Assembly (NCBI GenBank): GCA_017390475.1
Contig: JAFPBO010000022.1
Coordinates: 124,001-188,000, forward strand
Length of the DNA: 64,000 nucleotides
From: Loktanella sp.
GTDB lineage: Bacteria > Pseudomonadota > Alphaproteobacteria > Rhodobacterales > Rhodobacteraceae
Reading direction: 5' to 3'
Shown here: piece after piece, positions 1 through 64,000 of the stretch
Numbering within the stretch: position 1 is the stretch's first letter
Layout of the letters: the number at the start of each line of letters is the position of its first letter
Notes under the pieces: model-generated
Told to the model about the DNA's origin: nothing
Seen by the model: the letters and a program-made list of their open reading frames with translations, nothing else
The model's database searches: none
Position numbers and translations under genes: made by a program

Positions 1-107
1 CCCTGCGTCGCGACGAACACTGCCAGCGGGATCAGCCCCAGCGAGAGCCAGAACGGCAAAGCTGCGGATAATTTACCGTGCCGTTGCAGGCCGGTGGCCG
101 TCGTCAT
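1..107 (-). CDS. N-terminus of a membrane protein (cut by window edge)
   Basis: Only the first 35 codons are in the window. The ATG at 107 has an AAGGA ribosome site about 7 nt upstream. After a short polar N-terminus (MTTATGLQRHGKLSA) there is a hydrophobic stretch (LPFWLSLGLIPLAVFVA) that looks like a first transmembrane helix. The helix start resembles the N-termini of integral-membrane alkane monooxygenases or fatty-acid hydroxylases, but this is a guess from about 20 residues and no catalytic motif is visible. Confidence 0.6.
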   Translation of the reverse strand, partial: MTTATGLQRHGKLSAALPFWLSLGLIPLAVFVATQ

Positions 108-164
108 CACTTGCGTCCTTGTACTGCAGAGGTTGTAAAATGATAGCGCCGATTCCGGCACCGC

Positions 165-1217
165 TCAATCATTCTGCAACATCACCGCTACCAAATCGTA
201 AACCTTACGCATCGCCGTGGGCAGCGCCGCTGGGCTGAAATCCTGCTTTGCTACAAAATCCCCCCGTTGCGGCGGTGCGTCCAGTGGAACTTGGGCCACC
301 ATGATCTGCAGATGCAGGTGGAAATGGGTAAAAGTATGGCGCGCCTCGGCCTCAAGCGTGACCCAATCGGCGGGCAGTGGCGGCGCGGGGGTCGGGTCCT
401 CTGACCAATCCGATCCGGGCCAGCCGAGCATCCCGCCGAGCAAGCCGGACTCAGGCCGCGTTTCCAGCAGGATCGCGCCATCGGCACGCTGCACGACATA
501 GGCGATGCCGCGTCTGGTCGGGACCTTCTTTTTCGGCATCTTGCGCGGCAGAACTTGGGCCGTTCCCGCGATACGCGCCGCACAGGGGCCCCGCCACGGA
601 CAGATCCCGCAGGCCGGGTTGCGCGGTGTGCAAATCGTGGCACCCAGATCCATCACTGCTTGTGCATAGTCACCGGCACGAAGGGCAGGCGTCAGCGCAC
701 GGGCGCGGTCGGTCAGTTCTGGTTTCGCCGCAGGCAGCGGCGCGTGAATATCGAACATCCGTGCCATGACCCGTTCGACATTGCCATCGACCACGACCTG
801 CGGCTGGTCAAAGGCAATCGCAGCAATTGCCGCCGCCGTATAGGGGCCGATGCCGGGCAGGGTCAGCAAGGTCGCATGGTCCGACGGAAACTGCCCGCCG
901 TGATCCGCCATCACAACTCGCGCGCATTTCAGCAGGTTGCGGGCGCGGGCGTAGTAGCCAAGCCCTGCCCAGGCGGCCATGACATCGGCATCATCGGCTG
1001 CGGCCAGCGCCTGCACATCGGGCCAGAGCGTCGTGAACTTGCGATGATAATCGCGCACGGCGGCGACGGTGGTTTGCTGCAACATCACCTCTGACAACCA
1101 GATCGCATAGGGATCGGGCAAAACGCCAGCCTTGCGGTCGGCGGGCGGCACCCGCCATGGCATGGTGCGGGCGTGGATGTCATACCATGCCAGTAAGTCT
1201 GAACTCAGGTCCTGCAA
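165..1217 (-). CDS. mutY: A/G-specific adenine DNA glycosylase MutY
   Basis: Removes adenine mispaired with 8-oxoguanine in base-excision repair. The N-terminal catalytic domain has Glu43 in LSEVMLQQT, the helix-hairpin-helix LPGIGPYTAAAI (about 120-131) and the catalytic Asp144 in VVDGNV. A [4Fe-4S] cluster loop follows with Cys196-x6-Cys203-x2-Cys206-x5-Cys212. The C-terminal third is the NUDIX-like 8-oxoG recognition domain (HTFTHFHLHL). The frame is open to 1292, but that start would overlap the divergent gene at 1280. I chose the TTG at 1217, which has GAAGAGG 7 nt upstream and begins where the family homology begins, giving 350 aa, a normal length. Confidence 0.93.
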   Translation of the reverse strand: MQDLSSDLLAWYDIHARTMPWRVPPADRKAGVLPDPYAIWLSEVMLQQTTVAAVRDYHRKFTTLWPDVQALAAADDADVMAAWAGLGYYARARNLLKCARVVMADHGGQFPSDHATLLTLPGIGPYTAAAIAAIAFDQPQVVVDGNVERVMARMFDIHAPLPAAKPELTDRARALTPALRAGDYAQAVMDLGATICTPRNPACGICPWRGPCAARIAGTAQVLPRKMPKKKVPTRRGIAYVVQRADGAILLETRPESGLLGGMLGWPGSDWSEDPTPAPPLPADWVTLEAEARHTFTHFHLHLQIMVAQVPLDAPPQRGDFVAKQDFSPAALPTAMRKVYDLVAVMLQND

Positions 1218-1279
1218 TGTTTCGCCTCTTCCAACAGCACCGGCTTGGCGCTGACCTGCTGATAAGGTAAAGCGAGGAC

Positions 1280-1789
1280 ATGAAACAGCCACGTCCCAAA
1301 GGCACGACTTACGGTTTTTCGCGCGCCGCCGCGCTGATGCAGACCCGCATCCGTACGGCCAGCGAACAGCGCGGCTTTGCCGTGACCCGTCTGCTCACCC
1401 ATTGGGCCGAGGTGGTGGGCGAAGCCACAGCGCAGATCGCGACCCCCGTCAACGTCAGCTATGGCCGTGGCGGGATGGGCGCGACGCTGACCCTGCTGAC
1501 CACAGGCGCGCAGGCCCCGATGCTGGAGATGCAAAAGGAGCAGATCCGGGACAAGGTGAATGCTTGCTATGGCTATCGCGCGATCGCCCGTGTGCGGATC
1601 ACACAGACAGCGCCGACGGGTTTTGCCGATGGAAGGGTGGCCTTTACCCCCGCACCCAAGGCTGTAACGCAACCCAGCGCAGACGTGATTTGCAAAGCCG
1701 ACGCCATATCTGAAAATATAGCAAGCGAAGATCTGAGGGCGGCTTTGGCCCGCTTGGGTGCCAATGTCCTTGCCAAACAGAAGAATTGA
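1280..1789 (+). CDS. DUF721 (DciA-like) protein
   Basis: A 169-aa basic protein. Its central part (about 20-105; RGFAVTRLLTHWAEVVGE) matches the DUF721 family, which includes DciA, the loader of replicative helicase DnaB in bacteria that lack DnaC. Whether this copy loads helicase is inferred from the family. The ATG follows a GAGG site. It diverges from mutY and is followed 12 nt later by the thioredoxin gene, so the two probably share a transcript. The C-terminal third is low in similarity to anything I recognise. Confidence 0.85.
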   Translation: MKQPRPKGTTYGFSRAAALMQTRIRTASEQRGFAVTRLLTHWAEVVGEATAQIATPVNVSYGRGGMGATLTLLTTGAQAPMLEMQKEQIRDKVNACYGYRAIARVRITQTAPTGFADGRVAFTPAPKAVTQPSADVICKADAISENIASEDLRAALARLGANVLAKQKN

Positions 1790-1801
1790 ACAGAGGTAGA
1801 T

Positions 1802-2467
1802 ATGAAACGCAGAACGCTTTTGGCCGCTGGTGGCGGTGCCGCCCTGATCGCTGGTGCCGGTTGGTTTTCAAGCCGTCCTGATCCGGTGACGGGCTTGCTG
1901 CCAGGTGCCGCCAGCGCACAATCCAGCGATGCCGCCGCGCCTGAAATCATGGAGATGGTGCTGGGTAACCCCGATGCAGCGGTAGAGGTGATTGAATATG
2001 CCTCATACACCTGCCCGCATTGTGCGACATTCCACGCCGATCAGTTCCAGCAGATCAAGGCAAATTACATTGACGAGGGCAAGATCCGCTTTGTCTATCG
2101 CGAAGTTTATTTTGACCGCCCGGGCCTGTGGGCGTCTATGATCGCACGCAGTCAGGACAATCAGGATTTCTTCTTTTCGTTCAGCGGTATGTTGTATGAA
2201 AAACAGCGCGCATGGCTGGGCAGCGGCGACCCTGTGACCATTGTCGAGGAATTGCGTCGACTGGCCAAGGTTGCAGGTCTGGATGATGCTGCACTGGATG
2301 CTGCCCTGTCTGATGGTGCCAAGGCAGAGGCGCTTTATGCTTGGTATCAGGCAAATGCAGAGGCTGACCGGATCACGTCAACCCCAAGTTTTGTGATTGA
2401 TGGTCGTCTATACAGCAATATGGCCTACCCCGAATTCGCCGACATTCTGGACGCGCGGATCGGCTAA
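1802..2467 (+). CDS. DsbA-family thiol-disulfide oxidoreductase
   Basis: A 221-aa exported thioredoxin-fold protein. Residues 1-40 form a signal with a KRR start, a glycine/alanine-rich core and an AASAQ cleavage-like site; the paired arginines could indicate Tat export. The redox motif is Cys-Pro-His-Cys in YTCPHC, as in DsbA, and the cis-proline loop is TSTPSFVI near the C-terminus. It probably oxidises or isomerises periplasmic disulfides; family members next to DUF721 genes are common in this lineage. Its last 4 nt overlap the convergent lpxK stop. Confidence 0.9.
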
Positions 2468-3450
2468 AGCCCCAGCCGGTCAAGGGCTGCATCAATCGGC
2501 GTCCAGTCGGTCAGATGCAGCCTGACCGGCAGGGTCAGAACCTGCATCCGGAACGCATCGGGCAGGCGTACCGCGTCTTTTTCCGTTGTCACCAGCTGCG
2601 CGCGTTGCGCCTGCGCCTCGATCTGCAGACGTTTGATCAGGGCGGGGGTTAGCGGTTGGTGATCGGCCAGAGCCTCTGCGCGCACGACATCGGCCCCCAT
2701 ATCGCGCAGCGTGCGGAAAAACTTTTCCGGGTGACCGATCCCGGCAAAGGCCAATAGCCGCAGATCGCGCCATGGCATGCCTGTGGGCAAAGGTGCCAGA
2801 TGGCCGGTCAGATGCGGCAGGGTGATCGGCCAGCAGGCGGCGAAAGCGTCCTGTGCCTGCGGCGGACCGATCGACAGGACCAGATCGGCGCGTGCCAGCC
2901 CGCGCGACACCGTTTCACGCAAGGGACCCGCCGGGATCACCCGCCCGTTCCCGAAACCGCGCAGGGCATCGACCACGACGATGGACAGGTCCTTGGCCAC
3001 ATCGGGGTTCTGCAACCCGTCATCCATCAGGATCACATCCGCCCCTGCCGCCTGTGCCGCTGCCACGCCTGCGGCACGGTCGCGCGCGACCCAGGTGGGG
3101 GCGAAGGCGGCGAGCAGCAGTGGTTCATCACCGGTCTGCGCTGCCTTGTGACTGCGTTCATTCACCTGCACCGGCCCCGTCAGCGACCCGCCATAGCCGC
3201 GCGAGACGACATGCGGAACCAGCCCGCGCGCCCGCAGCCTGTCGATCAGCGCGATGGTCGTGGGTGTCTTGCCGGTGCCACCTGCATTGATGTTGCCGAT
3301 ACAGATCACCGGCACCGCGGCCCGGATCTTTGCGGGCTGCCGCAGTCGCCGGGCGGTCGCCGCGCCATAAAGCCAGCTCAGTGGCGTCAGCAGCCGGGCC
3401 AGCATCGCCGGATCCTGTGGCGTGGTGAACCAGAAGGGAGGCGCGCGCAT
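2464..3450 (-). CDS. lpxK: Tetraacyldisaccharide 4'-kinase LpxK
   Basis: Phosphorylates the 4' position of the lipid A disaccharide at the inner membrane. The N-terminal FWFT...[16 protein letters not shown] is typical of LpxK and includes the membrane-associating helix. The P-loop is [12 protein letters not shown] (about 53-64). DDGLQN and the following [20 protein letters not shown] block are strong LpxK signatures. Length 328 aa is normal. Its ATG abuts the stop of the upstream KDO-transferase-like gene with no spacer, making it the last gene of the pmbA-cysQ-DUF4170-transferase-lpxK unit. Confidence 0.95.
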
Positions 3451-4647
3451 TCAGGCGACCCGATGTTCAAGACGCTGGCGGATCAGCGTCACGATCTGAT
3501 TGGTCACATCCGCGCCGCGCGATGTCACATCCCAGGCTGCATGGGCCATCTGGGCTGTCTTGTCCGGGGCCAGCAATGCCTCGACCTCGCGGCCCAGGAC
3601 CTCGTCAAACCGGATGAGGCGCGAAGCTCCGGCCTCGTTCAGCCGGGCGGCCTGGCGCTGGAACGGTGCGACATAGGGGCCGTGCAGTACGGCAGAGCCG
3701 AGCGAGGCAGGCTCGAACGGGTCGCGGCAACCACCGCCATGCAAGGTGCCGCCCAGATAAGTCACCGGCGCGATCCTGTACCACAGCCCCAGATCATCCT
3801 CGGTATCGATCACAAAGACCTGCATCGGTTCTGTTGGTTCGCGGATTTGTGACCGCAGCGCGACATGAAAGCCGAAATCGCGCAGGCCATCGGCGATATG
3901 GCAGGCATTTTCTGGCCGGTCAGGCACGACGACCAGCAACAGCCGATGCGCACGGCGGCTGGCCTCCTGATGGGCCAGGCAGAGCGCCTTGGTGTCATTC
4001 AGCCGCGCGGCCGCCGCCAGCCAGACCGATCTTGTACCGATGGCGGCAGATAAGACGCGGCGATCATCCTCGTGGCAGGGCAGCACTTTGCCGCAATCTT
4101 CCATCGGGCCGGTGACGAGGATGCGCGCCTGCGGGGTTCCGGCGCTGACCAGCTTGCGGGCAGCGGTTTGATCCACGGTCAGCACGGTTTCGAATTCCGA
4201 CAACAGCGCGCGGATCGCCCCCGGCACCCAGCCCCCAGCGACCTGATCTAACCCCTGGCCTGTGGCATCAACCAGCATGCATGGTACGCCTGCGGCGCGC
4301 ATCCCGTCCAGAAGCACGAAATCCAGATCGGCGCGCACCCAGATCGCCAGCATAGGTCGCCAATGGGCGATAAAGGCGCGGATCGTATCCTTGCCACGCG
4401 GTTCCGGCAAAGCGCGGCCTGCAAGGCTGTCGTCCCAATCGGGTACGGTGGCAATGATCTGGATCGCATCGGCATCTTCGGCCAGTTTGCGCTGCAGGGT
4501 TTCGACCGAGGTCAGCTGTTCCGGCAGGCTGCACCGCACCCAGATGATCGCCCCATCGGGGCGGTCCGGTTGCGCAGTGAGTTTGCTGTCATCGGTACTG
4601 TGCCGCAGCCCCGCCATATAGGCCGCGATTTTCAGTGATCGCGCCAT
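3451..4647 (-). CDS. Divergent KDO-transferase-like glycosyltransferase
   Basis: A 398-aa protein whose C-terminal half has the nucleotide-sugar-binding signature of KdtA/WaaA (YLGGTLHGGGCRDPFEPASL, then HGPYVAPFQ). WaaA adds KDO to lipid IVA. The N-terminal half is divergent: where WaaA has a Ser-x-Gly-Glu motif with the catalytic glutamate, and later a TELWPN block, this protein shows IIWVRCSLPEQ and IWVRADLDF. It may therefore be a second, KdtA-derived transferase rather than the essential KDO transferase. Its place beside lpxK and DUF4170 supports a role in the lipopolysaccharide core. There is no spacer to lpxK and 21 nt to DUF4170. Confidence 0.8.
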   Translation of the reverse strand: MARSLKIAAYMAGLRHSTDDSKLTAQPDRPDGAIIWVRCSLPEQLTSVETLQRKLAEDADAIQIIATVPDWDDSLAGRALPEPRGKDTIRAFIAHWRPMLAIWVRADLDFVLLDGMRAAGVPCMLVDATGQGLDQVAGGWVPGAIRALLSEFETVLTVDQTAARKLVSAGTPQARILVTGPMEDCGKVLPCHEDDRRVLSAAIGTRSVWLAAAARLNDTKALCLAHQEASRRAHRLLLVVVPDRPENACHIADGLRDFGFHVALRSQIREPTEPMQVFVIDTEDDLGLWYRIAPVTYLGGTLHGGGCRDPFEPASLGSAVLHGPYVAPFQRQAARLNEAGASRLIRFDEVLGREVEALLAPDKTAQMAHAAWDVTSRGADVTNQIVTLIRQRLEHRVA

Positions 4648-4668
4648 AGCCTGGCCCTCTATCCGGCG

Positions 4669-4914
4669 TCAGACGCCGAGTTCTTCGGTTGGTGAGGCGG
4701 CGGTTTCTTCATCCCGCAGGCGGTGAATATGCGCGATGAAATAGCGCATATGCGCGTCATCCACGGTGCGCTGTGCAGCCCCTTTCCAGGCACTGTAGGC
4801 GGCCTGATAATTTGGGTACATGCCCACGATATCAATCGCGCCGACGTCTTTAAAAACGTTCTTTGTCGGATCGACCAATTCACCGCCAAAAACGAGGTGC
4901 AGACGTTGTGTCAT
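4669..4914 (-). CDS. DUF4170 small protein
   Basis: An 81-aa protein of the DUF4170 family, widespread in Rhodobacterales next to lipid A genes. The start at 4914 has AAGGAA about 7 nt upstream; an upstream extension in the same frame would run into cysQ and has no family similarity. The core reads LVFGGELVDPTKNVFKD and then AYSAWKGAAQRTVDDAHMRY. The family has no established function. The position suggests coupling to envelope biogenesis. Confidence 0.85.
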   Translation of the reverse strand: MTQRLHLVFGGELVDPTKNVFKDVGAIDIVGMYPNYQAAYSAWKGAAQRTVDDAHMRYFIAHIHRLRDEETAASPTEELGV

Positions 4915-4951
4915 GGGGAATTCCTTGGGTGGGTGTTGCGTTGCACGGACC

Positions 4952-5743
4952 CTAAAGCTTTGTGGCCGGTGGCTCAAGGCGCGCTGCAAGGCTGGCGTGT
5001 AATTCCTGCCCCGCCGCGATCACGCCGGGGACCTGTGGATAGGCGTTGTTGAACCGCAGCGCTGTGCCCGATTGGTCGGTGACCTTGCCCTGCGCCTCTG
5101 TCACAATCAGCGCCCCTGCGGCGATATCCCATTCCCAGCTGGGCCGCAGCGTCAGCATCGCGTCGAACCGGCCTTGTGCCACAAGGCACAACCGATAGGC
5201 CAGCGATGACCGGAACGCCTGTTTGAACGGCGGCAGTGCCGCGTCTTTCCAATGGTGTGGCGCGAAATTCGGCTTGGCCGCCAGCACTGTCGCGGTATCG
5301 AGCCGTGATCGGCTGACGCTGATCGTCCGATCGTTGACCTGTGCGCCTGCCCCCGCACTGGCGCTGAACATCAGATCATGCAGCGGCAGATAGACAGCGG
5401 CAGCGATAACCTGTCCATCCTCGACAATGGCCAGCGAATGCGACCAATCCTTGCCCCCGTCGATAAAGGCGCGGGTGCCGTCAATCGGGTCGATAACGAA
5501 CTGGCGCTGCGTCGTCAGCCGGGCGTTGTCATCGGGCGATTCCTCGGACAGCCAGCCGTAATCTGGTCGCCCCGCACGCAGCATGTCCGCCAGCATGTCG
5601 TTGACCGCCAGATCAGCCTCTGTCACCGGCCCTGCGCCGCCCGGTTTGTCTGTAACCTGCGGGCTTTTCCCGAAATAGCCGGTGGCGATCTGCCCTGCCT
5701 TGCGGGCGGCACTGATCAGCAGGGAAAGATCACTCTCCTGCAA
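4952..5743 (-). CDS. cysQ: 3'(2'),5'-bisphosphate nucleotidase CysQ-like
   Basis: A 263-aa inositol-monophosphatase-fold enzyme. The metal site is visible as GWLSEE (metal-binding Glu), DPIDGTRAFI and WEWDIAAGALIV. The family hydrolyses 3'-phosphoadenosine 5'-phosphate made during sulfate assimilation, or inositol phosphates; in Rhodobacteraceae this lpxK-linked copy is usually assigned to CysQ. The start overlaps the end of pmbA by 14 nt, indicating translational coupling. Confidence 0.88.
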   Translation of the reverse strand: MQESDLSLLISAARKAGQIATGYFGKSPQVTDKPGGAGPVTEADLAVNDMLADMLRAGRPDYGWLSEESPDDNARLTTQRQFVIDPIDGTRAFIDGGKDWSHSLAIVEDGQVIAAAVYLPLHDLMFSASAGAGAQVNDRTISVSRSRLDTATVLAAKPNFAPHHWKDAALPPFKQAFRSSLAYRLCLVAQGRFDAMLTLRPSWEWDIAAGALIVTEAQGKVTDQSGTALRFNNAYPQVPGVIAAGQELHASLAARLEPPATKL

Positions 5744-7076
5744 GGGTCAGCCCTTCGACCAGCAGGGACGGGATCACGCGCGACAGATGCGGTTGCGCGT
5801 CATTGGCGGGGATCAGTGTCAGCAGCATATCGCGCAGATTACCCGCGACTGTGCATTCGTTCACGGGATAGGCAATCGCACCGTTTTCGACCCAGAACCC
5901 CGCCGCGCCGCGCGAATAATCGCCCGTGTTGGGGTTGATCGTGGACCCGATCATCGAGGTCACCAGCAGCCCGGTGCCCATCGTTGCGATCAGACCATCG
6001 CGGCTGGCTGTACCTTGGGTCATCGCGATATTGGTCAGACCCGGTGATGGCGGCGCGCCTGTGGAGCGTGCTGCATTGCCGGTGCTGTCCATCCCCAGCT
6101 TGCGCCCGTTGGCAAGGTCCAGCGTCCAGCCCGTCAGCATGCCATCGTCAATGATCGCACGGCGCTGCGTGGGCAGACCTTCGGCATCATAAAGCCGCGA
6201 TCCGGTGACGCGGGGGCGGTGGGGTTCGTCTGTCACTGACAGGCCTTTGGGCAGGACCTGTGCCCCAAGCGCATCGCGCAGCCAGCTGGACCCGCGCGCG
6301 ATGGCGGCCCCGTTGGTCGCTTGCAGCAGGTGGCCGATCAGGGCGCTGGCGATGCGTTCGTCAAACAGCACCGGATAGGCGCCGGTCTTTGGCCTGCGCG
6401 CCCCGGCGCGTTCCACGGCGCGGGCGGCAGCGCGACTGCCGATCTCATCCGCGTCGCGCAGATCGGATTGAAACACCCGGCTGTCGTAATCGTAATCGCG
6501 TTCCATCGCCGTGCCGGTGCCGCTGATCGCCACACAAGACAGGCCACGGTCGGTCCGGGCATACCCTGCGGAGAAACCGTTCGTGGCCGCCAAATGCACC
6601 CGGCGGCGCGAATATCCGGCAGAGGCGGATTGCACCTGGCTGATGCCTTTGTTGCGCAAGGCCGCAGCTTCTGCCCTTGCGGCCTGATCCTGCAACATGG
6701 CCGGATCGGGTTCGTCGCTGGGGTCATGAAGGTCAAGCGCGGTCGTATCGGTATCACGTGCCAACTGCGCTGGATCGGCAAGGCCTGCATGCGGGTCCTC
6801 GGGGGCTTCGCGGGCCATGGCGACGGCGCGTTCTGCCATCTGGCGCAAGGTCTCTGGCTTGGTGTCCGACGATGACACGCAGGCCTGCCGCTTGCCGACC
6901 AGCACCCGCAGACCGACATCAATGCCTTCGGACCGTTCGGCGTGTTCCAACACGCCGCCTCGCACGTCGATGGATATAGATGTGCCATCCACAGCAATGG
7001 CATCAGCGGTATCGGCCCCGGCCTTGCGGGCGATATCGATCAATTGGTGGGTCAGGTCGGGCAGGGATTGAGTCAT
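5730..7076 (-). CDS. pmbA: TldD/PmbA-family metalloprotease subunit
   Basis: A 448-aa TldE/PmbA-type protein. The family partners with TldD in a heterodimeric protease that degrades unfolded peptides and matures some modified peptides. The N-terminal domain has DTADAIAVDGTSISIDVRGG and the family motif GLRVLVGKRQACVSSSD. The C-terminal barrel includes TNIAMTQGTASRDGLI and GSTINPNTGDYSRGAAGF. TldE lacks the HExxxH zinc motif of TldD and none is seen here. The start at 7076 has GGAAA upstream; an earlier in-frame start has no site. No tldD is in the window. Confidence 0.92.
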   Translation of the reverse strand: MTQSLPDLTHQLIDIARKAGADTADAIAVDGTSISIDVRGGVLEHAERSEGIDVGLRVLVGKRQACVSSSDTKPETLRQMAERAVAMAREAPEDPHAGLADPAQLARDTDTTALDLHDPSDEPDPAMLQDQAARAEAAALRNKGISQVQSASAGYSRRRVHLAATNGFSAGYARTDRGLSCVAISGTGTAMERDYDYDSRVFQSDLRDADEIGSRAAARAVERAGARRPKTGAYPVLFDERIASALIGHLLQATNGAAIARGSSWLRDALGAQVLPKGLSVTDEPHRPRVTGSRLYDAEGLPTQRRAIIDDGMLTGWTLDLANGRKLGMDSTGNAARSTGAPPSPGLTNIAMTQGTASRDGLIATMGTGLLVTSMIGSTINPNTGDYSRGAAGFWVENGAIAYPVNECTVAGNLRDMLLTLIPANDAQPHLSRVIPSLLVEGLTLAGE

Positions 7077-7149
7077 GGCGTTTCCTTTGCTTGCCGATGA
7101 CCTAGTGCGCTGACCGGGGGGCTGCAAGGCTGTTGCCTGTCATGCAAAC

Positions 7150-7173
7150 GGCGCGCCAGTTGTCCAGCGCGCC
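7150..7173 (-). terminator. Hairpin after the DUF2125 gene
   Basis: GGCGCGC and GCGCGCC form a perfect 7-bp stem around a 10-nt loop, 20 nt past the DUF2125 stop. The T-tract on the minus strand is short (GTTTGC), so it is a weak intrinsic terminator at best. Confidence 0.4.
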
Positions 7174-7193
7174 GCAGATCAGGGCAGCTTGGG

Positions 7194-8693
7194 TCAGCGG
7201 ATGCGCTGACCGTTGGCCAGAACCTGACCTTCGGGTGTGACTTCCAGCCGGGTTTCCAGCTGGTCATCGCCGGTGGACCGCGCGAACATACCCATCATCA
7301 TCCGCGGTGCCATCATTTCTTCGGCGGGAATCAGACCCATGGTGACAAGGTTATCCAGCAAACCGTTCAGCCCGTTGATCGTGACGGCAACTTCGCCTTC
7401 GGGACGCGGGAAAGGTGCAAAGCTTTCCAGATCGTCGTTGTCGAAGGTAAAGGCACCTTCGCCGGTGGCGGTCGCCCCGGCCAGCGCGAGGTTGAACCGT
7501 GTCAGTTCAACCTCGGTCAACTCGAACGGCATGTCGCTGGCCATCATCGCCTCTTCCTGCGCAGGGTCGAGCATGTCGAACAATGGCCGCGCCAGACCGG
7601 CCAGGCCGATCTGCACCGTTGCAGGGTCGCGGGGCAGCACGCTGCCCGGATCAAACAGTGACCAGATCGCATCGCTGACCGCGAGATCAACCAGATCAAT
7701 GCCCAGACCGAATGGCTGTGGCGTTTCGGCCTGACCGAGCGGCATTTCGAAAGTGACGCCATATTGCCCGAGGCTCAGATCAATCGGAAACGGTGCAGCG
7801 CCCGATGTGATTGTGGCGGCGATATCGTTGGAATTGGCAATGTATGACACGCTCTGGTCGCTGATCTGTGCTGTCAGGCTGCCTGCGCCCGCGCTGAACG
7901 ACCCTGCGGCCTGATCACCTTCGGTGTTGATGTCAAAAACAAACTCGCTGCTGTCGATGGTATAGCCACCGGCAAATGCCACGCCTGAAACGATCAGATT
8001 ATCGGTGTCTGTCGCCTCTGGATCACGCGGCATTGTGATATCTGCCTGGAGCGCGATCCCGTTCATTTTGCCACCTGCCGTGACATATTCGCCCATCGAG
8101 CCGGGCGGTGTGACATCAACCAGAATGTCCGCCGATTCAAGCTGCATATCATAGGTTGTATTGCGCATCTCGCCCAGACGGGTGGTATAGGTGCCCGATA
8201 CGTTGTTGCCGACCAACTGCATATCGCCGGTAAAGGTAAAGTCACCGTCAACGATGTCCTGCAAGGCGATAGTCAGGCTGTCAGCGTTGAACGTATAATC
8301 CAGAGCTTCCGGCGTGCCGCTGACATTCATTTCGAGGCCGGGGTGGCTAACCAGAACAGTGATGATCGCGCCGTCATCGGCGGTGAACACCATCGGATAG
8401 CTATCAGAGGTCGTGATCACCACGCTGCCATCGCCCTGTTCGGCAAAGACCAGTTCGCCGATGGTCAGGACAGATGACATGCCCTCTTCGACAGAGGTTA
8501 GCGTCAGACCGCGGACGGTCAGTGTATCGCCGATCATATCTTCAGACGCAGTGGCCACCTCGCCACCGAACATCGACATTTCGATCTTCCAGTCGTCCCA
8601 GATCTGCTGGGCCGAGACATCGGCCATCGCCGCGCCACCTGTGACCAGCGCGGCAAGACAGACCGCACTGCGCAAAGTTGTTCTATAGGTCAT
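7194..8693 (-). CDS. DUF2125 exported protein
   Basis: A 499-aa protein starting with a clear signal peptide (TLRSAVCLAALVTGGAAMADV). The rest alternates short beta-strand-like segments with repeated phrases about 60-80 residues apart (LTIALQDIVDGDFTFTGDMQ, YTTRLGEMRNTTYDMQLES), as in the DUF2125 family, which is confined to Alphaproteobacteria and has no known function. It is probably periplasmic or envelope-associated. I chose the ATG at 8693 because the signal peptide begins there; an ATG 15 nt upstream is an alternative. It is transcribed divergently from the SDR gene. Confidence 0.85.
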   Translation of the reverse strand: MTYRTTLRSAVCLAALVTGGAAMADVSAQQIWDDWKIEMSMFGGEVATASEDMIGDTLTVRGLTLTSVEEGMSSVLTIGELVFAEQGDGSVVITTSDSYPMVFTADDGAIITVLVSHPGLEMNVSGTPEALDYTFNADSLTIALQDIVDGDFTFTGDMQLVGNNVSGTYTTRLGEMRNTTYDMQLESADILVDVTPPGSMGEYVTAGGKMNGIALQADITMPRDPEATDTDNLIVSGVAFAGGYTIDSSEFVFDINTEGDQAAGSFSAGAGSLTAQISDQSVSYIANSNDIAATITSGAAPFPIDLSLGQYGVTFEMPLGQAETPQPFGLGIDLVDLAVSDAIWSLFDPGSVLPRDPATVQIGLAGLARPLFDMLDPAQEEAMMASDMPFELTEVELTRFNLALAGATATGEGAFTFDNDDLESFAPFPRPEGEVAVTINGLNGLLDNLVTMGLIPAEEMMAPRMMMGMFARSTGDDQLETRLEVTPEGQVLANGQRIR

Positions 8694-8810
8694 CCGGTTC
8701 CCTTTCATTATGGGTGCTTCTATCCTGTCCGCAGCTTCCAACTGACGGCGCAGAGCGATAGCATCGGCGAAAGTGTTACCCATCTGAACGCCGGACCGAA
8801 AGGGATTGAT

Positions 8811-9569
8811 ATGAAAAATGTAAGCATGGCCGGGAAAACCGTCCTGATCACGGGCGCAAGTCGTGGGATTGGCGAAGCTGCTGCGCGGGAATTCGCCAGT
8901 GCCGGTGCAAATGTGGCATTGATTGGCCGAAGCACCGATGACATCGCGCGCATCGCTGGCGACATCGGACAAAAGGCGCTTGCGATTCCCTGCGACGTCG
9001 CTCGATTTACCCAGTTCGAACAAGCGGTCGCTGCCACCGCCAAAACTTTTGGCGGGCTTGACGTGCTGATTAACAACGCCGGTGTCGTGGATCCGATGGG
9101 TGATTTTGCCGGTCTAGACCCCGATGAATGGGGCCGCACGATTGATATCAATCTCAAAGGCGTGATGCATGGCATGCGTGCCGTGATCCCCGGCATGATC
9201 GCGCAGGGACATGGCACGATCCTCAACATTTCTTCGGGGGCCGCGCATAACCCGGTCGAAGGTTGGACCGCTTATTGTGCGTCCAAAGCGGGGGCCTATA
9301 TGCTGACCCGCACCGCCGATCTGGAATGCCGGGCCAAAGGGTTGCGGATCATGGGCTTGTCGCCCGGCACCGTCGCGACCCAGATGCAGCGCGACATCAA
9401 GGAATCTGGCGTCAGCCCCGTCAGTCAGCTGGATTGGTCGGTGCATATCCCGCCCGAATGGCCGGCCAAGGCGCTGATATGGATGTGTTCGCCAGAGGCG
9501 GACGGCTGGCTCGGTCAGGATATCAGCCTGCGCGATGAAGATATCCGCGCAAAGGTCGGCCTTGCATGA
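8811..9569 (+). CDS. Short-chain dehydrogenase/reductase
   Basis: A 252-aa classical SDR. The cofactor site is TGASRGIG (14-21), followed by LINNAGVVD. The catalytic Ser in NISSGAAHNP and the Tyr/Lys in YCASKAGAY are all present, so it should be an active NAD(P)-dependent oxidoreductase of unknown substrate. The end differs from most SDRs by a tail (GQDISLRDEDIRAKVGLA). It is the first of three genes joined by 4-nt ATGA overlaps with a crotonase-fold protein and a flavoprotein. Confidence 0.9.
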   Translation: MKNVSMAGKTVLITGASRGIGEAAAREFASAGANVALIGRSTDDIARIAGDIGQKALAIPCDVARFTQFEQAVAATAKTFGGLDVLINNAGVVDPMGDFAGLDPDEWGRTIDINLKGVMHGMRAVIPGMIAQGHGTILNISSGAAHNPVEGWTAYCASKAGAYMLTRTADLECRAKGLRIMGLSPGTVATQMQRDIKESGVSPVSQLDWSVHIPPEWPAKALIWMCSPEADGWLGQDISLRDEDIRAKVGLA

Positions 9570-10180
9570 TCCGGTCTGACCGGGACGGCGACAGCCTGAT
9601 CCTGACCATCGACCGGCCGGACAAGGCGGGTGCTCTGACTTCAGCCATGCTGACCGAGCTGGCCGAAAGGGCAGAGGCTGCGCGCGACGTCAGATTGCTG
9701 ATTCTGACCGGCACCGGTCGCGTGTTCAGCGCCGGGGCCGATCTGGACGCTGCCCGTGCCGGTCTGGCCACCGATTCCGTCTGGGAAAGACTGTCAGCTG
9801 CAATTGCTGCCTGCCGTGGCCTGACCATTGCGGCCTTGAACGGGACTGCGGCGGGTGGCGCGCTGGGCATGGTGCTGGCCTGCGATCTGCGTATTGCTGT
9901 TGCACAGACCCGGTTTTTCTATCCGGTGATGCGGCTTGGGTTTCTGCCGCAACTCTCTGACGTGCCACGCATGGTCCGACTGATCGGGCCGGCGCGGACG
10001 AAAATGATTCTCATGGCCGGACAAAAGATCGATGCGGAAACCGCATTGGCTTGGGGGCTGATCGACCGGATCGTACCGGATGATGCTCTGCTGCAGACCG
10101 CACGTGCATTGGGGCAGGATGTCTGCGCCGCAGCGCCGGATCATGCCACAGCGATCAAGCAAATGATCGACCGGCCATGA
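9566..10180 (+). CDS. Crotonase-fold protein lacking both catalytic glutamates
   Basis: A 204-aa member of the enoyl-CoA hydratase/isomerase superfamily, shorter than the usual 255-265 aa because the C-terminal helical part is reduced. The CoA/oxyanion-hole segments FSAGADLDAA and NGTAAGGALGM are kept. Aligned to rat enoyl-CoA hydratase, the Glu144 position (in GGGCELA) is Gly (GGALGMV), and the Glu164 position (in QPEILLG) is Val (YPVMRLG). A hydratase reaction is therefore unlikely; decarboxylation, isomerisation, hydrolysis or CoA-ester binding remain possible. It starts inside the SDR stop and ends inside the next start. Confidence 0.88.
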   Translation: MIRSDRDGDSLILTIDRPDKAGALTSAMLTELAERAEAARDVRLLILTGTGRVFSAGADLDAARAGLATDSVWERLSAAIAACRGLTIAALNGTAAGGALGMVLACDLRIAVAQTRFFYPVMRLGFLPQLSDVPRMVRLIGPARTKMILMAGQKIDAETALAWGLIDRIVPDDALLQTARALGQDVCAAAPDHATAIKQMIDRP

Positions 10181-11340
10181 CCGACGTCATCGTGATCGGC
10201 GCAGGCCCCGCCGGGCTGATGGCGGCAGAGGTCGCCGCCGCACGGGGCATGTCTGTCACTCTCGCCGATGCTATGCCATCGGTTGGGCGCAAGTTTCTGA
10301 TGGCTGGGAAATCAGGGCTGAACCTGACCAAGAACGAACCCTTGGCGGCTTATCTGGCCGCCTTTGGTCCCGTGCCCGACAGTTTGCGGGCCACTTTGGC
10401 AAGTTTCGGTCCGGCCGAGGTCATGGCCTGGACCGAAGATCTGGGTCAGCCCTTGTTTACCGGCAGCACTGGCCGGGTATTTCCAACGGTGATGAAGGCG
10501 TCACCTTTGTTGCGCGCTTGGCTGGCGCGACTGGTCGCGACAGGGGTCACGCTGCAAACCCGCTGGCGCTGGGCGGGATGGCAGGGCGATGCCGTGCTGT
10601 TTCAGACGCCCAGAGGCCCGCAGGTCATCACGGCAAAGGCGGTTGTTCTGGCTTTGGGCGGGGCCAGTTGGGCGCGGCTCGGGTCAGACGGGTCTTGGAC
10701 ACAATATCTGCCGGACGCAGTCGTGCCTTTTGCGCCAGCCAATATGGGGTTTGTCGTAGAATGGTCAGCGCATATGAGCCCGCATCTTGGCGCGCCGGTC
10801 AAGGCGGTGGCAATGTCGGCTGGCGCAGTCACGACACGCGGCGAATGTGTCATTTCAACACGCGGGATCGAAGGTGGCGGCATTTACGCCTTGTCGCGCG
10901 CCCTGCGCGACGGCGCGCCTTTGATCATGGACCTTCTGCCTGACAGGACACTGGCGCAGGTCCGTGCCGCTATCGCCAGACCGCGCGGCAAGGCGAGCCT
11001 GACCAACCACCTACGCAAAGTGCTGCGGTTGGACCCTGTGCGCCTTGCGCTGCTGGCGGAATTCGGGCGGCCTTGGCCAGATGATCTGGCCGCCCTGATC
11101 AAGGCGCTGCCGATCCGGCATGGCGGGCCCCGCCCGCTGGACGAGGCGATATCAACGGCAGGCGGTGTCCGGCTGGATTCGCTGACGGATGATCTGATGC
11201 TGAAACACCGGCCCGGCACGTTCTGCGCCGGGGAGATGCTGGATTGGGAGGCCCCGACCGGTGGCTATCTGATCTCGGGCTGTCTGGCGACCGGGCGGCG
11301 TGCCGGGACGGCGGCGGCAGATTACGCCAACGACCGCTGA
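10177..11340 (+). CDS. HI0933/BaiN-like flavoprotein (TIGR03862 type)
   Basis: A 387-aa FAD-dependent protein. It begins with the dinucleotide motif VIGAGPAGLMAAEVAAARG and the family-specific GRKFLMAGKSGLNLTKNE. The C-terminal FAD motif is TFCAGEMLDWEAPTGGYLI. The family (HI0933-like, including BaiN) has unclear substrates; TIGR03862 members are common in Alphaproteobacteria. It overlaps the crotonase gene by 4 nt and runs 19 nt into the convergent GST gene. Confidence 0.9.
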   Translation: MTDVIVIGAGPAGLMAAEVAAARGMSVTLADAMPSVGRKFLMAGKSGLNLTKNEPLAAYLAAFGPVPDSLRATLASFGPAEVMAWTEDLGQPLFTGSTGRVFPTVMKASPLLRAWLARLVATGVTLQTRWRWAGWQGDAVLFQTPRGPQVITAKAVVLALGGASWARLGSDGSWTQYLPDAVVPFAPANMGFVVEWSAHMSPHLGAPVKAVAMSAGAVTTRGECVISTRGIEGGGIYALSRALRDGAPLIMDLLPDRTLAQVRAAIARPRGKASLTNHLRKVLRLDPVRLALLAEFGRPWPDDLAALIKALPIRHGGPRPLDEAISTAGGVRLDSLTDDLMLKHRPGTFCAGEMLDWEAPTGGYLISGCLATGRRAGTAAADYANDR

Positions 11341-11903
11341 AATCCGGGACGCGCGGTCATCCGCTGCTGATAGCCGCGCAGCTTATCCGGGGCGATGTCA
11401 AATTTGATCGCGGCACCCCAGTTCAGGCAATGCGTGCAGATAATGTCGGCAATCGTGAAACTGTCGCCGGTCAGGTAATCGCCGCTGATCCGCGTCGCAA
11501 GCCGGTCAAGGCTACGCGCCCATTCCCAGCGCAGGCTGTCCTTGACTGCTGGCAGTCGTTGATCCTGGGGCAGGATAAAGCTGTGTTTGGCTGCCATCCA
11601 GAGGATCGCGTCCAGTTCATCCAGCACGGTATGGACCAGCGCGTCATGCTGTGCGCGTTCAGTTGTGCCGGGGGCCGGGATCAGCGCACCATGGCGGTCG
11701 GCCAGATAGGTGAGGATCGCGGTGGAATCCGTTAGCACATCGCCATCCACGACCAGCACCGGTACTTTGCCCGACGGGTTCAGCGCCTTTACCGCATCTG
11801 AACCCGGCATATCAGGCTGATGGTCATAGGGTGCGCCCAGTTCTTCCAGTGCCCAGAGCACCCGCAAAGCGCGCGACTTTTTTGGACCGATCACCTGATA
11901 CAT
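11322..11903 (-). CDS. Glutathione S-transferase family protein
   Basis: A 193-aa GST. The N-terminal thioredoxin-like domain has the glutathione-site block NPSGKVPVLVVDG followed by LTDSTAILTYLADRHG. The C-terminal all-alpha domain ends near TGDSFTIADIICTHCL, the conserved N-capping region. I start at 11903 (MYQVIGPKKSRA), which has a purine-rich GGGGGG site upstream. The substrate is unknown. It converges on the flavoprotein gene. Confidence 0.88.
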   Translation of the reverse strand: MYQVIGPKKSRALRVLWALEELGAPYDHQPDMPGSDAVKALNPSGKVPVLVVDGDVLTDSTAILTYLADRHGALIPAPGTTERAQHDALVHTVLDELDAILWMAAKHSFILPQDQRLPAVKDSLRWEWARSLDRLATRISGDYLTGDSFTIADIICTHCLNWGAAIKFDIAPDKLRGYQQRMTARPGFQRSLA

Positions 11904-12398
11904 TTTACCCCCCATTTTGCCTTGCTGTCATTTGCAATTGATGTCGGATGGATTGCAACGGGGTTATCTGACAGAGGCCATATTTTGAACGCTGTGGTCA
12001 CATCTGCCGCGCCGCTGCCTCACTCAATGATACCTGCCTTTCGCAACGGCCGGATTTGTCAGCAATGCAGGCAGAGATTTCGCCAAAAGTGTTGCATTGT
12101 AGCATCGTTTGCCAATGACTTACGATATTCGCGGATCATGAACAAAGATAGAACAACAAGGGTGCACACCTGAAATATGGTAGCGAAGCACCTGAAATAG
12201 CCGGGATTTATTCAGCAAATCACCACAATCCGCTGCGGTGCTATTCGCTGGCCGTTTCGGCGGTTGCAGGATCAGCGCAAGTCGACGTTCCGGCATCTCG
12301 CCAAGGACTCTTGGTTTTTTCACAAGGGGCTGATCTAAGGAGAAAATGTGGACAGTCACGCCGTGACGCACCACCCGTGCATTAATTGGAGTACCGAC
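11904..12398. other. Long intergenic stretch without a recognised gene
   Basis: About 495 nt between the GST start and the 67-aa gene. Short frames here have neither ribosome sites nor protein-like composition. The middle (about 12060-12180) is more AT-rich than its surroundings and may hold the promoter and a long leader of the small gene downstream, but I find no well-spaced -35/-10 pair. Confidence 0.5.
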
Positions 12399-12602
12399 AT
12401 GCGCCTTACAACTACACTTGCTGCATCTGCAGTCATCGCCGTATCCGCTGTTGCCGCAAATGCAGGCAGCCTGGCACCAACAACCATGGAAGCACCTGTC
12501 GTTGTCATGGAACAGCCTGCACCTGCTGGTTCTTCCATCAACCCGGCTTTCATCGTTGTCGGTATTCTGGCCGCTCTGCTGATCGCAGCTGCTGCTGACT
12601 AA
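12399..12602 (+). CDS. 67-aa exported/membrane peptide
   Basis: A 67-aa protein. Residues 1-22 are a signal peptide (MRLTTTLAASAVIAVSAVAANA). A proline-rich linker (EAPVVVMEQPAPAGSS) leads to a C-terminal transmembrane helix (PAFIVVGILAALLIAAAA) that runs almost to the end. The ATG has GGAG about 8 nt upstream, and a textbook terminator follows 33 nt after the stop, so it is probably a monocistronic, well-expressed gene. Similar tiny signal-plus-tail-helix proteins occur in Rhodobacteraceae with no known function. Confidence 0.8.
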   Translation: MRLTTTLAASAVIAVSAVAANAGSLAPTTMEAPVVVMEQPAPAGSSINPAFIVVGILAALLIAAAAD

Positions 12603-12635
12603 TCTCTGATCCTGACCGCAAGGTCATGATAAGCG

Positions 12636-12664
12636 AAAGGCAGGCCTTCGGGTCTGCCTTTTTG
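12636..12664 (+). terminator. Strong intrinsic terminator of the 67-aa gene
   Basis: An 11-bp stem (AAAGGCAGGCC / GGTCTGCCTTT, one G-T pair) closed by a TTCG tetraloop and followed directly by a T-run. This is a textbook rho-independent terminator for the plus strand. Confidence 0.9.
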
Positions 12665-12764
12665 CGTTACAACGTTTCGGAAACACCTGAAACGTCAGAT
12701 ATCGCCTTTCGCGTTCGCGCCAAGCTGAAGTAGCGAAAAGGGATGCAGGTTGTCGTACAACGCG

Positions 12765-13787
12765 TCAGCGTCGTGCCATCATCGCCAGTCGGATCAGCGT
12801 GCGTTCCATCAGTGCTGCCTGCGGTGCGGTGCTGGCTGATCGCAGTTGCAGATCGGTGTCGGTCAGCGCTGTCAGCGCCTTTTCCAACCTGTCGCGACCC
12901 CATTGGCTGACTTGCCGCGCGATCTTGTCCCTGCGCGGGCCAAAGACCGGCGGGCGCAACCGCGCCACGCCGGAGCCCGGACCGCCGGGGTCAGAGGCCA
13001 CGACATGCAACCGCCGGAAATGCCGCATCGCCCCGATACACAAGGTCACCGGCGTCACCCCCTGCGCATAAAGTCCGCGTAGCACTGGCCCCAGTTGGTC
13101 CACTTGCCCGGCGGTGACGACATCCAGCACGTCATCGACATCAACCTCGGCTGATTGCGGGGCATTGGCGGTTATATCGGCGATGGTCAGCGGGCTGTCG
13201 TCGCCCTGTTTATAAAGGCCGACCTTTTCCACCGTCTGTCGGAAATCGCCCGGTTCCAGCGTGTTGGCCAGTGCAAACAGCGCATCCATCACATCACGCC
13301 CCGGCTGATGCAGCCCCGCATCGGTCAGCGCGCGGGCGATATCGGACATATTGGGCGGGTCATCATAGATGCCGATGGCCATCGCGTTGCGGTGACCTTC
13401 AAACACTTTGCGCAGGGGTGATTTGGCGGTCAGCGATCCGGCGGTCACGACAAGCTGCGCATCGCCGGCGCGCCAATCTGACAGCACGGCATCGACCAGT
13501 TTGGATAGACCATCTGTCGCATCCTCGACAAAGGCAACGCGGTGACCCGGAAAGAACCCTTGCGCCTTGATCGCATCATCCAGCAGGGCAGGATCCTTGC
13601 GCAGGTCACCTGCGTTGATCCGGGTCAGGCGCATCTCTTCTTCGCCTTGCGGGCCGACAAGTGCGGCGATAGCCTCTTGCCGCTTGGTGGCCACGCGCAT
13701 CGGATCGGTACCAAAGATCAGTAGCCCGGCATGGTGCGGGTCGGGCTTGCGCAGATAGCCCGCGGCGGCGTCGCCGGACAGCTTCAT
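12765..13787 (-). CDS. holA: DNA polymerase III subunit delta
   Basis: A 340-aa clamp-loader subunit that opens the beta sliding clamp. It shows the family's N-terminal layout (GLLIFGTDPMRVATKRQEAI, then GFFPGHRVAFVEDATDGLS) and the C-terminal domain with GVTPVTLCIGAMRHFRRLH. Its ATG overlaps the stop of lptE by 4 nt, the usual leuS-lptE-holA arrangement of Alphaproteobacteria. Confidence 0.92.
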   Translation of the reverse strand: MKLSGDAAAGYLRKPDPHHAGLLIFGTDPMRVATKRQEAIAALVGPQGEEEMRLTRINAGDLRKDPALLDDAIKAQGFFPGHRVAFVEDATDGLSKLVDAVLSDWRAGDAQLVVTAGSLTAKSPLRKVFEGHRNAMAIGIYDDPPNMSDIARALTDAGLHQPGRDVMDALFALANTLEPGDFRQTVEKVGLYKQGDDSPLTIADITANAPQSAEVDVDDVLDVVTAGQVDQLGPVLRGLYAQGVTPVTLCIGAMRHFRRLHVVASDPGGPGSGVARLRPPVFGPRRDKIARQVSQWGRDRLEKALTALTDTDLQLRSASTAPQAALMERTLIRLAMMARR

Positions 13788-14269
13788 TCCGGCAGGTCCG
13801 GGGCCAGCAACAGCAATCGACTGACGATCATATCGGCGAGCGCGACAGACAGGCGTGCGGTGGCATCTGTTTCAGCGGCTTGCGTGGCGGTGGTCGATCC
13901 GGTGGCGGAATAGCTGGTGAAGGTTTCATGGCGACCTTCCGCGACCACAGTGCCCGTCGTTGCATGGGTCAGGACCCATGCAACGCTGCCCACCACATTG
14001 AACCGTGTGTTATCGCCCGAGGTGGTGATCGCCAGACTGCGGCGCCGGTCGGTGATTTCGGCACGCAGCACATAGGCGGGCGCATCCGCCACGCCCAGCC
14101 GCTGTTCCAGCCTTTCACGTAGCCGGAACCCGGCTACGGTCTCGCGCGTGTCGAAACCGATCCTGCCACGCAAGTTGTTGTTGTCACCATAAACCGGCAC
14201 AAAGCCGCAGCCCCCCAGCGCCAACAGGCCCAGCAAGAATAGTCGCCGTGTGGGAGTGTCAGATGACAA
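13784..14269 (-). CDS. lptE: LPS-assembly lipoprotein LptE
   Basis: A 161-aa lipoprotein that plugs and assembles the LptD translocon for lipopolysaccharide at the outer membrane. The lipobox LALGGC places the acylated cysteine at residue 21, after a [10 protein letters not shown] signal core. It starts 11 nt inside leuS and ends 4 nt inside holA. The sequence is poorly conserved, as is normal for LptE; the gene order makes the call secure. Confidence 0.9.
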
Positions 14270-16790
14270 TGTTCACAATCCGTCCGGGCACCACGATCAG
14301 TTTCTTGACACTAGCGCCATCCAGCGCCTTTTGCACGACATCCAGCGCCAGCACGGCGGTTTCCACCGCTTCCTTGCTGGCATCAGCCGCGACGACAATT
14401 TCCGTCCGACGCTTGCCGTTGATCTGCACCGGCAGGGTGACGTGATCATCAACCAGCATATCGGGGTCTGCCACAGGCCAAGGCGCGGTGGCGATCAGGC
14501 CATCACCGCCGAGGCTCGCCCAGATTTCCTCTGCCAGATGCGGGGTCATCGGCGACATCAGCTGCGCCAATGCTAAGGCCGCCTGCCGTTTGGTGGCGGC
14601 AGAGGCGTTGGACTTCGCCAACGTATTGGTGAAGGCATAAAGTTTCGCAATCGCCGCGTTGAACCCGAAGGTTTCCAGCCCCATCGTCACATTATGGATG
14701 CAACGATGCATCGCGCGCAGCAGATCATCGTCGCCGGTGCCGGGGGCGTCATCGGCGGCGGCGATATCGGCGGCGATGCGATAGACACGGGCGAGGTGTT
14801 TATAGGTCGCATCAGCACCCGAGGCGGTCCATTCCACGTCACGTTCCGGCGGGCTGTCGGACAGGACGAACCAACGCGCAGTGTCAGCGCCATATTGCGC
14901 AAGGATATCGTCGGGATCGACAACGTTTTTCTTGGATTTCGACATTTTGGCAGAGGGGATGATTTCGACCTCCGTTCCATCGGCCAGTTTGCCGTTCTTC
15001 ACATCCTGCGGGAAATGATAGACGGGGCGACCGGCGTCATCCCGCGTCATGTAAATCTCATGCGTGACCATGCCTTGGGTAAACAAGGCATTGAACGGCT
15101 CGACCGCAGTTTCCGGCAGATGCCCGGTGATCTGCATTGCGCGGGCGAAGAACCGGCTATAGAGCAGATGCAAAATCGCATGCTCGATCCCGCCGATATA
15201 TTGATCGACGTTCATCCAATAGGCCGCGTCGTCCATATTCGTGGGCGTCGGCGCATGGGGGGCGGTGAAACGGGCGAAATACCATGATGAATCCACGAAA
15301 GTATCCATCGTATCGGTTTCGCGCAGGGCAGGCTTGCCGCAGGCAGGGCAGCTGCAATTGCGCCATGTCGGGTGCCGGTCGAGCGGATTGCCGGGGACGT
15401 CGAATGTGACGTCATAGGGCAATTCGATGGGCAGGTTCTCTTTCTTTTCTGGCACTGCGCCGCAATCGTCACAATGCACAATTGGGATCGGACAACCCCA
15501 ATAGCGTTGCCGCGACAGGCCCCAGTCGCGCAGGCGGAATTTGGTGACACCTGCGCCGATGCTATTGGCCTCGCAATAGGCGATAGCAGCATCCACAGCC
15601 TGTTCGCCGGTTTGGATTTGGTCGCCGGCGAAGCCTTTGGTGTAAAATACCTTTTCGGTCTTGGCGGGGACATAGGCTGTGGTCAGGTCAGCCGAAGCAT
15701 CCGCATCCGGCAGGAAGGTCGCGATGATCGGTAGGCCGTATTTGGTGGCGAAATCCAGATCCCGCTGGTCATGCGCCGGGCAGCCAAAGATCGCGCCGGT
15801 GCCGTAATCCATCAGGATGAAATTCGCGATATAGACGGGCAGGTCTGGCTGCCCCGCCATCAGGTGTTTTACCGTCAGGCCGGTATCCAGCCCCAGCTTT
15901 TCAGCCTTCTCAATCGCCTCTGCCGTGGTGCCGCCCTTGCGGCATTCGGCGCAGAAGGCGGCGACCTTTGCATCCTTGGCTTCCAATTCCTTGGCCAGCG
16001 GGTGATCGGGTGAAATGCCGACGAAGGACGCGCCCAGCAAAGTGTCGGGCCGGGTCGTGTAAACCTCGATCTGGCCGCCGTCAGTGCGCTCAAAGGCGAA
16101 TTGCAGCCCGCGCGATTTGCCGATCCAATTGGCCTGCATCAGTTTGACCTTGGCGGGCCAGTTGTCCAATCCGTCAATCGCGCTCAGCAATTCCTCGGAA
16201 TAATCGCTGATCTTGAAGAACCATTGCACCAGTTCGCGGCGTTCGACCTCGGCACCGGAGCGCCAGCCTTTGCCGTCGATGACCTGTTCATTGGCCAGCA
16301 CGGTCATATCGATGGGGTCCCAGTTCACCACGGCTTTCTTGCGGTAAATCAAGCCCTTGGACAGGAAATCAATGAACAGGGCCTGTTGTTGGCCATAATA
16401 TTCCGGATCGCAGGTGGCGAATTCGCGGGTCCAGTCGATGCTCAGCCCCAGCGGTTTCATCTGCGCGCGCATGTCCGCGATGTTGGCGTAGGTCCAGTCC
16501 TTTGGGTGCCCGCCCGATGCCATGGCGGCATTTTCCGCAGGCATCCCGAACGCGTCCCAGCCCATTGGGTGCAGCACGTTATGGCCGGTCGCCAGTTTGT
16601 AGCGCGCGATCACATCGCCCATCGTGTAATTGCGCACATGGCCGATGTGGATGCGCCCCGATGGATAGGGAAACATTTCCAGCACGTAATATTTTGGCTT
16701 ATCCGCGCTGCGGGCAGCTTTGAAGATTTGGCCGTCGGACCAGACGTCCTGCCATTTGGGTTCAATCGCAGCGGGGGAATAAGTGGTCAT
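14259..16790 (-). CDS. leuS: Leucyl-tRNA synthetase
   Basis: An 843-aa class I synthetase that charges tRNA-Leu. The HIGH motif is in [11 protein letters not shown] (about 46-56) and the KMSKS motif in [15 protein letters not shown]. Between them lie the editing domain, with [15 protein letters not shown], and the zinc-like segments [20 protein letters not shown] and [14 protein letters not shown]. Length is normal. It heads the leuS-lptE-holA operon. Confidence 0.97.
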
Positions 16791-16873
16791 CAGATTGGTC
16801 TTTCACACTGGCGCGGGCTTTGCCCTGTCATAATCCGGCGTAGCGGCGATGGCTATACCCACCGGACCCCCAA

Positions 16874-16903
16874 ACGCAAAGAGCGGCCCCAAAGGGCCGC
16901 TCT
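16874..16903 (-). terminator. Terminator of the porin gene
   Basis: AGAGCGGCCC and GGGCCGCTCT form a perfect 10-bp stem around a 4-nt loop, 27 nt past the porin stop. On the minus strand it is followed by TTTGCGTTTG. Confidence 0.8.
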
Positions 16904-16929
16904 CGCTTAGGAATGTCGAGGGTTCTGAA

Positions 16930-18042
16930 TTAGAACTTGAAGGACACTTCAACAGTTGTACCGACTTGGTACTCAGGTGCACCAACTTCGTCGTCTCCAC
17001 GGAAGCCAGCGTCGTTGGCTTCAGCATAGGACACCAGCAGAGCTGCGCCCCCGCCGAGGTCATATTCGCCTGCAACGTAATATGCGTCGCCGGTCCAGTT
17101 TTCGCGGTCCAGGTAACCAGCACGAGCAACCAGGCCATTGCCCAGGTCATAAGCACCTTCGACGTTGTAACGCTCGACTGCGATACCCGCACCATTCACA
17201 CGCTGCTCGTAGTTGGCTGTCAGGCTGACTGGGCCGTCTGCATAGACTGCGCGCAGACCGAAACCATCTTCGTCCAGGCTTTCAATCACGTAGTAAGCGG
17301 ACAGAGTCACAGGACCAACTGGGTAAGAAGCAGAGAAACCGATCGAGTCGCGCACGCTGTTGTCAGCATATGCCAAGCGAATGGTTGCACCAGCAACAGT
17401 TGTCGACGCCGAGATACCGTAGATTTCAGCGTTTGCGAAGTCGCCGTTATCTGCGCCGCCCAAACCGTTATAGAAGTTTGCAGCTTCGTTCGAATCCGCC
17501 TGATAGGCAGCAGCGATGGAGAAGTTGCCCAGATCTGCAGTCAGACCCAAAGACAGTTGGTCCAGATCGTTGACCTGAGTCAGGACGCCGTCGTTGTTGG
17601 CGAGAACGTAGGAGATCGAAGCATCGACAGCACCGTACACGATGTCGCCACGCAGTGCGGTTTCGCCATCAGCTTCGGAGAAGCCATCAGCGAACATGGA
17701 ACCAGCAGCAACCCAATGCTTTTCAGCAGCGAAACCAACGTCGCCGAAGAACAGGCCGGCGTTTTCAGTGGTCAGCGACAGGATGTAGCCAGCAGACTCC
17801 AGGTTGTCGCCCAGGTTGGTGTCGGAGAAATCAACAGTGAATTCAACGCCAGCGGTCACGCCGTTGTCCAGTTCCTGTGTCAGGGCAGCAGCCAGTTCGC
17901 CATCCCAATAGAAGCCATCGGTGTTACCCTGACGGTTGTCATCGTTGTAGCCCAGCGATGCTTCGCCGGAGAAAGTCACTTCAGCAACTGCGGCGCCAGC
18001 GAAGGCGACCAGTGCAGTCGTTGTAAGAAGGATGCTTTTCAT
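16930..18042 (-). CDS. Rhodobacter-type outer-membrane porin
   Basis: A 370-aa general porin for small hydrophilic solutes. It has a signal peptide (MKSILLTTTALVAFAGAAVA) and then alternating beta-strands starting EVTFSGEASLGYNDDNR. It ends with the C-terminal phenylalanine recognised by the Bam machinery (VEVSFKF). Acidic composition (many Asp and Glu in the loops) fits the Rhodobacter capsulatus porin family. It is flanked by its own leader (about 225 nt) and a strong terminator, suggesting high monocistronic expression. Confidence 0.93.
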   Translation of the reverse strand: MKSILLTTTALVAFAGAAVAEVTFSGEASLGYNDDNRQGNTDGFYWDGELAAALTQELDNGVTAGVEFTVDFSDTNLGDNLESAGYILSLTTENAGLFFGDVGFAAEKHWVAAGSMFADGFSEADGETALRGDIVYGAVDASISYVLANNDGVLTQVNDLDQLSLGLTADLGNFSIAAAYQADSNEAANFYNGLGGADNGDFANAEIYGISASTTVAGATIRLAYADNSVRDSIGFSASYPVGPVTLSAYYVIESLDEDGFGLRAVYADGPVSLTANYEQRVNGAGIAVERYNVEGAYDLGNGLVARAGYLDRENWTGDAYYVAGEYDLGGGAALLVSYAEANDAGFRGDDEVGAPEYQVGTTVEVSFKF

Positions 18043-18267
18043 TGGATTATTCCCTCGTGTTTTGCATTCCCAAGAATGCCAGATGTTCTAGCATTGGTGA
18101 CTAATTGCGCCCAACTTCCCTTACACTCAAGTCAAATGGGGCAGCCATGGGCGTCTTGCTGGAATCTGATGCATCAAGGTCACACCCTGTTTTCGGTCAT
18201 GACAGCCTGGGAAAACCCAGTTAATTCAGTGATACGACACCAGCCCCCTAGTTTTGAAGGACCTTCC

Positions 18268-18921
18268 ATGTCTCTGGACGATATCCAAACCCGTATCGCA
18301 GCCGCTTGTACAAAGGCGGGGCGCAATGTGTCGGATGTCACTCTGATCGCCGTCTCAAAGGTACAACCGGATGCCCGGGTCGCCGCTGTGCTGGATCATG
18401 GGCACCGAGTCTTTGGCGAAAACAAGGTGCAGGAAGCGGCAGGCAAATGGCCGCGCTTTCGCGAATCCTATGACGGGATCGCCCTGCACCTGATCGGCCC
18501 ATTGCAGACCAACAAGGCGCGCCAAGCGATGGAACTGGCGCAGGCGATCCATACGCTGGACCGGTCAAAGCTGGCCAATACAATCGCGCGGCTGGCGCAG
18601 GAAATGGGGCAATGCCCCGATATCTTCATTCAGGTGAACACCGGCGAGGAGCCGCAAAAGGCCGGTGTGCTGCCGGCCGAGGTTGATGATTTCGTAACGC
18701 AGGCGCGTGCTCTGGACCTGCCGGTGGTGGGCCTGATGTGCATCCCGCCGGTGTATGAGGAACCGTCACTCCATTTTGCGCTACTGGCCAAGATGGCAGC
18801 GCGCAACGGTCTGGCCGGCCTCTCCATGGGGATGAGCGCCGATTTCGAAAGCGCGATTGCGTTGGGGGCAACGCATATCCGTGTAGGATCGGCGATTTTC
18901 GGGGATCGGGTGGCGCCGTGA
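18268..18921 (+). CDS. yggS: YggS-family PLP homeostasis protein
   Basis: A 217-aa pyridoxal-phosphate-binding protein of the YggS/PROSC family, which buffers PLP and affects amino-acid balance. The PLP lysine is in TLIAVSKVQP. Other family blocks are VFGENKVQEA, LHLIGPLQTNK and the phosphate-binding end LSMGMSADFESAI with IRVGSAIFG. The ATG at 18268 has GAAGGA upstream. The frame stays open far upstream across the antisense of the porin gene, but homology starts here. It overlaps the next gene by 4 nt (GTGA). Confidence 0.93.
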   Translation: MSLDDIQTRIAAACTKAGRNVSDVTLIAVSKVQPDARVAAVLDHGHRVFGENKVQEAAGKWPRFRESYDGIALHLIGPLQTNKARQAMELAQAIHTLDRSKLANTIARLAQEMGQCPDIFIQVNTGEEPQKAGVLPAEVDDFVTQARALDLPVVGLMCIPPVYEEPSLHFALLAKMAARNGLAGLSMGMSADFESAIALGATHIRVGSAIFGDRVAP

Positions 18922-19565
18922 CTGCGGGTTACAATCCGCCGCAAGCGCCGCTGGACATCCTGCACCACGATCATCAGGTCCTGCTGGTGGATAAACCCAG
19001 CGGGTTGCTGTCCGTGCCAGGCAAGGGGCCTGACCTGACAGATTGCCTGATCGCCCGCGTGCAGGCGGTCTTTCCCGATGCCTTGCTGGTGCACCGCCTG
19101 GACCGCGATACGTCAGGGGTGATGATCTTTGCCATGACGCCCCATGCGCAGCGCCATCTGGGTCTGCAATTTGAAAACCGACAAACCAAGAAAACATATG
19201 TCGCCCGTGTCTGGGGCGAGATGGCGGACAAGACCGGCACCGTCGATCTGCCGCTGATCGTGGATTGGCCGAACCGGCCTTTGCAGATGGTCGATCATGA
19301 AAATGGCCGTGCTGCTGTCACCGATTGGCGCGTGGTGCGCAAAGGCGGCGGCGAAACCCGCGTCCGGCTGATGCCCAAGACCGGGCGGTCACATCAATTG
19401 CGGGTGCATATGCTGGCGCTTGGGCATCCGATTCTGGGTGACCCTTTCTATGCAAAGGGTCAGGCGCGGGATCATCCGCGCCTGATGTTGCATTCTGAAA
19501 CGCTGCAATTCCGCCACCCTGACGGTGGGCAGGGGATACGCATCACAGCGAAATGTCCGTTCTAG
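18918..19565 (+). CDS. RluA-family RNA pseudouridine synthase
   Basis: A 215-aa pseudouridine synthase. The catalytic aspartate is in the signature HRLDRDTSG. The C-terminal block GRSHQLRVHMLALGHPILGD is also typical. It is short and has no S4 domain, as in the RluA/TruC subgroup. The exact rRNA or tRNA target cannot be read from the sequence. It starts with GTG within the yggS stop, so the two are translationally coupled. Confidence 0.9.
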   Translation: MTAGYNPPQAPLDILHHDHQVLLVDKPSGLLSVPGKGPDLTDCLIARVQAVFPDALLVHRLDRDTSGVMIFAMTPHAQRHLGLQFENRQTKKTYVARVWGEMADKTGTVDLPLIVDWPNRPLQMVDHENGRAAVTDWRVVRKGGGETRVRLMPKTGRSHQLRVHMLALGHPILGDPFYAKGQARDHPRLMLHSETLQFRHPDGGQGIRITAKCPF

Positions 19566-19582
19566 GACAGGAACTGCACTGC

Positions 19583-20176
19583 CTAGGACAGGAACTGCTG
19601 CACCGCGGTGACTTCGCTTTGCGCAATGCCGTGGCCGCCGTTGTGCCAATGCACCTGTACCTCGGCACCCTGTACCGTCAGATAGTCCACCAGCGCGCGG
19701 GTCAGGTCGGGTGGGCAGATTGGGTCGTTTTCACCGGCGGTGATCAGTACGCGCTTGCCCTGCAGTCCCGGTTGCGGGGCGGGTGTAAAGGGAATCAGCG
19801 GATGCATCAGGATCAGATCATCAACCAGATCGCCCCGTGCCATCGCGACTGAGGCAAGAATATTCGCCCCGTTGGAGTAGCCCAGACCGATGGTGTGGCT
19901 GGCCCCGGTCCGCGCGATCTCATCGGCGATGAAATGGGTCATCGTGTCGGTCCGATGGGCCAGATCGTCCATGTCATAGACGCCTTCTGCCGCGCGTTTG
20001 AAATAGCGAGCAGCGCCATGTTCAGAGACATCGCCGCGGGGCGAGGTGACATGCGCACCGGGGATCAACTGTTCGGCGAAACCATGAAACTGATCCTCTG
20101 ACCCGCCGGTGCCGTGAAAGGTCAGGAACAGCGGTGAGCCCGCTGCCCCTTCAGTGCGTTTTGTAATATAGGTCAT
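19583..20176 (-). CDS. MhqD/phospholipase-carboxylesterase-like hydrolase
   Basis: A 197-aa alpha/beta hydrolase. The oxyanion segment is FLTFHGTGGSED, the nucleophile serine lies in LGYSNGANI (G-x-S-x-G), the acid is probably in GENDPICPP, and the catalytic His is in NGGHGI. It belongs to the small carboxylesterase group that includes MhqD, which accompanies the ring-cleaving dioxygenase MhqO. Only 1 nt separates its ATG from the stop of the MhqO-like gene upstream, which supports that pairing. Confidence 0.88.
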   Translation of the reverse strand: MTYITKRTEGAAGSPLFLTFHGTGGSEDQFHGFAEQLIPGAHVTSPRGDVSEHGAARYFKRAAEGVYDMDDLAHRTDTMTHFIADEIARTGASHTIGLGYSNGANILASVAMARGDLVDDLILMHPLIPFTPAPQPGLQGKRVLITAGENDPICPPDLTRALVDYLTVQGAEVQVHWHNGGHGIAQSEVTAVQQFLS

Positions 20177-20177
20177 C

Positions 20178-21107
20178 TTACCCTTCCAGCGGTTCCAGCA
20201 GGTTTTCCAGCTGCACCCGCAGATGTTCATGCTGGCTGGGCAGTTTCAGCGCCTGCCCCAGATGGGCGGTATCTTCATCACGGGCAAAGCCGGGTTCATT
20301 CGTCGCCACCTCGAACAGCACGCCGCCTGGCGTCCGGAAATAGATCGCGTAAAAGTAATCGCGGTCAATCACCGGGGTCACCTGATAGCCGGTGTCCAGC
20401 AAAGCTTCGCGGACTTCCAGCTGCCGCGCGCGGTTGTCCACGGCAAAGGCGATGTGATGTACGGACCCTGCCCCTTGGGCGGCACGGGGGGCGGATGGCG
20501 TGACTTCGATATCAATCGTATTGGCATCATTGCCGCCGGGCACGACGAAACGTGTCACGTTGTTTTCGCTGTCCAGCTTTTCGTAACCCATGAACCCGAG
20601 CAGTTCCGCGCTGGCATCGCCATTCTGCAGCCGCATATCGGCAGAATGGAAACCCCTGATTGCAATGCTTTCGGTGACGCCATTGCCGGTCCATGGGGCG
20701 CGGTTGTCGTCGCGTTCTACCAAAGCGAACTGATCGCCATCAGGGCCGTTGAACAGCACGCGCTTTTCACCAAAACGGGTGTCCTGCGCCACGGCATCAG
20801 TGTCGAATGTCGTCAGCCGGTCCAGCCAGGCCTGCGACGTGCCGGTGGGAATGGCAAAGGATGTGCGCCCGACTTCACCCGCGCCAGCGCGTCCGCGCCC
20901 GGCATTGGGGAAAGGGAAATAGGTCATGACAGTCCCTGCCGACCCTGTCTCATCCCCATAATACAGGTGATAGACGTCGGGCGCGTCAAAGTTGACAGTC
21001 TGTTTCACCCGGCGCAAGCCAAGTACATTTGTGAAGAATGCGTTGTTTTCGCGGGCAGAGCTGGCCAGTGATGTGACGTGGTGCAGCCCTTTGATTTGTT
21101 TGATCAT
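20178..21107 (-). CDS. MhqO-like ring-cleaving dioxygenase (VOC family)
   Basis: A 309-aa protein with two vicinal-oxygen-chelate domains. The first starts GLHHVTSLASSARENNAFFT, the second has SVHHIAFAVDNRARQLEVRE; FRTPGGVLFEVATNEPGF carries the usual metal-ligand glutamate. MhqO-type enzymes are implicated in breakdown of hydroquinones and resistance to quinones. The ATG has AGGAG 8 nt upstream. It forms a two-gene unit with the hydrolase below; no MarR/MhqR-type regulator lies next to it. Confidence 0.88.
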   Translation of the reverse strand: MIKQIKGLHHVTSLASSARENNAFFTNVLGLRRVKQTVNFDAPDVYHLYYGDETGSAGTVMTYFPFPNAGRGRAGAGEVGRTSFAIPTGTSQAWLDRLTTFDTDAVAQDTRFGEKRVLFNGPDGDQFALVERDDNRAPWTGNGVTESIAIRGFHSADMRLQNGDASAELLGFMGYEKLDSENNVTRFVVPGGNDANTIDIEVTPSAPRAAQGAGSVHHIAFAVDNRARQLEVREALLDTGYQVTPVIDRDYFYAIYFRTPGGVLFEVATNEPGFARDEDTAHLGQALKLPSQHEHLRVQLENLLEPLEG

Positions 21108-21168
21108 GGTGTTTCTCCTAAACCGTTATCGTCTAGATAGAGGAAAAACCCGCGCACTAAATAGCAGT

Positions 21169-21191
21169 GGGCGCACCTGATTGGTGCGCCC
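21169..21191 (-). terminator. Hairpin after the aldehyde dehydrogenase gene
   Basis: GGGCGCACC and GGTGCGCCC form a perfect 9-bp stem with a TGATT loop, 12 nt past the aldehyde dehydrogenase stop. A clear T-tract is missing on the minus strand, so it may rely on Rho. Confidence 0.55.
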
Positions 21192-21202
21192 TTGCACATG
21201 AC

Positions 21203-22642
21203 TTAATCGACAGACCAGCCAGAGATCGCTTTGACCTCCAGAAATTCCTCGATGCCCCAGATACCGCCTTCACGCGCGCGGCCGGACATCTTGACCCCGC
21301 CAAAGGGTGCGCCAGCACCGCGGGATTTGCCGTTCATCTCGATCATGCCCGCGCGCAGGGCCAGCGCCATGCGGTTGCGTTTGGCACCATCCTGCGACTG
21401 CACATAATTGGTCAGGCCGTAGGGGGTGTCATTAGCGATCTGCACCGCCTCGTCCTCGGTATCGAAAGGAATGATAGACAGAACCGGGCCAAAGATTTCC
21501 TCGCGTGCGATCCGCATCTGGTTGTTCACATCGGCAAAGACGGTCGGGCGCACATAGAAACCACGGTTCATGCCGTCGGGGAGGCCGGGACCACCGGCGA
21601 CAAGGCGCGCGCCTTCATCGATGCCGACCTGAATCATCGTCTGGATCTGGTCCCATTGCTTGCGGTTCACCACCGGGCCGATATGGCGACCTTCCTCTGA
21701 CGCGGGACCAACGGCGATGCTTTTCGCGACCTCGGCTGCGGTTTCCACCGCGCTGTCATAGATCGACCGTTCCACCAGCATCCGTGTCGGCGCGTTACAA
21801 GACTGGCCGGAATTGTTCATGCAGCTTAGCACACCGCGTTTGACGGCCTTTTCATCGGCATCGGCAAAGATCACATTGGCGCCTTTGCCACCCAGTTCCA
21901 GCGTGACGCGTTTCAACGTTTCCGCCGCAGCAAGAGAGATCGCTTTGCCCGCACGAGTAGAGCCGGTAAAGCTGATCATCTGCACGTCTTCATGGCGGGA
22001 TAGCTGACTGCCGACCCCCATGCCGTCGCCATTCACCAGGTTGAACACACCCGCAGGCACGCCTGCATCATGCACGAATTCGGCAAACAGCAAGGATGAC
22101 AATGGCGCCTCTTCCGACGGTTTCAGCACCACGGTGCAACCGGCCAGCAAGGCTGGGATCACCTTGAGCGTGACCTGATTCATCGGCCAGTTCCACGGTG
22201 TGATCAGACCAACCACGCCGATCGGTTCCATCGCGATCATCGTGTCAGGCGCATGCGGCCCAAGCGGACGGATCCATTCGACCTGATCAAAGGCGGCCAG
22301 AAAATCCTCCAGATGTTCGGGCAGGCAGGGGGCTTGTGAATTGCGCGCCAGATCAATCGGTGCGCCCATTTCCAGGCTGATCGCCTGCGCCATTTCTTCG
22401 GCACGGGCTTCGTATTGCGCCAGAATGCCTTTGACATAATCCGCGCGTTTCGCCGGGTCTGTCGCGGCCCAGGCAGGAAAGGCCGCTGTTGCCGCAGCGA
22501 CTGCAGCATTGGTATCGGCATGATCGCCGAGAGAGATAACGGCGCAGACATCTTCGGTGGATGGGTTGATCACATCGTGGTCATGGGGTCTGGCGGGGGC
22601 GACCCAGGCGCCGTCGATATAGAAATTGCGGTGTTCGATCAT
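21203..22642 (-). CDS. NAD(P)+-dependent aldehyde dehydrogenase
   Basis: A 479-aa ALDH-superfamily enzyme oxidising an aldehyde to an acid. The Rossmann glycines are in FTGSTRAGKAI, the general-base Glu in LELGGKGANVIF, and the catalytic Cys in NNSGQSCNAPTR. WNWPMNQVTLKVIPAL is the usual active-site Asn segment. The start at 22642 has AGGAG upstream; the longer open frame has no support. Substrate unknown. It diverges from the peroxiredoxin gene and is upstream of the MhqO/MhqD-like pair on the same strand. Confidence 0.93.
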   Translation of the reverse strand: MIEHRNFYIDGAWVAPARPHDHDVINPSTEDVCAVISLGDHADTNAAVAAATAAFPAWAATDPAKRADYVKGILAQYEARAEEMAQAISLEMGAPIDLARNSQAPCLPEHLEDFLAAFDQVEWIRPLGPHAPDTMIAMEPIGVVGLITPWNWPMNQVTLKVIPALLAGCTVVLKPSEEAPLSSLLFAEFVHDAGVPAGVFNLVNGDGMGVGSQLSRHEDVQMISFTGSTRAGKAISLAAAETLKRVTLELGGKGANVIFADADEKAVKRGVLSCMNNSGQSCNAPTRMLVERSIYDSAVETAAEVAKSIAVGPASEEGRHIGPVVNRKQWDQIQTMIQVGIDEGARLVAGGPGLPDGMNRGFYVRPTVFADVNNQMRIAREEIFGPVLSIIPFDTEDEAVQIANDTPYGLTNYVQSQDGAKRNRMALALRAGMIEMNGKSRGAGAPFGGVKMSGRAREGGIWGIEEFLEVKAISGWSVD

Positions 22643-22765
22643 GATATTTCTCCTGCACTTTGGCAAAGGTGTGGCATCTGCCCCATCGCAACGCAAGCCA
22701 CGGTGGCACAAGCGCCTGACCATTCCTATGTAGGTTTGATAACCCCGAAATGAAGGAGCAAACTC

Positions 22766-23413
22766 ATGGGTCTGCGTATCAACGATACTATCCCCGATCT
22801 GACGGTCGAGACCGATCAAGGCACAATCGCGTTGCATGACTGGATCGGCGACAGCTGGGCGATCCTGTTTTCCCATCCCAAGGATTTTACCCCGGTCTGC
22901 ACCACTGAATTCGGCGCGGTCGCACAGCTGGCCGATGAATGGGAAAACCGTGGCACCAAGGTGATCGGTATCAGCATTGATGGCGTCACAGACCACAAGA
23001 AATGGAAAACCGATATCGAAAGCTTTGCTAAAGCCAAGGCCGGTTTCCCGATCATCGCTGATACTGATCTGGTAGTGGCGAAGGCATTCGACATGCTGCC
23101 TGCCGATGCCTATCTGCCCGACGGGCGCACCCCTAATGACAGCGCGACTGTGCGCGCGGTTTTCATCATCGGTCCGGATAAAAAGCTGAAGCTGTCGATG
23201 ACATACCCCATGAACGTGGGCCGTAATTTTGCCGAGGTGCTGCGCGCGCTGGACGGGCTGCAGACCGCTGCAGGCAATGGTGTGGCAACGCCCGCCAACT
23301 GGAACGTCGGCGATGATGTGATCATCCCCGCCACCGTCAGCAACGAGGACGCCAAGGCCAAATTCGGCGATTTCACCACAGTGTTGCCCTATCTGCGCAC
23401 GACTAAGCTTTGA
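22766..23413 (+). CDS. 1-Cys (Prx6-type) peroxiredoxin
   Basis: A 215-aa thiol peroxidase that reduces hydrogen peroxide and organic hydroperoxides. The peroxidatic Cys is in HPKDFTPVCTTEFG, with the conserved Pro/Thr before it and the Arg in SATVRAVFIIGPD. The long C-terminal part (from about residue 165) and the absence of a second conserved Cys fit the Prx6 subgroup. AAGGAG lies 7 nt before the ATG. Confidence 0.94.
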   Translation: MGLRINDTIPDLTVETDQGTIALHDWIGDSWAILFSHPKDFTPVCTTEFGAVAQLADEWENRGTKVIGISIDGVTDHKKWKTDIESFAKAKAGFPIIADTDLVVAKAFDMLPADAYLPDGRTPNDSATVRAVFIIGPDKKLKLSMTYPMNVGRNFAEVLRALDGLQTAAGNGVATPANWNVGDDVIIPATVSNEDAKAKFGDFTTVLPYLRTTKL

Positions 23414-23420
23414 ATGTCAC

Positions 23421-23444
23421 CGGGCCGCCCATGCGGGCAGCCCG
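23421..23444. terminator. Possible bidirectional hairpin between convergent genes
   Basis: CGGGCCGCCC and GGGCAGCCCG make a 10-bp stem with one central C-A mismatch and an ATGC loop, between the peroxiredoxin stop and the convergent beta-barrel gene. No T-tract on either side. Confidence 0.35.
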
Positions 23445-23466
23445 ATCAACCATGCAAACGTATTCA

Positions 23467-24099
23467 TTAGAACCGATACGAGACACCCAGTGACAGGTAT
23501 GGGTAAGCGAAAATATCGCTTGCGTCGCTGATGGCAGATTGCACGTCAGGATCATTGTTGATCTCGTCCTGTGCCGTTGGATCGGTCGCTGTAATCTTCA
23601 AGTCGATACCCCCGGTGAAGACCAGGCCGATTTCGGAGTTGAACGACCAACCGTTGCCAAAGCCATATTCATACCCGGCTGTGATCATTGGCGATACTTC
23701 GTTAGAGAATTCCGCATCGAGGGTGACACTTTCGGTGCTGCCAGATTCCAGATCAACTTCACCTGACGCAGTCAGTTCGCTGTTCGAAAAGAAAAGGCCA
23801 CCGGACAAGCGCCACGCACCCTGTGTCGGATAGTAATCGACAAGCAATGCAAGACCGCCCAAATCAAGGTCACCGCTGGCTGTCAGGCCATCGTCGTCAG
23901 TTTCGTCAAAATCCAAAGCGATGCCACCCATAAGAGCACCGCGAACGCGATACTGAGGGGCAATGTGGTAAGCTGCTTCAAGATTAGCGCCGAAAGTCGA
24001 AACACCCAAGCCAACGGACAGATCGCCAGAATCCTGTGCCGCGGCACCGGCACCGGCACCGATGGCAGTGGCGACAAGCGCCGCAAAAAAAATCTTCAT
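23467..24099 (-). CDS. Outer-membrane beta-barrel protein
   Basis: A 210-aa protein with a signal peptide (MKIFFAALVATAIGAGAGAAAQ) and OmpW/OmpA-like beta-barrel strands: alternating segments such as LEAAYHIAPQYRVRGALMG and YEYGFGNGWSFNSEIGLVF, ending in the Bam-type signal LSLGVSYRF. The plug-like acidic segment TDPTAQDEINNDPDVQSAI precedes the last strands. Likely eight strands by length. The specific function is unknown. It has its own upstream region of about 145 nt before the pnp terminator. Confidence 0.82.
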   Translation of the reverse strand: MKIFFAALVATAIGAGAGAAAQDSGDLSVGLGVSTFGANLEAAYHIAPQYRVRGALMGGIALDFDETDDDGLTASGDLDLGGLALLVDYYPTQGAWRLSGGLFFSNSELTASGEVDLESGSTESVTLDAEFSNEVSPMITAGYEYGFGNGWSFNSEIGLVFTGGIDLKITATDPTAQDEINNDPDVQSAISDASDIFAYPYLSLGVSYRF

Positions 24100-24243
24100 C
24101 GTTCATCCTCTCTCAGAATATACTGACCTAACGTCAAGTACTGTTTCCAAACTAGGGATAATTCGGTGATGATGGGGAGTCGTTTGGCTGCCGCATGTCG
24201 TCTTTGCCCCAAACTGTCGGATTTAGGCCACAGCGATAAACGT

Positions 24244-24272
24244 AATCACCCGGCCACAAGGACCGGGTGATT
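24244..24272 (-). terminator. Terminator of pnp
   Basis: AATCACCCGG and CCGGGTGATT pair perfectly over 10 bp around a 9-nt loop, 24 nt after the pnp stop. The minus-strand tail ACGTTTATC is only moderately T-rich. Confidence 0.65.
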
Positions 24273-24295
24273 GGTAAATTTGCCCGAAGACTGAC

Positions 24296-26431
24296 TTACT
24301 CTTCGGCAGCTTCTTCTTTGGCCACTTCCTGACCGGTGGCCTGATCGACCATCTTCATCGCCAGACGGACCTTGCCGCGGTCATCGAAGCCCAGCAGTTT
24401 GACCCAGACTTCCTGACCTTCTTTCAACACGTCCGAAGGATGGTTCAGGCGTTTGTTTTCGATCTGGGACACATGGACCAGACCGTCACGCTTGCCAAAG
24501 AAGTTCACGAAAGCGCCGAAATCAACCAGTTTGACCACGGTGCCTTTGTAGATCTTGCCTTCTTCCGGCTCTGCCACGATCGAATAGATCATGTCATAGG
24601 CGCGTTTGATCGCATCGGCATCATTCGATGCCAGCTTGATCACGCCATCATCGTTGATATCGACCTTGGCACCGGATGTTTCCACGATCTCGCGGATGAC
24701 CTTGCCGCCGGACCCGATGACTTCACGGATCTTGTCGACAGGGATCTGCATGGTTTCGATCTTGGGCGCGTGCACGCTGAATTCCTGTGCGCCAGTCAGC
24801 GCCTTGGACATTTCATTCAGGATATGCAGACGGCCAGCCTTGGCCTGATCCAGTGCTTTGGACATGATCTCTGGCGTGATGCCGGCGATCTTGATGTCCA
24901 TCTGCAGGGATGTGATGCCATTTTCGGTACCTGCAACCTTGAAATCCATATCGCCAAGGTGGTCTTCATCACCCAGAATATCGGACAGCACGGCATAGGA
25001 CCCGTCGTCTTCCATCACAAGACCCATGGCCACACCGGCGACAGGCGCTTTCAGCGGCACACCGGCATCCATCATGGACAGCGAACCGCCGCAGACAGAC
25101 GCCATGGAGGACGAGCCGTTGGATTCCGTGATCTCTGAGACGATGCGGATCGTGTATGGGAAATCTGTCGGCGCAGGCAGAACTGCCTGCAATGCACGCC
25201 ATGCCAGCTTACCATGGCCAATCTCGCGACGGCCGGGGCCAGAGACGCGGCCAACCTCGCCCACCGAATAGGGGGGGAAGTTATAATGCAGCATGAAGTT
25301 GGTCTTATACATACCATTGAGCGAGTCGATCATCTGCTCGTCATCGCCGGTGCCCAGCGTGGTCACGACCAGCCCCTGAGTTTCCCCGCGGGTAAACAAG
25401 GCCGATCCGTGGGTCCGTGGCAGGATACCGGTTTCCGACACGATCGGGCGGATCTGATCCAGAGCGCGGCCGTCAATACGACGCCCGTTCTTGACCACAT
25501 CGCCGCGCAGCACGGCGGATTCCAGTTTCTTCAGGGCGGGACCAAGGTTGGCATCGGCTTGCTGGTCTTCGGTCAGCGCGGCGATGATATCGGCTTTGGC
25601 GGCGGATACCGCTGTCGTGCGTTCCTGCTTGTCGGTGATCGCATAGGCGGCGCGCATCTTGGCTTCGCCTGTGGTTTTCACGGCCTCGTAGAGATCGGAA
25701 TAATCTTCCGGCTGGAAATCGAACGGTTCTTTGGCACATTCTTCGGCCAACGAGATGATCAGGTCGATCACCGGCTGGATCTGTTCATGCGCAAAGGTCA
25801 CGGCACCCAGCATTTCAGCTTCTGACAGCTCGTATGCTTCGGACTCGACCATCATCACCGCGTCTTTGGTGCCTGCAACAACCAGATCAAGGCGCTGTTC
25901 CGGCTTGGTGCGCAGGTTGTGCATATCGTCGATTTCAGGGTTCAGGATATATTCACCATCCACAAAACCCACACGACAGGCACCAATCGGCCCCATGAAC
26001 GGCGCCCCGGAAATTGTCAGCGCAGCGGATGCGGCGATCATCGCAACCATGTCAGGGTCATTGACCATGTCATAGGACAGCACCGTACACATCACCAGCA
26101 CTTCGTTCTTGAAGCCGGGGACGAACAATGGGCGGATCGGGCGGTCGATCAGGCGGGATGTCAGCGTCTCTTTTTCAGTGGGACGCGCTTCGCGCTTGAA
26201 AAAGCCACCTGGCACTTTGCCGGCGGCATAATATTTCTCTTGGTAATGCACGGTCAGCGGGAAGAAGTCCTGCCCCGGCTTTTGCGCCTTTGCAAAGGTC
26301 ACATTGGCCATCACGCTGGTTTCGCCCAGCGTGGCAATGACCGACCCGTCAGCCTGACGGGCAACCTTGCCGGTTTCGAGTGTAAGCGTCTCTTCGCCCC
26401 ACTGCATAGATTTTTTCACTTCGTTAAACAT
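24296..26431 (-). CDS. pnp: Polyribonucleotide nucleotidyltransferase (PNPase)
   Basis: A 711-aa 3'-5' phosphorolytic exoribonuclease of the RNA degradosome. Two RNase PH domains are visible; the second holds the active-site region [20 protein letters not shown]. They are followed by a KH domain ([20 protein letters not shown]) and an S1 domain ([20 protein letters not shown]). Three ATGs are in tandem; the third (26431) has AGGA at the best spacing. Its usual neighbour rpsO is separated from it here by a convergently oriented phosphatase-type gene. Confidence 0.96.
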
Positions 26432-26467
26432 CATCATGTCCTAGTCGGGCCGCAGCCCATTTTGCGT

Positions 26468-26485
26468 AGGGGGCGTATTCCCCCT
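26468..26485 (-). promoter_or_regulatory. Hairpin in the pnp leader
   Basis: AGGGGG and CCCCCT form a 6-bp stem around a 6-nt loop, 37 nt upstream of the pnp start. In enterobacteria a leader hairpin is cut by RNase III for pnp autoregulation; whether this shorter one acts similarly is only a suggestion. Confidence 0.3.
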
Positions 26486-26622
26486 CATCCCTGTATCTTC
26501 TTTGTATCGGCGCTGGGATGCGGGCGCCGGGCTTGTCAAAGATGGTCGGGACTTAACGGATATTGGCCTGTTTGGGAAGAGGGGCTAGGTTTCACCGCAT
26601 TGCAGCGCAGATTGGGGCGGAT

Positions 26623-27540
26623 ATGTGGAAAAAACTCATCAGGGGCACGGCGGGTCTGATCCTGGTGCTGGTCACCATCGTCGGCTGCCAGCAGGTGCGC
26701 AATTCCGGCAGCGATCCAGTGCCGGAGGCTGCGCCGAAAACATTGCGACTGGCCAGCTATAATGTGCACTACATTATTCTTGGGCGCGCTACCGGGCCAT
26801 GGTCTGTGGCGGATTGGGATCGGCGCAAAGGCCCACTGGATCTGGCGTTCAAGGCGGTGGACGCTGATCTGATGGCGTTGCAGGAAATGGAAAGCTTTGG
26901 TGGCAGATCGGAAGGGGCCGTCAATCTGACGCTGGACTGGCTACTGGCCAATAATCCAAGCTATGCCGCTGCTGCTGTGGGGCCGGTGGACCGGTTTCCA
27001 TCAACCCAGCCAATCCTGTATCGCACCGACCGGCTGGAGGTATTGGATCAAGGCTGGTTCTTCTTTTCCGACACACCTGATGTAATCTATTCCCGCACAT
27101 TCAACGGATCCTATCCAGCTTTTGCATCCTGGGCTCAATTCCGCGACCGCGACACCGGCGCGATGTTTCGCGTGGTGAACCTGCATACCGATTACGCCAG
27201 CCTGTCGAACCGCCAGCAATCCATCGCGCTGGTTGCCGATCGGATCGCACCCTGGATCGCGGCGGACGAAGCCTTGTTCGTTGTGGGGGATTTCAATGCC
27301 CGGCTCGGATCACCGATCCTGCAAACCCTCGGCGATCTGGGGGTGGATTATGCGCCGGTGCGCGGATCAACCTTTCATTTCAATCGCGGGCTGAACCTGT
27401 TCGGCGCGATCGATCATCTAGGCTATGTCGGGGGTCCCTGGCTGGCTGCAGGGCCTTTCGTGTTGCGCGAAAAGTTTGCCGGTGAATGGCCCACCGATCA
27501 TTATCCTGTCGCCGCCGACTTCATCCTGCCAGCCCGATAA
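26623..27540 (+). CDS. Endonuclease/exonuclease/phosphatase-family lipoprotein
   Basis: A 305-aa protein anchored by a lipobox (LVTIVGC after WKKLIRGTAGLIL). The EEP catalytic set is complete: Asn in ASYNVHY, Glu in ALQEMES, His in VVNLHTDY, Asp/Asn in VVGDFNARL, and Asp/His in AIDHLGY and PTDHYPVAADF. Family members cut nucleic acids or phosphodiesters in lipids or inositides; an envelope-anchored nuclease or phosphatase scavenging phosphate is plausible. The start at 26623 has GGGGCGG upstream. It diverges from pnp and converges on rpsO. Confidence 0.87.
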   Translation: MWKKLIRGTAGLILVLVTIVGCQQVRNSGSDPVPEAAPKTLRLASYNVHYIILGRATGPWSVADWDRRKGPLDLAFKAVDADLMALQEMESFGGRSEGAVNLTLDWLLANNPSYAAAAVGPVDRFPSTQPILYRTDRLEVLDQGWFFFSDTPDVIYSRTFNGSYPAFASWAQFRDRDTGAMFRVVNLHTDYASLSNRQQSIALVADRIAPWIAADEALFVVGDFNARLGSPILQTLGDLGVDYAPVRGSTFHFNRGLNLFGAIDHLGYVGGPWLAAGPFVLREKFAGEWPTDHYPVAADFILPAR

Positions 27541-27545
27541 AGCAA

Positions 27546-27574
27546 AAACGCCCGCCCCAAGGGGACGAGCGTTT
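27546..27574. terminator. Imperfect bidirectional hairpin, EEP gene / rpsO
   Basis: AAACGC and GCGTTT pair at the base, with a partly paired CCGCCCC/GGGGACG interior, in the 59 nt between two convergent stops. T-rich flanks occur in both directions. Confidence 0.6.
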
Positions 27575-27599
27575 CCGGGTTCGTACAACGGGTCGCGCG

Positions 27600-27869
27600 T
27601 TACCGGCGCAGGCCGAGGCGCTGGATCAGGTTCTGATAGCGGGCTTCGTCCTTGGATTTGGTGTAATCCAGAAGCTTGCGGCGCAGGGCGACCATTTTCA
27701 GCAGACCACGGCGACCGTGGTTGTCTTTCTTGTGGGTCTTGAAATGCTCTGTCAGGGTCGCGATGCGGCTGGACAGGATCGCAACTTGCACTTCGGGCGA
27801 ACCGGTGTCGCCTTCTTTGGTTGCGAATTCTTTCATGATCCGTGTTTTTTCTTCGGCAGTAATCGACAT
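27600..27869 (-). CDS. rpsO: Ribosomal protein S15
   Basis: The 89-aa S15 of the 30S platform. Family blocks are visible: [35 protein letters not shown] and [17 protein letters not shown]. The ATG at 27869 has AAGGAG 7 nt upstream; the longer open frame is not supported. Transcription comes from the truB side, but three unrelated genes intervene. Confidence 0.97.
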
Positions 27870-28001
27870 CGGGGTCTCCTTGTCTAAAGGGTGAATGGCG
27901 CAAGCCGGGATGTCGTCCAGCAAGGCCCGTGGAGGTGCCGCCCGGAATATCTCCGCGCGGATGGCTGCGCATAAGGGAATTCGACGCAAAAGAAAAGCGT
28001 T

Positions 28002-28931
28002 TTATACCTGCAGATAAATCACCGCTGCCAGATCGGGTTCGGCAAAATTGGTTAGTTTGGCGATCACATCGCCATTGGCCAGCAGCAATGTGCCGTCCTC
28101 TGCCAGCCCGGTGGTCAACACGGGGCGTTCACCGCTGTATTCGATCTCGATCCGATCCTCTGCCGGGTCATAATCATGCAAAGTGACTGCCATGCCGGGG
28201 CGCATGTTGAAGATGTCGACACCGGGGCCGCCATGCAGATGATCGCCCGGTCCGCCGGACAGATAATCATCGCCAGCGCCACCATTCAGATAATCGATGT
28301 CAAGATCATCGCGGTCGATCAGGATATCATTGCCCGGCCCGCCCAGCAGCGTATCAGCGCCGGGGCCGCCGATCAGGATGTTATTGCCGTAGCTGCCCAT
28401 CAGCACGTCATCACCCGCCCCACCGATCAGGATGTCGTCACCATCGCCACCCACCAGCAGGTCATTGCCATCGCCGCCGAACAGGATGTCATTGCCGACA
28501 TGACCATATAGTTCATCATCGCCTGCCCCGCCGAACAGGATATCATCGCCGCGTCCGCCATGCAGGATGTCCTTGCCTGCACCGGCAACGATCACATCAT
28601 CGCCATCACGTCCGTGGATATAGTCATTTCCGGCCCCGGTGACGATCAGGTTATCGCTGTCATCGGCAAACAGGACCGTATCATCATCGCTGACCTCTAT
28701 CAGATCGGCCAGGGCGATCATTCGGGGCTCAAGCGTGGCAAAGCGGTCTGCAACCGTGCTGATCACCTCATCATCGCTGGCGGCCAGCAGGTCATCCAGT
28801 GAGGTCAGTTCCACCTCGGGGGTGTCGGTGTCGTCTTCGGCTGCGCTGTTGTCATCATCTTTTTCAGTGCTGTCATCGCCAAACAGCAACGCGCCCAGCA
28901 CGAATCCCATCATCCCCAAAATCGCCAACAT
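28002..28931 (-). CDS. Membrane-anchored RTX-repeat (calcium-binding) protein
   Basis: About 309 aa. The N-terminus is one hydrophobic helix (MLAILGMMGFVLGALLF), followed by a very acidic spacer (DDSTEKDDDNSAAEDDTDT). The centre (about 95-225) is an array of nonapeptides of the GGxGxDxLx type (HGGRGDDIL, FGGAGDDEL, VGGDGDDIL), which fold into a calcium-filled parallel beta-roll. The C-terminus (FNMRPGMAVTLHDYDPAEDR and on) resembles the end module of RTX proteins. Unlike secreted RTX toxins it has a helix at the N-terminus and no large effector domain. Start codon choice (ATG 28931 or TTG 28943) is uncertain. Confidence 0.82.
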   Translation of the reverse strand: MLAILGMMGFVLGALLFGDDSTEKDDDNSAAEDDTDTPEVELTSLDDLLAASDDEVISTVADRFATLEPRMIALADLIEVSDDDTVLFADDSDNLIVTGAGNDYIHGRDGDDVIVAGAGKDILHGGRGDDILFGGAGDDELYGHVGNDILFGGDGNDLLVGGDGDDILIGGAGDDVLMGSYGNNILIGGPGADTLLGGPGNDILIDRDDLDIDYLNGGAGDDYLSGGPGDHLHGGPGVDIFNMRPGMAVTLHDYDPAEDRIEIEYSGERPVLTTGLAEDGTLLLANGDVIAKLTNFAEPDLAAVIYLQV

Positions 28932-29024
28932 CAGCGCACCCAACCAGCAGAATCGTTACAAAATTTACCTCTGGTGATGGTATCACGTTCTGTTCCTGAT
29001 CCGTTCCGAAAACGAATCGAATAG

Positions 29025-29912
29025 TTAACGCATGTTAAAGGACGGCATAAAGCTGTCGGTCACCGCCTTTGGGTTTTCTTCCATAGCGAAATGCCCGGAA
29101 ACACAGGATGCGTCGGTCATGTGATTGACCCACGGCTGCCAGAGCGCTGCGGGATCGCCAGTCTGTGCCGGAAACCCGCTTTGCGCCCACAGGAAATGCA
29201 ACGGGGCGGCGATCCTGCGCCCGGCAGCCTTGTCCGCATCATCCAGCGCCCGGTCAAACGTTGCACCTGCCCGGTAATCCGCACACATTGCGGCCAAATG
29301 CGCAGGATCCGCCGCCTGTGTGCGATAGCTGGCAAGGGCCGCGTCACTGAACACCGCCAGTGATTTACCCAGGGTCCAGGATTGCAGCGTCCAGTCGATA
29401 TAACCAGCAGGATCAGCGCCGATCATCCGTTCGGGCAGCGGTGCGGGTTGTGCCAGAAAGGTCCAGTGATAGGCTTTCAACGCCAGATCAGCCGACCAAT
29501 TAGCCCAGAAATCGCCTGTCGGCACGATCTCGATAATTCCGAGCCGGATGATCCGGTCGGGGTGGTCCAGCGCAAAGCGGTAAGCGACGCGACCGCCCCG
29601 GTCATGGCCAAGGATATGCGCCCGGTCCAGCCCCAGCGCATCCATCAGCGCCGCAATATCCGCCGCCATCTGCCGTTTGGAGTAGGTGCTGTGATCCGCA
29701 TCATCGGCTGGTGCGTCGCTGTCGCCATAGCCGCGCAGATCAGGAATGATCACGTCGAAATGCGCGGCAAAGGCAGGTGCGACCTTTTCCCAGCAATGAT
29801 GGTTCTGCGGATAGCCATGCAGCAGGATCAGCGGCGTACCTTGACCTGTGCGGTGCATTGACAGGGTGACATCGTCACAGGTGACATAGGATTGGGTGAA
29901 ACCTTGGATCAT
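29025..29912 (-). CDS. Haloacetate (fluoroacetate) dehalogenase-like alpha/beta hydrolase
   Basis: A 295-aa alpha/beta hydrolase. The nucleophile elbow is GHDRGGR (Asp104, with Arg105 and Arg108), the halide/substrate residues His149-Trp150 are in AYHWTFLAQPAP and Tyr213 in ADYRAG, and the catalytic His274 is in SGHFAMEEN. These match, at a constant offset of six, the residues known for the fluoroacetate dehalogenase of Rhodopseudomonas palustris (Asp110, Arg111, Arg114, His155, Trp156, Tyr219, His280). The catalytic acid Asp134 aligns with Glu128. Epoxide hydrolase is the main alternative. Its ATG overlaps the DUF1643 stop by 4 nt. Confidence 0.87.
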   Translation of the reverse strand: MIQGFTQSYVTCDDVTLSMHRTGQGTPLILLHGYPQNHHCWEKVAPAFAAHFDVIIPDLRGYGDSDAPADDADHSTYSKRQMAADIAALMDALGLDRAHILGHDRGGRVAYRFALDHPDRIIRLGIIEIVPTGDFWANWSADLALKAYHWTFLAQPAPLPERMIGADPAGYIDWTLQSWTLGKSLAVFSDAALASYRTQAADPAHLAAMCADYRAGATFDRALDDADKAAGRRIAAPLHFLWAQSGFPAQTGDPAALWQPWVNHMTDASCVSGHFAMEENPKAVTDSFMPSFNMR

Positions 29913-30421
29913 GTGACGCTCCATCGCTCGGGTTGCTGCGCATAGCTGACGTAGAGAGGGTGACGCGGATGCCCGTCCTTGGTCAAGCCGAGTGTCAGCA
30001 GTGGCGTGCCGGTCCGGTGCAGCAATTCTGCCACCTGCGGCCCGCGCCCCAGATGCGCGCCATGCGTGCCCCAGGCGGCAATGATCTGGTCGGCCCAATC
30101 TGCGGCTGCGATCAGCATGGCATCATTTTCAGGGCCGATTGGATCAACGGCACGCCGCATCGCACGCGGGTCCGTGTCGCGCCATGCAAAGATATTGGTG
30201 ACCCGAAACGCCCCGTAGCCCAAGGCGCGCGCACGGCGCTCGCAGCGTTCTACGGTGGGATCGTTGTGGATTTCGTCGGCTTTGGACGGGTTCAGCATGA
30301 CGAATGTCAGACGCTGGCCTTGCGCATCCCAGATCCGGGTCAGATCGTAACGGTAGTTTTCGCAATCTGAATAGGTCGCGGTAGATCTGGTGTGATCGCT
30401 AATATGATGGCGGATGATCAT
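29909..30421 (-). CDS. DUF1643 protein
   Basis: A 170-aa DUF1643 protein. The hallmark block is LTFVMLNPSKADEIHNDPTV followed by RCERRARALGYGAFRVTNIFA. The C-terminal part has IIAAWGTHG and a substrate-like LTLGLTKDGHPRHPLY. The family is widespread in bacteria and phages and has no established activity. The gene lies between truB and the dehalogenase-like gene and overlaps the latter by 4 nt. Confidence 0.88.
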   Translation of the reverse strand: MIIRHHISDHTRSTATYSDCENYRYDLTRIWDAQGQRLTFVMLNPSKADEIHNDPTVERCERRARALGYGAFRVTNIFAWRDTDPRAMRRAVDPIGPENDAMLIAAADWADQIIAAWGTHGAHLGRGPQVAELLHRTGTPLLTLGLTKDGHPRHPLYVSYAQQPERWSVT

Positions 30422-30432
30422 GCGCGTAGCAG

Positions 30433-30458
30433 GTAAGGTGGATAAAAATCCACCTTAC
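30433..30458. repeat. Perfect palindromic element overlapping the truB stop
   Basis: An 11-bp perfect inverted repeat (GTAAGGTGGAT / ATCCACCTTAC) with a 4-nt A loop. The truB stop codon (30455-30457) lies in one arm. It resembles the GTAGGGYGGG palindromes common between genes in Rhodobacteraceae and the element at 45407-45461. It could serve as a terminator or mRNA-end stabiliser for truB. Confidence 0.7.
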
Positions 30459-31360
30459 GCGACAAAAACCCGCGTCGGGTGCAGTTCGCCACCTCGATAG
30501 CTGCCGATGGCAATCGCCTGGCCGTCATGGCTGGCCCAGACTTCCTCGCCATATTCGACGCCATTGGCGATCACCGTTGCCGGATTGCCATTGCGCAGTT
30601 TCGCGATGCTTTCGGCGGGGCAGCGGACCTCGGTCAGATCGGCCAGTCCCACTTCCAACGGCAACAGATGCGCATCCAGTTCAGGCGTCCGCGCAATCGC
30701 ATCCATCTGATCCAGCGTGATCCCATCTGTTGCCCGAAACGGCCCCGACCAGATCCGGCGCAGCGAGAGGACATGTGCCTTGCAGCCCAGCACATCCCCC
30801 AGATCTCGCGCAATGGACCGGACATAGCCGCCCTTGCCGCAGGTCATTTCCAGAACGACATGATCAGCATCGGGCCTGTCCGCCAGCAGCAATTCCTCGA
30901 CCCATAAAGGGCGCGCAGCCAGTTCCATTTCTTCGCCCGCCCGCGCCTTGGCATAGGCGCGCTGGCCGTCGACCTTGACGGCGGAAAACTGCGGCGGCAC
31001 CTGCATGATATCGCCGACAAACCCGGCCAAGGCGGCCTTGATCGCGTCATCATCGGGGCGCAGGTCGCTGGTCGCGATCACTTCGCCTTCGGCATCATCG
31101 GTATTGGTTGCCTGCCCCAGCCGCACGGTGAAGACGTAAGCCTTCAGCGCATCGGTGATATAGGGCACGGTCTTCGTCGCTTCGCCCAATGCCACGGCCA
31201 ACACGCCTGTCGCCTCAGGGTCGAGCGTGCCGGCATGACCGGCCTTATTCGCCTCGAACGCCCACCGCACGCGGTTGACCACCGTGGTCGAGGTGATCCC
31301 CGCCGGTTTATCCACCACCAGCCAGCCTGAAATATCGCGTCCCTTGCGTCTGCGCGCCAT
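30455..31360 (-). CDS. truB: tRNA pseudouridine(55) synthase TruB
   Basis: A 301-aa synthase forming pseudouridine 55 in the T-loop of tRNAs. The catalytic Asp is in [16 protein letters not shown]. Other signatures are the N-terminal [30 protein letters not shown] and [14 protein letters not shown], with a PUA-like C-terminus ([18 protein letters not shown]). The start at 31360 follows a weak AAGGG site. The stop codon is inside a palindromic repeat. Confidence 0.96.
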
Positions 31361-31467
31361 GATCTTACCCTTAATCTGTTGGCGGCTGGTTATGCGGCTG
31401 TGCAGCACTGGTCAAGCGGATGCGGATCGCGCAATGTGGCTGAACCGAAACGCTGCAGGATGGCCCG

Positions 31468-31938
31468 ATGAAATCGTCCAAGACGGAGACCCCATTGCTG
31501 ATCATCGGCTGGCTGGAATGTATCAGCCTGCCCGACCTCGGCTTGCAGGATTTCGCGGTCAAGGTAGATACTGGTGCGAAGACTACGGCGCTGCATGCGG
31601 ATGAGATCGAAACCTTCCAGCGCGACGGGATCAAATGGGTGCGCTTCCGCAGCCCCGATATCCCCGGCACGCCCCCGCGCATCTGTGAATTTCCCGTCTT
31701 CACAAGACGTGATATCACCAATACCAGCGGCACGCCGGAAACCCGGATCGTGATCCGCACCCCGATGATTCTTGCCGGACGCAAGTGGAAGATCGACATA
31801 TCTCTGACCGACAGAGGCACGATGCGGTTTCCACTGATCCTGGGGCGTCGGGCGCTGCGTCATAAAAACATCGCCGTTCATGCCAGACAATCCTTTCTGG
31901 TCAGTGAAAAGCCGCAATTTGAAAGCCCCGCTTCATGA
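31468..31938 (+). CDS. RimB-like 'ATP-dependent zinc protease' (PF05618)
   Basis: A 156-aa protein with an aspartic-protease-like fold. The active-site block is [19 protein letters not shown] (Asp-Thr-Gly), and [19 protein letters not shown] is the conserved second half. In Pseudomonas the homologue RimB trims glutamates from ribosomal protein S6 and is encoded with RimK; the old name 'ATP-dependent zinc protease' is not well founded. It overlaps rimK by 4 nt, supporting that partnership. AGGA precedes the start. Confidence 0.88.
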
Positions 31939-32840
31939 AAATCGCCATGCTCGCCCGCAACGCCGAACTCTACACCCACCGGCGGTTGAAAGAGGCCGCC
32001 GAAGCGCGTGGCCATACGCTCGATATCATCAACACTCTGCGGTGTTACATGAACATCGCTTCGCGCAGGCCGGAAGTGTATTACAACGGCGAAAAACTGG
32101 TGGGCTATGATGCCGTCATTCCCCGGATCGGCGCATCAGTCACCTTCTACGGCATGGCTGTGCTGCGCCAGTTCGAGATGCAGGGCGTGTTCCCGCTGAA
32201 TGAAAGCGTCGGCATCGGCCGGTCGCGGGACAAGCTGCGGTCGATGCAGCTCCTCGCGCGCGATGGTATCGGCCTGCCGGTCACGACCTTCGCCCATGAC
32301 CCGCGCCAGACCGAGGAAGTCCTGAAACTCGCCGGTGGCGCGCCTGTCGTGATCAAACTGCTCGAAGGCACCCAAGGCATCGGCGTTGTTCTGGCAGATA
32401 CCGACCGCTCCGCCAAATCCGTGGTCGAGGCGTTTCGCGGTGCGGGTGTGAACATCCTGCTGCAGGAATTCATCAAAGAGGCGGGCGGCACCGATATCCG
32501 CGCCATCGTGATCGGTGGCAAGGTTGTTGCAGCGATGAAACGCACCGGGGCAGAGGGGGAATTCCGCTCTAACCTGCATCGCGGCGGATCGGCGCAGTTG
32601 ATCAAACTCTCGCCCGAGGAACGCTCGACCGCAATCCGCTCGGCCAAGGCGATGGGGCTGAATGTCTGCGGTGTGGACATGCTGCGCGCCAATCACGGTC
32701 CGGTGGTGATGGAGGTGAATTCATCCCCGGGGCTCGAAGGTGTGGAAAAGGCGACAGGGCTGGATATCGCCGGTAAGATCATCGAATATATAGAAAAGAA
32801 CGCCAAACCCAACGCCACCAAGACCAAAGGCAAAGGATGA
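31935..32840 (+). CDS. rimK: RimK-type ATP-grasp glutamate ligase
   Basis: A 301-aa ATP-grasp ligase. RimK adds glutamates to the C-terminus of ribosomal protein S6 and can make poly-glutamate. It has the ATP-binding lysine segment [18 protein letters not shown], the loop [20 protein letters not shown] and the metal site [19 protein letters not shown]. The N-terminal [20 protein letters not shown] is typical. It shares 4-nt overlaps with both neighbours, so the three proteins are probably made together. Confidence 0.95.
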
Positions 32841-33880
32841 AGTCACGCGCCCCGTTTACGATTGCCGGCGTCGAGGTTGCTGCCGGAACCCGCAAGACTG
32901 TCAATATCCCCGTCAGCACCTTGTCGGATCACACGCCTGTCACCTTGTCGGCCCATGTGATCCATGGGCGCAAGGACGGGCCAGTGGTCTTTGTCAGCGC
33001 TGGGATTCACGGGGATGAGGTGATCGGGGTCGAGATCGTGCGCCGTATGCTGCGCACCGGGACGCTGAAGAACGTGGCAGGCACGCTGATCGTGGTGCCG
33101 ATTGTGAACACGTTCGGCTTTCTGAACCATTCGCGCTATCTGCCCGACCGGCGCGACCTGAACCGCTGTTTTCCCGGCTCGCCGCATGGATCGCTCGCGT
33201 CGCGGCTGGCGTATATTTTCATGTCAGAGGTTGTCGAACGTTGCAGTCTGGGTATCGACCTGCATTCCGCCGCGATCCATCGCACGAACCTGCCGCAGGT
33301 CCGGGTGTCAGGCAAAAACCCCGAAACCATGCGCCTTGCCGGTATCTTTGGCGCGCCGGTGATCCTGACCAGCGCTTTGCGCGACGGGTCCTTGCGGTTA
33401 GAGGCCAAGAAGAAAGGCGTCGATGTCCTGCTTTATGAAGCAGGCGAGGGGATGCGTTTTGACGAAATGTCTGTCCGCGCCGGACTGGCGGGCATCCTGC
33501 GTGTGCTGAAAGACGTCGGACTTCTGCCCAAGGCGGGTATCGCTGCCGCTAAGGCGCGGCCTATGGTTTGTTCCGACAGCCATTGGGTGCGCGCGCCTGC
33601 GGGTGGTCTGCTGCGTATGTTCAAGGCCGAAGGCGATGTGGTGGCGCTGGATGATCTGGTCGCCGCGATTTCCGACCCGTTCGGTGGCGGTGAGGTCGAG
33701 GTGCGCACCGGCCATGCAGGCATCATCGTGGGCCGCGCCGTCATGCCCATCGTGCATGAAGGCGATGCCCTGTTCCACGTCGCCGCCGTCAAATCCGCAG
33801 GTGCGGCAGAGGCCGCCGTGGGCGATTTGGCGGCGCAACTGGAAGAAGCGCCGCTGTTCGATGAGGATGAGATTATTTGA
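32837..33880 (+). CDS. Succinylglutamate desuccinylase/aspartoacylase-family protein
   Basis: A 347-aa zinc carboxypeptidase-fold hydrolase (AstE/ASPA family). Zinc ligands are His and Glu in [13 protein letters not shown] and His in [23 protein letters not shown] holds substrate-binding arginines and asparagine. Typical members deacylate N-acyl amino acids. As the third gene after rimB-like and rimK it might hydrolyse a glutamate-containing product, which is inference only. A C-terminal extension (about 260-347) resembles the beta domain of this family. Confidence 0.9.
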
Positions 33881-33914
33881 ATACCCGGCCCGTATTTGGG
33901 GTAGGGCAGAGAGG

Positions 33915-34595
33915 TCAGTCGCGGGTCATCAGCAGGCCAACGGCTTCGAACGGGGTGCCCGGCACAACAGGGCCGACAGTTATCTCTTCGGGTTGCACAG
34001 CGATGAACCCTTCGCCACCGGCACCTGTGAAGTACCCTTCCGTCAGTTGGTTTACAGCAACCTGCTGCCCGTTACGCGGCGACAACGTCCCAGTGATTGA
34101 ACCAGAATAATTGTTTTGCCCCTGCGCAGTTTGATCAAACTGGTAGGTCAGCGCTCCCTCGATCCTTTCACCTGTCACGGCTTGAAGGCTGGCCAGCGTG
34201 TCATCTTGAAATGCGGTATCAGGATTGTTCAACTCAAAAAAGTTATCCGCGCCGCCGGTGATGCGCTGGCTGCCAAAATTCACGTTCATCGTTGACGACC
34301 CGATTGCTGCAAACTCTGTGCGAGAGAAATCATCGCTAGTGTCCACACCGGTCACAACAACAGCAACACCCGTGTAGTTGAACGACCCCGCAGCAGGAAG
34401 CTGGCTGAAGGCGCTGGGAGTTACTTCATCAAACCCGTCGTTATTTTCAAAAGAAAAGGTGTTTCGCGCCACGACAACGCGGTCCTTCAGCGTGTCCAGC
34501 GACACCCGAGCATCGACATTCTCACTTGAACTTGACCCACCACACGCAGACAAAACGACGATCGCGCCAAAAGCGCCAAAAAGCTGAAATTTCAT
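33915..34595 (-). CDS. Lipoprotein with beta-barrel-like (Tbp-like) domain
   Basis: A 226-aa lipoprotein. The lipobox VLSAC is followed by GGSSSSENVDARVS, a flexible acidic linker. The body has repeated strand-like phrases (SFNYTGVAVVV, MNVNFGSQRITGG, YSGSITGTLSPRNGQ) ending in a glycine-rich block (GYFTGAGGEGFIAVQ), as in small barrel domains of the transferrin-binding-protein type. No function is recognised. Base composition is lower in GC than its neighbours, which fits later acquisition or relaxed codon use. AGGAC lies upstream of the ATG. Confidence 0.8.
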   Translation of the reverse strand: MKFQLFGAFGAIVVLSACGGSSSSENVDARVSLDTLKDRVVVARNTFSFENNDGFDEVTPSAFSQLPAAGSFNYTGVAVVVTGVDTSDDFSRTEFAAIGSSTMNVNFGSQRITGGADNFFELNNPDTAFQDDTLASLQAVTGERIEGALTYQFDQTAQGQNNYSGSITGTLSPRNGQQVAVNQLTEGYFTGAGGEGFIAVQPEEITVGPVVPGTPFEAVGLLMTRD

Positions 34596-34714
34596 ACCAT
34601 AAGTCCTGATGTTGATTGTTCTAGAACTTTCAACAATCATGGTCGGACACGCAAGGCGAGAAACTATTTTTCGCACAACCGTCTAAAGTGTGTCTTTCGG
34701 GGCGCAAATGTTTC

Positions 34715-36757
34715 TCAGGTGTCATTGCCCTCCAACACCTCCAGAAACGCATCGCCAAACCGCTCTGCATGTCGATCACCGATCAGCCTTGTCAGGCTGG
34801 TGATATCGGCATTGCGCAATTGCGCGACCTTGGCCAGCATCGAGGCCGAACAGGTCATCGGTTTATCCGCGCCATGCGGGCCGCGCAGCAGGGCGTTTTG
34901 CGCGGCAAGCAGGCGGTCGTAGACCAACCCCTCATCCCGGCCTGCCAGTTTACGGCGGCTGGGATGCAGGTTTTGTGCCTCGCCCGCGATCACCTCCAGG
35001 AAAGCACGTCCATAGCTTTCCAGTTTCTTGGCGCCGACCCCGCCAATATGCGCCATATCATCGAGCGTCGCAGGACGTTTCTCGGCCATTTCAATCAGCG
35101 TCTTGTCATTGAAGATGATATAAGCAGGCGCGCCTGCCTGTTCGGCCAGAAACCGGCGTTTGGCTTTCAGCGCGGATAGCAGCGGTGCATCGTCTTCGCT
35201 GACCAAAGTGTGGACCTTCGGCCCTGACCCCTTAGCCGCTGTAATCGTATCGTGGCGCAGCATGATCTGTGTCTCGCCGCGCAGGATCGGGCGGGCGTGG
35301 TCGGTCATGCGCAGCGCACCATGCCGGTCGCGGTCGGGGCGCAAAAGGTCATGCCCCATCATCTGCCGGAAAATAGCCTGCCACTGGCGGCGGTCATACT
35401 CCTTGCCCACGCCATAGGTCGGCAGGCTGTCATGGCCGCGGGCCTTGATCTTGTCCGTGGGCTGGCCCAGCAGGATATCGATCAGATGGCCCGCGCCGAA
35501 ATATTCCTCGGTCCGCAGCGCGGCGGACAACGCCATGCGAACCGGCGTGGTGGCGTCGAAAACCTCTGCCGGTTTGTCGCACAGATCGCAATTGCCGCAG
35601 GCCTCGCTGGTTTCGCCAAAGTAAGTCAACAGCGTTTGGCGGCGGCAATGCAATGCCTCGGCCAGCCCCAGCAGCGCGTTCAGTCGGCCATGATCGGCGG
35701 CACGGCGGTCAGCGGGGGCAAGCCCTTCGTCAATCTGCTGGCGGCGATAGCGGATATCGTCAGGGCCAAACAGCGTCAGGGTTTCGGCGGGCGCGCCATC
35801 GCGGCCAGCACGGCCAATTTCCTGATAATAGCTTTCGATTGACTTGGGCAGATCGGCATGGGCGACCCAGCGGATATCGGGTTTGTCGATCCCCATGCCA
35901 AAGGCGACCGTGGCGCAGACGATCAAGCCGTCCTCCTGCTGGAAACGTCGTTCGACGATGCGCCTGTCCTCCGCCTCCATCCCGCCGTGATAGTGGCAGG
36001 CGGTATGCCCTGCCTCGCGCAACGCCTGCGCCAGTGTTTCGGTCTTGGCGCGGGTGCCGGTATAGACGATGCCCGACTGCCCCTTGCGCGCGGCGGCAAA
36101 GGCCAGGATCTGCTGGCGCGGACTGTTCTTGGCGGCAAAGGCCAGATGGATATTGGGACGGTCAAAGCCATGCAGAAAGGTTGCTGGCTGCTGGCCTGCG
36201 AACAGTTTCTGCACGATTTCCGCCTGCGTTTCGGCATCCGCCGTGGCGGTAAAGGCGGCCAAGGGCACATCCAAAGCCTCGCGCAATTCGCCGATGCGCA
36301 GGTAATCCGGGCGGAAATCATGGCCCCATTGACTGACGCAATGCGCCTCGTCCACGGCGATCAGGCTGACGCCGGCGCGGTGCAGCATCTGCGTCGTGCC
36401 ACCGGCAGACAGCCGTTCAGGTGCCATGTAAAGCAGTTTGAGCGTCCCGGCCTCCAGTTCAGCCCAGACGGCCTCTGTCTCTTCTTCGGTGTTGCCGGAG
36501 GTCAGGGCACCGGCGCTGACGCCCGCCTCGCGTAACCCGCGGACCTGATCGCGCATCAGGGCGATCAGCGGAGAAATCACCACGGTCACGCCGTGGCGCA
36601 TCAGTGCTGGCAGTTGAAAGCACAGGGATTTTCCGCCACCGGTAGGCATGATTGCGAGGGTGTTCCTGCCGGACGCCACTGCCTCGACAATCTCTTGTTG
36701 GCCGGGCCGGAAGGCGTCAAAGCCAAAGACGTCGCGCAAAAGCTTGGCAGCGGGCAT
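34715..36757 (-). CDS. recQ: ATP-dependent DNA helicase RecQ
   Basis: A 680-aa 3'-5' DNA helicase for recombination and replication-fork repair. Motif I is MPTGGGKSLCFQLP, motif II DEAHCVSQWGHDFRPDYL, motif V/VI VAFGMGIDKPDIRWVAH and YYQEIGRAGRDGAPAE. The RecQ zinc site (CRRQTLLTYFGE..CGNCDLC) and a C-terminal HRDC domain (IIFNDKTLIEMAEKRP, DDMAHIGGVGAKKLESYG) are present. The ribosome site at the start is weak. Confidence 0.95.
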   Translation of the reverse strand: MPAAKLLRDVFGFDAFRPGQQEIVEAVASGRNTLAIMPTGGGKSLCFQLPALMRHGVTVVISPLIALMRDQVRGLREAGVSAGALTSGNTEEETEAVWAELEAGTLKLLYMAPERLSAGGTTQMLHRAGVSLIAVDEAHCVSQWGHDFRPDYLRIGELREALDVPLAAFTATADAETQAEIVQKLFAGQQPATFLHGFDRPNIHLAFAAKNSPRQQILAFAAARKGQSGIVYTGTRAKTETLAQALREAGHTACHYHGGMEAEDRRIVERRFQQEDGLIVCATVAFGMGIDKPDIRWVAHADLPKSIESYYQEIGRAGRDGAPAETLTLFGPDDIRYRRQQIDEGLAPADRRAADHGRLNALLGLAEALHCRRQTLLTYFGETSEACGNCDLCDKPAEVFDATTPVRMALSAALRTEEYFGAGHLIDILLGQPTDKIKARGHDSLPTYGVGKEYDRRQWQAIFRQMMGHDLLRPDRDRHGALRMTDHARPILRGETQIMLRHDTITAAKGSGPKVHTLVSEDDAPLLSALKAKRRFLAEQAGAPAYIIFNDKTLIEMAEKRPATLDDMAHIGGVGAKKLESYGRAFLEVIAGEAQNLHPSRRKLAGRDEGLVYDRLLAAQNALLRGPHGADKPMTCSASMLAKVAQLRNADITSLTRLIGDRHAERFGDAFLEVLEGNDT

Positions 36758-36846
36758 GAAGGGGGACCTGTATGTTGGTTTTCTTGGTTACCGCAGACAA
36801 TCCCATAACCGGAATCGGTGAACAACCCGTTGCAGGTGGCAGAATG

Positions 36847-36878
36847 AAAAAGGCCGCCCCTGCAAAGCAGAGGCGGCC
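36847..36878 (-). terminator. Intrinsic terminator of the 110-aa secreted-protein gene
   Basis: GGCCGCC/GGCGGCC plus an inner CTGC/GCAG form a long stem with one mismatch and an AAA loop. On the minus strand it is followed by TTTTT, 30 nt past the gene's stop. Confidence 0.85.
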
Positions 36879-36908
36879 GATCCGACAGGGAGATGTCAGA
36901 TACCGGAT

Positions 36909-37241
36909 TTAGCGTTTGACGCGGTATGTTTCCGAAGCGACGACTTCGCCATCGACGGTCAATACAGCAATCACGTCACGGCGCAGTGGGGCACCGGTGT
37001 TGACGCGGACGCCGTCATTGGCACCGGCACGCACGGTTTGGGTGCCCAGAAGAGCGCCTTGTTCGCCGGTGTGATAGTCATAGATTTCGACGATGCCGTC
37101 GCCGGCAGACCGCACGACGCCCAGTTCGATGGTGCCGTTTGTGTTCTGGGCACGGGGCAGTTCAAAATAGCTGTTTGCCGATGCGACGGAGGCTGTGGAG
37201 GCCAGTGCAACTGCGGCGATGGCGAATGCTTTAATGGACAT
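36909..37241 (-). CDS. Small secreted protein (DUF7282-like)
   Basis: A 110-aa protein with a signal peptide (MSIKAFAIAAVALASTASVASA) cleaved before NSYFELPRAQ. The mature part, about 88 residues, is predicted beta-rich (GIVEIYDYHTGEQG, VRAGANDGVRVNTG, RRDVIAVLTVDGEVVA) and resembles DUF7282-type domains of envelope proteins, a weak similarity judged by eye. AGGAAAG precedes the ATG and a strong terminator follows, so it is likely monocistronic and abundant. Function unknown. Confidence 0.8.
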   Translation of the reverse strand: MSIKAFAIAAVALASTASVASANSYFELPRAQNTNGTIELGVVRSAGDGIVEIYDYHTGEQGALLGTQTVRAGANDGVRVNTGAPLRRDVIAVLTVDGEVVASETYRVKR

Positions 37242-37699
37242 GATACTCTTTCCTTTGAGTGAATGACGGCGGGAATGCCGTGATTTGGTTTTGTTTGGCA
37301 GCGTGTTGTTTCGCTGTCGGTGAGGCAGAGATCGGTCTTTTCTTCGCATTCGGAAAGGGCCACGGGGATCACGAAACCGGTGACAAATGTGATCATATTT
37401 CGTGCTTGAAAATAGAAAAATGTGTACATGTCAGATATACTGTGCATCTGCGCACTGATTATTGGTTACATCGGTGCGGCTCGGCAAAGACGGGGCAAGG
37501 CCTTTCGCAACATCTGATCACGGGTTCTTGGGCGCTACATTGCTGATATCTGTGAATATTTCTGTAGCTTCACGCTGGCGTGAACATTCGTTTGCTTCAA
37601 TGGCCCACAGCAGCGCAGAAAATCACCCGATCTGACGCACTCAGCGCCGTTGTCATCACATCGCACAGCCCTTAACCCTGTCACCAAAAGGAGAGTGCG
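37242..37699. other. AT-richer intergenic region between divergent genes
   Basis: About 458 nt with no gene I can support. Positions about 37380-37460 are clearly more AT-rich than the surrounding genome and probably hold promoters. A perfect palindrome lies at 37569-37584. Confidence 0.55.
37569..37584. promoter_or_regulatory. Perfect 7+2+7 palindrome, possible operator
   Basis: TTCACGC-TG-GCGTGAA is a perfect dyad 116 nt upstream of the histidine phosphatase gene. The size suits a dimeric regulator, but no regulator gene is adjacent, so the role is open. Confidence 0.3.
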
Positions 37700-38344
37700 A
37701 TGGGTGAAATCATTCTGGTCCGGCACGGTCAGGCCAATTCGGCCGCGAGGGATGAAGACAGCTATGACAAGCTGTCTGATCTAGGTCATCAGCAGGCGCG
37801 CTGGTTAGGCGATTACCTGCGCGACCGCGAAGGGCCGTTCGACAAAGTAATCAGCGGCAGTCTGCGGCGGCATCGTGAAACGGCGGCAGGCATCGGCTAT
37901 GACGCGCCGCTGATTGATCCGCGCCTGAACGAGATGGATTATTTCAACCTTGGCCGTGCCTTGCAGGATGTGCATGGTGTGCCGATCCCCGGCCCGGATG
38001 AATTCGCCGCTCACGTGCCCCAAGTCATGCAGGCCTGGCACCGGGCCGAGATTATGGGTGTGGAGACCTTTGCATCTTTCGAGCAGCGCGTGACCGGCGT
38101 ATTGGCAGAAGCGGCACAGCCCGGTGTCCGCGTGCTTTGCGTGACCTCCGGTGGGGTGATCGGGATGATCATCCGGCATCTGCTGAACCTTGATCCCACG
38201 CGGATGGCGCATATCCTGTTGCCGATCAAGAATTCCTCGCTGCACCGGGTGCAGGTCATCCCGCAAGGGCCGATCCTGGCCAGTTTCAACGCCGTGCCGC
38301 ATTTAGATGTGCCAGATCGCAGCCATGCCGTGACGCATTATTGA
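37700..38344 (+). CDS. Histidine phosphatase (phosphoglycerate-mutase-like)
   Basis: A 214-aa member of the histidine phosphatase superfamily. The phosphohistidine motif is ILVRHGQANS, the conserved Arg/His block is SGSLRRHRETA, and the second His region is replaced by VTSGGVIGMIIRHLL, where many members have a His after SH. The substrate is unknown; a sugar phosphate or phosphoprotein is possible. AAGGAGAG precedes the ATG. A GST gene follows after 12 nt. Confidence 0.88.
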   Translation: MGEIILVRHGQANSAARDEDSYDKLSDLGHQQARWLGDYLRDREGPFDKVISGSLRRHRETAAGIGYDAPLIDPRLNEMDYFNLGRALQDVHGVPIPGPDEFAAHVPQVMQAWHRAEIMGVETFASFEQRVTGVLAEAAQPGVRVLCVTSGGVIGMIIRHLLNLDPTRMAHILLPIKNSSLHRVQVIPQGPILASFNAVPHLDVPDRSHAVTHY

Positions 38345-38356
38345 AAAGCCCAGCCG

Positions 38357-38947
38357 ATGTTCACCCTGCATTATAGCCCGAACAGTATTTCCGTCGCCGT
38401 CGCCATAGCGTTGGAAGAATGTGCTATTCCCTATACCGCTGTCCTCGTGGATTTTTCTCAAGGGGCCCAGACGACGCCTGCGTTTCTCAAGGTGAACCCC
38501 AAAGGCCGGGTGCCGGTGCTGGAAACCCCCGATGGTATCCTGACCGAAACGGGTGCGATCCTCGAATATATCGCGCCCGATCTGGTCCCCGCCGATCCCT
38601 TCGCTGCGGCGCGGATGCGCGAAATCATGTATTATGTCTGCGGCACGATGCATGTGAACCACGCCCATAACAGGCGCGGCGCGCGCTGGGCGGATGATGC
38701 CGCCAGCCATGCCGACATGAAACGCAAAGTACCTGAAACCATGGCAGCCAGCTGTGCTCACCTGGAGCAGCTCTGGCATCTGCGGCCTGATGGTCTGACC
38801 ATCGCAGACTTTTATCTTTATGTTGTCTTGTGCTGGCTGGAAGGCGACGGCGTGGACATCAACGCTTATCCCCAGCTTGCCGATTTTGCGCAAAACATGC
38901 GGGCGCGTCCTTCAGTGCAGGCGGTTTACGACAAGGGAATGCTGTGA
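38357..38947 (+). CDS. Glutathione S-transferase family protein
   Basis: A 196-aa GST. The N-terminal domain starts FTLHYSPNSISVAVAIALEE, with the glutathione block NPKGRVPVLETPDGILTETG and AILEYIA. The helical domain has PDGLTIADFYLYVVLCWLEG. It is probably co-transcribed with the histidine phosphatase. Function is inferred from the family only. Confidence 0.9.
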   Translation: MFTLHYSPNSISVAVAIALEECAIPYTAVLVDFSQGAQTTPAFLKVNPKGRVPVLETPDGILTETGAILEYIAPDLVPADPFAAARMREIMYYVCGTMHVNHAHNRRGARWADDAASHADMKRKVPETMAASCAHLEQLWHLRPDGLTIADFYLYVVLCWLEGDGVDINAYPQLADFAQNMRARPSVQAVYDKGML

Positions 38948-38975
38948 TGCAGCGTGATCGCAACATCGTCCTGCG

Positions 38976-39302
38976 CTAGACCCGACGGTAAAGTTCATCC
39001 TCGACTGCGCTGCTGTCGATGCCCAATGCCTCTAGTCCGCTTTCCAGATGGTCCGCCAGATGTGGTGAGCGTTTGAGGTATTGCGCAGTCGGCGTCGTCG
39101 CCTGTTGTTGCGCCGTATGGATCGCCTCTGCCAGATCGTCGGCTTCAAAGGTGCCGCGTCCGACCCAGAAGACGGCGACCAACCCGGCCTGTTCATCTTC
39201 GTTCAGCTGATCGACAAAGCCATCAAACTCATTTTCGGCGCGATCAAGTTCGCGGGCGAGGATGATGACCTCGGCCACCTTGTCGGATGAAATTGGCAGC
39301 AT
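38976..39302 (-). CDS. DUF3775 protein
   Basis: A 108-aa acidic protein of DUF3775. The N-terminal block LPISSDKVAEVIILARELDR and the middle LNEDEQAGLVAVFWVGRGTF are typical of this alphaproteobacterial family of unknown function. An in-frame ATG eight codons upstream is possible, but AAGGAGA sits at the right distance from 39302. Confidence 0.82.
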   Translation of the reverse strand: MLPISSDKVAEVIILARELDRAENEFDGFVDQLNEDEQAGLVAVFWVGRGTFEADDLAEAIHTAQQQATTPTAQYLKRSPHLADHLESGLEALGIDSSAVEDELYRRV

Positions 39303-39374
39303 AATGGGTCTCCTTTGCGCCAGCATTCCGTTATCTTAACACGAACGGCCTTGATCTGGCGCAAAGGTTTGGGG

Positions 39375-40127
39375 CTATTTTGCGCCGAACAGCCGATAAT
39401 ACATCCAGTCCGGCATGAATTGTGACAGCCGGAACACCCAGGAAAACATCATTGGAAAGCTTTTCTTGAAGCCTTCTGTCGTCATATGTTCGAAAACCTC
39501 TTTTGCGGCGTCCTGCGGTGACATGATGAAAGGCATGTGGAAATCGTTCTTTTCGGTCAGCCGTGTCTTGATGAAGCCGGGGTTTATCAATTGGACCTGA
39601 ACGCCGGTGTTGCGCAGATCAGCCTGCATCGATTCCGCCAGCGCCATCATCCCTGCCTTGGACGAACAATAGCCGATAGCACCGGGCAGGCCTCGGAAAC
39701 CGGACAAGGACCCGACCAGCACGATATGTCCGGCATCGCGGGCAACCATGTCTTTGATCACTGACCCCACGACACGGGATGCACCAAGGAAATTCACCTC
39801 ACCCATCATGTCAGCTTTTTCATTGTCCCAGTCCTGCGACTTCATCGGCCAATAGACGCCGGCCAGATACACGACCCCATCAATCTGCCCGACCTCAAGT
39901 GCTGCTTTTTCAACTGCAGCGCGGTCGGTCACATCCACGGTCACGTAGGATGATTTGCCCGGCAGATCCTCGACCATATCTTTCAGTCGGTCTTCGGACC
40001 GCGCGGAAACGACCAGCTCTGCCCCTGCACGGCTGAGGCAGAATGCGACTTCGCGCCCCAACCCCTCGCTTGCGCCGACAACCCAGTAGCGTTTTCCTTG
40101 CCAATCCTTCACGTCATTCTCCCGCAT
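39375..40127 (-). CDS. Short-chain dehydrogenase in the RpoE-linked operon
   Basis: A 250-aa SDR. Cofactor motif VVGASEGLGREVAF, then VVYLAGVYWP in place of the usual NNAG, and the catalytic Ser (VGSLSG) with Tyr/Lys in YCSSKAG. The C-terminal FRLSQFMPDWMYYRLFGAK looks membrane-associating. It is the last of five co-oriented genes divergent from rpoE and overlaps DUF3833 by 14 nt. A GTG at 40112 is another possible start. By position it corresponds to the Rhodobacter sphaeroides gene at the end of the singlet-oxygen operon. Confidence 0.88.
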   Translation of the reverse strand: MRENDVKDWQGKRYWVVGASEGLGREVAFCLSRAGAELVVSARSEDRLKDMVEDLPGKSSYVTVDVTDRAAVEKAALEVGQIDGVVYLAGVYWPMKSQDWDNEKADMMGEVNFLGASRVVGSVIKDMVARDAGHIVLVGSLSGFRGLPGAIGYCSSKAGMMALAESMQADLRNTGVQVQLINPGFIKTRLTEKNDFHMPFIMSPQDAAKEVFEHMTTEGFKKSFPMMFSWVFRLSQFMPDWMYYRLFGAK

Positions 40128-40686
40128 AGGCCTTATCGCGCGGCCGCATTGTGGCGACCAGTTCAGCAACCTTGATCCCGAATTTACGGAACTGGCTGCG
40201 GTTCATGATCGACCCGTTTGATGTCAGATACATCCAGTCTGTAACATCAAGCGCGTGACCACCAGCCTCTTTGGCCAGTTTTATGCGGTAATTCAGCACA
40301 ACGGCAGAACCTTGCTGTTGGCCGGTGCCAGCGCCGATGACATCCGGTGCCTCGGCCTTGATGCTGCCATCGTTCGACAGGGTCAGGGTCCAGCACCTGT
40401 CCTGTTGCAGGCCGCTGTCATAGCGGAATTTTTCTACCATCGTGCCGGTGTTGCCGTCCCAAGATGCCTCAAAATCCGCAACAAATCGCGAAATCACCCG
40501 GCCAGTGGGGCCATACATCACGCCTTCACAGATGATTGGGCCGTTGAATTTGTCACGGATGTCGAACAGCGGGCCATCTGCATAATCGGCGGGTGTCTGC
40601 GCCATAAAGGATGCGTAGCGCGTCTTGGCGATCATGGCGACAACCGCCAGGGTCGCACCGATCACGACGGCGGTGATAAACGACAT
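40114..40686 (-). CDS. DUF3833 protein
   Basis: A 190-aa DUF3833 protein with an N-terminal hydrophobic anchor (SFITAVVIGATLAVVAMIA). The domain block starts FNGPIICEGVMYGPTGRVIS and includes DWMYLTSNGSIMNRSQFRKF. The family looks lipocalin-like and membrane-associated and occurs beside DUF1365 and FAD-oxidoreductase genes. It lies 3 nt after the MFS gene and overlaps the SDR, so translation is coupled. Role in lipid handling is inferred. Confidence 0.88.
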   Translation of the reverse strand: MSFITAVVIGATLAVVAMIAKTRYASFMAQTPADYADGPLFDIRDKFNGPIICEGVMYGPTGRVISRFVADFEASWDGNTGTMVEKFRYDSGLQQDRCWTLTLSNDGSIKAEAPDVIGAGTGQQQGSAVVLNYRIKLAKEAGGHALDVTDWMYLTSNGSIMNRSQFRKFGIKVAELVATMRPRDKAYAGE

Positions 40687-40689
40687 CCT

Positions 40690-41916
40690 CTATTCCTTTA
40701 GCTTGGTGCCGATCAGCAAGCCAATCGCCACCAGTTTCAAAAGCGACGGTACCAGCGCATAAAGCACCGTCAGCGTCATCAATGCCTGTTCAGGCAAATC
40801 CATTGCCCCGGCGGCAAAACCTGACCGCTCCAGCAGCGGCAGCAACACCACGGCGGCGAAAGCCAATGTGAATTTATTCACCAGCGACCACAGCCCGAAA
40901 CCTTGCCCCCCGGTTGGCGAGATTACCGACATCCGTTTGGCGAACATCGCTGGCATCAAAGTCAGGTCTGCCCCTATCGTAGCTCCGCTTAATACGCAGA
41001 TGATGGCAAAGGGGATCACATCGCCGGTCGATAATGTCAGCGTATAACCAAAGGATGCGACCGCCAGCACCATGGCTGAGAGCAGCACAGGTTTTTCTCC
41101 GAACCGCCCCGCCGACGCCGACCACAGTGGCGACGATATCGCGGCTGCTAGGAAAAACAGCACCAACAGCGCGCCTTCCCAGCCCGGGGCGCCTAGCCTG
41201 CTTTCGACGTAGAACAGGAACAATGTCGATGACACGGCCAGCGGCGTTGCATTGACCAGCGCAAGGATCAGCAGACGCCGTGCGATGGGGTCGGCAATGA
41301 TATCGCGGATTTGGGATGGTTCCTGCGTGACCCGGCCTTTCCATTCGGGCCACATGAAAAAAGCGGCAATAATCGTCACGACAGCAAACCCATAGGCAAA
41401 GACCGCAAAAGGATCGCGGGCGACATCCATCAACAGCGTCGGGATCACGGCTGCGATACAGACGCCCAGCAAGGCCCCGCTTTCGCGCCATGCCGCCAGC
41501 CGGACATGCCCGCCCTCGGCATTGCCCGCCTTACTGATACCTTGCGCATAGAAATTGATCGTTAGGAAACTGAAGGCGGTGAACAGCCCGGTGATGGTGA
41601 GCCCGAACCAGACAATCGGCGCGATGGGTGGTGGCACCGCAAACAAGCCGATCATCGCCAATGCAAGCGCAAAAGAGGTCAACAGGATCGCGATTTTCTT
41701 GAACCGCTGCAGCCTCTCACTGATCCAGCCCAGCACCGGGTCCTGCACCACATCGAACAGGCGCAACGCGAAAAGCAGCGCGCCAAGCGCGGTCAGACTG
41801 ACACCATAGGTATCGGCATAATATTTCGGCGCATAGATATAGATCGGCAAACCTGCCCCCGACAGCACCGCAGCGAACAGGCTATAGGCGGGCAGGCGTT
41901 CGGTCAGCGCCTTCAC
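40690..41916 (-). CDS. MFS (GPH-type) transporter
   Basis: A 408-aa transporter of about 12 helices, resembling the glycoside-pentoside-hexuronide branch (LLFALRLFDVVQDPVLGWIS near the N-terminus). Hydrophobic segments recur through the protein, e.g. IAILLTSFALALAMIGLFAV and VLSGATIGADLTLMPAMFA. The substrate is unknown; in this operon it could move a lipid or lipid precursor. Its ATG overlaps the DUF1365 stop by 4 nt. Confidence 0.9.
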   Translation of the reverse strand: MKALTERLPAYSLFAAVLSGAGLPIYIYAPKYYADTYGVSLTALGALLFALRLFDVVQDPVLGWISERLQRFKKIAILLTSFALALAMIGLFAVPPPIAPIVWFGLTITGLFTAFSFLTINFYAQGISKAGNAEGGHVRLAAWRESGALLGVCIAAVIPTLLMDVARDPFAVFAYGFAVVTIIAAFFMWPEWKGRVTQEPSQIRDIIADPIARRLLILALVNATPLAVSSTLFLFYVESRLGAPGWEGALLVLFFLAAAISSPLWSASAGRFGEKPVLLSAMVLAVASFGYTLTLSTGDVIPFAIICVLSGATIGADLTLMPAMFAKRMSVISPTGGQGFGLWSLVNKFTLAFAAVVLLPLLERSGFAAGAMDLPEQALMTLTVLYALVPSLLKLVAIGLLIGTKLKE

Positions 41917-42668
41917 CGGCTGACCTCATCCCTTGGCGGGGCTGGTTGTGACCGGAAGGTCGCGCCTTTCCACCACAGTTTGACCGCCTGCCAATGGATC
42001 AGCGCCAGCACCCGGCGCGACCCAAACGGGCGGCGCAAGGCCGCGCAAAGGATCGATACATTGCTGATCGGGCGGCGTTTGCCGGTCAGCGTGGCGATCA
42101 ACCCGCCATTACCACGGGTGTAATCGATCCAGACCCCAATGCTGTCTGACTGAATATCAAAACGAAAGACATAGCCGCCGTCGATCGGCTGAAAGGGCGA
42201 AACATGCATCACCTTTGTCGCCGCCAGCGTTTCTGCTTTGGTGATCGCATGCCCGTCTTCATGGCGGCACAGATAGGAATGGCGGTCGCCAAAGGTATTG
42301 GATACCTCGGCGATGATCGTCGTCAGCCCGCCCGCATCATAGCAAAGCCAGAATGACACCGGATTGAACACATGGCCCAGCACACGCGGCTGCGCCAGCA
42401 GCATGATCCGCGACGGGGCAGGGATATCATGCGCTTGCAGCACATCGCGCACCCAGACCGCGCCGCGCCCCTGTTTGGGCGCACCGCCATGGTCGCTGTC
42501 ATGCAGCGACGTCAGGTTAGCGGCGTTGCGCGCAAACAGCCATGGTGTGGTCAGCTCTGCTTCTGCATCCAGCAGCACGTAGTCGATGGAATAGCGAAAC
42601 GCGTTTTTCGTTGCGCCGCGCCGCCCGTGATAGGTCTCGCCTGCAATATGATGGACCGCTGTGCTCAC
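41913..42668 (-). CDS. DUF1365 protein
   Basis: A 251-aa DUF1365 protein. Signature segments are RYSIDYVLLDAEAE near the start and LGHVFNPVSFWLCYDAGG in the middle. It starts with a GTG at 42668 that overlaps the upstream stop (GTGA); the longer open frame reads into the oxidoreductase gene and is not homologous. DUF1365 genes travel with FAD oxidoreductases and cyclopropane-fatty-acid synthases. The R. sphaeroides homologue in the RpoE operon is needed for the singlet-oxygen response. Confidence 0.9.
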   Translation of the reverse strand: MSTAVHHIAGETYHGRRGATKNAFRYSIDYVLLDAEAELTTPWLFARNAANLTSLHDSDHGGAPKQGRGAVWVRDVLQAHDIPAPSRIMLLAQPRVLGHVFNPVSFWLCYDAGGLTTIIAEVSNTFGDRHSYLCRHEDGHAITKAETLAATKVMHVSPFQPIDGGYVFRFDIQSDSIGVWIDYTRGNGGLIATLTGKRRPISNVSILCAALRRPFGSRRVLALIHWQAVKLWWKGATFRSQPAPPRDEVSR

Positions 42669-43966
42669 TCTGCCGCCATCGCCATCCGGTCGGGGGCGTT
42701 CAGCTTGCCCACGACATCCAAGGCGCTGGAAAGACCATCCTCGTGGAACCCGTTCTTCATCCAGGCCCCGCAGAACCATGTCCGGTTGCTGCCATTCATC
42801 GCCGCCGCTGTTTTCTGCGCGGCAAGCGCGGCAAGATCATAGACCGGATGATGCAAGGTCACCTCATCCCAGATCAACTCCTCGCGGATCTGGCGGCGGG
42901 TGTTGAGCGTGACCATCAATTCCTCGCCCTTCAGCCAGGGCTGAAGCGAATTCATCCAATAGGTCAGATCAATCTCGCCACCCTGATGGCCCACAGCCTC
43001 GGAATAGACCCAGGATGACCAAACCTGACGGCGTTTCGGCATGATGGATGTGTCGGAATGCAGAACAACGCGGTTCGGCTGATAACGCACAGCGCCCAGC
43101 ATCTGGCGCTCTGCCTCTGACGGATCAATCAGCATCGCAAGGGTCTGGTCGGAATGGCTGGCAAAGATCACCTCGTCGAAATGTTCCCAATCGCCGCCTT
43201 TGGCCTTCACTTCGACCCCGGCGGGGTTGCGGCGCACGGCATCGACGGCAGCGCCAAGGCGCAATTCCACGCCGCGCTTTGCCATATCCGCGCCAAGCCG
43301 GGATACATAAGCCTGCGATCCGCCCTCCACAGTATACCATTGATGCTGGCCAGTCGCACCCAACAGCGCGTGATTGTCGAAAAACGTCATCATCGCATGG
43401 GCGGGGAAATCGAGGATCTTTTCCTTCGGCGTCGACCAGATCGCGCCCGAAAACGGCAGCAGATAGTGGTCGCGGAAATAATCTGACAGGCGCAGCTTTT
43501 TCAAAAGCCCGCCGATGGTCAGGTCCCGATCCTGACTGGCGGCCAGCCCATGTTTGTTGAAATGCAGGATGTCGCGGACCATCCGCAGAAACCGTGGGTT
43601 GCCCGCATTGCGCCGCTGGGCAAAAAGCGCGTCCAGACTGGCCAGGCCATATTCCATCCGACCCCCACCGAAAGACGCACCAAAGCTCATGTTGCTTTTG
43701 ACGACAGGCACAGCAAGCTGATCAAACAGCGCCGTCAGATGCGGGTAATTGGCATAGTTGAACACAATAAACCCGGTATCGACCTGCTGGTCGCCATTCT
43801 TGCCCGCCATCCGGGTGCGCGCATGACCGCCAAGACGGTTCTCTGCCTCAAACAACACAACCTGATGATCGGTGGCCAGTGCATGGGCCGCGCCCATGCC
43901 CGAAATGCCTGCGCCGATGACGGCAATCTTTTGCGGCACACATGGCCCGGGTCGTAAAAATGTCAC
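42665..43966 (-). CDS. FAD-dependent oxidoreductase of the singlet-oxygen/fatty-acid operon
   Basis: A 433-aa flavoprotein of the amine-oxidase fold. The FAD motif is IAVIGAGISGMGAAHALA with LFEAENRLGGHARTR. DTGFIVFNYANYPHLT and the C-terminal NRTWFCGAWMKNGFHEDGL are typical of the group that modifies membrane fatty acids. In R. sphaeroides its homologue beside rpoE (UfaD) takes part in making methylated and furan fatty acids. It begins with a GTG preceded by AGGAG and is the first gene after the minus-strand TGATCC promoter. Confidence 0.9.
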   Translation of the reverse strand: MTFLRPGPCVPQKIAVIGAGISGMGAAHALATDHQVVLFEAENRLGGHARTRMAGKNGDQQVDTGFIVFNYANYPHLTALFDQLAVPVVKSNMSFGASFGGGRMEYGLASLDALFAQRRNAGNPRFLRMVRDILHFNKHGLAASQDRDLTIGGLLKKLRLSDYFRDHYLLPFSGAIWSTPKEKILDFPAHAMMTFFDNHALLGATGQHQWYTVEGGSQAYVSRLGADMAKRGVELRLGAAVDAVRRNPAGVEVKAKGGDWEHFDEVIFASHSDQTLAMLIDPSEAERQMLGAVRYQPNRVVLHSDTSIMPKRRQVWSSWVYSEAVGHQGGEIDLTYWMNSLQPWLKGEELMVTLNTRRQIREELIWDEVTLHHPVYDLAALAAQKTAAAMNGSNRTWFCGAWMKNGFHEDGLSSALDVVGKLNAPDRMAMAAE

Positions 43967-44004
43967 TGGCTACTCCTGCTGCCTCGCTTGGGTTCTTCTT
44001 AGAC

Positions 44005-44034
44005 ACGTTACGTAGCGCGAAAAATGTCGGATCA
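44005..44034 (-). promoter_or_regulatory. RpoE-type promoter for the FAD-oxidoreductase operon
   Basis: On the minus strand, TGATCC (44034-44029), an 18-nt spacer, then TAACGT (44010-44005). The -35 box equals that of known R. sphaeroides sigma-E promoters. It points into the five-gene operon, 39 nt before its GTG start. Confidence 0.75.
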
Positions 44035-44055
44035 CGCAAAAACTTTTTCTGCGCC

Positions 44056-44085
44056 TGATCCAGCGTCAGACTAGTGGCGTAATAA
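44056..44085 (+). promoter_or_regulatory. RpoE-type autoregulatory promoter of rpoE-chrR
   Basis: TGATCC (44056-44061), 18 nt, then TAATAA (44080-44085). It is the mirror image of the divergent promoter and implies that RpoE drives its own operon. A start of transcription around 44092 follows, downstream of the first in-frame ATG at 44090. Confidence 0.8.
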
Positions 44086-44194
44086 CCATATGTTGAACGA
44101 AACACTGACCTTTGCGAAAGCTGATGCAGTTCCGGTGATGCCTGTCTATGGTAAGGCAAGCATCGCGCGGATGCGCAGCATGGGAGCAAGGCAA

Positions 44195-44746
44195 GTGACG
44201 GCAGAGGCAACGACAAAGCGGATGGCATGGGTGACACAGGTTGCCGCCGTGCGCGACCGTCAGGACAAAGCGGCTTTTGCCGAATTGTTCGCCTACTTTG
44301 CCCCACGGGTGAAATCGTTCCTCATGAAATCGGGGGCTAGCCCCGATATGGCCGAAGAATGCGCGCAAGAAGTTATGGTCACCCTTTGGAACAAGGCTCA
44401 TCTGTTCGATCCGTCCAAGGCGAGTGTATCTACCTGGATATTTACCATTGCCCGGAACCGCCGAATCGACATTTTGCGCAAACAAAAGCGTCCCGAGCCA
44501 GAGGACTTACCTTGGGGACCTGAGGCAGAGCCTGATCAGGCCGATGCTATGGGGTTGCAACAGGAAACGGAACAACTAGGTGAAGCGCTTGCCGCTTTAC
44601 CCGCAGAGCAAAGAAAACTGATCGAACGCGCCTATTTTGGTGAGTTGAGCCATAGCGAAATTGCCGCTGAAACCGGCCTGCCGCTGGGGACGATCAAATC
44701 AAGGATACGGCTGGCGCTGGAACGCCTGCGCCATACAATGAAGTGA
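44195..44746 (+). CDS. rpoE: ECF sigma factor RpoE (ChrR-controlled)
   Basis: A 183-aa group IV sigma factor. Region 2 runs from about 25 to 96 (FAELFAYFAPRVKSFLMKSG, STWIFTIARNRRIDILRK). The linker has PEDLPWGPEAEPDQAD, nearly identical to R. sphaeroides RpoE. Region 4 (LIERAYFGELSHSEIAAETG, LGTIKSRIRLALERLRH) follows. It directs the singlet-oxygen response when released from ChrR. The frame is open from an ATG at 44090, but the predicted transcript starts after it. I chose the GTG at 44195, which matches the family's N-terminus and has AAGG nearby. Confidence 0.95.
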   Translation: MTAEATTKRMAWVTQVAAVRDRQDKAAFAELFAYFAPRVKSFLMKSGASPDMAEECAQEVMVTLWNKAHLFDPSKASVSTWIFTIARNRRIDILRKQKRPEPEDLPWGPEAEPDQADAMGLQQETEQLGEALAALPAEQRKLIERAYFGELSHSEIAAETGLPLGTIKSRIRLALERLRHTMK

Positions 44747-44747
44747 C

Positions 44748-45401
44748 ATGACGATGAACAAGATCAAACACCACCTGACCGATGCCCTGCTGATGGGCTA
44801 TGCCGCTGGCACACTGCCAGAGGCGTTCAACCTTGTCGTCGCCACGCATATTTCCATGTGCGACACCTGCCGCGCTGCCTTGGCCGGATATGATGCCGTT
44901 GGTGGCGAAGTGATGCTTGACAGCGATCCTGTTTCCATGGCCGAGGATGCGTTGGCCACGGCGATGTCGCGGATCAGTGCGACCCGATTTACCGCACCGG
45001 CCAAGCCAAAACGGGCGGCTGGTATCTTCCCCGCACCATTGCGCGAATATACTGGCGGGGATCTGGACAGCGTGAAATGGCGCCGTGTCGGTGGCGGCGT
45101 CAGCCAGATGGTCCTGCCGACAGCCAGTGGCGCCAGCGTACGCTTGCTGCGCATTCCCGCAGGCACGGCGGTGCCAGACCACGGGCATCGCGGGCTGGAA
45201 CTGACACTTGTGCTGCAAGGTGCCTTTGTCGATGAAACGGACCGTTTCGCTGCTGGTGACATCGAGATCGCGAATGAAGATCTGAACCATACGCCGGTGG
45301 CAGAGGCCGGGATGGATTGCATCTGCCTCGCCGCGACGGATGCGCCGTTACGGTTCAATGGGTTCATGCCGCGTCTGGCGCAAAGGTTTATCGGGATTTG
45401 A
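44748..45401 (+). CDS. chrR: ChrR zinc anti-sigma factor
   Basis: A 217-aa anti-sigma factor that holds RpoE inactive until singlet oxygen triggers its proteolysis. The zinc anti-sigma domain has His near residues 8-9, then His34-x3-Cys38-x2-Cys41 in THISMCDTC. The C-terminal cupin domain carries PDHGHRGLELTLVLQGAF and NHTPVAEAGMDCICLAA, with the conserved His/His/Glu/His set. All parts needed for sensing are intact. It starts 1 nt after the rpoE stop; ATG 44754 is an equally possible start. Confidence 0.95.
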   Translation: MTMNKIKHHLTDALLMGYAAGTLPEAFNLVVATHISMCDTCRAALAGYDAVGGEVMLDSDPVSMAEDALATAMSRISATRFTAPAKPKRAAGIFPAPLREYTGGDLDSVKWRRVGGGVSQMVLPTASGASVRLLRIPAGTAVPDHGHRGLELTLVLQGAFVDETDRFAAGDIEIANEDLNHTPVAEAGMDCICLAATDAPLRFNGFMPRLAQRFIGI

Positions 45402-45406
45402 CGGGG

Positions 45407-45461
45407 GGCGGGGTGAACCCCGCCCTACGCTCGTGATCTGTAGGGCGGGGTTTACCCCGCC
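45407..45461. repeat. Large palindromic element between chrR and rmuC
   Basis: A 22-bp inverted repeat (45407-45428 with 45440-45461) around an 11-nt centre, with one G-T type mismatch. Each arm is itself a smaller palindrome (GGCGGGGT..ACCCCGCC). It starts 6 nt after the chrR stop and contains the rmuC stop (45452-45454) and its last codons. It is probably a bidirectional terminator belonging to a dispersed roseobacter repeat family. Confidence 0.8.
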
Positions 45462-46687
45462 TCACGCGGCGCAATCGGCAAAGGCGCATCATCCGGCGCA
45501 ATTTCGGCAAAATCGAAATTATCCAACCGATGCGCGCGTTTGCCTGCCTTTTCTGCGGATATCTTGATATCTTCCAAATCTTTTGCCGCCTGCCCAAAAT
45601 GCCGGTCCAGATTGCCGACCCGAGTCACAAGCCGATCAACATCCCCACCCAACAGCGACAATTCCTTGCGGATCGCCCCCGCCTGTTCGCGCATCCGCGC
45701 ATCTTTCAAAATCGCGCGCATCGTGTTCAGCGTGGCCATGCAGGTCGTGGGCGACACGATCCAGACACGGGCATCAAACCCGGCGCGCACCACCTCGGGC
45801 AGTCGGGCGTGCAGTTCGGCGTAAACTGCCTCTGACGGCAGGAACATGATCGCGCCATCGGCGGTTTCGCCTTCGATGATATAGCGGTCGGAAATATCCT
45901 TGATATGCTTGCGTACTGCATTGCCCAAATCGCGCAGGGCGATCTTTTGCAGCTCCTGCGTTTCAGCGCGCGCCAAAGCCTCATAGGATTCAAACGGGAA
46001 TTTGGCGTCAATCACGATTGGCCCCGGCGGGTTCGGCAAATGCACCAGACAATCCGCGCGCTTGCCGTTCGACAGGGTCGCCTGCAGGGTGAAACTATCC
46101 GTCGGCAGCGCCTTGGACACGATATCGGTCAGCTGGATTTCCCCGAACAACCCGCGCCTTTGCTTGTTCGACAGGATATCCTGCAAGGACAAAACATCGC
46201 CGGACAGCTTTTCAATATTGGTCTGTGCCCGGTCAATCGTGGCCAGACGTTCCTGCAATTCGGTCAGGCTCTTTGTTGTCTTCTCGGAACTCCCGGTCAG
46301 GGTTTCCTTCAACCGTTCATTCATTTCGGCCAGCGAGTGCGCCGATTTCAGCGCGTTATCGGCCAGCCGTTCGGCGACCTGCGCCTGTACCTCGGCCAGC
46401 CGCGCCTCCATTGTCTGGATTACGCGGACCTGCGCATTTGCCTGCGCATCGCTGACCGTCTGGATATTGCCCGCAAGCTGGTTCTGCCCCTGCGCCAGCC
46501 CGATCATATCCTGCGACATGCGCCCGACCTGATGCGCGACATAGGTCACCGCCTCGGCAGATGTGCCTGCGCGCCGCAGGGCCGTGATCAGCAGGATCAC
46601 GATCAGCAGTAACGCCGCCAGCCCGCCGATCACCGCAAGCACCAAAGGGTCGCTGAAAGCGTAGGTTTCGTCACCAATCTGGATCAT
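45452..46687 (-). CDS. rmuC: DNA recombination protein RmuC
   Basis: A 411-aa RmuC. An N-terminal membrane helix (LVLAVIGGLAALLLIVILLI) is followed by a long coiled coil (about 45-170), then the nuclease-like domain with GLFGEIQLTDIVSKALP, PIVIDAKFPFESYEALAR and GAIMFLPSEAVYAELHARLP. The family limits inversions of short repeats. Its C-terminal codons and stop lie inside a palindromic repeat. It overlaps mutL by 4 nt. Confidence 0.94.
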   Translation of the reverse strand: MIQIGDETYAFSDPLVLAVIGGLAALLLIVILLITALRRAGTSAEAVTYVAHQVGRMSQDMIGLAQGQNQLAGNIQTVSDAQANAQVRVIQTMEARLAEVQAQVAERLADNALKSAHSLAEMNERLKETLTGSSEKTTKSLTELQERLATIDRAQTNIEKLSGDVLSLQDILSNKQRRGLFGEIQLTDIVSKALPTDSFTLQATLSNGKRADCLVHLPNPPGPIVIDAKFPFESYEALARAETQELQKIALRDLGNAVRKHIKDISDRYIIEGETADGAIMFLPSEAVYAELHARLPEVVRAGFDARVWIVSPTTCMATLNTMRAILKDARMREQAGAIRKELSLLGGDVDRLVTRVGNLDRHFGQAAKDLEDIKISAEKAGKRAHRLDNFDFAEIAPDDAPLPIAPREAG

Positions 46688-48495
46688 GTGCGGCCAAACA
46701 ATCTTTCAATATCGGATAGTTTCAGTTCCACATAGGTCGGTCGTCCGTGGTTGCATTGGCCGGAACGCGGCGTCGCTTCCATCTCGCGCAGCAGCGCATT
46801 CATTTCTGCCGCTTGCATCCGACGACCGGACCGGATTGAGCCATGGCAGGCGACCCGGCTCAGGATCGCCTCGATCCGCGCCTGAACGCTGGCGCTGTCG
46901 CCTTGGTCGGCCAATTCGTCCAGAATATCACGCAGCATCGCGGCGGCGTTGATTTCACCCAGGATCGCAGGGGTTTCACGCACGGCGATGGCGTTGCCGC
47001 CGAAGGGTTCGATGGTCAGACCCAGCCGCGCCAGATCATCCGCGATATCCATCAGCGCGGCGGTTTCATGATCCAATAATTCCACGATTTCGGGGATCAG
47101 CAGCGCCTGCGCCGCCACGCCGTTTGCGGCCATCTGGGATTTCAGTTTTTCATAAACCAGCCGTTCATGTGCCGCATGGCCGTCCACGATCACGATGCCC
47201 GTGGCGGTTTGGGCGATGATGTAATTCTCATGCACCTGCGCGCGGGCCGCCCCAAGCGGCAGATCGGCACTGCTGTCATCCACTGGCGGTTCAACCCGCC
47301 CCGATGGCATTTCCGCAAAGCCCGGTGCCTGCGCCTGAAAGGTCATCGACCGCGCGCTGAAACTGGGGCGATCCATCTGATAGACCCGCGGCGCACTGGG
47401 TTGCGGTTGCATCGCGCCCAAAGTTACAGTGCCTACCGTGGATGATGCGCGATGCCCGGCCCCGGCCAAAGTATGGCGCAAGCCGGACACGATCAGCCCG
47501 CGCACGACACCCGGATCGCGAAACCGCACTTCGGATTTCGCCGGATGCACGTTCACATCGACCAGTGTCGGATCGCAGTCCACAAACAAAGCCGCAACTG
47601 GATGCCTGTCACGCGAAAGCACATCCATATAGGCGGCGCGCAGGGCCCCGAGCAGCATCTTGTCGCGCACCGGGCGGCCATTGACGAACAGGAATTGCGC
47701 CACCGCGGCCCCGCGCGAATAGGTGGGCAAAGCGGCATAGCCGGTCAGATGAAACCCATCCCGTTCGGCGTCAATCCGCAGGGCATTCTCGGCAAAATCC
47801 CGGCCCAGCACTGTCTGCAACCGCCCGTGCAAGGCGTCGAACAGATCGCCGCTCTGCGCATCGGCGCGAAACACCACGCGGTTGTCGCCGCCCGATGCAT
47901 CACGCAGGATGAAGGTGACGAAAGGTTCCGCCATCGCCAGCCGTTTGACGACATCCGCCACCGCCTGCGCCTCTGCCCGGTCGGTGCGCAGGAATTTCAG
48001 CCGCGCAGGGGTGGCATAGAACATATCGCGCAATTCAACCACGGTGCCAGCGGTCAAGGCGGCGGGGCGTACTTCACTGACCCGCCCACCCGATACTGCG
48101 ATGCTGTGCGCGGCGTCGCCTGCTACCCGGCTGGTAATCAGCAAACGGCCGACAGCCCCGAGGGAGGCAAGCGCCTCCCCCCGGAACCCGAAGGAGGTGA
48201 TGTTCAGCAGATCGGATCCGTCGATCTTAGACGTCGCATGCCGCGACAAGGCCAGCGGCAGATCATCCGCCGCCATGCCAAACCCATCGTCAGACACACG
48301 GATCAGCGTCTTGCCGCCATCGGCGATCGCCACCTCAACCCGTGTTGCCCCGGCATCAACGCTGTTTTCCACCAATTCCTTGACGGCAGAGGCGGGGCGT
48401 TCCAACACCTCGCCCGCCGCGATCCGGTTGATCGCGGCTTCGTCCAACTGCCGGATCGCCGGACGGGGCTGTATCTGGGGGGCGGATGTATTCAT
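46684..48495 (-). CDS. mutL: DNA mismatch repair protein MutL
   Basis: A 603-aa GHKL ATPase that links MutS mismatch recognition to strand removal. N-terminal motifs: AAGEVLERPASAVKELVENS, VSDDGFGMAADDLP and TSFGFRGEALASLGAVGRLL. The C-terminal endonuclease motif is DGHAAHERLVYE (a Q-to-G variant of the usual D-Q-H-A-x2-E-x4-E) with the later metal block QCNHGRPT. An endonuclease MutL fits a species without MutH. It overlaps rmuC at its end and follows the M16 genes. Confidence 0.96.
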   Translation of the reverse strand: MNTSAPQIQPRPAIRQLDEAAINRIAAGEVLERPASAVKELVENSVDAGATRVEVAIADGGKTLIRVSDDGFGMAADDLPLALSRHATSKIDGSDLLNITSFGFRGEALASLGAVGRLLITSRVAGDAAHSIAVSGGRVSEVRPAALTAGTVVELRDMFYATPARLKFLRTDRAEAQAVADVVKRLAMAEPFVTFILRDASGGDNRVVFRADAQSGDLFDALHGRLQTVLGRDFAENALRIDAERDGFHLTGYAALPTYSRGAAVAQFLFVNGRPVRDKMLLGALRAAYMDVLSRDRHPVAALFVDCDPTLVDVNVHPAKSEVRFRDPGVVRGLIVSGLRHTLAGAGHRASSTVGTVTLGAMQPQPSAPRVYQMDRPSFSARSMTFQAQAPGFAEMPSGRVEPPVDDSSADLPLGAARAQVHENYIIAQTATGIVIVDGHAAHERLVYEKLKSQMAANGVAAQALLIPEIVELLDHETAALMDIADDLARLGLTIEPFGGNAIAVRETPAILGEINAAAMLRDILDELADQGDSASVQARIEAILSRVACHGSIRSGRRMQAAEMNALLREMEATPRSGQCNHGRPTYVELKLSDIERLFGRT

Positions 48496-48537
48496 CCCAC
48501 AAGTTATAGCAGGTCGCCGCGATTCTGCGAGAGGGGT

Positions 48538-49848
48538 TTAGCGGGTGCTTTCCAACCCTTCCGGCCGGCCCACCACAACGAAATGCAGGTCATCCGGCCG
48601 CAACAGTTCAGACGCGACGCGGTTTACCTCGTCCAGCGTCACCGCATTGATATAATCATTGCGGTTGATCACGTAATCCGGCGGCAGATCGATCATCTGC
48701 ATGCCGACCATGATCGTTGCAATCGCGGCATTGCCGTCAAAACGCAGCGGATATTCGCCGGTCAGAAAGGTCTTGGCGGCGTCCAGCTCTGCTTCGGTCA
48801 GCCCTTCCTCTGCCATGCGCGCCCATTCATCGCGGGTGACGTTGATCGCCTCGGCAACGGTCGCGTTGGAGGATGCGACACTGCCCAACACCATTTCCGC
48901 ATGGAACATCGTCGCCAGATAGCTGCCAATCCCATAGGTCAGGCCACGCTTTTCGCGCACCTCGGTCATCAGACGGGACTGAAAGCCGCCCGCACCCAGC
49001 ACATGGTTGACGATGAAGGCGGCAAAGAAATCATCATCATCGCGTTTCATGCCTTCATGACCGAACAGGGCAAAGGATTGTGGATTGTCGAAATCAATCA
49101 CCGTAACCCCGCCGGGCAGGTCGAAATTGATATCCTCGGGCAGGGGCGGGCCTTCTGCGGGTAGATCTCCCAACAGCGCATCCAGCATCGGTCCAACCTC
49201 TTCCAATGTCACATCGCCCACGACCGAGACATAAAGCCGATCACGCGTCAGCGTATTGCGATGCGCGTCAATCATATCATCCTGCGTCAGCGTGGTGACA
49301 CTTTCCGCGGTGCCATCCAGCGGCGTGCCATAAGGGTGATCGCCAAAGGCCGCCGCATTCAGCGCCGTACTGGCGATGCTGCGCGGGTTCAGCGCATCGC
49401 TGGCGATACCAGCCAGCACTTGAGCCCGAACGCGGTCTAGGGCCGATTGATCAAAGCGTGGATTGACCAGCGCCTGTTCCAGCAGGGCAAGAGCTTCATC
49501 CTGATTTTCGGTCAGGAATTGCGCTGAAATGCTGATCGTATCGTCGCTGGCGCGGAAACTGTATCTGGCTGCCAAAGCCTCGCGCGCGGTCTGAAAGGCC
49601 TGCGCATCCATATCACCGGCACCTTCTTCCAGCAAAGCGGCCATCAGATTGACCGCGCCGCGCTTGCCGGGCGCATCCAGCGAGGCGCCACCACGAAAAC
49701 GGATTTCAAGCGCGACAAAGGGAATGCTGGGTTCTTCAACCACCCAAGCGTTGATCCCGCCAGAAGAGGTGATTTCCTGGATATCAATCTCTGCCTGTGC
49801 GGTGCCTGCCAACAGGGCAAACCAAAGGGCTGTCAGAATACGCAGCAT
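48538..49848 (-). CDS. M16-family peptidase-like protein, inactive partner
   Basis: A 436-aa exported protein (signal LRILTALWFALLAGTAQAE). It keeps the M16 fold and the R/Y substrate-binding signature (REKRGLTYGIGSYLA) but where the zinc motif HxxEH should be it reads RGAVNLMAALLEEGAG, so it cannot bind zinc. This fits the two-subunit arrangement of mitochondrial processing peptidase and bacterial M16B pairs, where an inactive subunit assists the active one. Its ATG overlaps the stop of the active partner (TGATG). Confidence 0.92.
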   Translation of the reverse strand: MLRILTALWFALLAGTAQAEIDIQEITSSGGINAWVVEEPSIPFVALEIRFRGGASLDAPGKRGAVNLMAALLEEGAGDMDAQAFQTAREALAARYSFRASDDTISISAQFLTENQDEALALLEQALVNPRFDQSALDRVRAQVLAGIASDALNPRSIASTALNAAAFGDHPYGTPLDGTAESVTTLTQDDMIDAHRNTLTRDRLYVSVVGDVTLEEVGPMLDALLGDLPAEGPPLPEDINFDLPGGVTVIDFDNPQSFALFGHEGMKRDDDDFFAAFIVNHVLGAGGFQSRLMTEVREKRGLTYGIGSYLATMFHAEMVLGSVASSNATVAEAINVTRDEWARMAEEGLTEAELDAAKTFLTGEYPLRFDGNAAIATIMVGMQMIDLPPDYVINRNDYINAVTLDEVNRVASELLRPDDLHFVVVGRPEGLESTR

Positions 49849-51179
49849 CAGCGTGCCTCCTCTTGGCTGGCGACGACCCAGCCGGTCACCGCCTGATTGC
49901 GGTTCAATAGTTGCGCTGCCGCGTCCTTGACCTGTTCCGGGGTCACCGATTGCAGGATGTCGGGCCATTGCTGCACGTCCTCGACCGTGAGGCCAGAGGC
50001 GAGCGCCGCACCATAGCGCCGCGCCAGCCCCTGAGTGCTGTCCAGCGCATAGATTTCAGAGGCGCGCAATTGCGTGCGGATCGCATCCATCCGGGCAGGG
50101 TCGATATCGCTTTCCAGAAAGGCGGTGATGACATCATCCATCGCTGCCTCGGCCTCTGACAGCGTCACACCATCTGTTGGCACCACAGCCAGCGAAAAGG
50201 TGGTCCGGTCCAGCGACATGCCGGAATAGGACGCGCTGGTCTGGATCGCAATCTGGTTGTCAAATTGCAATGCGCGACCCAGATCAGAAGTAAAGGGCGA
50301 GCCACCCAGAAGTTCGGCCAGATAGACCAAGGCCGCCGACTGTTCCTGCGCGCCGTTGTCGCGCTGGGGGGCCAGATAGCTGCGCACCAGATAGGGCTGA
50401 CTGACGCGTGGGTCGGCATAAGTTATGCGCCGTTCTGCCCGCTGCGGCGGTTCCGTCGGACGGATACGGTCGGGCAGATCAGCCTTGGCAGGAACCGCGC
50501 CGTAATATTGTTCGGCTAGCGTCAGCACTTCAGCAGGATCCACATCACCCGCGACGACCAGCACTGCGTTGTTGGGCGCGTAATGCTGTCCGTAAAAATC
50601 CAGCAATTCCGGCATATCCAGCTGTTCAATCTCATGCTGCCAGCCGATGATCGGGATACCATAGCGGTGGTTTTGATATTGCGCCGCCATGAATTGTTCA
50701 CGCGCCACCGCACCGGGGTTGCTTTCGGTGACCTGATTGCGTTCTTCCAGAACGACGCGGCGTTCAAAAGTGATGTCATCTTCGGTCAGCGCCAGATTGT
50801 TCATCCGGTTCGATTCCATCTGCATCATCAGGTCCAGCCGGTCTGACGCGATGCGCTGAAAATAGGCAGTATAGTCAAAACTGGTGAATGCATTGTCGCT
50901 GCCACCATTGGCCGCCACCACCTGCGAAAATTCGCCGGGGGCCAGCACGTCGGTGCCCTTGAACATGAGATGTTCCAGAAAATGCGCAATGCCGGACTGG
51001 CCTTCGGGTTCGTCGGCGGACCCGACCTTGTACCAGACCATATGCACCACGACCGGTGCGCGGCGGTCCTCGATCACGACGACATCCATGCCATTGTCGA
51101 GCGTGAATGTCGTGACCTGTTCGGCCTTGGCGGCCAGCGCCAGCACGATCAGAAATATTGCAGCGAAAAAGCGTGTCAC
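49848..51179 (-). CDS. M16-family zinc peptidase, active subunit
   Basis: A 443-aa exported metallopeptidase. The inverted zinc motif is IAHFLEHLMFKGT (His66, Glu69, His70), with the distal Glu in FERRVVLEERNQ. The signal peptide TRFFAAIFLIVLALAAKAE suggests the GTG start at 51179, preceded by GGGGG; an ATG at 51203 is an alternative. It pairs with the inactive M16 protein immediately downstream. It probably degrades or processes periplasmic peptides. Confidence 0.93.
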   Translation of the reverse strand: MTRFFAAIFLIVLALAAKAEQVTTFTLDNGMDVVVIEDRRAPVVVHMVWYKVGSADEPEGQSGIAHFLEHLMFKGTDVLAPGEFSQVVAANGGSDNAFTSFDYTAYFQRIASDRLDLMMQMESNRMNNLALTEDDITFERRVVLEERNQVTESNPGAVAREQFMAAQYQNHRYGIPIIGWQHEIEQLDMPELLDFYGQHYAPNNAVLVVAGDVDPAEVLTLAEQYYGAVPAKADLPDRIRPTEPPQRAERRITYADPRVSQPYLVRSYLAPQRDNGAQEQSAALVYLAELLGGSPFTSDLGRALQFDNQIAIQTSASYSGMSLDRTTFSLAVVPTDGVTLSEAEAAMDDVITAFLESDIDPARMDAIRTQLRASEIYALDSTQGLARRYGAALASGLTVEDVQQWPDILQSVTPEQVKDAAAQLLNRNQAVTGWVVASQEEAR

Positions 51180-51269
51180 GAAGCCCCCAGTGGTTTGGTT
51201 CATTGCGTGACAAGCTACGCCGCCGGTGCGGATGTTCAACCCGCTATACGCGGTTGTGAGACTGGCCGG

Positions 51270-51473
51270 TCACCGCCTGTCGGCGCGATTGCCCTGACCG
51301 GGCGTCGGGGGCGGCAAATCCAGCGTCGGCGGTCTTTGCAGCGGGTTTGCTGGTGTCACGGCCTGCTCTGCCGGGCTGATCGTTGCAGCCCCGAATGGTG
51401 CCATATCGTCAGTGTTGGTGCCGCAGGCAGCCAGCAATCCAAGGGCGAAAACAGAAAATGTAAAGGCACGCAT
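51270..51473 (-). CDS. Very short BamF-like lipoprotein
   Basis: A 67-aa lipoprotein: signal MRAFTFSVFALGLLAAC with lipobox LAAC, then a proline-rich tail (NPLQRPPTLDLPPPTPGQG). In related Rhodobacterales the gene between lspA and the M16 pair encodes a longer DUF3035 protein (BamF, a subunit of the outer-membrane assembly complex) that has a similar PP-rich block. This version keeps only that part. Whether it is functional or a remnant cannot be decided from sequence alone. Confidence 0.7.
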   Translation of the reverse strand: MRAFTFSVFALGLLAACGTNTDDMAPFGAATISPAEQAVTPANPLQRPPTLDLPPPTPGQGNRADRR

Positions 51474-51525
51474 AGAATGTCCTAACCGCTTTATGCCCTA
51501 TGGTTACCGTATGCGACCACAGAGG

Positions 51526-51999
51526 TCACGCGCGTTTCTTGCCATCATCGGCCAGAAAGGCCAAGCCGATGGCACCGGCAAAAATTGCCACATCGGCAAC
51601 ATTGAATGCATAGGGGTTGTTGATACCACAGCAAGACATGTTCAGAAAATCCGCCACTGCGCCATAGATCAGCCGGTCAATAACATTACCCAAGGCCCCG
51701 CCGATCAGGAAACCCCCTGCGATATAAGTCCATTTGGAACCCGCTGTGCGGTTCAGCCACCAGATCACACCGGCGCTGATCACCAAAGCGACAGCGACCA
51801 GAACCCAGCGCATATCATAATCCGCAAAAAGGCCGAAATTCACCCCACGATTCCACGCCATGCGGAATTCGATGAAGGGGGGCCAGACCTCGATAATCCC
51901 GTTCGGAGCATTGATCAGGCCAAGCCAGTGGACAACGAGATACTTGCTGATCTGATCGATCAGAAAAACCCAGAATCCAGTCCAGAACATCAGACGCAT
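51526..51999 (-). CDS. lspA: Signal peptidase II
   Basis: A 157-aa prolipoprotein signal peptidase with four membrane helices. The conserved Asn/Arg and catalytic Asp are in GGALGNVIDRLIYGAVADFL, the second catalytic Asp in YAFNVADVAIF. The N-terminal block is FLIDQISKYLVVHW. AGGAGGG lies upstream of the ATG at 51999. It processes lipoproteins such as the one encoded just downstream. It starts 10 nt after the purH stop. Confidence 0.95.
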   Translation of the reverse strand: MRLMFWTGFWVFLIDQISKYLVVHWLGLINAPNGIIEVWPPFIEFRMAWNRGVNFGLFADYDMRWVLVAVALVISAGVIWWLNRTAGSKWTYIAGGFLIGGALGNVIDRLIYGAVADFLNMSCCGINNPYAFNVADVAIFAGAIGLAFLADDGKKRA

Positions 52000-52009
52000 C
52001 CTCGCCCTC

Positions 52010-53599
52010 CTAGTGCCGGAAGTGGCGCATGCCGGTAAAGACCATGGCAATGCCAGCCTCATCCGCCGCGGCGATCACTTCATCATCACGCATCGATCCG
52101 CCTGGCTGGATCACACAGGTGGCACCTGCGGCGGCAGCCTCCATCAATCCATCGGCAAAAGGGAAAAACGCGTCTGAAGCCACGGCCGACCCTATGGTCA
52201 GCGGCTTGGGCAAGCCCATTGCCTCGGCCATGCGTTCGGCCTTTTTTGCGGCAATCAGGGCGCTGTCCACACGCGACATCTGGCCTGCACCAACACCAAC
52301 GGTCGCGCCATCCTTGACGTAAACGATGGCATTGGACTTGACGTGTTTGGCGACTTTCCACGCGAACAGCAGATCAGCCATCTGCGCATCGGTTGGCGCT
52401 ACCTTCGTTACGACCTTCAGATCATCCAGTCCGACAAAGCCGGTATCCTTGTCCTGCACCAACATGCCACCCGCAACCTGACGATAGGTGGTGATCGGGG
52501 CTTTCACATCAGGCAGACCATCAGTGGTCAGCAGGCGCACGTTCTTTTTGCTGGCGAATACGGCTTTGGCGGCATCCGACGCACCGGGGGCGATCACGAC
52601 CTCGGTGAAAATCTCGACAATCGCCTTGGCTGTCGCTTCGTCCAGCGACTGGTTCAGCGCCACGATCCCGCCAAAGGCAGAGGTTCGGTCGCAGTCAAAG
52701 GCGTTGGTATAAGCCTCTAGCAAGGTCGTGCCGCGTGCCACGCCGCAGGGGTTGGCATGTTTGATGATGGCGACGGCAGGACCATCCGCAGGGTCAAATT
52801 CCGCCACAAGCTCGAACGCGGCATCGGTGTCGTTAATGTTGTTGTAGGACAATTCCTTGCCCTGATGCTGCACCGCTGTCGCCACACCAGAACGACCTGT
52901 GCCATCGGTGTAGAAGGCCGCGCGCTGATGGCTGTTTTCGCCATAGCGCATAGTTTGCTTGAATGTGCCGCTGAACGACCGACGACGCGGGCTTTCGGTG
53001 CCAATCGCCCCGGCCATCCATGTGCTGACCGCCGTGTCATAGGCCGCCGTGCGGGCATAGGCGGTTTGCGCCAGCTGCTGACGCAAGGCCAGTGTGGTCT
53101 GGCCGTCATTGGCGTCCATCTCGGCCAGCAGTGCAGCATAATCCTGCACATCCGTGACCACAGCGACAAAGGCATGATTCTTGGCGGCAGAGCGGATCAT
53201 CGCAGGGCCGCCGATATCGATATTCTCGATACAGGTGTCGAAATCCGCGCCCTTGGCGACGGTTTCCTCGAACGGGTAAAGGTTCACCACCAGCAGATCG
53301 ATTGGCCCGATATTATGTTCCACCATCGCATCGCGGTGGCTTTCCAGATCGCGGCGCGCCAGCAAGCCACCATGCACTACCGGATGCAATGTCTTGACAC
53401 GGCCATCCATCATCTCTGGGAAGCCTGTGAAATCAGAGACATCGCGCACTTCCAACCCGGCATCACGCAGGGCCTTGGCGGTGCCACCGGTGGACAGCAA
53501 TTCAACCCCGCGTGCCGCCAGAGCCTCGCCCAGTTCGGTCAGCCCGGTCTTGTCAGAAACAGAAAGCAGCGCGCGGCGCAGGGGTGCATGGTCGGTCAT
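52010..53599 (-). CDS. purH: Bifunctional AICAR transformylase/IMP cyclohydrolase
   Basis: A 529-aa enzyme for the last two steps of IMP synthesis. The N-terminal cyclohydrolase has [20 protein letters not shown] and [11 protein letters not shown]; the transformylase has [12 protein letters not shown] with the catalytic Lys-His, [13 protein letters not shown], and the C-terminal [15 protein letters not shown]. Length and order are standard. It lies between a heparinase-like gene and lspA, a conserved arrangement in this family. Confidence 0.97.
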
Positions 53600-53608
53600 C
53601 GGAATCCT

Positions 53609-55339
53609 CTAGATCTGGTCAGCTTCGTCCAGCGGAAAGGCCTGGGCCAGATCACGCACCGCAAGCGGGGTATTCTCTGCCTTGGCCAGCGACCACCTGA
53701 CGCGTGTCGCATAGGCCAAAGCGTTGCCGGATAAAACCACCTGTTGCGTGCTGCGCGGCTTTAATTGGCCTTTCTCAAGATAAACTGATGGGATGACCGA
53801 CAGCTGTGCCGCGCCGTCATGCTGGAAAATCCAGATTTCGCCGGACTTGAGCCAGAGAGTCACTGCCGTATTGTCGCGGGTCGCCGTGCTGGTCACATCA
53901 GGATGCAGATGGAACCGGATCGCAAAGCCAATGCCCACGCCCAGGGTCTGTTTGAAAACACGGTCAAACCGGGCCTCATCCTCGGGGCCAAGCGTGGTCA
54001 GCAGATCCTCGCCGGTCAGGCTGCGCCCGTCACCGGACAGATGCAGCATACGCGCATGGGTCAGACCATGACTGCGCTGATAACCGTTGTGCGATAGTTC
54101 AAGGCCGGGGCCAGCCTGATCTGTCGTGATTTCGGCGCGTACGACGCCGGGCACATCCGACAGCCATTCATCCGCTGATTTAGCCAGATGCGATGATGAC
54201 AGCCCGTCCAGCCCCAATGTGGAATGGCTTGGCGTCGCCCGGCTGGCGCGACGCCAATCATCCCCGAATTGCGCGCCTGATCCACAATTGACGATCAAGG
54301 GGCGGCGACCCGATGTCAGCTCCAGCCCCAGGGTGCTGGCATGGGCATCGCGCGACGCGGGGCCAACAGGCGGCGCCGCTGCATCGACAATCAAGCTGCT
54401 GCGCCCGGCGATGAGGCGGGCATATCCCATCACGGTCGGCTGCGTGGCCGGTGTCCTGACCCCGGACCCGGCCAATGCGGCGTCCACCTGACCTTCCGCG
54501 CCGCGCCCGCCGCCGTGAAACCGCGCCAGCCCGCCATCGGCATGCTGCAATCCGCGCAGCACCGGCACGATCCGGGTGATGATCTGTGACAATTCGGTTG
54601 GCACCGGTCGGTCGGTATCCGTCAGCAATTGCGCGCTGGCCACCAGATGCGTCAGGATCTCCAGCAAAGCGGTGGGGTTACGGCTCGGGATGGTGCCATC
54701 GGCATTCACCTGCTGCTGGCTGGCTGCGGTCAGCGCCTTCACCGCGGCATCCACCGGCGCGGCAATCCCCTGCAACAGCAACCCGGCATGGATCACCCCG
54801 GCCAAAGTCGCGATATCGCTGACATCGCGGTGCCAGCGCCGCGCCAGAAACCGGCCCTGCTGCGCCAGACTTTGCATGAAAACAGCGGTCGCGTCCTTGC
54901 TCTGCCCGCGCAGCAGAAAATCGCTGTGCCCGATCCACAGGCTCAACCGTCTTGCGGTACTGCCCGCCTGCCAGCCGGGGCCGTCGCCGGTGCCATAGCG
55001 GGTGATCCAGTCAAACACCCAGCCTTGCGCACGGGCGCGCGCCGCTTCCGTCCCCAGCGCCGCCAGATCATCCAGCCAACCGCAGCCCTGCAGCTCTGCC
55101 ATCACCGCCGGATCCTGCGGCGCGATATCCCAGATTGACAGGACAGGATCATTGACCCGCTGCCCGGCGATCAGAAACTCACCGGCAAGCAGTTGTTTAC
55201 CCCGCGCGGCCAGACCCACGGCGCGCGGTTCCGGCGGCATGGTGAATGACGTGGTCACCCTGGCCCGCCCGGCGCGGCGCGCATGGAAGCGGTCGAAAAA
55301 AGCGGTCAGACGGTCCCGCCGTGTCATGGAATGTGCCAT
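53609..55339 (-). CDS. Heparinase II/III-family protein
   Basis: A 576-aa protein with an alpha-helical toroid-like N-terminal part and a beta-sandwich. The family block is RDAHASTLGLELTSGRRPLI followed by GSGAQFGDDWRRASRATPSH, equivalent to the region around the catalytic histidine of heparinase II. It lacks an obvious signal peptide, so its place of action is unclear. Many Rhodobacterales have such a gene between rsmB and purH. Polysaccharide lyase activity is inferred only. The start at 55339 is chosen by homology; an ATG at 55327 is also possible. Confidence 0.87.
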   Translation of the reverse strand: MAHSMTRRDRLTAFFDRFHARRAGRARVTTSFTMPPEPRAVGLAARGKQLLAGEFLIAGQRVNDPVLSIWDIAPQDPAVMAELQGCGWLDDLAALGTEAARARAQGWVFDWITRYGTGDGPGWQAGSTARRLSLWIGHSDFLLRGQSKDATAVFMQSLAQQGRFLARRWHRDVSDIATLAGVIHAGLLLQGIAAPVDAAVKALTAASQQQVNADGTIPSRNPTALLEILTHLVASAQLLTDTDRPVPTELSQIITRIVPVLRGLQHADGGLARFHGGGRGAEGQVDAALAGSGVRTPATQPTVMGYARLIAGRSSLIVDAAAPPVGPASRDAHASTLGLELTSGRRPLIVNCGSGAQFGDDWRRASRATPSHSTLGLDGLSSSHLAKSADEWLSDVPGVVRAEITTDQAGPGLELSHNGYQRSHGLTHARMLHLSGDGRSLTGEDLLTTLGPEDEARFDRVFKQTLGVGIGFAIRFHLHPDVTSTATRDNTAVTLWLKSGEIWIFQHDGAAQLSVIPSVYLEKGQLKPRSTQQVVLSGNALAYATRVRWSLAKAENTPLAVRDLAQAFPLDEADQI

Positions 55340-55410
55340 TGGCTTCGGCCTTGGGGTTGGGGCGGCGCTGCCCGGATTCCCGCGGACCATAGAAAAGCCA
55401 GCAGGCGCTG

Positions 55411-56679
55411 TCACGCAGCCTTTGTCAGCACGGCAATATAGAACCCATCCATGCCGCCCAGATCGGGCCAGTAATCGGGGCGCAGGCGCAGCCCGCCTTC
55501 TTCGGTGGTCCACGCCGGATCAAGGCCGGGCAGGGCGGTTGGGGTGACCGTCAGGCCGGTGTGGCGGGCCAGCGCCTCTTCCATCTGTACTTCGCCTTCA
55601 TCGGGCAGCAGCGAACAGGTACAATAGACCAGCCGCCCGCCGGGGCGCAGCAAGGTCAGCGCATGATCAATCAGGGCCTCCTGCTGTTCGATCAGGGCGC
55701 CGAATTCCGACCCGTCCTTGGCATAGGGCAGGTCCGGGTGCCGCCGGATCGTGCCGGTGGCCGAACAGGGCGCATCCAGCAGCACGGCGTCAAAACCGCC
55801 CTCGCTATACGCAAACGCATCGCTGACGATCGTTTTTGCGGTTAGCCCGGTGCGCGCCAGATTCTCGCCCAGCTTGACCATCCGCTTTTCGGACAGATCA
55901 ACCGCAGTGACATCGGCACCGCCAGCGGCCAGTTGCAGGGTCTTTCCGCCCGGTGCCGCGCAAAGGTCCAGCACCCGCAGGCCCGCCACATCGCCCAACA
56001 TCTTCACCGGAATGGCAGCGGCGGCATCCTGCACCCACCAGGCCCCGGCATCATAGCCGGACAGGCCGGACACTTGCCCCGCCTGCGCCAGCCGGATTGA
56101 CCCGGTGGGCAGCACGATACCACCCAAAGCATCGGCCAGCGCCTGCGGATCACCTTTGGCCGTCAGGTCGAGCGGCGCACCGGCGAAATGCGCCGCCTCC
56201 ATCCCGGCCACGGCATCCCGCCCCCAGGCTGCAACCAGCGGCTGACGCAACCATCCGGGCGTCAACGGTACCGCGCGTTTCGTCCAGCCATCCGGCCCTT
56301 CATCGGCAATGCGGCGCAGCACCGCATTGGTCAGACCCTTCATGGTCTGGCTGCGCTTGTGCCGCGCGACAAGTTCGACATAGGCATTCACAACGCCATG
56401 CGCTGCCTCGCCCTGCACCAATTCGATGACACCCAGCCGCAGCGCGTTCATCACATGATCAGTGGGCGGCTTTTTCAGATAGGGTTTCAGCATCCGGTCG
56501 GCGCGGTCCAGCCCGCGCAGCGCATCCGTCGCCAGTCGCTGGGCGCGGGCACGGTCGTCGGGCGCAAGCTGCGCCAACGCACCGCCTGCGATCAATTCGG
56601 GCATCAGGCGGCCCTCGGTCGTGATCTGCATCAGCAGATGATGGGCGCTGCGGCGCGGCAGCAAGCCGGATTGGTCCAT
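55411..56679 (-). CDS. rsmB: RsmB/NOL1-type rRNA (cytosine-5) methyltransferase
   Basis: A 422-aa methyltransferase. The N-terminal NusB-like RNA-binding domain is at about 1-140. The SAM-binding block is VLDLCAAPGGKTLQLAAGG. The catalytic Cys residues lie in LLDAPCSATGTIRRHPDL (Cys 1) and YCTCSLLPDEGEVQ (Cys 2). The target would be 16S rRNA. The start at 56679 removes an unlikely extension that overlaps the divergent gene region. Confidence 0.93.
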   Translation of the reverse strand: MDQSGLLPRRSAHHLLMQITTEGRLMPELIAGGALAQLAPDDRARAQRLATDALRGLDRADRMLKPYLKKPPTDHVMNALRLGVIELVQGEAAHGVVNAYVELVARHKRSQTMKGLTNAVLRRIADEGPDGWTKRAVPLTPGWLRQPLVAAWGRDAVAGMEAAHFAGAPLDLTAKGDPQALADALGGIVLPTGSIRLAQAGQVSGLSGYDAGAWWVQDAAAAIPVKMLGDVAGLRVLDLCAAPGGKTLQLAAGGADVTAVDLSEKRMVKLGENLARTGLTAKTIVSDAFAYSEGGFDAVLLDAPCSATGTIRRHPDLPYAKDGSEFGALIEQQEALIDHALTLLRPGGRLVYCTCSLLPDEGEVQMEEALARHTGLTVTPTALPGLDPAWTTEEGGLRLRPDYWPDLGGMDGFYIAVLTKAA

Positions 56680-56746
56680 GGGGTCACTCTTGAAGCTGGG
56701 TGCCAGCGGCGTATATGAATCCATGACCGCCGACAAGGAGAGCGCC

Positions 56747-56923
56747 ATGTCCGATGATCACAAAGCCGACCTGCCCCCCGCCGCAAAACGCGCCCTGGCC
56801 GAAGCAGAGGCACGGCGCAAAATAGCCAAACCTGATATGCCCCGCGAATTGGGCGGGCGCGATGGCCCAGAACCTGTGCGATTCGGCGATTGGGAGAAGA
56901 AAGGCATCGCCATCGACTTCTGA
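56747..56923 (+). CDS. DUF1674 (SDHAF4-like) protein
   Basis: A 58-aa protein ending in the DUF1674 signature (GGRDGPEPVRFGDWEKKGIA). The family includes SDHAF4, which helps assemble the flavoprotein subunit of succinate dehydrogenase; bacterial members likely do the same. AAGGAGA lies 6 nt upstream of the ATG at 56747. It diverges from rsmB. Confidence 0.88.
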   Translation: MSDDHKADLPPAAKRALAEAEARRKIAKPDMPRELGGRDGPEPVRFGDWEKKGIAIDF

Positions 56924-57054
56924 TGGCCGCAGCCACCGGCCTGCGAAACTTTATGTTGCGCCGATATCACGTTGCTTATCTTATGTTTTCGCCGCTGTTG
57001 CTGTGACCCGAATCTTCGGCTCTAGTCCAAGAAAAGTAGTTGTCAGGTAGTTAA

Positions 57055-58164
57055 ATGTTACAACGTGTGTTGGCCCTAGTGGCTTGCATCTCTCTTATGG
57101 GATGTGGCTTGCCGCGCGGCGCGGGTTTCCAGTCAGAGGTATTGGCAGCGGCCAATACCAATATCGCCGCCAGAGGTGAAACGCCCGCCTTTGATTTCGC
57201 CGTCTATCCCGTCAACAGTGGCAGCCTGCCGATGCTGCGCAGCTGGCCCAGCCGCAACCTTCCCGTCCAACGCTGGCTGAATGCGGCGGAACAGCCCGCC
57301 TCTTTGCTGATCGCGCCCGGCGATGTGGTGCAACTGACGATCTGGGATGCCGAGGAAAACTCTCTGCTGGCACCTCCCGGGCAACGGTCCACACCGTTGC
57401 AACAGGTGCAGGTCAGCGCCGATGGGCGCATCTTTGTGCCCTATATCGGCGAATTGCAGGTTGCCGGGATGTCACCTGATGCCGCCCGCGCCCGGATCGA
57501 AGAAGAATTGTTGCCCACCATTCCCTCTGCCCAGGTGCAGTTGGTGGTCGAGGCCGGGCGCAGCAATTCTGCAAATCTGACCGGCGGCGTGGGTGCTGTC
57601 GGGATCTATGCGATCCCGGACCGGAACTTCCGCATTCTGGACCTGTTGTCGCTGGCGGGTGGTGCCAACCCGAGCTTTGTCAATCCACAGGTCCGGCTGA
57701 CAAGGGGCGGGCAGGTCTATGGCGTGCCGCTGCGGCGCCTGCTGGATGAACCGCAACTGGATATCCCGGTGCGCGGCGGCGACCGGCTGCAGGTTGTCGC
57801 CGATGACCGCAGCTTTCTGGCGCTGGGCGCGACCGGGTCGCAATCGGTGATCGATTTTTCGGCGGACGAAGTTTCCGCATTGCAGGCGATGGCCCTGATC
57901 GGTGGCGTCTCTGCCGCCTCGGCCAATCCCAAAGGTGTGCTGATTCTGCGTGAATATGAATGGGCCGAGGTGCGCGATGGAATTTCCGGTCCGCCGCAGC
58001 AACGAATCGTGTTCACGATGGATCTGACCACGGCGGACGGGTTGTTTTCAGCAGGCAAGTTCCTCGTCCAGGATGGCGATCTGGTCTATGGTACCGAAAG
58101 CCCGCTGGGCGTTGCGCTGACAGCTTTCCGGGTGGCGACAACGGTGCAATCAATCGCGAACTAA
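57055..58164 (+). CDS. Wza-type polysaccharide export lipoprotein
   Basis: A 369-aa outer-membrane polysaccharide export protein. The lipobox is SLMGC. The polysaccharide-export domain (PES) begins LLIAPGDVVQLTIWDAEENS and continues VQVSADGRIFVPYIGELQVA. Two SLBB-like repeats follow (IYAIPDRNFRILDLLSLAGG and SALQAMALIGGVSAAS). Wza forms the channel for capsule or exopolysaccharide. No wzc-like kinase or glycosyltransferases are next to it, so its polysaccharide is unknown. It converges on the RTX-protein gene with 2 nt between stops. Confidence 0.92.
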   Translation: MLQRVLALVACISLMGCGLPRGAGFQSEVLAAANTNIAARGETPAFDFAVYPVNSGSLPMLRSWPSRNLPVQRWLNAAEQPASLLIAPGDVVQLTIWDAEENSLLAPPGQRSTPLQQVQVSADGRIFVPYIGELQVAGMSPDAARARIEEELLPTIPSAQVQLVVEAGRSNSANLTGGVGAVGIYAIPDRNFRILDLLSLAGGANPSFVNPQVRLTRGGQVYGVPLRRLLDEPQLDIPVRGGDRLQVVADDRSFLALGATGSQSVIDFSADEVSALQAMALIGGVSAASANPKGVLILREYEWAEVRDGISGPPQQRIVFTMDLTTADGLFSAGKFLVQDGDLVYGTESPLGVALTAFRVATTVQSIAN

Positions 58165-58166
58165 GG

Positions 58167-60416
58167 TCAGAACAGCGATATCTCATCGGCGAAACTGGCA
58201 TAATCGGTAACGCCATCGACCCACAGGACATTGCCATCACCAAAATCAAAGGTCGCGCGGAACCCGTCCCAACTGCCGTAGACGAATAACAGATCAGCGA
58301 CAGAGGTCAGACCGGTCCAGGCTTCGGGTCCCATGACCAGCCGGTCAATGCCCTGTTCATAGTCGATGATCCAGTCATGCCCTTTGCTATAGACAAAGGT
58401 ATCCGCCCCTGCCCCGCCGAACAGCATATCATCGCCGCGACCGCCATGCAGCCAGTCATCGCCATCGCTGCCGATCAGCATATCATCACCGCTGCCCCCG
58501 TCCAACCGGTTATTGCCACCGCCTGCGATCAGCAGATCGTCACCATGGCCGCCGTCCAGCCGGTCATCGCCGGGGCCGCCGATCAGCAGATCATGTCCAT
58601 CACCGCCGCGCAGGTCATTGTTGCCGCTGCCTGCGATCAGGATATCAGCACCTGCGCCGCCGATCAGCGTGTCATCGCCCGCCCGCCCCAAAAGCAGGTC
58701 ATTGCCGCCATAGCTGATCAGCACGTCATTACCGCCGGTGCCGATCAGCGCGCGGTCGTCGCCCATGACCGGGACCGGTCTGCCGTGGAACAGACTGCGC
58801 AGATCGGCGATATTTTCAGCAGCCAGCGCCCGTGTCGCGTTCTGCATCGACACTAGACCGCCCTGATCCGCCGCAGGCTCTGGCTCCGGCGGCAGCAGCG
58901 ATGGCGGCGGCACAGCCGGGCCGGGAAAACCCGGTGCCAGAATGCCGGGCAGGCGCATGCCGCCCAGCACATCGGCATTGGTCAGCTGCCGGTAATCAAC
59001 CGGTTCGCCAGAGGCGCTGTGGATGATCAGTTCTTCATCGCCATAGACAATCCGGAACCCGGTTGGCGTGATATTCATCGTCAGCTGGCTGATATCGCGC
59101 AGCATCGGCCAGAGCGACAGATCCAGCCGGTCCTCGCCAAGGGTGAAATCGGTGATGACGTCGGGCACGCCGTCATGCGTCATGATAAAGATATCAGCAC
59201 CCGGTCCGCCCGTCAGCACATCTGATCCGGTACCGTCGCGCAGGATATCGTCGCCGGGCCCGCCGTTGATCCAGTCATTGCCGCTGCCGCCCTGCAGAAT
59301 GTCATTGCCGTCGGTCCCTGTCAGCACACCCCCGGACGGTGATGCTGAAAGGATGCGGCCGCCCGGCCCGGGATCAAAACGCAATTGTGTCACCCCTGGC
59401 TCGCTGCTGCTGGCGACAAAGATATCCAGCCCGCCGTCGCGCCCGCGCGCGGCAATGGCGCTGATATTGTCCAGCCCGATATCTGTGGTATCCGCAAGAT
59501 GCGCCAGGGCCAGCAATTGCCCGCCCGGCAGCAGAATAAACACCGATATCCCATCATCCGCGCCGCCCGCGATCACATAGCTGCGCCCGTCCAGCGTCAC
59601 GATATCCAGCGCGGTGACGCCTTGAAACCGGGTCTCGCGGGTGTCGAGCAGGTGATCGCGGATCATCATCTCGCCCGGCGGGCCAAGCGCGATCACGCTC
59701 AGGCTGCTGCTGCCCGCAGCGGCGAGCACCAGATAGGTGACGCCGTCCACGCTGGCGCTGCGCAATGCGCTGGGCGCTGCGATCCATAACCCGTCATCGG
59801 CGCTTATCTGCGCCACTGGCTTCAGTGCGCCAGCGGGGTCAAGCTGCCAGCTGGTCAGGCTGTTGCTGCCTTCATCAGCCGCAAAGACAAAGCCATCGGC
59901 GGCGATCAGTGCGGTGACCGGCCCATCGGTGGCGGTGGACGGACCTTGCCGGACGAATTGCCCGCCACTGTCAAAATGCAGCGCGGCAATCCCGCCCGCC
60001 GCCGCCATGCCGCCCAGCACGATCTGGGTGCCTGCCACGTGATCGAGGGTGATGCCATGCTGGAACCCGGCCAGCGCCGGGATATCGGCGATTACCTGTG
60101 CCTGTCCGTTGATCAGGCCGACCTGCTGAAACCCGCCATCGGCCCCGCCGCCGATCAGCAGCAGCGGATCACCCGCTGTGCCAAGAGTGGTAATGGAACC
60201 GGTGCCGCCCGGCAGATCACCGCCCGCAAGTGCCAGCATGGCACCGCTGCGGATCACCGGCCCGTCGATTGCCCAGCTTTGCAGCGCCCCGTCGAAACGG
60301 GTGATGCTGACCAGTGTTTCCACCCCGGCGATGCGGATCACCTCCAGATCGGTGATCCGTGACCGGCCGGAATCGGATGTTGTGGTCAGATATCTGACCG
60401 GAAAAAGTGCTGTCAT
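58167..60416 (-). CDS. Large protein with beta-propeller-like part and RTX calcium-binding repeats
   Basis: A 749-aa acidic protein without a clear signal peptide, as expected for type I-secreted RTX proteins. Residues about 1-330 show repeats with SITTLGTAGDPLLLIGGGAD, VTALIAADGFVFAADEGSNS and VTYLVLAAAGSSSLSVIAL, typical of beta-propeller blades. RTX nonapeptides follow in two blocks, near 360-410 (GGSGNDWINGGPGDDILRD) and near 580-690 (LIGGAGADILIAGSGNNDL). A proline-rich linker (PAVPPPSLLPPEPEPA) separates them. Probably a secreted or surface adhesin or matrix protein. Its ATG has GGGGGGA upstream. Confidence 0.85.
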   Translation of the reverse strand: MTALFPVRYLTTTSDSGRSRITDLEVIRIAGVETLVSITRFDGALQSWAIDGPVIRSGAMLALAGGDLPGGTGSITTLGTAGDPLLLIGGGADGGFQQVGLINGQAQVIADIPALAGFQHGITLDHVAGTQIVLGGMAAAGGIAALHFDSGGQFVRQGPSTATDGPVTALIAADGFVFAADEGSNSLTSWQLDPAGALKPVAQISADDGLWIAAPSALRSASVDGVTYLVLAAAGSSSLSVIALGPPGEMMIRDHLLDTRETRFQGVTALDIVTLDGRSYVIAGGADDGISVFILLPGGQLLALAHLADTTDIGLDNISAIAARGRDGGLDIFVASSSEPGVTQLRFDPGPGGRILSASPSGGVLTGTDGNDILQGGSGNDWINGGPGDDILRDGTGSDVLTGGPGADIFIMTHDGVPDVITDFTLGEDRLDLSLWPMLRDISQLTMNITPTGFRIVYGDEELIIHSASGEPVDYRQLTNADVLGGMRLPGILAPGFPGPAVPPPSLLPPEPEPAADQGGLVSMQNATRALAAENIADLRSLFHGRPVPVMGDDRALIGTGGNDVLISYGGNDLLLGRAGDDTLIGGAGADILIAGSGNNDLRGGDGHDLLIGGPGDDRLDGGHGDDLLIAGGGNNRLDGGSGDDMLIGSDGDDWLHGGRGDDMLFGGAGADTFVYSKGHDWIIDYEQGIDRLVMGPEAWTGLTSVADLLFVYGSWDGFRATFDFGDGNVLWVDGVTDYASFADEISLF

Positions 60417-60533
60417 CGTCAATCCCCCCCAGGACCGATGATGCCAGGGTTAGGGGCGGCCGTGCCGGTCAGACGGCGAAATTGCGGCAATCCCGTGGCT
60501 CTTGCTGACAAATTGGGTCAAATGCACCGTATC

Positions 60534-60604
60534 AGGGGCGCTGCCCCTCCCCCGGATTTCATCCGGGGTTCACCCCGGAGTATTGCTGGAAATAAGAAAA
60601 CCGG
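60534..60604. repeat. Composite palindromic repeat after galE
   Basis: Three nested palindromes: AGGGGC-GCT-GCCCCT (60534-60548), CCCCGGAT-TTC-ATCCGGGG (60550-60568) and CCGGGGT-TC-ACCCCGG (60563-60578), then a tail GAGTATTGCTGGAAATAAG. I recall this structure as a frequent dispersed element downstream of genes in roseobacters. Here it probably ends galE transcripts. Confidence 0.75.
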
Positions 60605-60609
60605 GCGCG

Positions 60610-61626
60610 TTAACCCGCGTCATAGCCGTGTGGATTGGCCGATTGCCAGGCCCAGGTGCTGGCTGTCATCGCATCCAGATCATGCTGCGCCCGCCAGCCT
60701 AGTTCAGCCTGCGCGCGGGCCGGATCGGCCTGCATCGCGGCGATGTCACCGGCGCGGCGCGGTGCCTGTCTGGTCGGGATCGTCTGACCACAGGCGCGTT
60801 CAAAGGCGCGGACCATGTCGATCACGCTATAGCTTTGTCCGGTGCCGATGTTGAAAGGCCGCACGCCGGGGGTTCTGCCGGCATAATCCAGCGCCGCGAC
60901 ATGCGCGCGCGCCAGATCGACGACATGGATATAGTCGCGCTGCCCGGTGCCGTCGGGCGTGTCGTAATCATCGCCAAAGATCGTCAGCGCCGGGCGCCGA
61001 CCCACCGCGACCTGCGCGATATAGGGCATCAGATTGTTGGGGATGTCCTGCGGGTCTTCGCCGATCCGGGCCGATCCATGCGCGCCGACCGGGTTGAAAT
61101 AGCGCAGGATCACCGCGCTGCGGCCGGGATCGGCACCGGCCCAATCGGTCAGTACCTGTTCGGCCATCAACTTGGTCCGGCCATAAACCGATGCAGGGCG
61201 GGTTGGATGCGCCTCGTCATAGGGCAGGTAATCGGGTTCGCCGTAAACCGTGGCCGACGAGGAAAAGATGATCCTGCCGCATCCCGCCCGGTCCATCGCA
61301 TGCAACAGCGCGAGCGTGCCGCCGACATTCACATCGTAATAGGTCAGCGGTTTTTGCTGGCTTTCACTCACGGCTTTCAGCCCAGCGAAATGCACCACCG
61401 CATCGGGGGCGAAATCCTGCATGATCTGGTCCAGTATCGCCGCGTCGCGTACATCGCCGCGGTAATCGGCGATCTGGCCATTCGACAGGGTCCGCACTCG
61501 GGTCAGCACCTCTGGCGTGGCATTGGCGTAATTGTCCAGCACGCAGACATCATGTCCCTCGGCCATCAGTTCGATCAGGGTATGGCTGCCGATATAGCCA
61601 GCCCCGCCAGTGACAAGCACATGCAT
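60610..61626 (-). CDS. galE: UDP-glucose 4-epimerase
   Basis: A 338-aa extended SDR that interconverts UDP-glucose and UDP-galactose. NAD motif VTGGAGYIGSHTLIEL, LKAVSESQQKPLTYYDVNVG, catalytic Ser in IFSSSATVYGEPD and Tyr/Lys in YGRTK. The family GYDAG C-terminus is present. Its product feeds lipopolysaccharide and exopolysaccharide synthesis, consistent with the export gene nearby. Confidence 0.95.
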   Translation of the reverse strand: MHVLVTGGAGYIGSHTLIELMAEGHDVCVLDNYANATPEVLTRVRTLSNGQIADYRGDVRDAAILDQIMQDFAPDAVVHFAGLKAVSESQQKPLTYYDVNVGGTLALLHAMDRAGCGRIIFSSSATVYGEPDYLPYDEAHPTRPASVYGRTKLMAEQVLTDWAGADPGRSAVILRYFNPVGAHGSARIGEDPQDIPNNLMPYIAQVAVGRRPALTIFGDDYDTPDGTGQRDYIHVVDLARAHVAALDYAGRTPGVRPFNIGTGQSYSVIDMVRAFERACGQTIPTRQAPRRAGDIAAMQADPARAQAELGWRAQHDLDAMTASTWAWQSANPHGYDAG

Positions 61627-61816
61627 TGATCAATCACCTTCACGTCGCGCCGATTGCGGTCGGTCAGCACCATCGGCGATTTGTCGGGATGGTCAAGCCA
61701 CAGCGGCGATGTCGCGGCAAGATTAGCATTTCATTTACCGTCGTACGGTCGCGCAAGCATATTTTAACCGCGCAAAGGTAGATTGTGCCATTCCCGACCA
61801 AAAAAGGATCTTTCCC

Positions 61817-62581
61817 ATGTCAGACCAATCCCCCAACCTGTCCTTGCCGTTCATCATGCCGGCGCAGGCGCAAAAACATGTCACCCATAACGAAGCGATC
61901 GAATTGCTCGACCTGATCGTGCAATTGACGCTGGTTTCCATTTCAGAGGCTGCACCGCCACCGGCCCCTGCCGAAGGCGAGGCCTGGGCGGTGCCCGCGA
62001 CGGCGGGCGGTGCCTGGGCCGGGCAGGCAGGTCAGATTGCGACATGGCGCGGCGGTGGGTGGCTTTTTGTCGCACCTGTTCCGGGCTGGCGGGCCTGGGT
62101 GGTGGATGTGGCGGCATTGCATGTCTGGGCCGCAGATGGCTGGGTGCCGCAAGCCCGGCTGCCCGATCTGCAGCACCTGCCCGGACTGGGCATCAACGCC
62201 CGCGCCGATACCGTGAACCGGCTGACCCTGCGGGCCGTGGCGACGCTGCTGGATCATGACGGTGGCGGGCATCAGGTCAAGATCAACAAGGCTGCGCCAC
62301 ATCACACCGGATCGCTGCTGTTCCAGACCGATTATGGGGGCCGGGCCGAAATGGGGCTGGCGGGGGATGATGATTTCAGCGTCAAAACCTCTGCAGATGG
62401 GGCCGATTGGGTGCCTGCGATCAAGATCTCTGCCAGCTCTGGGCGGGTGCAACTGATGCAGGCGCTGCAGCTGGCTCCCGGTCCGGAACCGGCGGCGGCG
62501 CAGGCGGGTGAACTGTACTTTGATTCTGCAACTGCAAAGCTGCGTTGTTTCGATGGCGCCGACTGGCGCGACCTGTTCTGA
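61817..62581 (+). CDS. DUF2793 protein
   Basis: A 254-aa DUF2793 protein. The N-terminal block LPFIMPAQAQKHVTHNEAIE is the family hallmark. The body has small beta-rich repeats (WRGGGWLFVAPVPGWRAWVV) and a tail-fibre-like C-terminus (AQAGELYFDSATAKLRCFDG). DUF2793 members occur in phage tail and gene-transfer-agent regions of Alphaproteobacteria, so it may be a tail or surface protein; no other phage gene is in the window. Confidence 0.88.
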   Translation: MSDQSPNLSLPFIMPAQAQKHVTHNEAIELLDLIVQLTLVSISEAAPPPAPAEGEAWAVPATAGGAWAGQAGQIATWRGGGWLFVAPVPGWRAWVVDVAALHVWAADGWVPQARLPDLQHLPGLGINARADTVNRLTLRAVATLLDHDGGGHQVKINKAAPHHTGSLLFQTDYGGRAEMGLAGDDDFSVKTSADGADWVPAIKISASSGRVQLMQALQLAPGPEPAAAQAGELYFDSATAKLRCFDGADWRDLF

Positions 62582-62727
62582 CCCGGCGGCCGCCAGGGCA
62601 GGGGCAGCATGGCCCCGGGCATCCGCGTATTTAACAGATAAATGACAGTTTTTTCTGCAAACCGCGGCGCGGATGCGTCAGGCTGGCCATATCGACGCAG
62701 GATGCGTGGATTCTTGTTGCATGGTGC

Positions 62728-62756
62728 TTGCGACACCATAGCACCTCTGCTATCTC
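62728..62756 (+). promoter_or_regulatory. Candidate promoter of the ATP synthase operon
   Basis: TTGCGA, 17 nt, TATCTC, 109 nt upstream of atpH in the 283-nt gap after DUF2793. It is the only well-spaced sigma-70-like pair I see there. The long leader could hold regulation. Confidence 0.4.
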
Positions 62757-62864
62757 GCGCAGGATTTTGTCGCTTTCGTGTAAACGAAGGCCTAATGAGC
62801 TGCCCCTTTGCTGCCCTGTCTTTGGGCGTCGTAAAGCCGGGCCCAAGACATCGGAAGGGTGGAC

Positions 62865-63425
62865 GTGTCCGAAACTGCTGGTATCTCCACAGGCATTGCT
62901 GCGCGCTATGCGACAGCCGTGTTTGACCTTGCCAAAGAAGGCAAGGCCATCGACGCATTGCAAGACGACGTCGCGGCACTGCAAGCCGCGATTGAAACAA
63001 GCGCTGATCTGCGCACTTTGCTGACATCGCCGCTGTATAACCGCGACGAACAAGGCACGGCGATCACTGCCATTGCGAAACAGATGAACCTGTCAGCGAC
63101 AACCAGCAATGTGCTGGCGCTGCTGGCCGCCAAACGTCGCCTGTTCGTGCTGCCGCAGATGCTGGCCGTGCTGCAGGACCGTCTGGCCGCTGAACGCGGT
63201 GAAATCACCGCCGAAGTCACGACCGCAAAGTCGCTGACCAAGACCCAGACCGACAAACTGGCCGCGACGCTGAAAGCGCAGGCCGGCAAGACCGTAATTA
63301 TCAAGCAAACCGTCGATGGAAGCATCATCGGCGGTCTTATCGTAAAAATGGGCTCCCGGATGATCGACACCTCGATCGCTTCCAAGCTCAATGCACTCCA
63401 GAACACTATGAAAGAGGTCGGATAA
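62865..63425 (+). CDS. atpH: ATP synthase F1 subunit delta
   Basis: A 186-aa delta subunit that links F1 to the peripheral stalk. N-terminal [20 protein letters not shown] and C-terminal [20 protein letters not shown] are typical. Two GTGs (62859 and 62865) are possible; I chose 62865, which has GAAGGG at better spacing and gives the usual MSET-type start. Its stop overlaps the atpA start (TAATG). Confidence 0.95.
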
Positions 63426-64000
63426 TGGCGATCCAAGCGTCGGAAATCTCTGCGATCCTGAAGGACCAGATCAAGAACTTCGGTCAAGAAGCTGAAGTGG
63501 CCGAAGTGGGCCGTGTGCTCAGCGTCGGCGACGGGATTGCCCGCGTTTACGGGCTGGACAATGTGCAGGCCGGTGAAATGGTCGAATTCCCCGGTGGTAT
63601 CCGCGGGATGGCATTGAACCTCGAAACCGACAATGTCGGCGTCGTGATCTTCGGCACCGACCGCGCGATCAAGGAAGGCGACCTTGTCAAGCGGACCAAA
63701 TCCATCGTGGACGTACCCGTCGGTGACGAATTGCTGGGCCGCGTTGTAGATGGCCTTGGCAACCCGCTCGATGGCAAAGGCCCGGTCAACACCACCGCCC
63801 GCGCTGTCGCCGACAGCAAGGCCCCCGGCATCATCCCGCGCAAATCGGTGCATGAGCCGATGGCGACTGGTCTGAAATCCGTCGATGCGATGATCCCGAT
63901 TGGCCGTGGCCAGCGCGAATTGATCATCGGTGACCGTCAGACCGGCAAAACCGCCGTGGCGCTGGATACGATCCTGAACCAGAAATCGTACAACGACGCC
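63425..64000 (+). CDS. atpA: ATP synthase F1 subunit alpha (5' part)
   Basis: The first 192 codons of the alpha subunit; the gene continues beyond the window. It begins [20 protein letters not shown], has the N-terminal barrel ([19 protein letters not shown]) and reaches the Walker A motif GDRQTGKT. Together with atpH it marks the start of the atpHAGDC operon typical of Rhodobacteraceae. Confidence 0.97.

Follow-up and report, generated by a model that had tools for sequence, protein, structure and literature searches.

A Loktanella RpoE-ChrR and furan-fatty-acid gene module with a putative clade-specific sigma-E promoter inside its MFS gene

In Rhodobacter sphaeroides, the ECF11-type sigma factor RpoE (sigma-E) and its zinc anti-sigma factor ChrR (RSP1092-1093) are encoded next to an operon for UfaD (RSP1091), UfaO (RSP1090), a GPH-family symporter (RSP1089), a hypothetical protein (RSP1088), and a short-chain dehydrogenase/reductase, or SDR (RSP1087), and RpoE-dependent promoters precede both operons. 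In published work on orthologues, cis-vaccenoyl chains are methylated by UfaM, the UfaM product is desaturated by UfaD, and UfaO adds oxygen from O2, closing the furan ring; the furan lipid is destroyed by singlet oxygen, ChrR undergoes degradation, and the freed sigma-E transcribes the module. The ufaM gene of this well-studied module lies apart from the operon, next to a photolyase gene. According to excerpts of PMC7380195, a plasmid carrying ufaM, ufaD, and ufaO is sufficient for furan fatty-acid synthesis, with RSP1087-1089 dispensable, and in-frame deletion of RSP1087, 1088, or 1089 in a delta-chrR strain leaves the fatty-acid profile without detectable change. RSP1091 and RSP1090 alone restore singlet-oxygen resistance to a whole-operon deletion (excerpts of PMC3818230). 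As described in these portions of the two papers, the tests covered synthesis and survival, not the fate of the furan lipid after oxidation. RSP1087-1088 are weakly induced in R. sphaeroides, with log2 values of 0.7-1.1 versus 2.0-2.2 for RSP1091 (PMC7074977).

We analyzed a stretch of 64,000 nucleotides from a Loktanella genome (the window). Domain profiles bear out the initial annotation of an rpoE-chrR pair back to back with a divergent five-gene operon and of neighbors matching RSP1091-1087: all seven genes are intact, and they are orthologues in the identical order to R. sphaeroides. The features are as follows.

38976..39326, minus strand: DUF3775 gene downstream of the SDR gene (PF12616)
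39375..40112, minus strand: classical SDR, RSP1087 orthologue (adh_short PF00106, 139 bits)
40114..40686, minus strand: DUF3833 protein, RSP1088 orthologue (PF12915, 167 bits)
40690..41916, minus strand: MFS_2/GPH-type carrier, RSP1089 orthologue (PF13347, 175 bits)
40993..41018, minus strand (MFS sense strand): putative intragenic sigma-E promoter TGATCC-N16-CGTA, exact consensus match
41913..42668, minus strand: ufaO, DUF1365 oxygenase, RSP1090 orthologue (PF07103, 233 bits)
42665..43966, minus strand: ufaD, FAD fatty-acyl desaturase, RSP1091 orthologue (PF01593, amine-oxidase type, 77 bits; gene order)
44009..44034, minus strand: sigma-E motif of the ufaD operon, TGATCC-N16-CGTA, exact match
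44056..44081, plus strand: sigma-E motif of rpoE-chrR, TGATCC-N16-CGTA, exact match
44090..44746, plus strand: rpoE, ECF11-type sigma factor (Sigma70_r2/r4; 218 aa frame)
44748..45401, plus strand: chrR, zinc anti-sigma factor with cupin domain (TIGR02451, 218 bits; PF12973)

ChrR scores well above the TIGR02451 cut-off of 124.5 bits and keeps both an N-terminal zinc-type motif (HxxxCxxC: H34-x3-C38-x2-C41) and a C-terminal cupin motif (H145-x-H147-x3-E151), which, together with TGATCC-N16-CGTA before rpoE, mark the pair as an ECF11 RpoE-ChrR system. The rpoE ATG lies 8 nt past the -10 element CGTA, with spacing and frame kept in most relatives. On the opposite strand ufaD may start at GTG 43966 or at a GTG further on, and the genes that follow are tightly packed: the likeliest ufaO start, as judged from alignment and sequence, is GTG 42668, in a GTGA overlap with the ufaD stop; the MFS gene most likely starts at GTG 41916, in a GTGA overlap with the ufaO stop; the DUF3833 gene 3 nt past the MFS stop; and the SDR gene most likely at GTG 40112, 1 nt past the DUF3833 stop. 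The DUF3775 gene is a frequent neighbor of the SDR gene (43/80 best-matching loci, 28/95 genus loci), and we do not claim it as part of the module.

No cyclopropane-fatty-acid synthase was found within the 64-kb window, as the initial annotation had noted in predicting that the methyltransferase lies elsewhere. The genome's sole full-length match to such a synthase (E 9.6e-84) is indeed on another contig, C56, where this UfaM-type gene of the CMAS family stands directly behind a photolyase gene, and all three pathway enzymes are present in the genome, UfaD and UfaO in the window and the UfaM-type enzyme on C56. The role previously assigned to the FAD enzyme, in furan fatty acids and with a link to ChrR release, agrees with the published module. 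A search near phr-ufaM in the present genome, allowing at most one mismatch, found no sigma-E motif.

The sigma-E motif TGATCC-N16-CGTA, of which the initial annotation makes no mention, was taken from PMC5507510, as given in an excerpt of that paper. Among the 78 related loci compared from the best-matching set, the rpoE-side motif is exact in 75 and the ufaD-side motif in 27, the latter being present with at most one mismatch in 57; in this promoter-motif survey, a count of 25 covers the loci holding both ufaD and rpoE. The window contains three exact motifs against 0.05 expected, a number reached by none of 100 shuffles. The whole genome contains six, which alone prove little since chance would give about three (0.05 per 64 kb, scaled), and the reversed-motif control gave zero matches, a figure probably biased low because the reversed motif contains CTAG. 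One genomic copy stands 52 nt before a sigma-32-type gene (NF005693, 453 bits, cut-off 315), and in another genome of the genus the motif precedes a similar gene by 53 nt. In loci with a split operon (L007, L008, L016, and L020), the SDR gene or a UfaO-SDR unit carries its own exact motif.

Comparison of gene order across relatives, proposed as a check in the initial annotation, showed the identical order for 75 of 80 loci (the best-matching 80 of at least 569 relatives in a named-genome collection); three of the others lack only the MFS gene, and two have matches 0.9-1.2 kb from a contig end. At the level of genera (one genome each), 86/95 have an SDR gene of at least 110 bits no more than 8.5 kb from ufaO, regardless of strand, the sample being the 99 DUF1365 genomes minus four with fragment hits. 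DUF1365 is present in 67/68 DUF3833 genomes of the family sample and in 107/113 of the phylum sample, counted irrespective of kinship; one family genome lacks DUF1365 despite a strong match to DUF3833 (E 2e-55), and 32/99 DUF1365 genomes of the family sample have no DUF3833. Outside the family, at least 46 of 84 DUF3833 matches fall within 12 kb of DUF1365, a distance set from which 12 weak matches were left out (co-occurrence used all 113 genomes), and the present genome has a second, unlinked DUF3833 paralogue (L006). The association of the accessory genes with the pathway persists through several rearrangements. Excerpts of PMC3818230 hold RSP1089-1087 to be restricted to Rhodobacteraceae, whereas orthologues of RSP1087 and RSP1088 were already listed in Pseudomonas syringae in a portion of PMC5507510; on the spread of these two genes, our phylum sample agrees with the latter. 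The survey quantifies how closely DUF3833 and the SDR track the furan-lipid pathway. Because linkage and shared regulation tie the MFS, DUF3833, and SDR genes to the pathway, they may act after synthesis.

A membrane-anchored barrel of the calycin type is predicted for the DUF3833 protein: its model (pLDDT 90.5) has an N-terminal membrane helix and an antiparallel barrel that fold comparison matches to solved calycin-type folds, namely BFA1 (5yvf), DUF3598 (2o62), nitrobindin (3wje), and the FABP-like Ycf58 (3bdr). It differs from these in its added membrane helix and is only 8-13% identical to them in sequence; its sequence profile gave no significant match to solved structures. Such a barrel may bind a hydrophobic ligand at the membrane. 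The SDR is of the classical type, with a Rossmann glycine motif and Ser-Tyr-Lys in 81/81 sequences; Ser154, Tyr167, Lys171, and Arg57 (numbered from TTG 40169) are likewise kept in 81/81, and the protein is a putative NADPH-type carbonyl reductase. The MFS protein has the two acidic MelB-type helix-II residues, Asp55 (76/76 sequences) and Asp59 (75/76 sequences with a residue there), which we take to be the counterparts of the MelB cation ligands; it may be a cation-coupled carrier. Its score against the curated GPH model TIGR00792 is 64.7 bits, below the cut-off of 231, and we therefore file it only as MFS_2/GPH-like.

The MFS gene itself contains the third exact motif of the window, situated 300 nt from the end of the gene and upstream of DUF3833-SDR. 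The site is exact in the window and in 26 of the 77 best-matching loci with an alignable MFS gene. In a tree built without the MFS gene, these sequences include a clade in which it is exact in 24/24; in a wider clade of 32 it is exact in 26, and the other six retain CGTA. In the sample of one genome from each of 95 genera, the window is the sole case of the site inside the MFS gene. The last codon of the site, GTA, is fixed in the clade, where GTA makes up 7% of the gene's other valine codons. In a scan for synonymous constraint across the seven genes in 26 sequences (the window and L032-L056), the strongest of 1639 18-codon windows spans MFS codons 294-311 (z 6.7); ufaO was represented by 10/26 sequences only, frames with stops being skipped, and was left out of later scans. 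Second comes the out-of-frame stretch in the overlap with ufaD, which makes a useful positive control. Since the 26 sequences had been chosen with the motif already known, and since the tree places L055 outside the main clade and does not include L056, we repeated the scan on the 24 tree-grouped sequences, in which the same codons rank first of 1452 windows in six genes (z 6.5); they again rank first in 15 divergent sequences (z 6.9). The z-score is lower, 4.1-4.4, when the MFS gene is scanned by itself. No synonymous constraint was found at the site in 43 outgroup sequences (z -0.2), a set that leaves out nine sequences retaining CGTA or the exact site. The coincidence of an exact ECF11 motif with synonymous constraint leads us to infer that the site is a working sigma-E promoter, which would give DUF3833 and the SDR their own singlet-oxygen induction.

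The constraint could instead reflect codon pausing, RNA structure, or an overlapping reading frame, given that rare codons (TTA, GTA, AGT, and ACT) cluster at the site and that in 24/24 clade sequences it is spanned by an open stretch of 63-407 codons in the third forward frame. However, at 18 codons the constrained stretch has the length of a promoter, falls well short of the open frame, is centered on a motif that matches the rpoE site at all ten fixed bases, and is flanked by MFS windows with much less constraint. The spacer codons are variable, and the sister lineages L062 and L065 keep CGTA and ATCC although their third frames span just 34 and 19 codons; the sister-lineage -35 variants TGATCT, TCATCC, and TAATCC are also seen at ufaD promoters. 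We consider a non-promoter origin of the constraint unlikely.

The functions of the accessory genes can also be read in other ways. The initial annotation took the tight spacing to mean that all five genes act in one lipid pathway, so that all would help to make a furan or methylated fatty acid, and the gene overlaps, the conserved order, and the co-occurrence of DUF3833 with DUF1365 would fit this. The lipid analysis of single deletions that it called for has been published for R. sphaeroides, with null results for RSP1087, 1088, and 1089, and the three ufa genes sufficed on a plasmid (both in excerpts of PMC7380195). These null deletions and the sufficiency of ufaD and ufaO for resistance weaken the proposal, as do the 32/99 family-sample DUF1365 genomes without DUF3833; it is already largely refuted in R. 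sphaeroides, and we regard it as very unlikely here. Alternatively, the three genes may be positional passengers with an unrelated role in the envelope under sigma-E control, in keeping with the absence of a phenotype in the published tests, as excerpted from PMC7380195 and PMC3818230, with the unlinked second paralogue, and with a DUF1365 neighbor for at least 46, rather than all, of the 84 matches outside the family. The persistence of the association through rearrangements and the rarity of DUF3833 without DUF1365, even where the two are unlinked, argue against this explanation, to which we give little credence.

On balance, the locus is a conserved ECF11 sigma-E/ChrR switch joined to a furan-fatty-acid operon, with a probable clade-specific intragenic promoter and accessory genes that likely act after synthesis. 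Against this reading stand the weak induction of RSP1087-1088 in R. sphaeroides, the restriction of the internal site to one clade, and the negative published tests of the accessory genes. The three accessory proteins would handle oxidized furan acyl products, a suggestion weaker than that of the promoter. More speculatively, and with considerable doubt, the MFS gene of the Yoonia/Loktanella-type lineage may be dual-use, its hidden promoter driving production of DUF3833 and the SDR separately from the long ufaD transcript and at a higher level; both would then form a unit for the furan-lipid aftermath in which the barrel takes up an oxidized furan acyl, the proposed second messenger, and the NADPH reductase quenches it, ending the alarm. 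The survey and the negative synthesis phenotypes direct attention to the fate of the furan lipid after singlet oxygen, which bears on ChrR release and on how the response ends.

The module itself is known, and what appears to be new is the clade-specific putative intragenic sigma-E promoter, an apparent case of a stress promoter within a doubly constrained coding sequence. Within the CC-licensed PMC literature, search listings and passages of PMC7380195 and PMC3818230 yielded no description of such a promoter, the sole related remark being "potential promoter of RSP1089". The exact intragenic motif belongs to the present genome and the Yoonia/Loktanella-type clade, among compared named loci that do not include R. 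sphaeroides; the motifs before both operons, by comparison, correspond to the RpoE-dependent promoters of that species. P. syringae, as described in excerpts of PMC5507510, has the same motif, TGATCC-N16-CGTA, with PSPTO_1043/1042, and a locus from phrB (1121) to cfa (1116) that encodes orthologues of photolyase, SDR, UfaD, UfaO, and Cfa; the P. syringae orthologue of RSP1088, a lipoprotein, is encoded elsewhere. The pathway genes of P. syringae stand together behind phrB, whereas here ufaD-ufaO adjoin rpoE-chrR and ufaM stays behind the photolyase gene.

All seven genes of the module that the initial annotation had described, rpoE-chrR beside a five-gene minus-strand operon, are found in the window, and the module is orthologous to R. 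sphaeroides RSP1092-1093 and RSP1091-1087. Exact matches to the ECF11 motif TGATCC-N16-CGTA (PMC5507510) number three in the window versus 0.05 expected. The features are:

44090-44746, plus strand: rpoE
44748-45401, plus strand: chrR, with zinc and cupin motifs kept
43966 down to 39375, minus strand: ufaD, ufaO (DUF1365), MFS_2 carrier, DUF3833 and SDR genes, in that order
40993-41018, sense strand of the MFS gene: exact sigma-E motif inside that gene
before rpoE and before ufaD: the other two exact sigma-E motifs

With start codons picked from alignment and context, two of the operon junctions overlap as GTGA and the other two leave gaps of 3 and 1 nt. The module is already known and ordinary in gene content; its new element is the putative promoter predicted from sequence within the MFS gene.

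Besides the window, 26 of the 77 loci with an alignable MFS gene (L032-L056 and L068) have an exact copy of the internal site. With clades defined on a tree of five proteins other than MFS, the site is exact in all 24 sequences of one clade, and a wider clade of 32 contains 26 exact sites and 6 with CGTA only; two further CGTA-only loci, L091 and L110, fall outside. Seven of these eight CGTA-only loci retain ATCC or ATCT despite differing amino acids, and TCATCC, TAATCC and TGATCT are found at ufaD promoters too. Within the genus, about 3.0 kb separate the internal motif from the ufaD motif, as read from coordinates, in 10 of 14 genomes (13 with motif matches fully listed, plus G000). The exceptions are G518 and G515, G516 and G523, the last three having a compact operon in which MFS and DUF3833 were not matched.

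Across the window and L032-L056, the codons GTG (25 of 25 sequences with valine), ATC, TGC and GTA (26 of 26 each) are fixed and the spacer codons vary. When codon conservation was scored relative to codon use, MFS codons 294-311 ranked first (z 6.7) among 1639 scan windows from seven genes, and the runner-up was the ufaO frame overlapping ufaD. The site again ranked first of 1452 in six genes of the 24 tree-defined sequences (z 6.5), gave a z of 6.9 in 15 divergent sequences, and still led when ranked within MFS only (z 4.1 to 4.4); 43 outgroup sequences had no codon constraint there. The third forward frame across the site is open for 63-407 codons in the 24-sequence clade; in L062 it spans only 34 codons and in L065 only 19, but both loci keep ATCC and CGTA. 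We consider that the intragenic motif is probably a promoter.

Exact motifs number six genome-wide versus about three by chance, a figure scaled up from window shuffles. The fourth is located 52 nt upstream of a gene passing the sigma-32 model NF005693 (locus L031), and a comparable arrangement with a sigma-32-like gene was judged by eye at L122 in G520. This agrees with the cascade described in PMC6852236, which leads from sigma-E to RpoHII; the gene is, by analogy, a candidate rpoHII. The remaining two have no clear target gene. In L007, L008 and L020 a ufaO-SDR pair has its own exact motif, and in L016 SDR alone carries one; ufaO of that genome lies 158 kb away, adjoining rpoE-chrR, with its own exact motif.

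The rpoE ATG at 44090 (plus strand) lies 8 nt past the -10 CGTA (region 44056-44140), a gap shared by 63 of 74 related loci, and the frame from it continues into RpoE in 66 of 75 sequences, the window included. From this conservation, the rpoE mRNA may be leaderless, and RpoE may carry an N-terminal extension of about 40 residues, nearly constant in length and variable in sequence.

The full window gene order is present in 75 of the best 80 of at least 569 matching loci; of the other five, three lack MFS and two match near a contig end. In a survey of one genome per genus (95 loci), the genes near ufaO were ufaD (92), SDR (86), MFS (58), DUF3833 (57) and ufaM (34), in architectures that include the window type and the window type without MFS. 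Another is ufaD-ufaO-ufaM-SDR, which in three genomes congeneric with the window (L113, L114, L115) replaces the window type. Their UfaM proteins are divergent (38-41% identity), as if the entire furan-lipid cassette had been exchanged. L007, L008, L020 and L210 combine ufaD-ufaM-chalcone-isomerase-like-MFS-DUF3833 with a divergent ufaO-SDR pair. The chalcone-isomerase-like protein encoded within such operons (L007:6592-7185, minus strand; PF16036 at 20.3 bits, under its cut-off of 27) has matches in 9 of 95 loci; folds of this kind are able to bind fatty acids. A DUF3775 gene (38976-39326, minus strand) is near SDR in many relatives (43/80 and 28/95 loci) and remains close to ufaO in L112, a rearranged genome. 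The window's genome also encodes, away from the module, a second DUF3833 paralogue whose N-terminus is lipoprotein-like (L006:7462-8001, plus strand); other genera have unlinked copies of a similar kind.

UfaD (desaturase), UfaO (the oxygen-inserting enzyme with DUF1365) and UfaM (methylase) are described as RSP1091, RSP1090 and RSP2144, respectively (PMC7380195). According to the same source, deleting RSP1087, 1088 or 1089 singly and in frame in delta-chrR left fatty acids without detectable change. RSP1091 and 1090 alone are reported to restore singlet-oxygen resistance to a whole-operon deletion (PMC3818230), and induction of RSP1088 and 1087 (log2 0.7-1.1) is given as lower than that of RSP1091 (log2 2.0-2.2; PMC7074977). 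Weighing linkage and regulation together with the predicted fold and the negative phenotypes in synthesis, we see an even chance that MFS, DUF3833 and SDR act after furan-lipid synthesis.

The methyltransferase expected outside the window is indeed present on contig C56 of the same genome (L005:5626-6834, minus strand), directly 3' of a photolyase gene (phr). UfaM-like matches (E<=1e-60) occur in 106 of 120 family-sample genomes, and among the 99 that bear DUF1365 only G068 and G111 have none at this threshold. Since phr-ufaD-ufaO-ufaM loci exist (nine in the 95-locus survey, including L149-L155), the phr-ufaM pair may be a leftover of a split operon; it resembles RSP2143-2144 of R. sphaeroides.
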